Positions 1-40,122 of a stretch of DNA of 40,122 nucleotides are shown in pieces. The stretch comes from Rubrivivax sp. (lineage in GTDB: Bacteria > Pseudomonadota > Gammaproteobacteria > Burkholderiales > Burkholderiaceae_C), in contig JAEUPE010000117.1 in assembly GCA_016790435.1 (NCBI GenBank), forward strand, positions 1-40,122. Reading direction: 5' to 3'. Numbering within the stretch: the first letter of the stretch is position 1; every line of letters begins with the position of its first letter. The position numbers were made by a program, and so were the translations under genes. Under the pieces are notes generated by a model. The model had not been told where the DNA came from. It ran no database searches and saw only the letters and a program-made list of their open reading frames with translations.

Positions 1-1
1 C

Positions 2-643
2 GAGGAGCGCCTGGCCGGCAAGGGCGTGAGCCACTGCGCCAGTTGCGACGGGCCGATGCTGCGCGGCCGCGCCGTGGCCGTGGTGGGCGGGGGCGACGCC
101 GCCTGCCAGGAGGCGCTGACGCTGGCCGCCTTTGCCGAGCGTGTGCACCTGCTCGTTCGCGGCGACACGCTGAAGGCCCGGCCGGCCTGGCGCGAGCGCG
201 TGGCGCAGCAGCCGAAGATCGCCGCGCGCCACGGGGCCGTGGTGGAGGAGATCGTCGGCGACACCACCGTCGGTGGCGTGCGCCTGCGTGGCGGCGAGAC
301 GCTGCCCGTCGAGGCCGTGTTCGTCTATGCCGGCTTGGTGCCGGCGACGGCGCTGCTGCGCTCGGCCGGTGGCACGGCCGGCGCATCCGACCTCGTCGCG
401 TTGGACGCCGCGGGTCACGTGCGCGTGGATGCACGGCTGCGCACCTCCGAACGCGGCGCCTTCGCCGCCGGGAGCGTGCGCGCCGGCCACGATGGCCAGG
501 CCGCTGGCGCCATCGCCGATGGCGTGGCTGCGGCCGAAGCCGCAAACGCGTTTGTCCAGGCCGCCATGGCGGCCGATCCCGCCGACGGTGCCGTATGGCC
601 CGTCGCTCCTGAATCTCCCACCGAAGAAAGGACTCCTACATGA
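2..643 (+). CDS. Thioredoxin-reductase-like FAD/NAD(P) oxidoreductase, 3' part
   Basis: Partial gene whose start lies left of the window; 213 residues are visible, about two thirds of a usual thioredoxin reductase (310-320 residues). The visible part opens with a redox-active CxxC in the context SHCASCDG (visible residues 10-17), which is the dithiol that reduces the partner protein from FADH2. A second Rossmann nucleotide-binding stretch follows (VVGGGDAACQEAL), then the C-terminal FAD-contact segment GAFAAGSVRAG and the usual alanine-rich last helix. The classic HRR motif for NADPH phosphate is not obvious, so the electron donor is uncertain. The stop overlaps the next start as ATGA, with GAAAGGA upstream of that start. 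This tight coupling suggests the flavoprotein reduces the selenoprotein encoded next. Family assignment is from motifs; the partnership is inferred from context. Confidence 0.9.
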   Translation, partial: EERLAGKGVSHCASCDGPMLRGRAVAVVGGGDAACQEALTLAAFAERVHLLVRGDTLKARPAWRERVAQQPKIAARHGAVVEEIVGDTTVGGVRLRGGETLPVEAVFVYAGLVPATALLRSAGGTAGASDLVALDAAGHVRVDARLRTSERGAFAAGSVRAGHDGQAAGAIADGVAAAEAANAFVQAAMAADPADGAVWPVAPESPTEERTPT

Positions 644-2274
644 GTGCCTTGCTCACCGTGCACGACCCGCGCGGTTACCCACCCAAGGTGACGGCCAAGC
701 GGCTCGCGCCGCGGCTCGAGGCCCTGGACGGCAAGCTGATCCACCTGGTCGACTGCCTCTTCGACAACTCCGAACTGTTCATGCAGCAACTGCAAGGCTG
801 GTTCGCAGAACACATGCCGAGCGTGCGCACGGAGATCGTCAAGCCGCGCGAGAGCTGGGTCGACGACCCGGCGATGCGCGCCAAGGTCGTCAAGGAGGCG
901 GACGCCGCGGTCTTCGCCGTCGGTCTCTGAAGCACTTGCTGCCCGACGGTCGCCGGGCTCGCAATGGCGGTAGAGGCTGACGGGGTTCCGACAGTCGCCA
1001 TCCACACGCACGTGTTCGCGCGCCTCGCGCGCAACGCCGCGCGCGTCAACGGCACGCCCACGCTGCGCCAGGCCTTCGTGCCGCAGCCGGTGGTGGGGCA
1101 GTCGCCGGCGCAGCTGCGCGCGTACATCGAGGGCATCGACCCGGTCAACCAGCGCCCGTTCGTGCAGGAGGTGATCGAGGGGCTGACGCGGCCGCTCTCG
1201 GAGGAAGACCTCGCCGGCATCTCGTTCGAGCGCAACACGCCGCGCCTGCTGGAACCGGGCACCGAGGACGACTTGCGCCGGCGCTTCGAGGAGGAACGCT
1301 GGACAGACTACCTGCCGATCGTTCTGCCCACCGAAGAGCGCGTGGCGGCCATGCTGGCGGGCACGAGCCGCAAGCCCGACGAGGTCGTGGGCCGCATGCG
1401 CCCCACCAACTACCGCGAATTCTGGGAGTACACGGTCGAGAAGGTGGCCGTGAACGCGGTGATGGCCGGCGCACGGCCTGAATACTTCCCGGTCATCCTG
1501 GCCATGGCGGCCAGCGGCATGACGGCGCGCCAGAGCAGCACCACGAGCTGGGCGGCGCCGGCCATCGTCAACGGGCCCGTGCGGCAGCAGATCGGCATGC
1601 ACTGCGGCATCGGCGCCATGGGGCCGTACAGCCACGCCAATGTCGCCATCGGCCGCGCGCATGCCTTGCTCAGCCAGAACCTGCAGGGCGGCTCGGTGGT
1701 CGGCGACACCTACATGGGCTCGATCGGCAACGCCTACAACTATGCGTGCACCTGGGCCGAGAACGAGGAGAAGAGCCCCTGGGAACCGCTGCACGTGCAG
1801 CACGGCTTCAAGCCCGAGGACAGCGTGGTCACGGTGTTCCTGGGCGGCTGGTACACGATCAGCGGCTACGGCCCGCGCGACACCTGGGAGCAGCGCTTCC
1901 GCCATGCGCTGGAGGCGTGCGAGCCCTACAGCCCGCCCATCGTGCTGCTCGACCCGAGCGTGGCGCGGGGCTTCGTCGACAAGGGCTTTGCGAAGAAGCA
2001 GCAGCTCATCGACTGGCTGGCCCGGAACGCGCAGGTGACGGCGCGCGAGTACTGGGACGACCCGTGGACGCAGACGCTGATCAAGCCGCACGCCGTGGCC
2101 GGCGTCGAGCCCTGGGCATCGATGTGGAAGGCGGACCCCGATGCGATGGTGCGCAAGTACCGAGCGCAGGACATCAGCGTCGTGGTGCTAGGGGGCGAGA
2201 CGCAGTCGGCGTGGAAGATGGTCGGCGGCAACTTCGCGCGCGCGAAGATGGTGAAGGTGGATGATTGGCGCTGA
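640..2274 (+). CDS. UGSC-type selenoprotein with long C-terminal domain (UGA-recoded)
   Basis: I read this as one 544-residue protein with selenocysteine at residue 97. Frame 640-927 ends in VFAVGL, then TGA, then continues without interruption as STCCPTVAG through to the TGA at 2272-2274. The result is a U-S-T-C redox motif (U97, C100, with C101 next), preceded by EADAAVFAVGL and followed by VEADGVPTVAI, the context I know from UGSC-family (seleno)proteins. A SECIS-like hairpin sits at 936-964. The internal ATG at 964 has no ribosome site, whereas ATG 640 has GAAAGGA at 625-631 and is coupled to the reductase gene. Residues about 1-190 form the thiol-redox domain. Residues about 200-544 form a second domain I cannot name, with NYREFWEYTVEKVAVNAVMA from residue 258 and cysteines at 322 and 370. 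An automatic caller would split this into 96- and 436-residue fragments. The substrate is unknown. Confidence 0.85.
928..930 (+). other. In-frame UGA read as selenocysteine (Sec97)
   Basis: TGA codon inside the open frame 640-2274, giving the UxxC motif U97-S-T-C100. Recoding is supported by the uninterrupted frame on both sides, the family context, a hairpin with a GGUC loop 18 nt downstream, and a selB gene at the other end of the window. Selenocysteine here would be the attacking residue of a redox pair like CxxC. Confidence 0.82.
936..964 (+). promoter_or_regulatory. Bacterial SECIS-like hairpin
   Basis: mRNA hairpin inside the coding sequence just after the UGA. Lower stem 936-939 pairs with 961-964 (UUGC/GCAA). 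After an internal loop (U940 opposite U959 C960), the upper stem 941-945 pairs with 954-958 (GCCCG/CGGGC). The apical loop 946-953 is ACGGUCGC, and C947-G952 may pair to leave GGUC. E. coli fdhF SECIS, as I recall it, also has an unpaired U in the stem and a GGUC-containing loop, with GGUC starting about 19 nt after the UGA; here it starts at +18. SelB winged-helix domain 4 binds this loop type. Folding was done by eye, not computed. Confidence 0.75.
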
Positions 2275-2304
2275 TCGGGTGCGACAGGTCGTGGTCCCTG
2301 GTCC

Positions 2305-3591
2305 TCATTCAGCGCACACGATGTTGCGCCCGTCCGACTTGGCCCGGTACAAAGCGGCGTCGGCCCGCTCCAGCATCTCAGCCACACCTTCCCCCGCGTG
2401 GCTCACGGTCACCCCGATCGAGCAAGTGACCTTGAGGTCCGCCGCGAGGTCCGTCCAGGGATGCTCATCCACCACACGACGCAGACGCTCGGCCGCCAGC
2501 ACCGCGGCGGGAGCGTCGAGGGTGTTCGGCAGCAGGAGAAGAAACTCCTCGCCGCCATAGCGCGCGAAGTGATCGGTGCCGCGCAGATTGCCGGTGACGA
2601 TCTTGGCGAACACCCGCAGGACGTCGTCGCCCGCTGCATGGCCGAGGCGGTCATTGACTCGTTTGAAATGATCGATGTCGAGGAGCGCCAGCCCAAACGC
2701 CTGGCCGCCGCGCGCGAACCGCGCACCCTCTTCGGTCAGCAAGGCCAGGATGCTCCGCCGGTTCTTCAGCCCGGTCAGCTCGTCCCGCTCCGAGAGCTCG
2801 CGCACCTGGGTCAGGGCCAGGGCAAGCCGGGCATTGCTGGCCGACAGTGCTTTGCGCATTTCGACGCCGATCAGATTGATGGCAGCGATCTTGCCCAGGA
2901 CCACGGCGAACCATAGACCACTGAGCAGGCGCGACCACCGGTCCTCCAGGGGCATGCCGAACCGGTCGCCGTGGGCCATCAGAAGGGCCAATGAGCAGGT
3001 GGCGACGAGACCAGAAACCGCCAGCACGTGCTTGAGCGGCAGCTGCAGAGCGGCCGTGGCGACGGCGACCATCATGGTCAACAGCAGCAGCATGCCGATT
3101 TGCGGCACCACGGCCGCGGTGACGAGCATCAGGCTGCATGCGGTCACCAACTGGACCGTCGTGAAGCGCGCGCCACCCATTCGCCGATGAAGGCCCATGC
3201 GCACGACGACGGCAAACAGCCCGGTCAGTCCGCAACCTGCAGCGCCATAGACCACCGGGGCGAGCGCAGGAAGCAGGCCATGCTCGGCAAAGGCCACCAT
3301 GAAGAGGACGTCTACCAGGTAGAACGACAGCACCATGATCTGCGTACGCATGGCCCGGCGGAGGTGTCCGGCCGGCGTGTGCGATGCAGGGGGGCGGTCC
3401 GACGGGCGAAGAGGCGTCGGGGAGGTCGCGGTCTGCACGGTCAGGCGAGGCTCGATCGGCACGTCGACGACCGATCGGTGCGCCGCGGCGACGACGGAGC
3501 CTGCGGCGCCGCAACAAGGGTGTCGGGAGCTGGCAGGACGCAGGGCATGGAGACAGGGACCAGGGGTGGCAGTGCGGGATGACGGATCCAT
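2305..3591 (-). CDS. Membrane-anchored GGDEF diguanylate cyclase
   Basis: Makes cyclic di-GMP from two GTP. The 428-residue protein has a poorly conserved, basic and proline-rich N-terminal stretch (1-80), about six hydrophobic segments between residues 85 and 245, and a GGDEF domain over about 265-428. The domain starts at ERDELTGLKNRR and carries the active-site loop GGEEF (346-350). Five residues before it lies RGTD (337-340), an intact RxxD product-inhibition site, so both catalysis and feedback inhibition are predicted. The start at 3591 has GAAAGG just upstream. ATG 3351 (residue 81), directly before the first membrane segment, is an alternative that would remove the odd N-terminus. It converges with the selenoprotein gene (30 nt gap) and diverges from the BenE-type gene. 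No sensory domain beyond the membrane region is recognised. Confidence 0.9.
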   Translation of the reverse strand: MDPSSRTATPGPCLHALRPASSRHPCCGAAGSVVAAAHRSVVDVPIEPRLTVQTATSPTPLRPSDRPPASHTPAGHLRRAMRTQIMVLSFYLVDVLFMVAFAEHGLLPALAPVVYGAAGCGLTGLFAVVVRMGLHRRMGGARFTTVQLVTACSLMLVTAAVVPQIGMLLLLTMMVAVATAALQLPLKHVLAVSGLVATCSLALLMAHGDRFGMPLEDRWSRLLSGLWFAVVLGKIAAINLIGVEMRKALSASNARLALALTQVRELSERDELTGLKNRRSILALLTEEGARFARGGQAFGLALLDIDHFKRVNDRLGHAAGDDVLRVFAKIVTGNLRGTDHFARYGGEEFLLLLPNTLDAPAAVLAAERLRRVVDEHPWTDLAADLKVTCSIGVTVSHAGEGVAEMLERADAALYRAKSDGRNIVCAE

Positions 3592-3755
3592 CGCCTTTCG
3601 GCCGTGGCGACGACGACTTGAGGTGACACGTGCCGGGCCCGCACCGGTAGCGGCGTTGTGTCACGCCGTCGTTGCGATGGTGTCGGCGGCGGGGCAGGCC
3701 GGTGGTGGGGCGTCAGTTCGGCACAATCGTTCCGGTCGTTCACGCTGGAGTCCCC

Positions 3756-5006
3756 ATGCCCCTGGAGCCCGCCCACCGCCCGCTCCCCGGCCCGCGCCAG
3801 ATCCTCGCCGACTCCGGCAGCCTGTACCTCGCCAATGCGATCATCGGATTCATCTTCGCCGCCTCGGGCCCGGTGGCCATCATCCTGGCGGTCGGCTCGA
3901 ACGGGGGCCTGAGCGAGTCGGCCCTGTCCTCGTGGATCTTCGGCGCGTTCTTCCTCAACGGGCTCATCACGCTGCTGTTTTGCACGCTGTACCGACAGCC
4001 ACTGGTCTTCTTCTGGACGATTCCCGGCACGGTGCTCGTCGGCCCTGCGCTGGGCCACCTCGCCTGGCCCGAGGTGATCGGCGCCTTCCTGGCCACCGGG
4101 GCGCTGATGTTCGTGCTCGGCTTGTCAGGCTGGGTGCGGCGGGCCATGTCGGCGGTGCCGATGCCCATCGTGATGGGCATGGTGGCGGGCGTGTTCCTGC
4201 GCTTCGGCCTGGGCCTGGTGCACGCGGTGCGCGACGACTTCTGGATCGCAGCGCCGATGGTGGTGGCGTTCCTCCTGCTCAGCGCCACGGCTGCCTGGGC
4301 GAGGCCTTTTCGCTTCATTCCGCCGCTCATCGGCGCGCTGATCGTCGGCGCGGTGGCCGTTGCCCTGCTGGGCAAGTTCCAGTCGAGCGGTGGTGGTCTG
4401 GTCGGGGCGCACCTGCTTGCCCAGCCCGAGTTCGTGCTGCCCGTGTTCTCGTGGCGCGCGATGGTGGAGCTCGTCGTGCCGCTCGCCATCACCGTGCTCG
4501 TCGTGCAGAACGGCCAGGGCTTCGCCGTGCTCGACGCCGCCGGGCACAAGGCACCGATCAATGTCATCACGGTGGCCTGCGGCGCAGGCTCGATGCTCGC
4601 GGCGTTGGTGGGTACGGTCTCCACCTGCCTCACCGGCCCCGTGAACGCCATCATCTCGGCGTCCGGCGAGCGGCACCGGCACTACACCGCCGGGCTCGCG
4701 GTGGGCGTGTTCGCGCTGGCGTTCGGGCTGCTCGCGCCCGTCTTCACGCGGCTGATGCTGGCCACGCCGCCGGCCTTCATCGCGGCGCTCGCAGGGCTGG
4801 CCATGCTGCGCGTGTTGCAGACGGCGTTCAACGTGTCGTTCCGAGAGCGCTTCACGCTCGGCGCGCTCGTCACCTTCCTGGTCACTGTGGCCGATGTGCC
4901 CATCTTCCACATCGGCGCGCCGTTCTGGGGCCTGGTGATCGGCTACGCGGTGTCGCGGCTGCTGGAGCGCAAGGACTTCGGAACCGCGGCGTCGAAAGGC
5001 CCCTGA
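3756..5006 (+). CDS. benE: BenE-family benzoate/proton symporter-like transporter
   Basis: Integral inner-membrane transporter of the BenE family (benzoate:H+ symport), 416 residues with about 11-12 hydrophobic helices. Family-typical stretches are visible: LANAIIGFIFAASGPVAIIL near the start, WTIPGTVLVGPAL, and VQNGQGFAVLDAAGH in the middle, followed by a glycine/alanine-rich re-entrant-like stretch with TCLTGPVNAI. I chose ATG 3756 because GGAG lies at 3747-3750 and the protein then begins with a normal cytoplasmic leader; the frame is open upstream to 3672 but without a good ribosome site. The acyl-CoA ligase gene starts 64 nt downstream on the same strand, so the two may take up and activate one aromatic or carboxylic acid. 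Substrate identity is inferred from the family only. Confidence 0.85.
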   Translation: MPLEPAHRPLPGPRQILADSGSLYLANAIIGFIFAASGPVAIILAVGSNGGLSESALSSWIFGAFFLNGLITLLFCTLYRQPLVFFWTIPGTVLVGPALGHLAWPEVIGAFLATGALMFVLGLSGWVRRAMSAVPMPIVMGMVAGVFLRFGLGLVHAVRDDFWIAAPMVVAFLLLSATAAWARPFRFIPPLIGALIVGAVAVALLGKFQSSGGGLVGAHLLAQPEFVLPVFSWRAMVELVVPLAITVLVVQNGQGFAVLDAAGHKAPINVITVACGAGSMLAALVGTVSTCLTGPVNAIISASGERHRHYTAGLAVGVFALAFGLLAPVFTRLMLATPPAFIAALAGLAMLRVLQTAFNVSFRERFTLGALVTFLVTVADVPIFHIGAPFWGLVIGYAVSRLLERKDFGTAASKGP

Positions 5007-5070
5007 CACCCGGGATTCAACGGATCGCGGGGGGCTGTCCAGCCCGCTGAATCGACCCTATCGTGTCGGC

Positions 5071-6663
5071 ATGACCGTGCACGCCGACATCGACACCGCC
5101 CGCGCGCGGATGACCACCGGGCGCGACATCCCCTGGCTGCTGCGGCAGTGGGCCGAGCGCACGCCCGACAAGACCTTCCTGGTATGGGAACCGTTCACCG
5201 GTGCGGGCCGCACCTGGAGCTACGGTGAACTGGCGCGCGACGTCGAGGCCTTCGCCGGCGCGCTGCATTCGCTGGGCGTGCGCCTCGGCGAGCGCGTGAT
5301 GCTGCACCTGGACAACGGCCCGGAGTTCGTGATCGCGTGGTTCGCCTGCGCGCGGCTCGGCGCCGTGGCGGTGTCGACCAACACGCGCTCGGTGGCGCGC
5401 GACATGGCCTACTTCGCCGAGCACGCGGGCGTGGTGGCCGCGGTCACGAGCCCCGGCTTCGCGGCGCTGGTGGCAGACAACGCGCCCGGCTTGCGGGCGT
5501 TGATCGTCACCGACGACGATGCCGGAGAGCCCCCCGCGGCACCGGTGACATTGCCGCACCTGCGCTTCAGCGCGCTGCTGGGGGCGGGCCACGCTGCACC
5601 GGCGCGCGCCGCCGACCCGATGGCGAACCTGGGCATCCAGTACACCTCGGGCACCACGTCGCGGCCCAAGGCTGTTCTGTGGACGCATGCCAACGGCCTG
5701 TGGGGCGCGCAGATGAACGCGCTGCACATGCGGCTGCGCGACGACGACGTGACGCTGGCCTTCCTGCCGCTCTTCCACACCAACGCGCAGGCGTACTCGA
5801 TGCTGGGCTCGATGTGGGTGGGCGCGACGATGGTCGTGCAGCCGCGCTTCTCCGCCTCGCGCTTCTGGGAGGTGTCGCTGCGCCACCGCTGCACGTGGTG
5901 CTCGATGATCCCGTTCTGCGTGAAGGCGATCGTGGAGGTGCCCAAGCCCGCCAAGCCGCATCACTACCGCTTCTGGGGCCCGGCCGTGTCGTTGCCGGAA
6001 GTGCAGGAGGCGTTCGGCATCGCCACTTTCGGTTGGTGGGGCATGACCGAGACGATCACGCACGGCATCACCGGCGACCCCTGCGTGCAGGACCCGCGCA
6101 TGGGCATCGGCCGCCCGTCGCCCGGCTACGACATCGCCATCCGCCGGCCCGACGGCACGCCGGCACAACCCGGCGAGCGTGGCGCGCTCTTCATCCGCGG
6201 CGTGCGCGGTGTCAGCCTCTTCAAGGAGTACTTCAACAATGCCGAGGCCAATGCGAAGGCCTTCGACGCCGACGGCTGGTTCGCCACCGGCGACATGATC
6301 CGCATCGACGAGGCCGGCAACCTCTTCTTCAGCGACCGCGACAAGGACATGCTGAAGGTGGGCGGCGAGAACGTCGCGGCCAGCGAGGTGGAGGCGGTGA
6401 TCCTGGAGACCGGCTGGGTGCGCGAATGCGCCGTGGTCGCGCAGAAGCACCACATGCTCGACGAGGTGCCCGCCGCCTTCGTACGCGCGGCCGAGGGCGC
6501 GCCGATCGACCTGCCCGAGCGCCTGCTCGAGGTCTGCCGCGCCAAGCTCGCGGATTTCAAGGTGCCGCGGCACATCGAGCTCGTCGACGACTTCCCGCGT
6601 TCCACGCTCGAGAAGATCGCTAAGAACGTGCTGCGCGAGCGGCTGCCGGCCATCACGAAGTAG
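5071..6663 (+). CDS. AMP-forming acyl-CoA ligase (CaiC/FadD-like)
   Basis: Activates a carboxylic acid to its CoA thioester through an acyl-AMP intermediate. The protein has 530 residues, normal for the ANL superfamily. The P-loop-like motif YTSGTTSRPKAVLW starts at residue 191, the A5 motif GWWGMTET spans 321-328, the hinge GDMIRID lies near residue 407, followed by DRDKDMLKVGGENVA, and the adenylation lysine is K515 in LEKIAK near the C-terminus. All catalytic elements are present. The sequence looks closer to crotonobetaine/carnitine-CoA or generic medium-chain ligases than to benzoate-CoA ligases, so its pairing with the BenE-type transporter does not fix the substrate. No strong ribosome site is seen before ATG 5071; ATG 5110 is an alternative. 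It converges with the thioesterase gene. Confidence 0.9.
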   Translation: MTVHADIDTARARMTTGRDIPWLLRQWAERTPDKTFLVWEPFTGAGRTWSYGELARDVEAFAGALHSLGVRLGERVMLHLDNGPEFVIAWFACARLGAVAVSTNTRSVARDMAYFAEHAGVVAAVTSPGFAALVADNAPGLRALIVTDDDAGEPPAAPVTLPHLRFSALLGAGHAAPARAADPMANLGIQYTSGTTSRPKAVLWTHANGLWGAQMNALHMRLRDDDVTLAFLPLFHTNAQAYSMLGSMWVGATMVVQPRFSASRFWEVSLRHRCTWCSMIPFCVKAIVEVPKPAKPHHYRFWGPAVSLPEVQEAFGIATFGWWGMTETITHGITGDPCVQDPRMGIGRPSPGYDIAIRRPDGTPAQPGERGALFIRGVRGVSLFKEYFNNAEANAKAFDADGWFATGDMIRIDEAGNLFFSDRDKDMLKVGGENVAASEVEAVILETGWVRECAVVAQKHHMLDEVPAAFVRAAEGAPIDLPERLLEVCRAKLADFKVPRHIELVDDFPRSTLEKIAKNVLRERLPAITK

Positions 6664-6757
6664 CCGGCTGGGGCACCGAGCCGCGTCTGGTCCACGCCGC
6701 CACTCGCCCGGTGCAAGAGGCGGCGGCCACGCGCCAGGTTGCGCCGCCCCGTGCCGC

Positions 6758-7573
6758 TCAGGCGGCCTCGCGCCGCCGCACGGCGAGGCTCTGCACGGCG
6801 CGGCCGATGAGGCCGCGCTCGTCGTAGAGCGCCGATTCGGCCAGGCCGCAGCCGTTGCCGCCGAGGGAGGTGCGCGCCTCCAGGCAGATCCACTCGCCGC
6901 GCGGCCGGCGCAGCAGGTGGACCGTGAGGTCGCAGTTGACGAAGACGTGGCTCTTGAAGTCGAGCGCGGCGCTGATGCCGTTGCCGGAGTCGGCCGCCAC
7001 GGCCACGCGCTGGTAAGGACTGGGCTCCTCGCCAGTCACCAGCGGGTACTGCATGCGGAACCAGGCCGTGCACGGGCCGTGGAAGAAGGTGCCCGCGACG
7101 AGACGGTTCTCGACGAAGTCGCCGTAGCCGATCACCTTGCCGACGAAGGGCATGTAAACGCGCGGGCACCCCGCTGGCAGCGGTGGCGGTCGGGGCAACG
7201 GGTGGCCCGGTGTGCCTTCGGGCACGGGCGCATCGTCGTCTTCGCGCTGCATCAGGGCTGTGAAGCGGGCCAGCTCCTTGCCGCCGGCGCCGGCATCCAG
7301 CAGCCGCGCCGAGTAGTGGCCGGCATTGCGGCCCACGTAGTCGGGCGTCACGTCGACCCGCAACTCGCCCAGGGGCACCGGACGCAGCAGGTTCACCGTG
7401 AGGCGCCCGAGGTGCGTGAGGCCCTGGGCGGCCGCGGCCTGCTCGATGGCGCGGCACACCAGCGCGGTGGGCGGGCCCGCATGCTGGTGCTGCGGGTTCC
7501 AAGGGCCGCGGGTGTATTCGGTGGCCGCAAAGTGGTGGGCGGCGCGGGGCTCGTAGGCGCAGGTGGGAGGCAT
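6758..7573 (-). CDS. Acyl-CoA thioesterase family protein (double hotdog)
   Basis: Predicted to hydrolyse acyl-CoA thioesters in the cytoplasm. The 271-residue protein fits the tandem-hotdog TesB-like thioesterase family (4HBT_3 type). The first hotdog contains NPQHQHAGPPTALVCRAIE and a conserved strand LTVNLLRPVPLGEL. The second contains the family motif AADSGNGIS and ends in NCDLTVHLLRRPRGEWICLEA. It follows the lipoprotein gene by 21 nt on the same strand, but no ribosome site is evident in that gap. It faces the acyl-CoA ligase across a 94-nt convergent gap that holds a weak GGCGGC/GCCGCC inverted repeat without a T tract. Substrate chain length cannot be judged from the sequence. Confidence 0.85.
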   Translation of the reverse strand: MPPTCAYEPRAAHHFAATEYTRGPWNPQHQHAGPPTALVCRAIEQAAAAQGLTHLGRLTVNLLRPVPLGELRVDVTPDYVGRNAGHYSARLLDAGAGGKELARFTALMQREDDDAPVPEGTPGHPLPRPPPLPAGCPRVYMPFVGKVIGYGDFVENRLVAGTFFHGPCTAWFRMQYPLVTGEEPSPYQRVAVAADSGNGISAALDFKSHVFVNCDLTVHLLRRPRGEWICLEARTSLGGNGCGLAESALYDERGLIGRAVQSLAVRRREAA

Positions 7574-7594
7574 GGAGCTTGGTGCCGAGTGGGT

Positions 7595-8137
7595 TCAGCA
7601 GGAGATCACGTAGCTGCCCTGCACGATGCGGTAGCGGCCGGCCTGTTCGGGCGGCAGCGTGATGCGTTCGAAGTTGTTCGAGAGGCCGCGCTCGCGCCAG
7701 TCGGGGATGGCTCGATGGGCCAGCCGGCTGCCGGGCAGCCCGGGCTCGACACCGCCGACGACGGCATTCAGCCCAAGCCGCTCGTTGCCGCTGTCTTCCA
7801 GCACGCGGAGCCGCACGGCCTGGCCGCGCTGCACCGCCAAGCCCGGCGGCAGGATGGCGAAGCTGCTCCAGGTGGCGTCCACCGAGGGTGAGCACGACAC
7901 CAGGGCGACGCGCCCGGCCGCCACGGCCGCGTCGTCCACGCCAGCGGCGCGCAGCCGCGCGGCATCGAGGTTCAGGCGCGCGCTGTAGCCCTGGTGGCCG
8001 CTCAGGTCGCGGGCAGCGAGCACCCTGTCCACCCCCACCCAGGCGTCGCCGCCCAGCCGCGGGCCCGAGGCGCAGCCAGCGGCCAGTGCACACAAGCCGG
8101 TGATCACGGGAGGGAGGAGAACGGGTTTCAGAGCCAT
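7595..8137 (-). CDS. Hypothetical lipoprotein
   Basis: Unrecognised 180-residue protein with a clear lipoprotein signal: M-A-L-K-P followed by a hydrophobic stretch and the lipobox ALAAGC, so the mature protein starts at the cysteine of GCASG and should be membrane-anchored. The rest is a mixed alpha/beta sequence with two further cysteines, one in LVSCSPS and one as the last residue (SYVISC), which could form a periplasmic disulfide. I chose ATG 8137 because it gives a standard signal peptide. A GTG at 8161 in the same frame would add eight residues, and neither has a good ribosome site. It lies upstream of the thioesterase gene and may be co-transcribed. No function is claimed. Confidence 0.7.
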   Translation of the reverse strand: MALKPVLLPPVITGLCALAAGCASGPRLGGDAWVGVDRVLAARDLSGHQGYSARLNLDAARLRAAGVDDAAVAAGRVALVSCSPSVDATWSSFAILPPGLAVQRGQAVRLRVLEDSGNERLGLNAVVGGVEPGLPGSRLAHRAIPDWRERGLSNNFERITLPPEQAGRYRIVQGSYVISC

Positions 8138-8209
8138 CGCATCATCGTAGCGGCTTGACACACCGGGGCGGCGGCCGCCGTGCGGAGCGCGCGTGCGGCC
8201 GGCGCGCCG

Positions 8210-8365
8210 CTAGAAGTCGAGGATGACGATCCTGCGGCCCAAGGGCCAGCGGTGCGCCTCGGAGCCGAGCTCGTCGCAGGCCTGGCGGATCTCCATCACG
8301 GCGGCGGTCAGCCCCAGCCGCTGCGGTTCGGCCGCGGGCGCCGCTTGCTTGGGGTCGGTGGCCAT
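8210..8365 (-). CDS. Possible 51-residue small protein
   Basis: Short frame in the 330-nt gap between the lipoprotein and galM, beginning MATDPKQAAPAAEP and ending GRRIVILDF with a TAG stop. The composition is protein-like: a disordered A/P-rich start, an amphipathic helix (LTAAVMEIRQACDELG), then a basic-hydrophobic end. No family is recognised and no clear ribosome site precedes ATG 8365, so it may be spurious. It lies between a hairpin after galM and the lipoprotein start. Confidence 0.4.
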   Translation of the reverse strand: MATDPKQAAPAAEPQRLGLTAAVMEIRQACDELGSEAHRWPLGRRIVILDF

Positions 8366-8428
8366 CAGATCGTTGGCGGGGCGCGAGCATCGTGAATCGA
8401 GCAGGCATTGTGAACACGGAGCCCGGGC

Positions 8429-8453
8429 GAGGGCAAGGCGGCGGCCTTGTCTC
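8429..8453 (-). terminator. GC-rich hairpin downstream of galM
   Basis: CAAGGC (8434-8439) pairs with GCCTTG (8444-8449) around a 4-nt loop, extended past a small internal loop by GAG/CTC (8429-8431 with 8451-8453). It begins about 15 nt after the galM stop on the minus strand. There is no T run after it, so intrinsic termination is uncertain. Confidence 0.35.
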
Positions 8454-8467
8454 GGTGGCCCGCGTGA

Positions 8468-9538
8468 TCAACCCGCGGTGCGGAAGCGGTGCAGGGTGCT
8501 GCTGCGGAAGATCTCGCCCGGACGCAACACCGTGGAGGGGAAGTCCGGCCGGTTGGGCGCGTCCGGGAAGTGCTGCGTTTCCAGGCACACCGCGTCACCG
8601 CGCCGATACGCGCAACCGCCGCGGCCCCGGAGCCGGCCATCGAGGAAGTTGCCCGAGTAGAACTGCAGGCCCGGCTCGGTCGTCTCGATGTCCATGCAGC
8701 GGCCCGAACCCGGATCCGCCAGCGTTGCGGCCCAGGCCAGGCCTTGCGGTCTGCTGCGGTCGAGCACGAAGCAATGGTCGTAGCCGCCGGCGAGGATCAG
8801 TTGTGGGTGATGGCCGTGGATGCGCGCGCCGATGGGTTGCGCTTCGCGGAAGTCGAACAGCGTGCCCGCCACCGTGGCCATGCCGCGCGGGATCAGCGCT
8901 GAGTCGACCTCGAGGTAGCGGCTCGACGCGAGCGCCAGCCGGTGGTCCATGGCCGTGCCGCCACCAGCGAGGTTGAAGTAACCGTGGTGGGTGAGATTCA
9001 CCACCGTGGGGCGGTTCGTCACGGCCCGGTAGTCGATGCGCCACGTGTCATCGGCGCCCAAGGCGTAGCGCACTTCGACGTCGAGGCGGCCAGGGAAGTG
9101 GCTGTCACCATCGGCGCTGGTCAGGCGCAGAAGGATGCCGGCCACTGCGTTGGCCGCGGGCGGAAGGGGTTCGATGTCCCACCAACGGCGGCCGAAGCCC
9201 TCCGCGCCGCCGTGCAGCGCATGCGGCCCGTCGTTCGGCACGAGCTGGTGCGCCTGGCCATCAAGCTCGAAGCGCGCGAGCGCGATGCGGTTCGCGTAGC
9301 GCCCCACCAGCGTGCCGAAGTGCGGGTGCGGCGCGACGTAGCCGGCCAGGCCGTCGAAGCCGAGCACGATGTTGGCGCTGCGGCCCTCGCGGTCGGGGCA
9401 CTCGATGGCGGTGACGACGCCGCCCCAGTTGATCGCCCGCAGCCGCAGGCCGTGCCCGTTGTCGAGCGTGTACTCCGCGACCTCGCGGCCGTCGGCCAGG
9501 CGGCCGAAGGGTCGCACGGTGACGCCGGCCGCGGCCAC
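8468..9538 (-). CDS. galM: Aldose 1-epimerase (mutarotase)
   Basis: Interconverts alpha and beta anomers of an aldose, feeding a sugar dehydrogenase that accepts one anomer. The 356-residue length is normal. Visible family motifs are GRYANRI (79-85), NDGPHALHGG with the substrate-binding histidine H106, LTHHGYFNL with the catalytic acid candidate H184/H185, and TTEPGLQFYSGNFLDG with the catalytic base E288. The start is GTG 9538, three nt after the stop of the SDR gene, so it is the last gene of the SBP1-ATPase1-permease1-SDR-galM operon and is probably translationally coupled. The transporter and dehydrogenase neighbours indicate a pyranose or furanose sugar entering oxidative catabolism; which sugar is not determinable from the sequence. 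Confidence 0.93.
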   Translation of the reverse strand: MAAAGVTVRPFGRLADGREVAEYTLDNGHGLRLRAINWGGVVTAIECPDREGRSANIVLGFDGLAGYVAPHPHFGTLVGRYANRIALARFELDGQAHQLVPNDGPHALHGGAEGFGRRWWDIEPLPPAANAVAGILLRLTSADGDSHFPGRLDVEVRYALGADDTWRIDYRAVTNRPTVVNLTHHGYFNLAGGGTAMDHRLALASSRYLEVDSALIPRGMATVAGTLFDFREAQPIGARIHGHHPQLILAGGYDHCFVLDRSRPQGLAWAATLADPGSGRCMDIETTEPGLQFYSGNFLDGRLRGRGGCAYRRGDAVCLETQHFPDAPNRPDFPSTVLRPGEIFRSSTLHRFRTAG

Positions 9539-9541
9539 GCT

Positions 9542-10309
9542 TCAGGTCCAGCCGCCGTCGACGACAAAGTCCTGCGCCGTGCACATCGCGCTGTCGTCGG
9601 CGGCCAGGAACAGGGCCATCGCCGCGATGTGCGCCGGCAGCAGCGGCTGGTTGATGCACTGGCCGCGGCGGATGTCCTCCCGGGCCTGGTCGTTCACCCA
9701 CAGCCGCAGCTGCTTGTCGGTCATCACCCAGCCGGGCACCAGCGTGTTGACGCGGATGTTGAAGGGGCCGAAGTCGCGCGCCAGGCTGCGCGTGAGGCCC
9801 TGGATCGCCGCCTTGGACGTGGTGTAGACGGGCATGCCGCCTTGCTTGAGCTTCCAGCTGATGGAGCCGAAATTGACGATCGAGCCACCGCCTGCGGCGC
9901 GCATGTCGCCCGCCACCTGCTTGGCGGCGAAGAACTGGTGCTTGAGATTGACTGCCACGCCGGCGTCCCAGCTGGCCGGGGTGGTTTCGTCGATCGTGTG
10001 GCGCTGGTCGTTCGCGGCGTTGTTGAGCAGCACGGTGAACGGGCCGACGCGACCGCGCAGCGTGTCGATGGCCGACTCGAGCGCCGCGATCTGCGTCAGG
10101 TCCGCCTCGACGAAGACGGGCGCATGCCGGGCGTCGGCGGAGGCCTTCGCCACGAGGGCCTGCGCCGCGCCGACGTCGATGTCGACGAAGCCCACGCGTG
10201 CACCCTGCGCGACGAAGCGCTCGACCAGGGTGGCACCGATGCCGCTGGCGCCGCCGGTGACCAGCACGGCGCGGTCCTGCAGGCTGGGGTAGCGGGCGTT
10301 CATGTTCAT
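9542..10309 (-). CDS. SDR-family sugar dehydrogenase
   Basis: NAD(P)-dependent short-chain dehydrogenase, 255 residues. Cofactor motif TGGASGIG is at 18-25, the structural NNAAN at 96-100, a catalytic serine in NFGSISW (S149 or S151), and YTTSK with Y162 and K166. FVDID after beta-2 places an aspartate where NAD-preferring SDRs bind the ribose hydroxyls, so NAD is the likelier cofactor. In this operon, between a CUT2 transporter and aldose 1-epimerase, it most plausibly oxidises the anomeric carbon of the imported sugar to a lactone, as known galactose, arabinose and fucose dehydrogenases of this family do. It lies 49 nt after permease1 and 3 nt before galM. The substrate is inferred from context only. 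Confidence 0.9.
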   Translation of the reverse strand: MNMNARYPSLQDRAVLVTGGASGIGATLVERFVAQGARVGFVDIDVGAAQALVAKASADARHAPVFVEADLTQIAALESAIDTLRGRVGPFTVLLNNAANDQRHTIDETTPASWDAGVAVNLKHQFFAAKQVAGDMRAAGGGSIVNFGSISWKLKQGGMPVYTTSKAAIQGLTRSLARDFGPFNIRVNTLVPGWVMTDKQLRLWVNDQAREDIRRGQCINQPLLPAHIAAMALFLAADDSAMCTAQDFVVDGGWT

Positions 10310-10358
10310 GGAGTGGTGACCTCGGGCATCGGGTTGGATCTCGGAGCGCGATCGGCCT

Positions 10359-11495
10359 TCAAGGCGAGGCCGCGGGCGCGCGTTCGGTGGGGGACGAAGC
10401 GGTCACAGAGGTCGTCTGGACGGCCGGGGAGGGCGCGGTTTGTGCCGCTGGTGCAGCTGATGCGGCGGGTGCGCCATCGGCGCGCGAGCGGCGGGCGAGC
10501 GAGCGCCGGCGGTACTCGGCGAACTGGCGGTCGGCCAACACGCCCAGCAGGATGACGGAGCCCATGACGGCGAAGTTCAGCGAGCTGGGGATGCCGAGCA
10601 GGTTGACCAGGTTCTGCAGCACCTGCAGCAGCACCGTGCCGAGCACCACGCCGAGCACCGAACCCTCGCCACCGCGCAGCGAAAAGCCGCCGAGCACCGC
10701 GGCCGCGATGGCGTACAGCTCGTAGAAGTTGCCATGCACGGCCGGCGAGATCGAGCGCGTGTACATCGCGAACAGCACCGCGCTCAGCGCCGTGAGCCCG
10801 CAGCAGATGACGTAAGCCGCCACGGTCGTGCGGCCGGTGGCGATGCCCGAGTAGCGGGCCGCCTCCTCGTTCTTGCCAATGGCGAAGAGGTAGCGGCCGA
10901 GCACCGAGTGGTGCAGCACGACGCCCGCAACGACGGTGACGACGGCCAGCGCGATCAGCGTGTGCGGCACCGCGATCGTCGGCCCCTCGTGCCCGAGCAG
11001 GCGCGCCAGCGGCGCGAAGATCTCCGAGCGCCCCGCCGTGAGCCACTCCAGTGTCGGGAAGCTGGCGCCGAACCCGAAGCCGACCGTGGCGTCCTCGGTG
11101 TAGTAGCGCGCCGCGCCGCGGTAGATGAGCAGCGCGCACAGCGTCACGACGAAGGGCTGCAGGCCCACCTTGGCCACCAGCGTGCCGTGCAGCAGGCCCA
11201 TCAGCATGCCCGCGCCGACGACGAGGGCCAGCGCCAGCAGCCAGTGCACCTCCTGGTTGGCGATGAGGTCGATGAACAGCACGCCGAGCAGCGCCACCAC
11301 CGCGCCCACCGAGAGCTCGATGCCACACACGAGGATGACGAAGGCCTGCGCGATGGCGATGATGCCGAACATGCCGATCTGGTTGGCCGTGTTCGAGAGG
11401 TTCGCCGGCAGCAGGAAGCGCGGGTTGATGACGGCGACGATCGTGCCGACGACGAGGATCAGCACGAGCAGGCCGATGTCCTTCTTGAAGATCAC
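10359..11495 (-). CDS. CUT2 sugar ABC transporter permease (system 1)
   Basis: Inner-membrane subunit of the RbsC/XylH/AraH type (BPD_transp_2 family), 378 residues with about 8-10 hydrophobic helices. The family hallmark GIELSVGAVVALLG is followed by the loop GNEEAA-type sequence GKNEEAARYSGIATGRT, which contacts the ATPase. The GTG start overlaps the ATPase1 stop as GTGA; the frame is open further upstream but only in the shadow of the ATPase gene. After the last helix and AEYRRRSLARRSR comes an unusual tail of about 45 residues rich in Ala, Pro, Ser and Thr, absent from typical members. It probably forms a homodimer in the membrane and works with ATPase1 and SBP1. Confidence 0.93.
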   Translation of the reverse strand: MIFKKDIGLLVLILVVGTIVAVINPRFLLPANLSNTANQIGMFGIIAIAQAFVILVCGIELSVGAVVALLGVLFIDLIANQEVHWLLALALVVGAGMLMGLLHGTLVAKVGLQPFVVTLCALLIYRGAARYYTEDATVGFGFGASFPTLEWLTAGRSEIFAPLARLLGHEGPTIAVPHTLIALAVVTVVAGVVLHHSVLGRYLFAIGKNEEAARYSGIATGRTTVAAYVICCGLTALSAVLFAMYTRSISPAVHGNFYELYAIAAAVLGGFSLRGGEGSVLGVVLGTVLLQVLQNLVNLLGIPSSLNFAVMGSVILLGVLADRQFAEYRRRSLARRSRADGAPAASAAPAAQTAPSPAVQTTSVTASSPTERAPAASP

Positions 11496-13057
11496 GCCGC
11501 CTTCTCCACCACCTGCGCCTGCCGCGGCTGCGACGCCGGCGTGCCGGCGCCGAGGCCGACGGCCAGGCGCAGCACGTTCTGCTCGCTGAACTGCGGCCGC
11601 TCGAGCCAGCCGCCGATGCCACCTTCGTGCATCACGGCCAAGCGGTCGCAAACGCCGATCACCTCCTCCATGTCGGAGGAGATCATCAGGATGGCCACGC
11701 CTTCGTCGGCCAGCCGGCGCAGCAGGTCGTAGACGTCGTTCTTGCTGCCGACGTCGATGCCGCGCGTCGGCTCGTCCAGCACGATGACGCGCGGCGCCAT
11801 CGACAGCCACTTCGCCAGCACCACCTTCTGCTGGTTGCCGCCGGACAGCACGCCGGCGGCGGTGCCGACGTCGGGCACGCGGATGCCGAGTTGTTCGCGC
11901 TGGTGTTGCGCGGCCTCGCGCTCGGCCGCCTTCGACACCAGCAGCAGCCGCGCGTGGGCGCGCAGGCTGGGCAGCGAGATGTTCTCGGCCACCGACAGGT
12001 CCAGCAGCAGACCGGAGAGCTTGCGGTCCTCCGGCACGAGCGCCAGGCCGGCCTCGATGGCGGCGCGCGGACGGCCGGGCTCGACCGTCTTGCCGCTCAC
12101 GCGCACGCGGCCCGAGAGCAGCTGGTCGATGCCGAACAGCGCGCGCGCCAGCTCGGTGCGACCCGAGCCGACCAGGCCGGCCAGGCCCACGATCTCGCCC
12201 TCGCGCACCACGAGGTCGACGCTGCGGGCCGGCTTGGCGGCCGTGCGGGCTTGCACCACCTCCAGCGCCGGCGCGCCCGGCGCGCGGGCCGGTGCGCGGT
12301 ACAGGCCCTGGAGGTCGCGCCCGATCATCAGGCGGATCATCGAGCCGTGGTCGATGCGCTCGCGCGGCAGCTCGCCGGCCACGCGCCCGTCGCGCAGCAC
12401 GACGACGCGCGCCGCGCAGCGCTCCACCTCGGTCAGCCGGTGCGAGATGAAGATCACCGCCACGCCGTCGGTGCGCAGGGCCTCGATCACGCGCAACAGG
12501 CGTTCGGTCTCCGAAAGCGTCAGGCTGGACGTCGGCTCGTCCATGATCACCAGCCGCGCCTGCAGCGACAGCGCCTTGGCGATCTCCACCAACTGCCGCT
12601 GGGCCAGCGAGAGGTCCGCCACGGGCGTGCCGGGCCCGAAGTCGCAACCCAGGCGCTCGAGCAGCGGCTGCACGCGTGCATGCATCGCGCGCGTGTCCAC
12701 GAGCCTCAGGAAGCCGCCGCGCAGCGGCTCGCGGCCGATGAGCACGTTGGCCGCCACGTCCAGGTTGTCGAACAGGTTGAGTTCCTGGTGCACGAAGGCG
12801 ATGCCGGCGGCCAGCGCGCCGGCGACGGTGAGTCGCGCGTGCTCTGCGCCATCCAGGCGGATCACGCCCGAGTCCGGCGCGACGACGCCGCCGAGCACCT
12901 TCATCAGCGTCGACTTGCCGGCACCGTTCTCGCCGACGAGGCCGATGACCTCGCCGGCGCCCACCGCGAGGTCAACGCCGGCGAGCGCGACGACCCCGGG
13001 GTAGCGCTTGCCGATGCCGACGAGCTCGAGGAACGGGGGCGGGAACGGGGGCGGCAT
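11492..13057 (-). CDS. CUT2 sugar ABC transporter, double ATP-binding subunit (system 1)
   Basis: RbsA/MglA/XylG-type ATPase of 521 residues with two nucleotide-binding halves. The first half has an intact Walker A (GENGAGKST), signature LSLAQRQ and Walker B LVIMDEPTSS. The second has the degenerate P-loop normal for this family (GLVGSGRTEL), signature LSGGNQQK and Walker B VIVLDEPTRGIDVGS. All key residues for ATP hydrolysis in the first site are present. The start at 13057 gives a proline-rich leader (PPPFPPPF) with no obvious ribosome site, 21 nt after SBP1. It overlaps permease1 by four nt. Compare ATPase2 at 16603, which lacks the first-site lysine. Confidence 0.95.
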   Translation of the reverse strand: MPPPFPPPFLELVGIGKRYPGVVALAGVDLAVGAGEVIGLVGENGAGKSTLMKVLGGVVAPDSGVIRLDGAEHARLTVAGALAAGIAFVHQELNLFDNLDVAANVLIGREPLRGGFLRLVDTRAMHARVQPLLERLGCDFGPGTPVADLSLAQRQLVEIAKALSLQARLVIMDEPTSSLTLSETERLLRVIEALRTDGVAVIFISHRLTEVERCAARVVVLRDGRVAGELPRERIDHGSMIRLMIGRDLQGLYRAPARAPGAPALEVVQARTAAKPARSVDLVVREGEIVGLAGLVGSGRTELARALFGIDQLLSGRVRVSGKTVEPGRPRAAIEAGLALVPEDRKLSGLLLDLSVAENISLPSLRAHARLLLVSKAAEREAAQHQREQLGIRVPDVGTAAGVLSGGNQQKVVLAKWLSMAPRVIVLDEPTRGIDVGSKNDVYDLLRRLADEGVAILMISSDMEEVIGVCDRLAVMHEGGIGGWLERPQFSEQNVLRLAVGLGAGTPASQPRQAQVVEKAA

Positions 13058-13078
13058 GCGACGTTTGTGCCGGCAGCC

Positions 13079-14071
13079 TCACTTGCCCATCATCGCCTTC
13101 AGGTCCTTGGTGAAGGCATCGACGTTCGACTTGTCGACCACCTTGCCGGGCACGATGATGACGCCGTTCTTCGGCACGCCGGCCTTGTTGCCCTCGAGGT
13201 AGGCGGCCATCAGCTTCATGCCGCGGTAGCCCCACTCGAAAGGCTGCTGCACGACGGTGCCGGCAATGGTGCCCTCCTTGACGCCGCCCAGTGTGATGGG
13301 GTCCTCGTCGAAGCCGATGACCTTGATCTTGCCGAGCTTGCCGGTCTCCTTCAGCACCTCGTAGATGCGCGGCGTGTTGTAGGAGTAGAAGCCGACCATG
13401 CAGGCGATGTCGGGGTTGGCCGCGAGCGCGTCCTCGACGTTGCGCTTGGCCCGGCCCTGGTCGATCTCGTCGCCGCGCACGTCGACGAGTTCGACCTTGG
13501 AGCCCTTGATCGTCGCGCGCACACCTTCGATGCGCTCGCGAGCGTTGTCGGCCCCGGGCAGGCCGACGAAGCCGATGCACTTGCCGCCCTGCGGCAGCGC
13601 CTTGAGCATCAGCTTGCCGGCGTCCTTGCCGAGCTCGACGTTCGACGAGCCGATGTAGCCCACGCGCTTGGACTGCGGTGCGTCGGAGTCGGTGGTGAAC
13701 AGGAGCGTCTGGCTGGCCACCTTGTCCAGGCCGGGAGTCTGGTTCTTCGGGTCCACCGCGCTCACCATGATGCCGGCGGCACCGGCCGCGACCAGGTCCT
13801 CCATCACGCGTTGCTGGGCCGCCGCGGCGGCCTGCTCGGGGTAGCGGAACTGCAAGGTGTACTTCGGCAACTCGCCCTGGGCCTTCTTGACGCCGGCCTC
13901 GGCGATCTTCCAGAAGTCCGAGGCACCGTTGACGACGAAGACCAGCGTCTTCTTCGGCTGCGCGGTGGCCACCCCGGCGGTGCCTGCGGCCAGGGCGAGG
14001 GCCGCCGCGACGGCCAGGGCCAGGCGCGTGGCCTGACGCGTGGGGGGCAGGGAATTCCAACGAATGCTCAT
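13079..14071 (-). CDS. Periplasmic sugar-binding protein (system 1)
   Basis: Type-1 periplasmic binding protein of the ribose/xylose group, 330 residues, first gene of the minus-strand operon. A twin-R-containing leader and hydrophobic stretch precede a likely signal-peptidase site VATA|QPKK after residue 37. The mature protein begins with the usual strand TLVFVVNGASDFWK and contains the hinge and ligand-cleft segments AAGAAGIMVSAVDPKNQTP, GFVGLPGADNARER, MVGFYSYNTP and VIGFDEDPITL. A LacI-type operator (14193-14208) overlaps the predicted transcription start about 130 nt upstream. It delivers the substrate to permease1/ATPase1. The ligand is unknown; the family binds pentoses, hexoses and their derivatives. 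Confidence 0.93.
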   Translation of the reverse strand: MSIRWNSLPPTRQATRLALAVAAALALAAGTAGVATAQPKKTLVFVVNGASDFWKIAEAGVKKAQGELPKYTLQFRYPEQAAAAAQQRVMEDLVAAGAAGIMVSAVDPKNQTPGLDKVASQTLLFTTDSDAPQSKRVGYIGSSNVELGKDAGKLMLKALPQGGKCIGFVGLPGADNARERIEGVRATIKGSKVELVDVRGDEIDQGRAKRNVEDALAANPDIACMVGFYSYNTPRIYEVLKETGKLGKIKVIGFDEDPITLGGVKEGTIAGTVVQQPFEWGYRGMKLMAAYLEGNKAGVPKNGVIIVPGKVVDKSNVDAFTKDLKAMMGK

Positions 14072-14192
14072 GGCCGGGTTCTCCTCGTTGATGACCCGAG
14101 CAGGCGGCCTGCCTGCGAGGTGCGGGTGCGATCGGCCGGCGCCGCGGAGCGCGCCTGGGTGGCTGACCGAGGATGCGATTGAGCCCGAGAAA

Positions 14193-14208
14193 TGAGGTAC
14201 GCACCTCA
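14193..14208. promoter_or_regulatory. LacI-type operator upstream of SBP1 operon
   Basis: TGAGGTACGCACCTCA: 6-bp inverted arms around a central CG-containing core, the usual layout for LacI-family operators. On the minus strand a -10-like TATAGAT (14217-14211) lies just upstream, placing the predicted start near 14205, within the operator. That geometry predicts repression. No convincing -35 is seen. Related copies are at 14250, 24190 and 25298. Confidence 0.75.
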
Positions 14209-14249
14209 GGATCTATACCAATAGGCGCGGCCTTCGGCGCGGGGCCCAA

Positions 14250-14265
14250 TGAGGTCCGTACTTAG
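14250..14265. promoter_or_regulatory. Degenerate LacI-type operator upstream of epimerase gene
   Basis: TGAGGTCCGTACTTAG: the left arm matches the consensus and the right arm differs at several positions. Read on the minus strand it keeps ACCTCATT, shared by all four copies. It lies 50-65 nt before ATG 14315. Its position argues against starting the epimerase gene at the ATG at 14249. Confidence 0.55.
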
Positions 14266-14314
14266 TCGCGCCCTCGGCCCGGTGACCGCCGGTGTGCCGT
14301 GGTGCGCATCGCCC

Positions 14315-15313
14315 ATGCGTTCAAGCTCCGATCCGCTGCTGCTCGTCACCGGCGCCACCGGCAAGGTGGGGCGGGCGTTCGTGGCCGCGTTCCTGCACGA
14401 CGCGCGTTTCACGGACTGGCGCGTGCGCGAGTTCCGGCACCTGCGCGGCGGCCCGGAACGCGCCCGCGTGGAATCGGTCGCCGGCGCGATCCAGGACCGC
14501 GGGGACGTCATGCATGCGCTCGAAGGCGTGACGCACGTGCTGCACCTCGCCACCAGCAAGGAGACGCCGGAAGACGCCATGGATGTGGCGGTGAAGGGGC
14601 TCTTCTGGCTGCTGGAGGGCTGCCGCGCGAGCCCGGATTTCCGCCAGTTCATCCTCGTCGGCGGCGACGCGGCGGTCGGCCACTTCCACTATCCGCATCC
14701 GGTGCCGGTGGTGGAGAGCCAGCCGCCGAGCGCCTACCCGGGCTGCTACGCGCTGTCGAAGGTGCTCGAGGAGACGATGCTGCAGCAGTACCAGATCCAG
14801 TACGGGCTGAACGGCTGCTGCCTGCGCGCGCCCTGGATCCTGGAGAAGGACGACCTGCGCTTCCACCTGAGCTTCGGTCCCGACGTGTTCGGCGAGCCGC
14901 GCTGGTGCGACCTCGTGGGCAGCGAGGCCGCTGCGGAGCACGCCGCGCGCGGCGCCGTGCCCGTGCTGCTGGACGCCGACGGTGCACCGGTGCTGCGCAA
15001 CTTCGTGCATGTGAAAGACCTCGTCGCGGCACTCCTCGCGGCCATCGACCATCCGCGCGCGCGCCACCAGCTGATGAACATCGGCATGGACGAGCCGGTG
15101 GATTACGGCCGGCTCGGCGAGCACCTGCACCGCACGCGGGGCCTGCCCCTGGTGCCGATCCGCGACCGCTTCCACTCGACCTGGCTGGACAACAGCAAGG
15201 CGAAGTTCCTGCTCGGCTGGCGCCCGCGGTACGACCTGGCGCGGCTGGCCGACGAGGCCTGGGAGTACCAGCGCAGCGCGGACGATCCGCGCCGCATCTG
15301 GTACCCGGGCTGA
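14315..15313 (+). CDS. NAD-dependent epimerase/dehydratase family protein
   Basis: Extended-SDR enzyme of 332 residues. The Rossmann motif is VTGATGKVG near the N-terminus, and the catalytic pair is in YALSK (Y-x3-K). A substrate-domain segment VHVKDLVAALLAAI, normal for sugar-nucleotide or uronate/aldose-acting members, is also present. The product could be a sugar 4-epimer or, as in uronate and hydroxysteroid-like dehydrogenases, an oxidised sugar; the sequence does not decide. I chose ATG 14315 because the protein then begins immediately before the first beta-strand and the operator at 14250-14265 stays outside the gene. ATG 14249 would add 22 residues of unlikely composition. It is the first gene of a plus-strand unit leading into transporter system 2. 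Confidence 0.85.
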   Translation: MRSSSDPLLLVTGATGKVGRAFVAAFLHDARFTDWRVREFRHLRGGPERARVESVAGAIQDRGDVMHALEGVTHVLHLATSKETPEDAMDVAVKGLFWLLEGCRASPDFRQFILVGGDAAVGHFHYPHPVPVVESQPPSAYPGCYALSKVLEETMLQQYQIQYGLNGCCLRAPWILEKDDLRFHLSFGPDVFGEPRWCDLVGSEAAAEHAARGAVPVLLDADGAPVLRNFVHVKDLVAALLAAIDHPRARHQLMNIGMDEPVDYGRLGEHLHRTRGLPLVPIRDRFHSTWLDNSKAKFLLGWRPRYDLARLADEAWEYQRSADDPRRIWYPG

Positions 15314-15407
15314 ACGTGCCTGTGCCCGCCATGGCCCTGCCGATGCGCGCGCTGCGCGATGCCCCTGCGGCGGCCCCTGCGCCGTGTTCACACCCCAAGG
15401 AGACAAC

Positions 15408-16526
15408 ATGAGACTTTCCCGCATCTCGTTCGCCCTGGCCGGGCTCATGGCCGCCGGCGCCGCGCTCACCGCCCCGCCGAAGGTGGTCACGGCGCCCGTG
15501 GCCGAGCCCGGCTGCTTCACGCCCTGGTCGGCAAGCACCAAGTCGTTCCAGTACCCGGCGAAGAAGGGTCCGTACCGGATCGCGCTGGCCAACGGCTACA
15601 TCGCCAACACCTGGCGCATCCAGATGATCAAGACGGCCAAGGCCTACGCGGCCCAGCCGGGCGTCGCGGCCAAGCTGAAGGAGTTCAAGGTCGTGTCCAC
15701 CGGCGAGGACGTGGCCGCGCAGATCGCCGCGATCAACAACTTCATCGACTCAGGCTACGACGCGATCGTCGTCAACGCGCAGAACCCGGCCGCCTTCCGG
15801 CCGGTGATCAAGCGCGCCAACGATGCCGGCGTGGTGCTGGTGGCCTTCGACAACATCCTCGACACCGAGGAGGCGATCAACGTCAACGTCGACCAGAAGG
15901 GCCTGGGCATGTACTGGGCCGACTGGTTGATCAAGCACGTGCCCAACGGTGGCAAGGTGCTGGAGGTGCGCGGCGTGTCCGGCACCTCGGTGGACCGCGA
16001 CCGCCACGACGGCCTGCACGAGGTGCTCAAGCGGTCGGGCAAGAAGTGGGACGTCGTCGAGGTGATCGGCAAGTGGGACGATCCCACCGCCCAGAAGGTG
16101 ACGGCCGACGCGATCGCCGTGCACAAGAAGTTCGACGCCATCGCGGCGCAGGGTGGCGACACCGGCATCGTGCAGGCGATGCTCGACGCCAAGCATCCGT
16201 TCGTGCCGTTCGGCGGTGAGACCGAGAACGGCTTTCGCAAGTTCTGCGCGAAGCACGGCGCCCAGGGTTTGAAGTGCGCCTCGGCCGGCACCGGCCCGGC
16301 CCAGGTGGCGGTGGCGTTGAAGGTCGCGATCGCGGCGCTGGAGGGCAAGGTGCTGCCGCAGGCCATCAAGCTGCCGCTGGCCAAGGCCGAGCACCCGAAC
16401 CTGAAGGACGGCAACGACTTCTACGCCGGGCAGTCCGACAACTTCTTCGTCGGCAACTCCTTCCCCACCTGCGGCATCAACTTCTCGGCGCAGGAGATCA
16501 TGGGGCAGACTGAAGCCAACAAGTAG
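15408..16526 (+). CDS. Periplasmic sugar-binding protein (system 2)
   Basis: Type-1 periplasmic binding protein, 372 residues, with signal peptide MRLSRISFALAGLMAAGAAL-TA and a strong ribosome site (AAGGAG, 15397-15402) before ATG 15408. The fold starts at YRIALANGYIANTWRIQMIKTA; the cleft segments are DAIVVNAQNPAAFRPVI, LVAFDNILDTEEA and AAQGGDTGIVQAMLDA. Four cysteines in the mature part (PGCFTPW, KFCAKHG, LKCAS, PTCGINF) suggest one or two disulfides, more than most family members have. It is longer than SBP1 and SBP3. It should feed permeases 2a/2b, energised by ATPase2. The ligand is unknown. Confidence 0.92.
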   Translation: MRLSRISFALAGLMAAGAALTAPPKVVTAPVAEPGCFTPWSASTKSFQYPAKKGPYRIALANGYIANTWRIQMIKTAKAYAAQPGVAAKLKEFKVVSTGEDVAAQIAAINNFIDSGYDAIVVNAQNPAAFRPVIKRANDAGVVLVAFDNILDTEEAINVNVDQKGLGMYWADWLIKHVPNGGKVLEVRGVSGTSVDRDRHDGLHEVLKRSGKKWDVVEVIGKWDDPTAQKVTADAIAVHKKFDAIAAQGGDTGIVQAMLDAKHPFVPFGGETENGFRKFCAKHGAQGLKCASAGTGPAQVAVALKVAIAALEGKVLPQAIKLPLAKAEHPNLKDGNDFYAGQSDNFFVGNSFPTCGINFSAQEIMGQTEANK

Positions 16527-16602
16527 CCGTGCACAGCCGCCGCCGCGCCATCCGCCACGCGCCTCGCATCCAGGCCTCGCACCTTCGCCCGGGTCGACCC
16601 GC

Positions 16603-18138
16603 ATGAGCCTGTTCGAGATGCACGGCATCAGCAAGCGCTACGGCGGCGTGCATGCCTTGCAGCAGGCCGACCTCGTCGTCGAGGCCGGCCGCATCCACGC
16701 CGTGCTGGGCGAGAACGGCGCCGGCACGTCGACGCTGATCAAGGTGATCGCCGGCGTGGTGGCGCCCGACGAAGGGCGCCTGCTGCTCGATGGCCGTGCC
16801 GTGGCCTTCGCCACGCCCGCCGCCGCCTCGGCGGCGGGCATCGCCTGCATCTTCCAGGAGTTGTCGCTGATCCCCGACCTCTCGGTGGCCGACAACATCG
16901 CGATCAGCAACCCGCCGCGGCGCTTCGGCCTCATCGACCGGCGCGCGCAGCGCCGCATGGCCGAGGAGGCACTGGCGCGGGCCGGTGCCGAAGACATCCA
17001 CCCGCTGGCGCAGGTGAAGGACCTGTCGCTGTCGCGCCGGCAGATGGTGGAGATCGCCAAGGCGCTGGCGCGGCGGCCGCGCATCCTGATCCTCGACGAG
17101 GCCACTTCCGCGCTGGCGGCGGCCGATGTGCACCGGATCGTCGCCGTGCTCAAGCGGCTGCGCGCCGAAGGCCTGGCGCTGATCTACATCTCGCATCGCA
17201 TGCACGAGATCGCCGAGCTGGCCGACGACTGCACCGTGTTCTGCAACGGCCGCAGCGTGGCGCGCTTCGCCGCCGGCACCAAGACCGATGCCGAGGTGGT
17301 GGAGCTGATGATCGGCCGCGAGATCAGCCACACCTTTCCGCCCAAGCCGCAGGCGCAGCGGGCACCGGGCACGGCGCCGCGCCTGGAGCTGCGCCGCCTG
17401 TCGTGGACCGACCGGCTGAGCGACATCTCGCTGAAGCTGCATGCCGGCGAGGTGATCGGCCTGGGCGGGCTCGACGGCCAGGGCCAGCGCGAGCTGTTGC
17501 TGGCGCTGTTCGGCGTGCTGCGCGGCACGCGCGGCGAACTGCTGGTCGACGGCCGGGTGACACAGGTGAAAGGCCCCGATGCCGCCAAGCGGCCCGAGGT
17601 GCGCATGGCGCTGATTCCGGAAGACCGCAAGACCGAGGGGCTGATGCTGCCGATGTCGGTGGGCGAGAACCTCTCGTTCGCCGCGCTGTCGCAGCTGTCG
17701 CGCTGGGGCGTGGTCGATCGCCGCGCCGAGGGCGAGGCGATCGAGCGCATCATGAAGCTGCTCGCCGTGCGCAGCGACGGCGCGGCGCCGCCGGCCGGCT
17801 CGCTCTCGGGCGGCAACCAGCAGAAGCTCGTCATCGGCAAGTGGCTGCTGACGGCGCCGCGCATCATCCTGCTCAACGACCCGACGCGTGGCATCGACGT
17901 CGGCACCAAGCAGGAGATCTACCAGCTGCTGCGCCGCCTGGCCGACGACGGCGCGGCCATCCTTTTCTACTCGACCGACTACGACGAGCTGATCGGCTGC
18001 TGCGACCGCGTGCTGGTGATGTTCGAAGGCGCCGTGACGCGCGAGCTGGTGGGCGACGAGATCACCGAGCACGCGCTCGTCAGCAGCGCGCTGAACCTGC
18101 CGCTGGTGCGTAGCGAGCTGCCCGGAGTGCCCGCATGA
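16603..18138 (+). CDS. CUT2 sugar ABC transporter, double ATP-binding subunit (system 2) with altered Walker A
   Basis: RbsA-type ATPase of 511 residues with two nucleotide-binding halves. The first P-loop reads GENGAGTST, with T42 where the essential lysine should be (codon ACG at 16726-16728, one base from AAG). The rest of this half is normal: signature LSLSRRQ and Walker B ILILDEATSA. The second half has GLDGQGQREL in place of the P-loop, signature LSGGNQQK and IILLNDPTRGIDVG; from memory the ND form is common in this subfamily. Since the second P-loop is degenerate in the whole family, loss of the first lysine would leave no canonical ATP site. Either hydrolysis is impaired or the base is a sequencing error. 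The stop overlaps the next start as ATGA. Confidence 0.92.
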   Translation: MSLFEMHGISKRYGGVHALQQADLVVEAGRIHAVLGENGAGTSTLIKVIAGVVAPDEGRLLLDGRAVAFATPAAASAAGIACIFQELSLIPDLSVADNIAISNPPRRFGLIDRRAQRRMAEEALARAGAEDIHPLAQVKDLSLSRRQMVEIAKALARRPRILILDEATSALAAADVHRIVAVLKRLRAEGLALIYISHRMHEIAELADDCTVFCNGRSVARFAAGTKTDAEVVELMIGREISHTFPPKPQAQRAPGTAPRLELRRLSWTDRLSDISLKLHAGEVIGLGGLDGQGQRELLLALFGVLRGTRGELLVDGRVTQVKGPDAAKRPEVRMALIPEDRKTEGLMLPMSVGENLSFAALSQLSRWGVVDRRAEGEAIERIMKLLAVRSDGAAPPAGSLSGGNQQKLVIGKWLLTAPRIILLNDPTRGIDVGTKQEIYQLLRRLADDGAAILFYSTDYDELIGCCDRVLVMFEGAVTRELVGDEITEHALVSSALNLPLVRSELPGVPA

Positions 18139-19130
18139 GGCAAGGTGACTGGGGCGACTGGGGCTACCGGCTGCGCGAGTACCGCGGCACGCTGCTGGCG
18201 CTGGCCGCCTTCCTGGCGATGTTCGCGATCTACATCGCCAACCACCCGGTGGGGCTCACGCCCAACGTGGCGCAGACCGCGGCCAACAAAGGCGTGCTGC
18301 TGGCGATCGTGGCGATGGCGCAGACGCTGGTCGTGCTTACCTCGGGCATCGACCTGTCGGTGGGCATGGTGCTCGTGTTGACCAACTGCCTGGCCTCGAC
18401 CCTCGTCGTCGGCTCGCCGCTGCAGGTGGCGCTGGGCACGGTGGGCGTGCTCGCCACCGGCGCGCTGTGCGGGGCCATCAACGCGCTCATCGTGATCCAC
18501 GGGCGTCTGCAGCCCATCGTCGTCACCATCGCCACCGGCGCCGTGTACTACGGCGCGGCACTGGCGCTGCGCCGCGTGCCCGGCGGCGACATCGACGGCA
18601 CGCTGGCCGACGCGCTCACCGGCCAGCTCTTCGGCTGGCTGCCCGCGAGCCTGGTGTTGCTGCTGGGGCTGGTGCTGCTGGTGTGGCTGCCGTTCCGGCA
18701 CTCGGTGCTGGGGCGTGCCACCTACGCCATCGGCTCGGCCGAGGTGGCGGCGTACATGTCGGGGGTGCCCGTGCGGCGCGCCAAGTTCGCCGCCTACACG
18801 CTCTCGGGGCTGTTGGCGGCGGTGGCGGGGCTCTTCATCACCTGTGTCACGTCCTCGGGCGAGGCGTCGGCGGCCAACGGCAACACCTACACGCTGTACT
18901 CGATTGCCGCGGTGGTGCTGGGCGGCGTGTCGCTCTTCGGCGGGTCGGGCAGTGCGGTGGGGGCCATCTTCGGTGCGCTGATGTTCCGCACCATCGGCGA
19001 CCTGCTGTTCGTGTTCGAGCTCGAGCCGCTGTGGCAGCCCCTGTTCCAGGGCCTGGTGCTGGCCGTGGCCGTGAGCCTGGGGGCCTTGCGGCTGCTGCGG
19101 GTGCGCAACCGGCTGGACCTTTATGGGTGA
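18135..19130 (+). CDS. CUT2 sugar ABC transporter permease (system 2, subunit a)
   Basis: Inner-membrane permease of 331 residues, BPD_transp_2 family, with about 8-10 hydrophobic helices. The family signature TSGIDLSVGMVLVLTNC is present, as is the ATPase-contact loop GSAEVAAYMSGVPVRRAK, followed by GGVSLFGGSGSAVGAIFGAL. The start overlaps ATPase2 by four nt and the stop overlaps the next permease by eight. Together with subunit b it would form a heterodimeric channel, as in the rhamnose (RhaPQ) and AI-2 (LsrCD) importers, unlike systems 1 and 3, which have a single permease. Confidence 0.92.
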   Translation: MRQGDWGDWGYRLREYRGTLLALAAFLAMFAIYIANHPVGLTPNVAQTAANKGVLLAIVAMAQTLVVLTSGIDLSVGMVLVLTNCLASTLVVGSPLQVALGTVGVLATGALCGAINALIVIHGRLQPIVVTIATGAVYYGAALALRRVPGGDIDGTLADALTGQLFGWLPASLVLLLGLVLLVWLPFRHSVLGRATYAIGSAEVAAYMSGVPVRRAKFAAYTLSGLLAAVAGLFITCVTSSGEASAANGNTYTLYSIAAVVLGGVSLFGGSGSAVGAIFGALMFRTIGDLLFVFELEPLWQPLFQGLVLAVAVSLGALRLLRVRNRLDLYG

Positions 19131-20082
19131 TCGGAACCCGTTCCGCAGGCTCGACCCGGCCATCTTGGCTGCCTTCGGCTGCATCGTCGTGCTGTTGCTG
19201 CTGGGCAGCCTGTACTCGAGCAGCTTCCTCTCGCCCGAGTACCTGCTGCAGCAGTTGAAAGTGGCCTCGTTCCTGGGCGTCATCGCCACCGGCGCGATGC
19301 TCGTGATCCTGCTCGGGCAGATTGATCTCTCGGTGCCCTGGGTGGTGGCCGCGGGCGGCATGATGTCCACCGCCGTGGCCGGCCTCGGCCCGCTCGGGCA
19401 GGTGCTGGCCATTCCGGCGGGCGTGGCCTGCGGCGTGCTCCTGGGCCTGGTCAACGGCGCCGGCGTGGCCTACCTCAGGCTGCCCTCGATGGTGGTGACG
19501 CTGGCGGTGAACGCCGTGACGCAGGGCCTGATGGTGGCGCACACGGGCGGCTTCGCACCGCAGGATGCGTCGTCGCCGGCGATGCGCTACCTGGCCACCG
19601 GCGACACCTTGTTCGGGGTCCCGAACGCGTTGGTGGTGTGGGTGGCCATCGGCGCGGCCACGGTCTTCCTGCTCAGCCGCACGACCTTCGGCCGCGTCGT
19701 CTACGCCATCGGCAACCGCGAGCGCGCTGCCTATCTGTCGGGCGCGCGCGTGCGCCTGGTGCTGCTGGCCAGCTTCGCGCTCGCCGGGGCGCTCTCGGCT
19801 TTCGGCGGCGTGCTCCTGGCCGGCTATGCGAGCAAGGCCGCCCAGGCGATGGGCGACGCCTACCTGCTGCCGGCGATCGCCGCCGTGGTGCTGGGGGGCA
19901 CGTCCATCCTCGGCGGCCGTGGCAACTATCTCGGCACCGTGGCCGGGGTCATCCTGATCACGCTGCTGCAGTCCAGTCTCTCGGTGATGCAGATCCAGGA
20001 GTGGGGCCGCCACGTGATCTACGGCGTCGTCATCGTTGCGATGCTGCTGGTCTACGGCCGCGGGCGGCGCGCCGGCGATTGA
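19123..20082 (+). CDS. CUT2 sugar ABC transporter permease (system 2, subunit b)
   Basis: Second permease of the system, 319 residues, same family as its neighbour. It shows the hallmark LLGQIDLSVPWVVAAGGMM, the ATPase-contact loop GNRERAAYLSGARVR and the late glycine-rich segment GGTSILGGRGNYLGTVAGV. It begins eight nt inside the preceding permease gene, so translation is coupled and a 1:1 heterodimer is likely. The lactonase gene follows 26 nt downstream. Confidence 0.92.
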   Translation: MGDRNPFRRLDPAILAAFGCIVVLLLLGSLYSSSFLSPEYLLQQLKVASFLGVIATGAMLVILLGQIDLSVPWVVAAGGMMSTAVAGLGPLGQVLAIPAGVACGVLLGLVNGAGVAYLRLPSMVVTLAVNAVTQGLMVAHTGGFAPQDASSPAMRYLATGDTLFGVPNALVVWVAIGAATVFLLSRTTFGRVVYAIGNRERAAYLSGARVRLVLLASFALAGALSAFGGVLLAGYASKAAQAMGDAYLLPAIAAVVLGGTSILGGRGNYLGTVAGVILITLLQSSLSVMQIQEWGRHVIYGVVIVAMLLVYGRGRRAGD

Positions 20083-20108
20083 GACAGGCGCGAGGAGGCG
20101 CCGTGAAC

Positions 20109-21038
20109 ATGGCGAACTGGCTGAGCGACAGCTTCGAGCTGATCGACCCGCGCTTCAAGGCGCTGGCTTTCCCCAATGTCCACCTGGAGCGTTTGCACAC
20201 CGGCTGCCGCTGGGCCGAGGGGCCGGCATGGTTCGCGGCCGGCCGCTACCTGGTGTGGAGCGACATCCCGAACGACCGCATGCTGCGCTGGGACGACACC
20301 GACGGCTCGGTGTCGGTGTTCCGCCAGCCGGCGATGAACACCAATGGCCACACCGCCGATCGCGAAGGCCGCCTGGTGAGTTGCGAGCACCGCGGCCGTT
20401 GCATCTCGCGCACCGGGTTCGACGGCCGGCGCGAGGTGCTGGCCGATCGGCACGAGGGGCGGTGCTTCAATTCGCCGAACGACGTGGTCGTGAAGTCCGA
20501 CGGCAGCATCTGGTTCACCGACCCGAGCTACGGCATCGACAGCGACTACGAAGGCGATGCCGCGCCGAGCGAGATCGGCGCGAGCCACGTCTACCGGCTC
20601 GACCCGGCGAGCGGCCGCGTCGAAATCGTGGCCGACGACTTCGTGCAGCCCAACGGCCTGGCCTTCTCGCCCGACGAAACGCTGCTGTACATCGTCGACA
20701 CCGGCCTCACGCACCGCGCCGGCGGGCCCCACCACGTGCGCCGCTTCAGCGTCGGTGCCGACGGGCGCACGCTCTCGGGCGGCGAGGTGTTCGCGACCTG
20801 TCCGGCCGGGCTCTACGACGGCCTGCGCGTCGACGTGCACGGCAACGTCTGGCTCTCGGCAGGCGACGGCGTGCACTGCCACGCCCCGGACGGCACGTTG
20901 CTCGGCAAGATCCGCGTTCCCGAGACGGTGGCAAACCTGTGCTTCGGCGGCGCCAAGCTGAACCGCCTGTTCATCTGTGCCACGACCTCGCTGTACGCCG
21001 TGTACCTGAACACGCGCGCTGCGCGGCGCGGCCAATAG
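20109..21038 (+). CDS. SMP-30/gluconolactonase/LRE-family sugar lactonase
   Basis: Six-bladed beta-propeller metal enzyme predicted to hydrolyse a sugar lactone to the aldonic acid. About 309 residues, the family norm. Metal-ligand motifs are recognisable: the glutamate of CRWAEGPAW, the asparagine-aspartate of FNSPNDVVVKSDG and the aspartate of LRVDVHGNVW. AGGAGG at 20093-20098 precedes both ATG 20109 (10-nt spacer) and GTG 20103 (4-nt spacer); I prefer the ATG, and the choice changes two residues. The frame is open far upstream, but that stretch is the shadow of the permease gene. As the last gene of the system 2 unit it supplies the lactone-opening step that would follow a dehydrogenase such as the SDR at 9542 or the Gfo/Idh enzyme at 24252. 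Confidence 0.92.
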   Translation: MANWLSDSFELIDPRFKALAFPNVHLERLHTGCRWAEGPAWFAAGRYLVWSDIPNDRMLRWDDTDGSVSVFRQPAMNTNGHTADREGRLVSCEHRGRCISRTGFDGRREVLADRHEGRCFNSPNDVVVKSDGSIWFTDPSYGIDSDYEGDAAPSEIGASHVYRLDPASGRVEIVADDFVQPNGLAFSPDETLLYIVDTGLTHRAGGPHHVRRFSVGADGRTLSGGEVFATCPAGLYDGLRVDVHGNVWLSAGDGVHCHAPDGTLLGKIRVPETVANLCFGGAKLNRLFICATTSLYAVYLNTRAARRGQ

Positions 21039-21043
21039 CGCTA

Positions 21044-21073
21044 GCCAACGCCAGGTTGGCCTTGCGGCAAGGC
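21044..21073. terminator. Two adjacent hairpins between convergent genes
   Basis: GCCAAC/GTTGGC (21044-21049 with 21055-21060, 5-nt loop) and GCCTTG/CAAGGC (21059-21064 with 21068-21073, 3-nt loop) lie in the 56-nt gap where the lactonase gene and permease3 converge. Position fits a bidirectional terminator; no T run is present. The second shares GGCAAGGCGGC with the hairpin after galM. Confidence 0.4.
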
Positions 21074-21094
21074 GGCCGCTGGGCCGGCGCCGGT

Positions 21095-22165
21095 TCAGTC
21101 GTTCGCGCTGCGCGCGCGCAGGCGGTCGAAAAGCACCGCCACGACGATGAAGCTGCCGACGAACGTGCCTTGCCAGAAGGTGCTGATGCCCAGCAACGTG
21201 AGGCTGTTGCGGATGACTTCGATCAGCGACGCTCCGACCACCGCGCCAAGGGCGGTGCCGATGCCGCCCGCGAGGTTGGCGCCACCGATGACCGCGGCGG
21301 CGATGACCGTGAGCTCCATGCCCTGGCCGAGGCCGGTGGTGATGGTGCCGAGCCAGCCCACCTCCAGGATGCCGGTGATGCCGGCGCACAGCGCGCTGAA
21401 CATGTAGACGCTGAGCTTGATCGCCTTCACCGGCACGCCGGTGAGCAGCGCCGCCCGCTCGTTGCCGCCGATGGCGAACAGGTAGCGGCCCCAGCGCGTC
21501 CAGCGGAAGGCCAGGCTCGTCAGCACCAGCAGGGCCAGCAGGAACAGCAGCGGATTGGGGATGTGCACCGCATCGACGAACGGCAGCGGCAGGTCCAGGA
21601 AGCCGCCGCCCAGCGCCAGCAGCACGGGCTGGTCGGGGCCGAACTCGTAGACCATGCGGTTGTCCGACAGCACCATCGCCAGGCTGCGCGCGATCGACAG
21701 CGTGCCCAGCGTGACGACGAAGGGCGGCACGCCGACGTAGGCGATGAGCAGGCCGTTGAATGCACCGACGGCCAGCGAGACAGCCAGGGCCAGCGGCACC
21801 GCGAGCCAGATGGACATGCCTGCGTTCATCGTCATGCCAATGACCATGCCCGCCAGCACCAGCACCGCGCCGACGGAGAGGTCGATGCCGCCAGTGACGA
21901 TCACGGCGGTCATGCCGATGGCGATGATGGCGACGAAGGCGAAGTTGCGCGCCACGTTGAAGAGGTTCTGCTGCGTGGCGAAGACGTCGCTGCCGAGCGC
22001 CAGGCCGACGAAGGCGAGCACCGCCGCGACCGAGACCCAGAAGGTCTGCTGGCTCATGGCCCAGCGCAGCCAGTCGCGATGCGTGCGGCCGGCGATGGCC
22101 TCTTGCAGGGCGGCATCCGCAGGTGTGGCCGTTGTGGCGGCTGTGGCGGGCGGCGTGGCGGACAT
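21095..22165 (-). CDS. CUT2 sugar ABC transporter permease (system 3)
   Basis: Inner-membrane permease of 356 residues, BPD_transp_2 family. After an alanine/threonine-rich cytoplasmic start (about 45 residues) come 8-10 hydrophobic helices with the signature TGGIDLSVGAVLVLAGMV, the ATPase-contact loop GGNERAALLTGVPVKAIK and a late GGANLAGGIGTALGAVVGA segment. It follows ATPase3 by four nt. System 3 (SBP3, single-domain ATPase, one permease) resembles the FrcBCA fructose transporter in architecture, but that does not fix the sugar. Confidence 0.92.
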   Translation of the reverse strand: MSATPPATAATTATPADAALQEAIAGRTHRDWLRWAMSQQTFWVSVAAVLAFVGLALGSDVFATQQNLFNVARNFAFVAIIAIGMTAVIVTGGIDLSVGAVLVLAGMVIGMTMNAGMSIWLAVPLALAVSLAVGAFNGLLIAYVGVPPFVVTLGTLSIARSLAMVLSDNRMVYEFGPDQPVLLALGGGFLDLPLPFVDAVHIPNPLLFLLALLVLTSLAFRWTRWGRYLFAIGGNERAALLTGVPVKAIKLSVYMFSALCAGITGILEVGWLGTITTGLGQGMELTVIAAAVIGGANLAGGIGTALGAVVGASLIEVIRNSLTLLGISTFWQGTFVGSFIVVAVLFDRLRARSAND

Positions 22166-22169
22166 GGAA

Positions 22170-22910
22170 TCAGGCCGTGGTGATGGCGCCGGTGATGAGC
22201 CCGGTCACTTCCTCGGGCGAGCTCTGCGAGACGGGCTTGTCGGCCACCTTCTGGCCGCGGCGCAGCACGACGACCCGATCGGCCACGCTGAACACGTCGG
22301 GCATGCGGTGGCTGATGAGTACGACCGCGATGCCATGGTCGCGCAGGCGCCGGATCAACCCCAGCACCTCTGCGACCTGGCGCACGCTGATGGCGGCGGT
22401 GGGTTCGTCCATGAGCACGATCTTCGGATCGGACAGCCGCGTGCGCGCGATCGCGACCGCCTGGCGCTGGCCGCCGGACATGCGGCGGACGAGGTCGCGC
22501 GGCCGCGTTTCGGACTTGAGCTCGGCGAAGAGCTCGCCGGCGCGCTGGCGCATCGTGCCGTAGTCCACCCAGCGAAAGGGGCCGAAGCGGCGCATCGGCT
22601 CGCGCCCGAGGAACACGTTCTCGGCCGCGCTCAGGTTGTCGCACAGCGCGAGATCCTGGTAGACGATCTCGACGCCCTGGTCGCGTGCGTCGGCGGGCTT
22701 GTGGAAGGCGACCGCGCGGCCGTCCATCTTCATCGTGCCGCCGCTCGGCGGGAAGTTGCCGGCGATGATCTTCACGAGCGTCGACTTGCCGGCGCCGTTG
22801 TCTCCCATCAGGCCCACGACCTCGCCGCGCTGCAGCGACAGCGACACGCCCGTCAGAGCCTGGATGGCGCCGAAGCGCTTGGTGATCGAACTCAGCTCCA
22901 GGGCGGACAT
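22170..22910 (-). CDS. Sugar ABC transporter, single ATP-binding subunit (system 3)
   Basis: Single nucleotide-binding domain, 246 residues, in contrast to the doubled ATPases of systems 1 and 2; this layout is known from FrcA-type proteins and implies a homodimer. All motifs are intact: Walker A GDNGAGKST, Q-loop VYQDLA, signature MSGGQRQ, Walker B IVLMDEPTAA and the switch histidine in LISHRM. ATG 22910 was chosen over TTG 22919; neither has a clear ribosome site. The gap to SBP3 is 127 nt and contains GC-rich inverted segments (GGCGGC-type), while permease3 follows after four nt. Confidence 0.93.
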   Translation of the reverse strand: MSALELSSITKRFGAIQALTGVSLSLQRGEVVGLMGDNGAGKSTLVKIIAGNFPPSGGTMKMDGRAVAFHKPADARDQGVEIVYQDLALCDNLSAAENVFLGREPMRRFGPFRWVDYGTMRQRAGELFAELKSETRPRDLVRRMSGGQRQAVAIARTRLSDPKIVLMDEPTAAISVRQVAEVLGLIRRLRDHGIAVVLISHRMPDVFSVADRVVVLRRGQKVADKPVSQSSPEEVTGLITGAITTA

Positions 22911-23037
22911 GGCGGTCAAGGTGCTGGGCCGGATGGGCCGAACGGGCCGGGCAGCGGCCGAGGGCGCCGCTGGCGCCCAGCCGTGGTCCTTGCGGCCAGG
23001 CGGCTCGCAGGCGGCCGTTTCAGCGGCCGCCCACCGG

Positions 23038-24030
23038 TCACTTGGCCGGGCAGGTGGCGAGATTGTCGGCCGTGCACTCGTCCAGGCCCGTGAAGAGCGG
23101 ATCGGCCGGCTTCTTTCCGTTGATGAGGTCGATCATCACCGACGGGGCGCGGTAGCCCATCTCGAACGGCCGCTGGCCGATCTGCGCGTGGCTGCGGCCC
23201 GACTTCAGCGCGTCGAGCTGGGGCGGCAGCGTGTCGCCGGCGATGATGACGAGTTCCTTGCTCTTGAGCTTGGGCATCACCTGGCCCGTGACCTGCGAGT
23301 AGGCCTGCGGCCCGAATTGGGCCCAGCCACCGACGAGGATGAAGGCATCGAGCTTCGGATTCTTCGTGAAGACGTCGGCCATCTGCTGGTTGGCCAGGTC
23401 GATCTGGTCGTTCGTGAACAGCGGGCAACCCGCGATCTCCGTCCAGCCACCCTCGCCCTTGAGTCGGGCCGTGCCCTTCTTGCCGCTGATGGTGTCGCGG
23501 AACCCGGCCGCGCGCGCGTTGATGTTGTCCGCCGCCACGTTGCCCAGCTGCAGGCAGACGCTGCCGCCCTTGGCCTTGTGCTGCTTCAGGTGCTTGGCCA
23601 TCAACACGCCCATGTCGTAGTTGTTGGTGCCGAGGTAGGTCTTGCGCTGCGCCCGGTCGGCGGCGGCCAGGTCGGCGTCGATCGTCATGATCGGCATCTT
23701 CGGCTTCTTCGCCTTCAGCATGTTGCCCATCGCCGGCGCGTTCGACGGCGAGATGGCGATGGCGGCCACGCCCTTGTTGATCAGGTCCTCGACCATCTGC
23801 ACCTGGCCGGCTTCGTCAGCGCTGGAGGCGGGCCCGGTGTACAGGCACGTGTACTCGGAGTTGGGGTTCTCCTTGTTCCACTTCGCGCACCCGTCACCGA
23901 GCACGGTGAAGAACGGGTTGTCGACGCCCTTGACGACCACGGCCAGGGTCTTCTTCTGCGCCCAGGCCGGACCAGCGACGAGGATCGCGGCGAGCGCGGC
24001 GCCCGCCATCGTGCGTGCCCAATTGTTCAT
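23038..24030 (-). CDS. Periplasmic sugar-binding protein (system 3)
   Basis: Type-1 periplasmic binding protein, 330 residues. Signal peptide ends at PAWA|QKK after residue 24, and TAGGAGAC lies directly before ATG 24030. The mature protein starts TLAVVVKGVDNPFF, the usual first strand with an aromatic ligand-stacking pair, and continues with GVAAIAISPSNAPA, MTIDADLAAADR and ILVGGWAQFGP. It has six cysteines (GDGCAKW, YTCLY, VCLQL, AGCPLF, DECTAD, ATCPAK), many for this family, suggesting disulfides and an extended C-terminus. The operator at 24190-24205 lies 160 nt upstream. First gene of the system 3 operon. Confidence 0.93.
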   Translation of the reverse strand: MNNWARTMAGAALAAILVAGPAWAQKKTLAVVVKGVDNPFFTVLGDGCAKWNKENPNSEYTCLYTGPASSADEAGQVQMVEDLINKGVAAIAISPSNAPAMGNMLKAKKPKMPIMTIDADLAAADRAQRKTYLGTNNYDMGVLMAKHLKQHKAKGGSVCLQLGNVAADNINARAAGFRDTISGKKGTARLKGEGGWTEIAGCPLFTNDQIDLANQQMADVFTKNPKLDAFILVGGWAQFGPQAYSQVTGQVMPKLKSKELVIIAGDTLPPQLDALKSGRSHAQIGQRPFEMGYRAPSVMIDLINGKKPADPLFTGLDECTADNLATCPAK

Positions 24031-24189
24031 GTCTCCTAGCTCCTCAGTCGGATGCGCCGCGACGCAGCGCTTGTCGGTACCGGGTTGAAACCGAGCGTGG
24101 CCGGCCTAGTGCACGACCTGACGACTCGGTCCAGGCTGCTTGCCAGGGTCGAAGCGCGGATGTGCACTCGACCCCGGGTGAAGTCATTG

Positions 24190-24205
24190 TGAGGTGCGCA
24201 CCTCA
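24190..24205. promoter_or_regulatory. LacI-type operator upstream of system 3 operon
   Basis: TGAGGTGCGCACCTCA, a perfect 16-bp palindrome with central CG, followed by TTT. It is the best copy of the four and lies in the 221-nt gap between the Gfo/Idh stop and the SBP3 start. No clear -10/-35 pair is visible near it. Confidence 0.8.
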
Positions 24206-24251
24206 TTTCCGCTCTGCTGGTTTCCCCTGAAGGGCTCGAAGGGGCGGCTGG

Positions 24252-25253
24252 TCAGCCGATCGCCTCCCAGCCGCCGCTGCGCTCGGAGCGCCAGAGCGCG
24301 TCGATCACGGTCATCTGGGCCACGGCGTCCTGCAGCCCCCAGGCGGGCGCATCCAGCCCGCGCACGAGGCGCGAGAAGGCCTCCACCTGCAGGCGGTACT
24401 GGTCGGCGGCCGGCATCGTCTCGGTGACGATGCCGCTGCCGTCGAGGGCGCCGCCGGCGTCGATCCCGATGCGCATCTGGCCGCCCTGCGGCGCGTTGAA
24501 GGGGATCTGCAGTTCAATGCGGCCGGTCGTGCCGACCGCCTGCACGCGCTGATGGGGGCAGCTCTGCGTGGAAACGGTGAAGGCGAGGTGGCGCCCGTCG
24601 CCGAAGTCGAGCAGGGCGCTCGTCGTGCGGTCGGTGCCGAGCGCCGCGTCGCGGTCGACGAGGGCCACGGCGCGCGACGGCTCCGCCTCGAAGAGATAGC
24701 GTCCCGCGAGGATGGCATAACAGCCGATGTCGTACAGCGCGCCGCCGCCGATGTCGGCCTGGTTGCGGATGTTGGCCGGGTCGTCGTTGAAGTAGGAGAA
24801 GAACACCTGCACCGCTCGCAGCCGGCCGATGCGGCCCGCGCGCACTAGCTCGCGCGCGCGCAGCCACTGCGGGTGGTGCCGGACCATGAAGGCTTCTTCG
24901 ATGTGCACCTTGCTCGCTGCCTCGCGCAGGGCGAGCGCGTCGTCGGCGCGCAGCGCCAGCGGCTTTTCGCAGAGCACGTGCTTGCCGGCGGCGGCCGCAG
25001 CCAGCGTGAGCGGTATGTGCAGGTGGTTGGGCAGGGGGTTGTAGATGGCCTCGATCTGCGGGTCAGCGATGAGTGCCTCGTAGGAGCCGTAGGCCCGCTC
25101 GATGCCATGCGCCTGTGCCGCCTGCCGCGCTGCGCCCTCGGAGCGCGAGGCGATGGCGCGCAGATCCACCCCTGCGCTTTGGCGCATCGCAGGCAGCACC
25201 TTCTCCAGACCGATCCTGGCCGTGCTCAGCACGCCCCACACCACCGGTTTCAT
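24252..25253 (-). CDS. Gfo/Idh/MocA-family sugar oxidoreductase
   Basis: NAD(P)-dependent oxidoreductase, 333 residues. N-terminal Rossmann domain with GVLSTARIG, the family motif CEKPLAL (EKP, lysine near the nicotinamide), and the substrate-domain signature GGGALYDIGCYAI carrying the catalytic D-x-x-x-Y/H-type segment. The overall sequence resembles dimeric aldose (xylose) dehydrogenases and dihydrodiol dehydrogenases. I chose ATG 25253 because AAAGGAGA lies a few nt upstream; an in-frame start at 25280 has nothing comparable. It is divergent from the LacI gene, with an operator between them, so it is probably controlled by that regulator. It likely oxidises a sugar at C1 or a sugar acid; the substrate is inferred. 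Confidence 0.92.
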   Translation of the reverse strand: MKPVVWGVLSTARIGLEKVLPAMRQSAGVDLRAIASRSEGAARQAAQAHGIERAYGSYEALIADPQIEAIYNPLPNHLHIPLTLAAAAAGKHVLCEKPLALRADDALALREAASKVHIEEAFMVRHHPQWLRARELVRAGRIGRLRAVQVFFSYFNDDPANIRNQADIGGGALYDIGCYAILAGRYLFEAEPSRAVALVDRDAALGTDRTTSALLDFGDGRHLAFTVSTQSCPHQRVQAVGTTGRIELQIPFNAPQGGQMRIGIDAGGALDGSGIVTETMPAADQYRLQVEAFSRLVRGLDAPAWGLQDAVAQMTVIDALWRSERSGGWEAIG

Positions 25254-25297
25254 GACGTCTCCTTTCGTCTTCGTTGCCATCGGTCGATGGCAGCGCT

Positions 25298-25313
25298 TGA
25301 GTAACGCACCTCA
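25298..25313. promoter_or_regulatory. LacI-type operator between oxidoreductase and regulator genes
   Basis: TGAGTAACGCACCTCA followed by TTT: the right arm is perfect, the left arm has two mismatches. On the minus strand a -10-like TATGAT (25331-25326) predicts a start near 25319, so the operator would cover about +6 to +21 of the oxidoreductase transcript. Location next to the regulator gene suggests autoregulation. Confidence 0.7.
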
Positions 25314-25336
25314 TTTGGCATGGTTATCATAGGATC

Positions 25337-26371
25337 ATGTCGACAGACGAACGCGCCACGCTGCACGACGTTGCCCGCACGGCGGGCGTCAGCCTCGCCA
25401 CGGTCGACCGTGTGCTGCACGGTCGTGGCGGGGTGCGCACGCGCACCATCGAGCGCGTCCAGTCCGTCGTCGAGAGGCTGGGCTACCGGCCCGATCCGGC
25501 CGCCGCGAGGCTGGCGCGCAAGAACCAGTCGCGGCTGGTGTTCGTTCTGCCTTCGGGCACCAACACCTTCGTCGACATGCTCGACCGGCAAGTCCGGTCG
25601 ATGGCGCCGTGGCTGGCCGAGCAGCGCGCCACCGCCGTGGTGCAGCGGGCCGACGTGTTCTCACCGCAGGCGCTCTCCGGCCATCTCGCCGGGCTGCACG
25701 GCCGCTTCGATGCCGTCATCGTCATGGGGCTCGACCACCCGCTGGTCCGGGCCGCCATCGACGGCCTCGTCGCCGACGGTGTCGTCGTCATGACACTGGT
25801 CTCCGACGTGCCGGGCTCGCAGCGCAGCCGCTTCGTCGGCATCGAGAACGTCACCGCTGGGCGCACGGCGGCGTCGCTGCTGGGGCGCTTCGTCGGGCCG
25901 CGGCCGGGCAGCGTCGGCATCGTCATGGGCAGCCGCGGGCTGCGCGATCACGCCGAACGGTTGTTCGGCTTCGAGCAGGTGATGGGCGCGGAGTACGGCA
26001 CCTTGCAGCTGTTGTCGCCGATCGAAGGACACGACCGTTCCGAACGCACGGAGCCCCTGACGGCGCAGTTGCTCGAGCGGCATCCCGAACTCGTGGGCCT
26101 CTACAGCATCGGCGCTGGCAACCGCGGCATCCAGGCCGCGCTCGAACGCAGCGGGCGCGCCGCAAAGATCGTCTGGATCTGCCATGAACTGACGCCACAT
26201 GCCCGGCAGGCGCTGCTGACGGGCGTGGCGGACGCGGTCATCAACCAGGACGCCGGCCACGAAGTGCGCTCGTCCTGCCGCCTGGCGCTTGCCGCCTTGT
26301 CGGGCGAGCGTGTGTTGCCCGAGCAGGAGCGAATCCGCATCGACATCTTCCTGCGCGACAACATGCCGTGA
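25337..26371 (+). CDS. LacI-family transcriptional regulator
   Basis: DNA-binding regulator of 344 residues. The N-terminal helix-turn-helix is TLHDVARTAGVSLATVDRVL (residues about 8-27), followed by the hinge helix region RPDPAAARLARK and a periplasmic-binding-protein-like sensor domain from about residue 62. Valine-aspartate in the recognition helix (ATVDRVL) replaces the more usual SRVL pattern; this form is seen in sugar and inositol regulators. AGGA lies upstream of ATG 25337. Four copies of a palindrome with central CG lie before its own divergent partner and before all three transporter units, so it most likely represses the whole region until a sugar or derivative binds. The inducer is not identifiable. 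Confidence 0.93.
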   Translation: MSTDERATLHDVARTAGVSLATVDRVLHGRGGVRTRTIERVQSVVERLGYRPDPAAARLARKNQSRLVFVLPSGTNTFVDMLDRQVRSMAPWLAEQRATAVVQRADVFSPQALSGHLAGLHGRFDAVIVMGLDHPLVRAAIDGLVADGVVVMTLVSDVPGSQRSRFVGIENVTAGRTAASLLGRFVGPRPGSVGIVMGSRGLRDHAERLFGFEQVMGAEYGTLQLLSPIEGHDRSERTEPLTAQLLERHPELVGLYSIGAGNRGIQAALERSGRAAKIVWICHELTPHARQALLTGVADAVINQDAGHEVRSSCRLALAALSGERVLPEQERIRIDIFLRDNMP

Positions 26372-26372
26372 A

Positions 26373-26466
26373 GAGCCCGCGGCGCGAAGCGTTGCCCGTC
26401 CCGACGCACCGGCCCGCCGCCGGCCACGCAGGCCGTTGACACCGGATCTGCGCACGCGCCGGGCTC
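26373..26466. terminator. Long-range inverted repeat between convergent genes
   Basis: GAGCCC (26373-26378) plus GGCGCG (26381-26386) can pair with CGCGCC (26455-26460) plus GGGCTC (26461-26466), with a 2-nt bulge and a large loop, in the 99-nt gap where the LacI gene and the deaminase gene converge. Possible termination or mRNA-end structure; no T run. Confidence 0.25.
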
Positions 26467-26470
26467 GCGG

Positions 26471-27793
26471 TCAGAACTGCATCGTCACCGCGTCGACGAC
26501 GCGGTAGTCGTTCTCGACCACCGGCATCCAGTGCCACTTGTCGAAGGTGGTGCAGGGGTGCGAGATGCCGAGCCCGACGCGTTCGCCCACCAACGGCGCG
26601 GCGTCTTCGTCGGTCGCGTCCCAGCGCAGGTAGGCGTGCTGGTCGTTCAGCCCCGTGACCTTCCACGAGCCGGGCAGGCCGCCGGGCACCGTGCTGCCGC
26701 GCGCCGCGCGGGCGAACGGGATCGGCATCTCGATGTCGAACGACAGGTCGCGCCGGCCCACGGAGAGAATCGCCAGTCGCGGCTCGGGGCGGCTCTGCAC
26801 GTGCGCCCACACCTCCAGGGCCGGCTGCAGCGTGTCGGCACAGCCGCAGCGCTCCTGCACGCGCGCCAGCAGGCGCTTGTAGTTGCCGTGATCGTGGGTG
26901 AGGTAGCACCCCGGGCGCAGCAGGCCGCGCACAGGACGGCCGGTGTGCGCCAAACGCGGCCGCAGGCGGCCGGCCACGAGGTCGAAGATGCCTGAGCCGC
27001 CGGCCGACATCAGCACCTCTTCGGCGTCGAAGAGGGCTTCGGCATCGCACAGCTGCACGACGGCGTCGACCCGGTCCATCAGCGCCGCCGCATAGGGCAC
27101 GTCGCTCTCGCTGCGGCCCTTGGCGCCGAGCCCTTCGTAGCACTCGATGCCGGCCAGCCGCACCGCGGCGCTTGCATGCAGCGCGCGCGCCAGCGCAGCC
27201 GCCTCCGCTTGCGTGCGGCAGCCGCAGCGACCGCCTTCGACGCCCACCTCGAGCAGCACCTCGAATGGCACGCTGCCCGGATGCGCGGCGAACCAGGCCT
27301 CGATGAGGCCCAGCTGCGCCAGCGAGTCGACGAGGAACACCACGCGCAGCCCCACGTGGGCCGCCAGCAGTGCCTGGATGCCAGCGAGGTCCGCGTCGCC
27401 GAGCACCTGGTTGGCGATGAGCGCCCTGCGCGCGCCCGCCGCCACGCCCACGGCCAGTTGCGTCACGGTCGCGAAGGTCAGGCCCCAGGCGCCGGCGTCG
27501 AGCTGGCGGCGGAACAGTTCGGGCGACATCGTCGTCTTGCCGTGTGGCGCCAGTTCGATGCCGCGCTCGCGCACGAACGCCTGCATCCACGCCAGGTTGT
27601 GCTCGAGTGCCTCGCGCTTCAGCAGCGCCAGCGGCAGCGGCAGGCGGCCGTCGAGCGCGTTCCAGCCGAGCGCCGCGATGTGCTCGCGCGGCACGGGCGC
27701 ATGGCCGTGCGGAAAGCCCTTCGGGCCGGGCCCGAGCAGCGTCGTCGCGGGGGTCGCACCGCCAAGCGCGGAGCTTGTCGTGTCGCCCGTCAT
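26471..27793 (-). CDS. PLP-dependent D-amino-acid deaminase / D-threonine aldolase-like protein
   Basis: Fold-type III pyridoxal-phosphate enzyme, 440 residues, of the alanine-racemase-N plus D-serine-dehydratase-like family. The cofactor lysine is in LAPHGKTTMSPELF; the barrel continues with IANQVLG, VDSLAQLG and EVGVEGGRCGCRT. The C-terminal domain carries ISHPCTTFDKW, whose His-x-Cys matches the zinc pair of D-serine dehydratase. It likely removes ammonia from, or cleaves, a beta-hydroxy D-amino acid such as D-serine or D-threonine. The start overlaps the deacylase stop as ATGA, which makes it the last gene of the peptide-uptake operon and suits it to process the D-amino acids that the deacylase releases. 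Exact reaction is inferred from family. Confidence 0.88.
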   Translation of the reverse strand: MTGDTTSSALGGATPATTLLGPGPKGFPHGHAPVPREHIAALGWNALDGRLPLPLALLKREALEHNLAWMQAFVRERGIELAPHGKTTMSPELFRRQLDAGAWGLTFATVTQLAVGVAAGARRALIANQVLGDADLAGIQALLAAHVGLRVVFLVDSLAQLGLIEAWFAAHPGSVPFEVLLEVGVEGGRCGCRTQAEAAALARALHASAAVRLAGIECYEGLGAKGRSESDVPYAAALMDRVDAVVQLCDAEALFDAEEVLMSAGGSGIFDLVAGRLRPRLAHTGRPVRGLLRPGCYLTHDHGNYKRLLARVQERCGCADTLQPALEVWAHVQSRPEPRLAILSVGRRDLSFDIEMPIPFARAARGSTVPGGLPGSWKVTGLNDQHAYLRWDATDEDAAPLVGERVGLGISHPCTTFDKWHWMPVVENDYRVVDAVTMQF

Positions 27794-29274
27794 GTGGCCG
27801 GCTCCTGTTTCGCAGTCTCCTTGCCGGAGCGCAGCAGCACGCGACCGGCGCGGTCGGTTTCGCCGGCGCCCTTCGCGAGGTACGAAAGCCGACCGTTCAC
27901 GAACACGCGCTCGATGCCCTCCGATCGCCGCAGCGGCTCGTCGTAGGTGGCGAGGTCGCGCACGCGGGCCGCGTCGAACACCACCACGTCGGCGAACCAG
28001 CCCGCGCGCAGCAGGCCGCGCTCGTGCAGGCGGAAGTTGCTCGCCGCCAGGCCCGTCATCTTGCGCACCGCGTCGGGCAACGAGAGCAGCTGTTCGTCGC
28101 GGCAGTAGTGCCCCAGCACGCGCGGGAACGTGCCCCACAGGCGCGGGTGCGGGTGCCGGTCGTGCGGCAGGCCGTCGGAGCCGACCATGCTGCGCGGGTG
28201 GGCGAGCACGCGCCGCATGTCGTCTTCGTGGATCTGGAAGTAGCACGCGCCGCCGGGCGTCAGGCGCTGGCAGGCTTCGCGTTGCGTGACACCCCACTCC
28301 TCCGCAATCGACGCCAGCAACCGGCCAGTGGCCTCGGGGTGCGGTGCCGACCAGCTGATGAGCACGTCGATCACGCCGTCGACCAGGTCTTCGCGCAGCA
28401 CCGTGGAGCCGGCGGTGTACGGGTAGACGTCGAGCGCGATCGCCTGCCGCCCGGCAAGGCGTTCGATCAGCGCCAGCGTCTCGATCGTGCGGCCCCAGTT
28501 GGCCGGCCCGGCGCACTTGTGGTGCGAGATGACCAGCGGCACGCCAGCTTCGAAGGCGCTGTCGCTGGCTTCGTGCATGGCGTCGAGGATGTCGGCCATC
28601 TCCGAGCGCAGGTGCGTGGCGTACACGCCCTGGTGGCGGGCGACGACGCGCGCCAGCGCCGTCACCTCGGCCGCCGGGGCCGGCATCGCCTCGGCATAGA
28701 ACAGGCCCGAAGAGAGGCCGATGGCGCCATCGCGCAGGCAGGCGTCCAGCAGCGTGCACATGGCCTCGAGCTGCGGAGCGCTGGCCGGCCGCGTGAGGTC
28801 GTCCATGCAGGACGTGCGCAGCGTGGTGTGGCCCACCAGCGGCGCCACGTTCACGGCCGGCCGGGCCTGTCCCACCGCCTGGGCGTATGCGGCCACCGAG
28901 GGGTAGCGGAAATGGCGGCCGAGTAGCGTCAGCGCGCCCGTGGGCTCGGCGGCCACCAAGGGCGCCACCGAAAGCCCGCAGTTGCCGGTGACGACGGTGG
29001 TCACGCCCTGCGACAGCTTGGGCGTCATCTGCGGCGCCTCGAGCACGATGGCGTCGTCGTGGGTGTGCACGTCGATGAAGCCCGGCGCCACCACGAGCCC
29101 GCTGCAGTCGACACGCTCCACCTCGGCCGGCGACAGGCCGGCCGGCAGCCTTGCATGAAGTCCGGGGCCGATGGCCGCGATGCGGTCGCCTTGCAGCAGC
29201 ACGTCGGCGGCCTGCGGCGCATCACCGCTGCCGTCGACGACGAGGCCCCGTTCGAGCAAGGTGGCGCGGATCAT
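27790..29274 (-). CDS. N-acyl-D-amino-acid deacylase (D-aminoacylase)
   Basis: Amidohydrolase-superfamily zinc enzyme, 494 residues, the family's usual length. Metal and catalytic motifs are visible in order: GFIDVHTHDD (HxH), TVVTGNCGLS with the cysteine ligand typical of D-aminoacylases, YATHLRSE, ISHHKCAG and the late GSDGLPHD aspartate. It hydrolyses N-acylated D-amino acids to the free D-amino acid and a carboxylate. ATG 29274 has AGAGGA upstream and overlaps the regulator stop by four nt; the frame is open upstream only in the shadow of the regulator gene. With the neighbouring deaminase it forms a two-step degradation path for imported D-amino-acid conjugates. Confidence 0.93.
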   Translation of the reverse strand: MIRATLLERGLVVDGSGDAPQAADVLLQGDRIAAIGPGLHARLPAGLSPAEVERVDCSGLVVAPGFIDVHTHDDAIVLEAPQMTPKLSQGVTTVVTGNCGLSVAPLVAAEPTGALTLLGRHFRYPSVAAYAQAVGQARPAVNVAPLVGHTTLRTSCMDDLTRPASAPQLEAMCTLLDACLRDGAIGLSSGLFYAEAMPAPAAEVTALARVVARHQGVYATHLRSEMADILDAMHEASDSAFEAGVPLVISHHKCAGPANWGRTIETLALIERLAGRQAIALDVYPYTAGSTVLREDLVDGVIDVLISWSAPHPEATGRLLASIAEEWGVTQREACQRLTPGGACYFQIHEDDMRRVLAHPRSMVGSDGLPHDRHPHPRLWGTFPRVLGHYCRDEQLLSLPDAVRKMTGLAASNFRLHERGLLRAGWFADVVVFDAARVRDLATYDEPLRRSEGIERVFVNGRLSYLAKGAGETDRAGRVLLRSGKETAKQEPAT

Positions 29275-30197
29275 TGGGTCCTCTTTCGTCGGGCCGGCAG
29301 GGGCAGGGCACCCGCCGGCGTGGCCCAGTCGAGCTGGGGATGGTGCTGCATGTCCACGCCGCGGGTCTCCAGCGCGTGCTGGATGCTGGCCAAGCGGCGC
29401 TCGGCCTTGCGGCCCAGGCGCTGCGCCACCAGCACGGTGAGGATCTCGATCACCGTCAGGTGCGCGAGGTAGGCCTCGGGGCCGACCGGCATGACCGGGT
29501 CGGGCGCGACCTCGATGGCAAGCAGGATGTGGGCGCGCTTGGCCAACGGCGAGCCGCCCTGCGTGAGTGCGATGATGGTGGCGCCGCGCTCGCGCGCCAC
29601 GTCCACCGCCTGCAGCAGGGAAGGCATGCCGCCGACGTGCGTGATGGCCATCACCACCGCGCCGCGCTCGATGGTGGCGGCCGAGATCAGCTGCACGTGC
29701 GGGTCGAGGTAGCTGATCGGGTTCAGGCCGAGGCGGAAGAGGCGCGCCTGCAGGTCCATGGCCATGAAGTTGGAGGTCGCGCCGACGCCGTAACAATCCA
29801 CCCGCGTGGCGGCCACCAGCGCATCGGCCGCCGCCTGCGCAGCCGGCGCCGACAGCTGCGCCTGCACGCCCGTGACGACGCTGGCGGCGCCTTGCGTGAT
29901 CTTGGCGATGACCTGTTGCGCGTCGTCTTCGGCGCGCACGCGCCGGTTGAGCGGCGAGCCACCGACCGCCAGGTCCTGCGCCAACGCCAGCTTGAACTCG
30001 CGCAGCCCGGCGAAGCCGAGGTCGCGGCAGGTGCGCATGATCGTCGGCACCGAGCTGCCGGCCCGCTGCGCGAGCATCTCGAAGGTCTCGTCGAGCACGC
30101 GCTGCGGGTCCTCGAGCACGAGCGCCAGCACCGTGCGACGCGCCTTCGGTGCGCGCTCGATGATGGCGGACACCTTGTCGAGCACGCGCCGGGTCAC
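29271..30197 (-). CDS. RpiR/MurR-family transcriptional regulator
   Basis: 308-residue regulator with an N-terminal helix-turn-helix domain (AQRAGSSVPTIMRTCRDLG, residues about 42-60) and a C-terminal SIS sugar-isomerase-like domain (YGVGATSNFMAMDLQAR, then AITHVGGMPSLLQAV and ALTQGGSPLAKRA). Members usually sense phosphosugars or amino sugars; MurR senses N-acetylmuramate-6-phosphate, which would fit a cell-wall-derived substrate here. The GTG start at 30197 overlaps the stop of a 21-codon frame (GTGA), and the stop overlaps the deacylase start (ATGA). It is encoded inside the operon it presumably controls. The last 30 residues (QLDWATPAGALPLPARRKRTQ) are a basic extension of unknown role. 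Confidence 0.92.
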   Translation of the reverse strand: MTRRVLDKVSAIIERAPKARRTVLALVLEDPQRVLDETFEMLAQRAGSSVPTIMRTCRDLGFAGLREFKLALAQDLAVGGSPLNRRVRAEDDAQQVIAKITQGAASVVTGVQAQLSAPAAQAAADALVAATRVDCYGVGATSNFMAMDLQARLFRLGLNPISYLDPHVQLISAATIERGAVVMAITHVGGMPSLLQAVDVARERGATIIALTQGGSPLAKRAHILLAIEVAPDPVMPVGPEAYLAHLTVIEILTVLVAQRLGRKAERRLASIQHALETRGVDMQHHPQLDWATPAGALPLPARRKRTQ

Positions 30198-30255
30198 CGG
30201 ACAGGCCTTCGCGTTGCGCGCTTGCGCTTGAGCGCCAGGGAGCGGCGCGGCGCGC

Positions 30256-30259
<4 letters not shown>
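30194..30259 (-). CDS. Possible 21-residue coupling peptide between the ATPase and RpiR genes
   Basis: A 22-codon frame exactly bridges the gap. Its ATG overlaps the stop of the upstream ATPase gene (ATGA at 30259-30256) and its TGA overlaps the GTG start of the regulator (GTGA at 30197-30194). The peptide is highly basic, nine Arg/Lys of 21 (MSAPRRSLALKRKRATRRPV then R). It may serve only to carry ribosomes across to the regulator gene. It could also arise by chance in GC-rich DNA. Confidence 0.3.
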
Positions 30260-32270
<2,011 letters not shown>

Positions 32271-32273
<3 letters not shown>

Positions 32274-32308
32274 GTGGCGTTCATGAGGCGGTTCATGCAT
32301 CGGTTCAT
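32271..32308. repeat. Short tandem repeat of ATGAAC around the DppD-like start
   Basis: On the minus strand, ATGAAC or ATGAACC occurs four times (starts at 32308, 32296, 32284 and 32273), plus one extra ATG at 32300. Spacings are 11-12 nt, so the copies fall in different frames. It looks like slipped duplication of a start-codon segment. Confidence 0.6.
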
Positions 32309-32317
32309 GCGGCGGCC

Positions 32318-33172
32318 CTACATCGAGCGGCGCAGGCGCGGATCGAGCAGGTCGCGCACGCCGTCGCCGAGCAGCTGCAGCGACAGCGCGGTGACGACGA
32401 TGGCCAGGCCCGGGAACAGCACGATCCACAGTGCCTGGTGCGCGTATTGCTGGCTCCCCGCGACCATCGTGCCCCAGGTGGGAATCTCCGGCGGCACGCC
32501 GACGCCGAGGAACGACAAGGCGGCCTCGGCCAGGATGGCGTAGGCGAAGATGAAGCTGCCTTGCACGGTGATCGGCGACACCAGGTTGGGCAGCACATGG
32601 CGCCAGAGCAGGCGCGGCGTGGCCACGCCCACCGCGCGCGCGGCCTCGATGTACGGCATCTCGCGCACCACCAGCGCCGAGGCCCGCACGACACGCGCCA
32701 CGCGCGGCGTGTACACCAGCACCAGCGCGAACACCACGTTGAGCATCGAGGGACCGAGGATGCCCACCAGCGCGATGGCCAGCAGGATGTCGGGGAACGA
32801 CATCATCGCGTCGACCAGGCGCATTAGCGGCGCATCGAGGCGATGGATTGATCCCGCCAGCAGGCCGATCAGCCCACCAGCGACGACCGCGCCGAGTGCC
32901 GTGAGCGCGGCGATGCTCAGCGAGTAGCGGCCGCCGAAGGCGATGCGGGCGAAGAGGTCGCGGCCCAGTTCGTCGGTGCCGAGCCAGTGGGCCACCGACG
33001 GCCGGCCCAGCCGCTGCGACACCGCCGTTTCGTTGGGGTCGAACCCGCTGAGCGGCCCGGCGAACAGCGTCGCCACCACCATCAGCGCCAGCAGCAGCGC
33101 GGCCACCGCGACGATGCGGCGGCGGAACAGCTTGCGCACGAGCAGCGGCAGCGGCAGCGGCGGCAAGGTCAT
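32318..33172 (-). CDS. Peptide ABC transporter permease (DppC/OppC-like)
   Basis: 284-residue inner-membrane permease with about six helices. OppC-type N-terminal region with GTDELGRDLFARIAFGGRYSL, and the ATPase-contact EAA loop YIEAARAVGVATPRLLWRHV. Late segment AEAALSFLGVGVPPEIPTWG is typical of the DppC branch. It starts seven nt after the DppB-like stop and pairs with it as a heterodimer. Confidence 0.95.
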   Translation of the reverse strand: MTLPPLPLPLLVRKLFRRRIVAVAALLLALMVVATLFAGPLSGFDPNETAVSQRLGRPSVAHWLGTDELGRDLFARIAFGGRYSLSIAALTALGAVVAGGLIGLLAGSIHRLDAPLMRLVDAMMSFPDILLAIALVGILGPSMLNVVFALVLVYTPRVARVVRASALVVREMPYIEAARAVGVATPRLLWRHVLPNLVSPITVQGSFIFAYAILAEAALSFLGVGVPPEIPTWGTMVAGSQQYAHQALWIVLFPGLAIVVTALSLQLLGDGVRDLLDPRLRRSM

Positions 33173-33179
33173 GGGGCCC

Positions 33180-34121
33180 TCAGACCTTCACGCGCGGATC
33201 GACCAGCGTGTAGAGCAGGTCGATGAGGAAGTTGATGACGACGTAGATCGCCGCCACCACCAGCAGCGCGCCCTGGATCACCGGGTAGTCGCGCCGCGTC
33301 ACCGCGCTCACCACGAGGTTGCCCACGCCGGGCAGGCCGAACACGGTCTCGGTGACGACGGCCCCGCCGATCATCAGCGCCACCGTGAGGCCGATCACCG
33401 TGACGATGGGCACCAGCGCGTTGCGCAGCGCGTGGCCCAGCACCACCCGCCCTTCGGGCAGGCCCTTGGCGCGGGCGGTGCGCACATAGTCTTCGCCGAG
33501 CACGTCGAGCATCGAGGCGCGCGTGAAGCGCAGGATCAGCGCCGAGTTCAGCACGCCCAGCACCGTGGCGGGCAGCACCAGGCAGTGCAGGCGCTGTGCG
33601 AGCGTTGCGCCCGGCTCGCCGTAGCCCGACACCGGAAACCAGCCGAGCGAGACCGCGAAGATCTGCATCAGCACGAGGCCGAACCAGAAGCTGGGCACGC
33701 TGGCACCGAGCATCGCGAAGCCAGTGAATACCTGGTCGACGACGCGGCCGCGGAAGACGGCCGAGACGATGCCGCAGGGCACGCCGATCAGCGTGGCGAT
33801 GGCCACGGCCAGCAGCGCCAGCAGCGTGGTGGGCTCGGCCCGCTCCCACAGCGCCTGCGCCACCGGCCGCTGCAGGAAGATCGAGTCGCCCAGGTTGCCG
33901 CGGGCCAGCTCGCGCAGCCAGATCAGGAACTGCTCGGGCAGCGAACGATCGAGCCCGTAGACCTTCTGCACCCGCGCGATGTCTTCGGCGGTGGCCTGGT
34001 CGCCGAGCAGCACGGCGACGGGGTCGCCCGGCGCGGCGCGCGTAAGCACGAAGACCAGCACGGCCACCAGCGCCAGCACGACCACCATGCCGCCCACGCG
34101 GTCGACGAGGAAGCGCCGCAT
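33180..34121 (-). CDS. Peptide ABC transporter permease (DppB/OppB-like)
   Basis: 313-residue inner-membrane permease with about six helices. DppB hallmarks are the start MRRFLVDRVGGMVVVLALV, RAAPGDPVAVLLGDQAT in the first periplasmic loop, GLDRSLPEQFLIWL, and the EAA loop DYVRTARAKGLPEGRVVLGHALRN-type segment. ATG 34121 fits the family start. The gap to the binding-protein gene is 56 nt. Confidence 0.95.
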   Translation of the reverse strand: MRRFLVDRVGGMVVVLALVAVLVFVLTRAAPGDPVAVLLGDQATAEDIARVQKVYGLDRSLPEQFLIWLRELARGNLGDSIFLQRPVAQALWERAEPTTLLALLAVAIATLIGVPCGIVSAVFRGRVVDQVFTGFAMLGASVPSFWFGLVLMQIFAVSLGWFPVSGYGEPGATLAQRLHCLVLPATVLGVLNSALILRFTRASMLDVLGEDYVRTARAKGLPEGRVVLGHALRNALVPIVTVIGLTVALMIGGAVVTETVFGLPGVGNLVVSAVTRRDYPVIQGALLVVAAIYVVINFLIDLLYTLVDPRVKV

Positions 34122-34177
34122 CGCTGGCTGTGCGCCGACTGGTTTCTCGTGTGCCGTGTCCTCGAGCCGTCTGCAGC

Positions 34178-35728
34178 CTAGTTCTTCAGGCTCGTGTTCC
34201 AGAAGAATGGGTAGGTGTGCGGCGTGTAGCCGACGAGGGCCGGCGAACGCGAGGACAGGCTGGCGAACTTGCCGACGTGGATGTAGGGCACCTCGTCGTA
34301 GACCACCTGCTGCACCTTGGCCCAGAGCGGGCCCCGCTTGGCGGGGTTGGGCTCCTGGTTCAGCGCTGCCAGGGCCTGGGCCTTGGCCGGGGAAGACCAC
34401 CAGCCGGGCGCGCCGTCGCCCAGCTGCGGCGGCGAGAGCATCGGCTCGGGGAACAGGCCCGAGTGCGTGATGTAGATGTCCCACAGCTTCGGGTCGGCGC
34501 GGCGTTGCAGCAGCGTGGCCCACTCCACCACGTTCAGCTCGGCCTTGAAGCCGGCGCGCTTGAGCTGCTCGGCCATGATCAGCGCCATGTTGTGGTGGAA
34601 GTCGTATTGCCGGCTGGTGAGGATGCGCACCGGCTCACCCTTGTAGCCGGCCTGCTCGGCCTGGGTCTTGGCCTTGGTGGCATTGCGCTCGTTGTAGTTC
34701 GCGGTGCCGGCGTCGGAGTAGAACGGCGTGCCCTTGGGGAAGTGGTTGCCTTCGGCAATGAAGGCGCGCGTGTCGCCGAACCCGGCGGCCAGCATCTCGC
34801 CCGGGCCGAGCGCGGTCTGCACGGCCTTGCGCCACGGCTGGCTGGCCATCGAGCCTTCCTTGGTGTTGAACACCAGGTAGGGAAAGCCGAACGAGGGTGT
34901 CAGTAGCGGCACGACCTTGGCCTGCGCCTTCTCCAGCCGGCCCAGCGCCTCGATCGGCAACAGGTCGGCATAGTGGAACTGGCCGGCCAGCGCGCCTTCG
35001 ACGCGCGTGTTGGCGTTGGGCACCGGCACGAAGCGCAGCTCGTCCACCGTGGCCGTGCGCTTGCCGCCGTAGCCGCTGGGCGCTTCCTTGCGCGCGACGT
35101 AGCCGTCGAAACGCGTGAGCAGCACGTATTGATCGGGCCGGCGCTCCTTGAACTGGTAAGGCCCCGTGCCGACGAACTCCTTCAACGGCTGCGCCAGCGT
35201 CTCCTTGGCCATGATGGCCGCCATGCCCGAAGCCATGGCCAGCTGCGCGATCAGCGGCGCGTAGGCGTTCTTCAGCACGAACTCCACCGTCTGCGGCCCC
35301 TTGGCGGCGAGGCTCTCGACCTGTGCGCTGACCGACTTGCCGCGCGGCGACACCTCCATCCAGCGCTTGAGGCTGGCGACGACGTCGTCGGCGTCGAGAT
35401 CGCGGCCACTGTGCAGCTTCACGCCCTTGCGCAATTCGATCGTGTATCGCTTGCCGTCGGCCGACACCTTGGGCAGTGCCTCGGCGAGCATCGGCACCAG
35501 GCTGGACTTGGCGTCGAAGGTGTACAGGGGTTCGTACACGTGCTGCATGATGATGCACACGAGGTCGGCCGGCGTGGACTGCACGTCCAGCGTCGGCGGC
35601 TCGCCGATCATCGCCAGATTGAGGGCCGACTTGCCCTGCGCCATGCCGGGCCGGTGCGCGCCGAGGCCGACGGCCGCCGTGGCGGCAGCCGCGATTGCCA
35701 CGCGGCGACGAGTGAGAACGAGTGACAT
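34178..35728 (-). CDS. Periplasmic peptide-binding protein (DppA/OppA-like)
   Basis: SBP_bac_5 family solute-binding protein, 516 residues, first gene of the operon. The leader MSLVLTRRRVAIAAAATAAV has a twin-arginine-like TRRRVA followed by a weakly hydrophobic stretch, so Tat export is possible; likely cleavage is at GMA|QGK. Mature motifs are LNLAMIGEPPTLDVQ, the family signature around YEPLYTFDAKSSLVPMLAEA, and LRKGVKLHSGRDLDADDVV. ATG 35728 has GGAGGG upstream and is preferred over an in-frame start at 35791. Members bind di- and oligopeptides, but some bind other amides or cell-wall peptides; operon partners point to D-amino-acid-containing ligands. Confidence 0.94.
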   Translation of the reverse strand: MSLVLTRRRVAIAAAATAAVGLGAHRPGMAQGKSALNLAMIGEPPTLDVQSTPADLVCIIMQHVYEPLYTFDAKSSLVPMLAEALPKVSADGKRYTIELRKGVKLHSGRDLDADDVVASLKRWMEVSPRGKSVSAQVESLAAKGPQTVEFVLKNAYAPLIAQLAMASGMAAIMAKETLAQPLKEFVGTGPYQFKERRPDQYVLLTRFDGYVARKEAPSGYGGKRTATVDELRFVPVPNANTRVEGALAGQFHYADLLPIEALGRLEKAQAKVVPLLTPSFGFPYLVFNTKEGSMASQPWRKAVQTALGPGEMLAAGFGDTRAFIAEGNHFPKGTPFYSDAGTANYNERNATKAKTQAEQAGYKGEPVRILTSRQYDFHHNMALIMAEQLKRAGFKAELNVVEWATLLQRRADPKLWDIYITHSGLFPEPMLSPPQLGDGAPGWWSSPAKAQALAALNQEPNPAKRGPLWAKVQQVVYDEVPYIHVGKFASLSSRSPALVGYTPHTYPFFWNTSLKN

Positions 35729-35992
35729 GGCGCGACCCTCCAGGGTGAAAGGAATTTTCAAGCAGGGCGAGCGTACCCATGGCGGCGACACCTTGCGACC
35801 CGGGAGAACCCCGAAGCGGAGGGTGGCAGCCTGAAAGTGGATTTCACGCCGGCAGGCGAAGCGGCTCGCGCTACCCGCGGTCCTTCGCCACGCTTGTGCG
35901 TTTGAGAGGAGCCCTGCTTAAGCCTCTCGCAAAGGTCTCTCGCAGACGCTTGACGCCGGCAGTGGTTCGATGGTCGGGTGTCGGCCTACAGG
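35729..35992. other. 264-nt gap upstream of the peptide operon
   Basis: No gene seen. It must hold the promoter of the peptide operon, but I find no convincing -35/-10 pair. GAGAGG (35904-35909) can pair with CCTCTC (35923-35928), about 65 nt beyond the stop of the SGNH gene, and TCTCGCA is repeated nearby at 35925-35931 and again about 16 nt later. It may be a weak terminator for the SGNH gene. Confidence 0.4.
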
Positions 35993-38869
35993 CTATGGCG
36001 GCGTGTTGGTCACGATCAGCGTTCCCACCTTGTAGCGCCGCCCGTTCGTCTCGTCGGTCACTCCGGCCCCGGTGATGAGCACATAGTCCGTCCACGGGTT
36101 GCCACCCGAGAGGCCGACGCGGATCTCATAGGTCCCGAGCGTGGTCGGCGCCGTGATCGCGCGCGTTTCGGCGAACGCTCCCGCAACCCATGTTGCCGAG
36201 GAGGTGAAGTGATCATCGACCGATGCGACGGTGCTTCCGTTGCGGTCCAGGTGCATGAACTGCAGCAGGTTCGCCGACATCGGCATCCGGTACCAGTTGA
36301 GGTTGACGTTGACCCGGCTCCCCGGCAACGCGTAGTAGGTGGCGGGCGCGGCCATGTCGACGCGCGTGGTGAGCGGCACGGCCGGCGGCACCGGGGCCGG
36401 CACGGTGCCGGTCTGCACGTAGCTGCGCACGGCATTCATCCAGTGGTTCATGATGAGCAAGCGCGCGGAGTCGTTGGGGTGCAGCCCGTCGCTCGCATAC
36501 ATCGAACCCGGCACGCCGGTAAGTGACGGCACGAAAAAGACTCGGTAGTAGATGCTGTTGCCGGCGCCGGCCGACTTCGCCTGCACCATCTGCTGGATCT
36601 TGCTGTACATCGTCGGCATCGGATCCGTCGCACGCTCGAAGTTCGAAACGAACACGGCGGTGCGCGGGTTGCGCGCATGAATCATGTCGACGATGGTCGC
36701 GATGCGGCTCACCACGGCGTCCTGCGCGGTCCCGTCGTTCGGGAAGTAGCCGTCGTTCACGCCAATGTTGAGCAGCGCGATGTCGGGAGTCACCTGGTCG
36801 ACCCAGCCGTTGATCTGGGAGATGACGTGGGTGGTGCTCCAGCCGCTGCGGCCGATCTGCGGCGAGGTCACCTGTTCGACGACATTGGGTTCGCCGGGAT
36901 TGACGTAGCCGAACACGGCCGAGCTCTTGCCGATGGCGCTCAAGGCCTGCGTGATGGTCTGATAGCCCGGCAGTGCCGCCAGGTTCTCGGTGTTCGAGTC
37001 GCCGATCGGCATGATCCGCCACGAGTTGCCGATCTGCGGCGTGGGCAGGCCGGCGGTGTTCGCGACGTTGATGCTGAAGGACTGCGTGGCGAAAAGCCCC
37101 CCCGGGTCGGCCACGCGCGCGGTCACGGCCTGGCTGCCGGTTTGCGTGGACGTGGGGGTCCATGCGATCTGGCCACTGGTGGCGTTGATCGTCATGCCGG
37201 TGGGCGCCTGCGTCAACGAGTAGCTCAGCGTGTCGCCATTGGCGTCGTTGGCCGTGACCCGGTAGGCGTAGGCCGCCCCCACCGTGGCACTGGCGAGCGG
37301 CGAGGAGGTGATCTGCGGCGCTGCGGCGGCGGCCGTGACGGTGACGGTGAACGACTGCGTGGCGGCCAGCCCTCCCGGGTCGGCCACTCGCGCGGTGACG
37401 GCGCGACTGCCGATCTGCGCGGCCGTCGGTGTCCATGAGATCTGGCCGCTCGTCGCGTTGATCGTCATGCCCGTGGGCGCGGTGGTCAGCGAGTAGGTCA
37501 GCGTGTCGCCGTTGGCATCGGTGGCCGCCACCCGGTAGGCATAGGCCGCGCCAACCGTCGCGCTCGTGAGCGGTGCGGAAGTGATCTGCGGCGCGGCAGC
37601 GGCGGCCACGACGGTGACGTTGAACGACTGCGTGGCAGCCAGACCACCCGGGTCGGCCACCCGCGCGGTGACGGCACGGCTGCCGATCTGCGCGGCCGTC
37701 GGTGTCCAGGCGATCTGGCCACTCGTCGCATTGATCGTCATTCCCGCGGGCGCGGTGGTGAGCGAGTAGGTCAGCGCGTCGCCGTTGGCATCGGTGGCCG
37801 TCACCCGGTAGGCATAGGCCGCACCAGACGTCGCGCTCGTCAGCGGCGTGGAGTTGATCTGTGGCGCCACGTTGGTCGCGACGACGGCGACATTGAACGA
37901 CTGCGTTGCTGCCAGCCCACCGGCGTCGGCCACGCGAACCGCAACCGCACGACTGCCGGCCTGCGCCGCCGTCGGCGTCCAGGCGATCTGGCCGCTCGTG
38001 GCGTTGATCGTCATGCCCGCGGGCGCCGTGGTGAGCGAGTAGCTCAGCGTGTCGCCATTGCCATCGCTGGCCGTCACGCGGTAGGCATAGGCTGCGCCCA
38101 CCGCGGCGCTGGTGAGCGGCGTGGAGGTGATCTGCGGCGCCACGTTGACCGCCGCGACGGTGACGTTGAACGATTGCGTGGCCGTGAGGCCCGTTGGGTC
38201 GGCCACGCGCACGGTGACCGCGCGGGGACCGGCCTGTGCGGACGTGGGTGTCCATGCGATCTGTCCGCTCGTGGCGTTGATCGTCATGCCGGTGGGCGCC
38301 GTGGTGAGCGAGTAGCTCAACGTGCCGCCGTTGGCATCGGTGGCGGTCACCCGGTAGGCATAGGCCACGCCCACCGTCGCGCTCGTGAGGGGCGTGGAGG
38401 TGATCTGCGGAGCCACGTTGCCGGTGGAGACGGTGAGCGTGCCGACCTTGTAGCGGTGGTCGTTGCCTGGGTCGGTGACCCCGGCGCCCAGGGTCAAGGC
38501 GTGATCGACCCACGGGTTTCCGCCGGACAGCCCGACACGGATGTCATAGGTGCCTGCGGCGAGCGAGGAAGGGACCGTGATCGTGCGCGTCTGGGTGAAC
38601 GGCCCCGTGGTCCATGTACTCGAAGTGGTCCAGTGGTCGTCGACCGACCATTCGCTTCCGGAGCGCACGAGGTGCACGAACTGGAGGTAATCCGCCGCAG
38701 CACGGACGCGGTACCAGTTGAGCGTGATCGCCACCGTGCCGCCCGGGCTGGCGGTGTACGCTGCCGGCGTGGCCAGGTCGACGCGCGTCGTCGTTGGCGC
38801 CTGCGCCCAGGTCGGCGAAACGGACGCCGCCAGCATCACGAGGAGAAGGCGCAACATGTGCTTGACCAT
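35993..38869 (-). CDS. Secreted modular SGNH/GDSL hydrolase with five cadherin/Ig-like repeats
   Basis: 958-residue exported protein. Signal peptide 1-22 ends at TWA|QAP. Domain A (about 26-150) is a beta-rich module beginning TTTRVDLATPAAY and ending RYKVGTLTVS. Five tandem 91-residue repeats follow (151-605), each with PLTSATVG, AYAYRVTATDANGD, GMTINATSGQIAWTP and a C-terminal TQSFNVTV strand, resembling He_PIG/cadherin-like folds. The SGNH hydrolase (about 617-820) has block I MPIGDSNTEN with nucleophile S625, block III NIGVND, and block V SDGLHPND supplying Asp and His, so it should be active on an ester. A second copy of domain A closes the protein (834-958). ATG 38869 has AAAGGTGG upstream. 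Likely target is an acylated polysaccharide or other surface ester; this is inferred. No anchor or sorting signal is evident. Confidence 0.9.
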   Translation of the reverse strand: MVKHMLRLLLVMLAASVSPTWAQAPTTTRVDLATPAAYTASPGGTVAITLNWYRVRAAADYLQFVHLVRSGSEWSVDDHWTTSSTWTTGPFTQTRTITVPSSLAAGTYDIRVGLSGGNPWVDHALTLGAGVTDPGNDHRYKVGTLTVSTGNVAPQITSTPLTSATVGVAYAYRVTATDANGGTLSYSLTTAPTGMTINATSGQIAWTPTSAQAGPRAVTVRVADPTGLTATQSFNVTVAAVNVAPQITSTPLTSAAVGAAYAYRVTASDGNGDTLSYSLTTAPAGMTINATSGQIAWTPTAAQAGSRAVAVRVADAGGLAATQSFNVAVVATNVAPQINSTPLTSATSGAAYAYRVTATDANGDALTYSLTTAPAGMTINATSGQIAWTPTAAQIGSRAVTARVADPGGLAATQSFNVTVVAAAAAPQITSAPLTSATVGAAYAYRVAATDANGDTLTYSLTTAPTGMTINATSGQISWTPTAAQIGSRAVTARVADPGGLAATQSFTVTVTAAAAAPQITSSPLASATVGAAYAYRVTANDANGDTLSYSLTQAPTGMTINATSGQIAWTPTSTQTGSQAVTARVADPGGLFATQSFSINVANTAGLPTPQIGNSWRIMPIGDSNTENLAALPGYQTITQALSAIGKSSAVFGYVNPGEPNVVEQVTSPQIGRSGWSTTHVISQINGWVDQVTPDIALLNIGVNDGYFPNDGTAQDAVVSRIATIVDMIHARNPRTAVFVSNFERATDPMPTMYSKIQQMVQAKSAGAGNSIYYRVFFVPSLTGVPGSMYASDGLHPNDSARLLIMNHWMNAVRSYVQTGTVPAPVPPAVPLTTRVDMAAPATYYALPGSRVNVNLNWYRMPMSANLLQFMHLDRNGSTVASVDDHFTSSATWVAGAFAETRAITAPTTLGTYEIRVGLSGGNPWTDYVLITGAGVTDETNGRRYKVGTLIVTNTPP
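37055..38419 (-). repeat. Five tandem 273-bp coding repeats
   Basis: Repeat units, minus strand: 38419-38147, 38146-37874, 37873-37601, 37600-37328, 37327-37055. Each encodes 91 residues with no spacer; identity is high by eye, especially in units 3-4. Such arrays expand and contract by recombination. Confidence 0.9.
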
Positions 38870-39072
38870 GGACCACCTTTCGTCAGCCACAGAGCTTCTT
38901 CGGCTCATCCTTGCCGGGCTTCTCGCCGCGGCGCTCGCCCCGACCGGGGCGCGCCGCTCCTGCGTCGATTCTTGATCGCCGCTACTTGCAGCGTCCATGC
39001 CCGCACCGTGGGGTGCAGGTCGCGGTGGAAGAACTGCGTCACACCGGCTGGGCGACCGTGCTTGAGGGATGG
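38870..39072. other. 203-nt gap between selB and the SGNH gene
   Basis: I looked here for the selenocysteine tRNA (selC), which is sometimes near selB, and see no tRNA fold or TCA anticodon arm. GAGGG (39064-39068) can pair with CCCTC (39076-39080) across the selB stop, possibly part of its terminator. The SGNH promoter should lie here but is not recognisable. Confidence 0.4.
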
Positions 39073-40122
39073 CTACCCTCGCAGGTACTCGGGGGTGTCG
39101 GCCATCGACCGCCGCTCGTTCACGAAGCGGGTGATGCGCACGCGGTCGAAGTACTCCAGCACCTGAATCGACAGGTTGCGCCCGATGCCCGAGCGGTCGC
39201 GGAAGGGGATGACCTCGAAGCGGCCGTCGGGCGCGGCCGCAGCGGTTTCGCGCGCCACCTGCACCAGGGCCTGCAGGGTGGCGGGCAGGAAGAAGCGGTT
39301 CTTCGCGATCTGCACCAGGTGGCCGAGCGTGGCGGCGCGCTGCAGGAAGGCCAGGGTCTGGGGCAGCGGCAGGTCCAGCAGCGGCGCGATTTCGCCGGGC
39401 GGCGGCGGGCGCAGGCCGTCCGCCTGCAGCAGCGCGGTCACGCGCTGCAGCAGTGCGGCATCGGCTTCCGTCAGCCGGGCCACGTGGCCCGGGCAGCGCC
39501 AGACGAAACCATCGCGCTCGATGCGGCCCTCGCGCTGAAGCGCGTCCAGCGCGGCGCGGTGCAGCGGCCGGTCGGCGAGGGCCGCCAGCGCCTCGTGCAG
39601 GGCGGCGTCGGTGAGGCCGCGGCTGGCCGTCTCGTGGGCATGCGAGTCGGCGAGCACGCGCGGGATCGCGGCAAGCAGGGCCTGCCACGCCGGCGCGGCC
39701 AGCAGCCGCAGGCCCTGCGCATGCGGCAGGGCCACCGAGGCGGTGGCTGCCGCCAGGGCGCTGCCGGCATCGGCGGGCAGGTTCCAGTTGGCGGCGAAGG
39801 CGGGCCACTTCACGCCTTCCGGGCGCAGGGCCAGCAGCGCTGCGAGGGCGGCGGCAGGTGCCGGCGCGGCCAACGCTTCGAGCTCGGCCAGGCGCCGCGG
39901 TGTGGCGCGGCCGCGGGCCGGCGCGAAAGCATCGAGCACGGTGCCGCCGCCGAGCAGCCGCTGCGCCGCCGGGTCGCGCAACACGAAGCGGTCGCCGCGC
40001 AGCGCGCTCATCGGGCGGTCGAGCAGCAGTTGCGCGTGCCCGTTGCCGTCGAGCAGAACCAGGCGCGCCGCGCGCACGGCGTTGCCCAGGTGCAGATGCA
40101 GTTGCAGGTGCGATTGCGGGCG
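39073..40122 (-). CDS. selB: Selenocysteine-specific elongation factor SelB, C-terminal part
   Basis: The gene runs off the right end; 349 residues are visible. The fragment starts in the third beta-barrel domain (HLHLGNAVRAARLVLLDG, then RFVLRDPAAQRLLGGGTVLD, the characteristic SelB RD...GGG segment). It continues into the winged-helix array that binds SECIS RNA. The last winged helix is clear: FRDRSGIGRN near the end followed by QVLEYFDRVRITRF and NERR, matching the conserved SelB terminus. The N-terminal GTPase domain lies outside the window. SelB carries Sec-tRNA to the ribosome at UGA codons followed by a SECIS hairpin. Its presence shows the organism can decode such codons and supports the selenoprotein at 640. 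selA is expected upstream, beyond the window; that is inference. Confidence 0.93.
   Translation of the reverse strand, partial: RPQSHLQLHLHLGNAVRAARLVLLDGNGHAQLLLDRPMSALRGDRFVLRDPAAQRLLGGGTVLDAFAPARGRATPRRLAELEALAAPAPAAALAALLALRPEGVKWPAFAANWNLPADAGSALAAATASVALPHAQGLRLLAAPAWQALLAAIPRVLADSHAHETASRGLTDAALHEALAALADRPLHRAALDALQREGRIERDGFVWRCPGHVARLTEADAALLQRVTALLQADGLRPPPPGEIAPLLDLPLPQTLAFLQRAATLGHLVQIAKNRFFLPATLQALVQVARETAAAAPDGRFEVIPFRDRSGIGRNLSIQVLEYFDRVRITRFVNERRSMADTPEYLRG

Follow-up and report, generated by a model that had tools for sequence, protein, structure and literature searches.

The gene at positions 640 to 2274 (+ strand) of the window, a stretch of 40,122 bases that constitutes the entire contig C49 of its genome, very probably encodes a single selenoprotein of 544 residues. 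In this reading the UGA at 928-930 is decoded as Sec97 and forms a UxxC pair with Cys100, the chemistry would resemble that of GrdB and PrdB, a thioredoxin reductase-like (TrxB-like) flavoprotein would perform the re-reduction, and a C-terminal domain would bind or shape the substrate. Judged from the sequence, the gene is almost certainly intact, the apparent stop representing selenocysteine at the redox active site, and the original selenoprotein prediction is strongly supported, both by the alignment of TGA with Cys codons in homologues and by a full selenocysteine machinery in the genome.

A single reading frame with one internal UGA

Read from ATG 640, the frame closes with the TGA at 2272-2274, and the sole earlier in-frame TGA is located at 928-930, corresponding to residue 97, so that the frame check bears out the claim of one gene broken at one codon only. 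The surrounding residues read VGL-U-STC, with the TGC of Cys100 at 937-939 (+). Of the proposed UGSC-type UxxC motif, UxxC stands, while the UGSC wording does not, the actual motif being USTC (U-S-T-C), a UGSC variant. The likely ribosome-binding site AAGGA is found at 628-632 (+), 7 nt 5' of ATG 640, and would serve this start instead of the downstream ATG at 964, for which no site of the AAGGA kind is present within the preceding 20 bases, as had been claimed. Moreover, the G+C content at the three codon positions is similar before (0.70/0.40/0.91) and after (0.66/0.48/0.94) the TGA. The anticipated outcome of standard gene calling, two fragments, was also recovered, with both frames listed by a mechanical ORF finder; such callers cut genes of this type in two, and the enzyme is therefore easily overlooked. 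The genome itself is fragmented, with 302 contigs and a completeness of 80.8%.

Domain architecture and probable distant relation to GrdB and PrdB

The UGSC domain (PF24696) covers 658-1131 (+), with residues 7-164 matched across the TGA at 82.9 bits, above the Pfam gathering cut-off of 25. The NCBIfam UGSC equivalog NF041046 reached 56.9 bits, under its cut-off of 125, and the protein is therefore a divergent UGSC member rather than the equivalog. It resembles the family in that the Pfam match runs over the TGA, that a UxxC motif carries Sec or Cys and that SelB co-occurs; it differs in the USTC motif, in the NF041046 score and in the fused C-terminal domain. The latter, delineated at 1237-2271 (+) by homologue comparison, is encoded by a separate gene in some relatives, and is also seen without a UGSC part in frame, sometimes near a separate UGSC gene; in the copy studied here it matched no Pfam or NCBIfam family. 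An AlphaFold2 model of all 544 residues, generated with 55 sequences, has a mean pLDDT of 94.4 and a pTM of 0.92.

Both the UGSC family and a fusion of UGSC with an unknown domain are already in print (PMC2398784). In the GOS selenoproteome, the fusion UGSC/Unknown_1 (PMC2398784, Fig. S1A) is described as likewise joining UGSC to a conserved domain of unknown function. The portions of a 2008 survey and a 2026 review available to us state no function for the family, and a table of a 2016 survey (PMC5029168) gives 26 and 33 for UGSC-containing protein, taken here as organisms and proteins. In Geodermatophilaceae, UGSC-motif selenoproteins are described together with a tRNA-Sec of anticodon CUA and the matching codon (PMC5330540).

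What is new is that the UGSC domain looks like a match to the Sec domain of glycine and D-proline reductase (GrdB/PrdB), with Sec aligned on Sec. Profile comparison with hhalign returned a probability of 90 (E 1.7e-6) and, using a wider set, 88.7 (E 2.5e-6), in both cases with Sec on Sec, against 0.2 and 2.6 for two controls. At the level of single proteins the signal is fainter: a GrdB HMM hit 10 of 55 members when E values up to 1 were admitted (lowest 4.8e-6), a threshold at which unrelated families also appeared (SDR in 6/55, RFC in 5/55); most member matches were weak, and the protein studied here matched GrdF only, at E 0.16. Among 10 proteins listed singly, L102 and L105 alone reach GrdB families with an E no higher than 0.1, and the GrdB Pfam family is absent among the matches of the 55 members at E up to 1. 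The cut-offs of TIGR01917, TIGR01918 and TIGR04483 were not reached, the best relative, L102, scoring 25.7 bits vs 602.2. The sequence comparisons hence place the UGSC domain as at most a distant relative of GrdB/PrdB, not as a member. Shared with the glycine, sarcosine and D-proline reductase selenoproteins (GrdB/GrdF/PrdB) are 86 columns around Sec, with the Cys of UxxC on Cys and a P-x-P segment; different are that the match is confined to the final portion of GrdB, and that another C-terminal domain follows here. Genomes with UGSC fusions may in addition encode GrdB with a TGA (L117-L119), as well as a shorter GrdB-like group bearing U-P-G-C (L120-L122); these are possible intermediates.

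The rival that survives best keeps the selenoprotein but assigns it a thiol-disulphide oxidoreductase or antioxidant function in place of GrdB-like reductive chemistry; although we consider it unlikely, it retains appreciable weight. A UxxC motif next to a TrxB-like gene would fit such a role. Against it, residues 27-190 of the confident model align best with Rossmann-like and receiver-like chains, and the profile match to GrdB places Sec on Sec. A GrdB-like reductive role for the selenoprotein is the reading we prefer.

A thioredoxin reductase-like neighbour and selenoprotein cassettes

Immediately upstream, at 2-643 (+; listed ORF 26-643), lies the 3' part of a gene for a thioredoxin reductase-like flavoprotein with a CASC motif (SHCASCDG), whose stop overlaps ATG 640 (ATGA). 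The gene is incomplete since the contig of this fragmented genome starts there, and it matches TIGR01292 with 143.2 bits (cut-off 343.45). A full-length copy on contig C299 (P0002) reached 213.9 bits, so the resemblance to thioredoxin reductase consists of a full-length match and the CASC motif, while the score falls under the cut-off. From its position we take CASC to be the redox centre of the TrxB-like protein.

The arrangement recurs among the relatives. Within the best 80 of 577 relatives, 79 of which cover the Sec site, a TrxB-like gene is present at most 400 nt away on the same strand in 21/79 loci (11 Sec and 10 Cys forms), and anywhere in the fetched flank in 27/79, while a further match to the UGSC protein occurs in the flank of 16/79. 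Pyr_redox_2 was matched by 18 of 100 close same-strand neighbours scanned. SelA or SelB is found in the flank of 6/79 loci (L037, L041, L046, L047, L054 and L107, again from the best 80 of 577), all with a TrxB-like gene; L037, L041, L047 and L054 hold both SelA and SelB. At L037 (Ramlibacter aurantiacus, 2331-8702), SelA, tRNA-Sec, the TrxB-like gene, the UGSC gene and SelB follow each other on one strand, and this row is a self-contained selenoprotein cassette. L041 also carries tRNA-Sec.

Among the 100 close neighbours, a malonyl-CoA decarboxylase domain occurs in three and an AMP-binding enzyme in three, which may point to an acyl-CoA pathway near some UGSC copies. On the contig studied here, a BenE benzoate transporter adjoins an AMP-binding enzyme at 3672-6660 (+), a pair perhaps responsible for aromatic acid uptake and activation, and a frame of 1271 codons at 35996-39808 (-) comprises Ig-like repeats and a GDSL lipase domain.

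Conservation of the UGA codon and the selenocysteine machinery

Relatives were collected by a contig scan in which the best 80 of 577 were kept, so that distant ones are under-sampled. In the 79 loci covering the site, the codon is TGA in 59 and a Cys codon (TGC/TGT) in 17, with L023 among the Cys forms, and the partner Cys at position 100 is retained in 77/79. The claim that the TGA sits where homologues carry a redox Sec or Cys is supported by these counts. Leu, Met and Ser occur once each (L082, L097 and L112), perhaps in non-redox relatives; the partner Cys, too, has been lost in L097 and L112. Most homologues neither stop close to residue 96 nor begin close to 964, either of which would have spoken for separate proteins: in 70 of 77 loci (best 80 of 577, with L045 and L112 removed beforehand from the 79), the match starts no later than residue 10 and extends at least to residue 460.

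At closer range, 9 of 61 genomes (the own genome and 60 relatives) have a match. Same-genus genomes share the TGA at the same codon, namely G012 (95% identity), G004 (84%) and G017 (84%), with G004 encoding a second copy, 53% identical, with Cys at the site. A second trxB-UGSC pair lies in the own genome where contig C299 ends; it has the TGA with identical surrounding bases, and may be a paralogue or stem from another strain in the bin. Comparisons with five homologues all gave a dN much lower than dS, both before and after the TGA; against L034, for instance, dN and dS are 0.158 and 0.929 before it, and 0.086 and 0.604 after it. Across the 33 nt that follow the TGA, dS ranges from 0 to 0.44 and is under the rest-of-gene value in 5/5 comparisons. 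Elsewhere in the order, 19 UGSC domains occur in G041 and six in G048, and every one of them contains a single TGA; in G041 the TGA falls within the motif in 15 of the 16 loci examined (L019, L025, L125, L133, L137, L139, L141, L143 and L145-L152), the search pattern having missed the remaining one.

SelA, SelB, SelD and tRNA-Sec are all present in the own genome above their cut-offs. On contig C19, formate dehydrogenase gamma and FdhE accompany SelA (577.4 bits, cut-off 267.9), SelB (442.4, cut-off 242.25) and tRNA-Sec (75.5, cut-off 47), and SelD is found on C272 (423.6, cut-off 125). Among the genomes of the best 80 of 577 relatives, SelB over cut-off accompanies 49/51 Sec-bearing vs 2/16 Cys-only genomes (Fisher p 1.4e-10). 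The exceptions are the Sec-bearing G107 and G068, without SelB over cut-off, and the Cys-only G094 and G100, with it. This tally was made by hand per genome, leaving out L091, setting aside L066 (a Cys form that shares its record with the Sec locus L038) and counting L069, L082, L097 and L112 as neither Sec nor Cys. In the set of 61, SelB is over cut-off in six TGA-form relatives (G000, G004, G012, G017, G041 and G048); of the three matching genomes without the TGA, G026 and G035 have no SelB over cut-off, and G038 has one together with a UGSC domain without TGA. The own genome, G012 and G017 also encode another, divergent SelB with 40-45% identity to the first (L153 15099-15956; L154 5002-6834; L155 7904-9850). 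In G012 and G017 it lies a few kb from UGSC-type genes (about 5.5 kb from the UGSC gene in G012), and it might serve UGSC-type genes alone.

These data bear directly on whether the TGA is a genuine sense codon. A pseudogene, with the TGA as a nonsense mutation of a Cys-type gene, could arise by one base change from TGC, and Cys homologues do exist; we nevertheless regard it as very improbable, considering the TGA at the same codon in the same-genus genomes, in the second own-genome copy and in the majority of the retained loci, the constraint on either side of it, and the co-occurrence of SelB with the Sec forms. Still less probable are two proteins, one of 96 residues and another starting at ATG 964: the ORF finder lists both frames, but ATG 964 is without a ribosome site, the split would cut through a single Pfam domain and a single fold modelled with confidence, and no stop interrupts the Cys homologues L021, L022 and L023 at this point. 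Least probable of all, despite the fragmented and incomplete assembly, is a sequencing or assembly error, as the same codon is found in other assemblies including Ramlibacter aurantiacus AW1 (L037).

A candidate SECIS-like hairpin downstream of the UGA

A candidate bSECIS-like hairpin core is placed at 941-958 (+), with GGUC at 948-951, on the strength of the group, the hairpin of this gene not being significant singly (z -0.58; synonymous z -1.2). When the 36 nt after the codon were compared with synonymous recodings in the best 80 of 577 relatives, 60 Sec genes gave a mean z of -1.20, with 38/60 under -1, vs +0.29 and 2/17 for the 17 Cys genes; elsewhere in these Sec genes, four control windows gave -0.11. 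The differences are marked (Sec vs Cys, Mann-Whitney p 2.3e-5; Sec vs control, Wilcoxon p 2.3e-7), with p values that are optimistic because related genes are not independent. In the same best 80 of 577, GGUC occupies the loop position in 32/61 Sec vs 2/17 Cys sequences, and a fixed 7-bp helix has 68% of its cells paired in Sec vs 35% in Cys sequences; slid by 3 nt, this helix pairs almost equally in the Sec sequences (66% vs 68%).

The bSECIS model places the loop 16-37 nt after the UGA (PMC13188914). In the present gene an A-C mismatch is located beside the loop, and the minimum-energy form has an 8-nt loop that begins at a distance of 15 nt from the UGA, 1 nt less than the lower bound of this model. 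If the C-G pair past the mismatch closes, the loop becomes GGUC at 17 nt, within the range. An Rfam search matched nothing near the TGA site.

Proposed mechanism and implications

We propose that the UGA at 928-930 would be decoded as Sec by the genome's own SelA, SelB, SelD and tRNA-Sec, as the machinery and the conservation of the codon suggest, and that the hairpin just 3' of it may guide this decoding. Sec97 and Cys100 would then form the UxxC redox pair of a Rossmann-like UGSC domain. For GrdB/PrdB enzymes, the accessible parts of the literature describe selenolate attack on the substrate carbon and release as a selenenylsulfide (PMC10298544, PMC13188914), and list thiol reductants (PMC10298544). 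By homology, the selenolate of Sec97 most likely attacks a small substrate, with release leaving a Sec97-Cys100 selenenylsulfide. The adjacent TrxB-like flavoprotein with its CASC motif would re-reduce the latter, as the neighbourhood suggests, and the C-terminal domain fused to UGSC probably serves to bind the substrate or to shape it.

More tentatively, with the balance leaning somewhat against it, the UGSC fusions could represent a broad, unrecognised branch of GrdB/PrdB-type selenoenzymes that cleave small organic substrates reductively, away from the Stickland setting of clostridia, and are reduced directly by a dedicated TrxB-like flavoprotein. Such a branch would have spread partly as portable cassettes with their own SelA, SelB and tRNA-Sec, and the approximately 19 copies in some genomes of the same order would serve different substrates.

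The family itself is known, and the protein is a divergent member of it; what is added here is the connection to GrdB/PrdB, the likely TrxB-like partner and the existence of cassettes. The link between UGSC and GrdB/PrdB would provide a testable chemical hypothesis for the UGSC selenoprotein family, and the genome neighbourhood points to a likely reductase partner.
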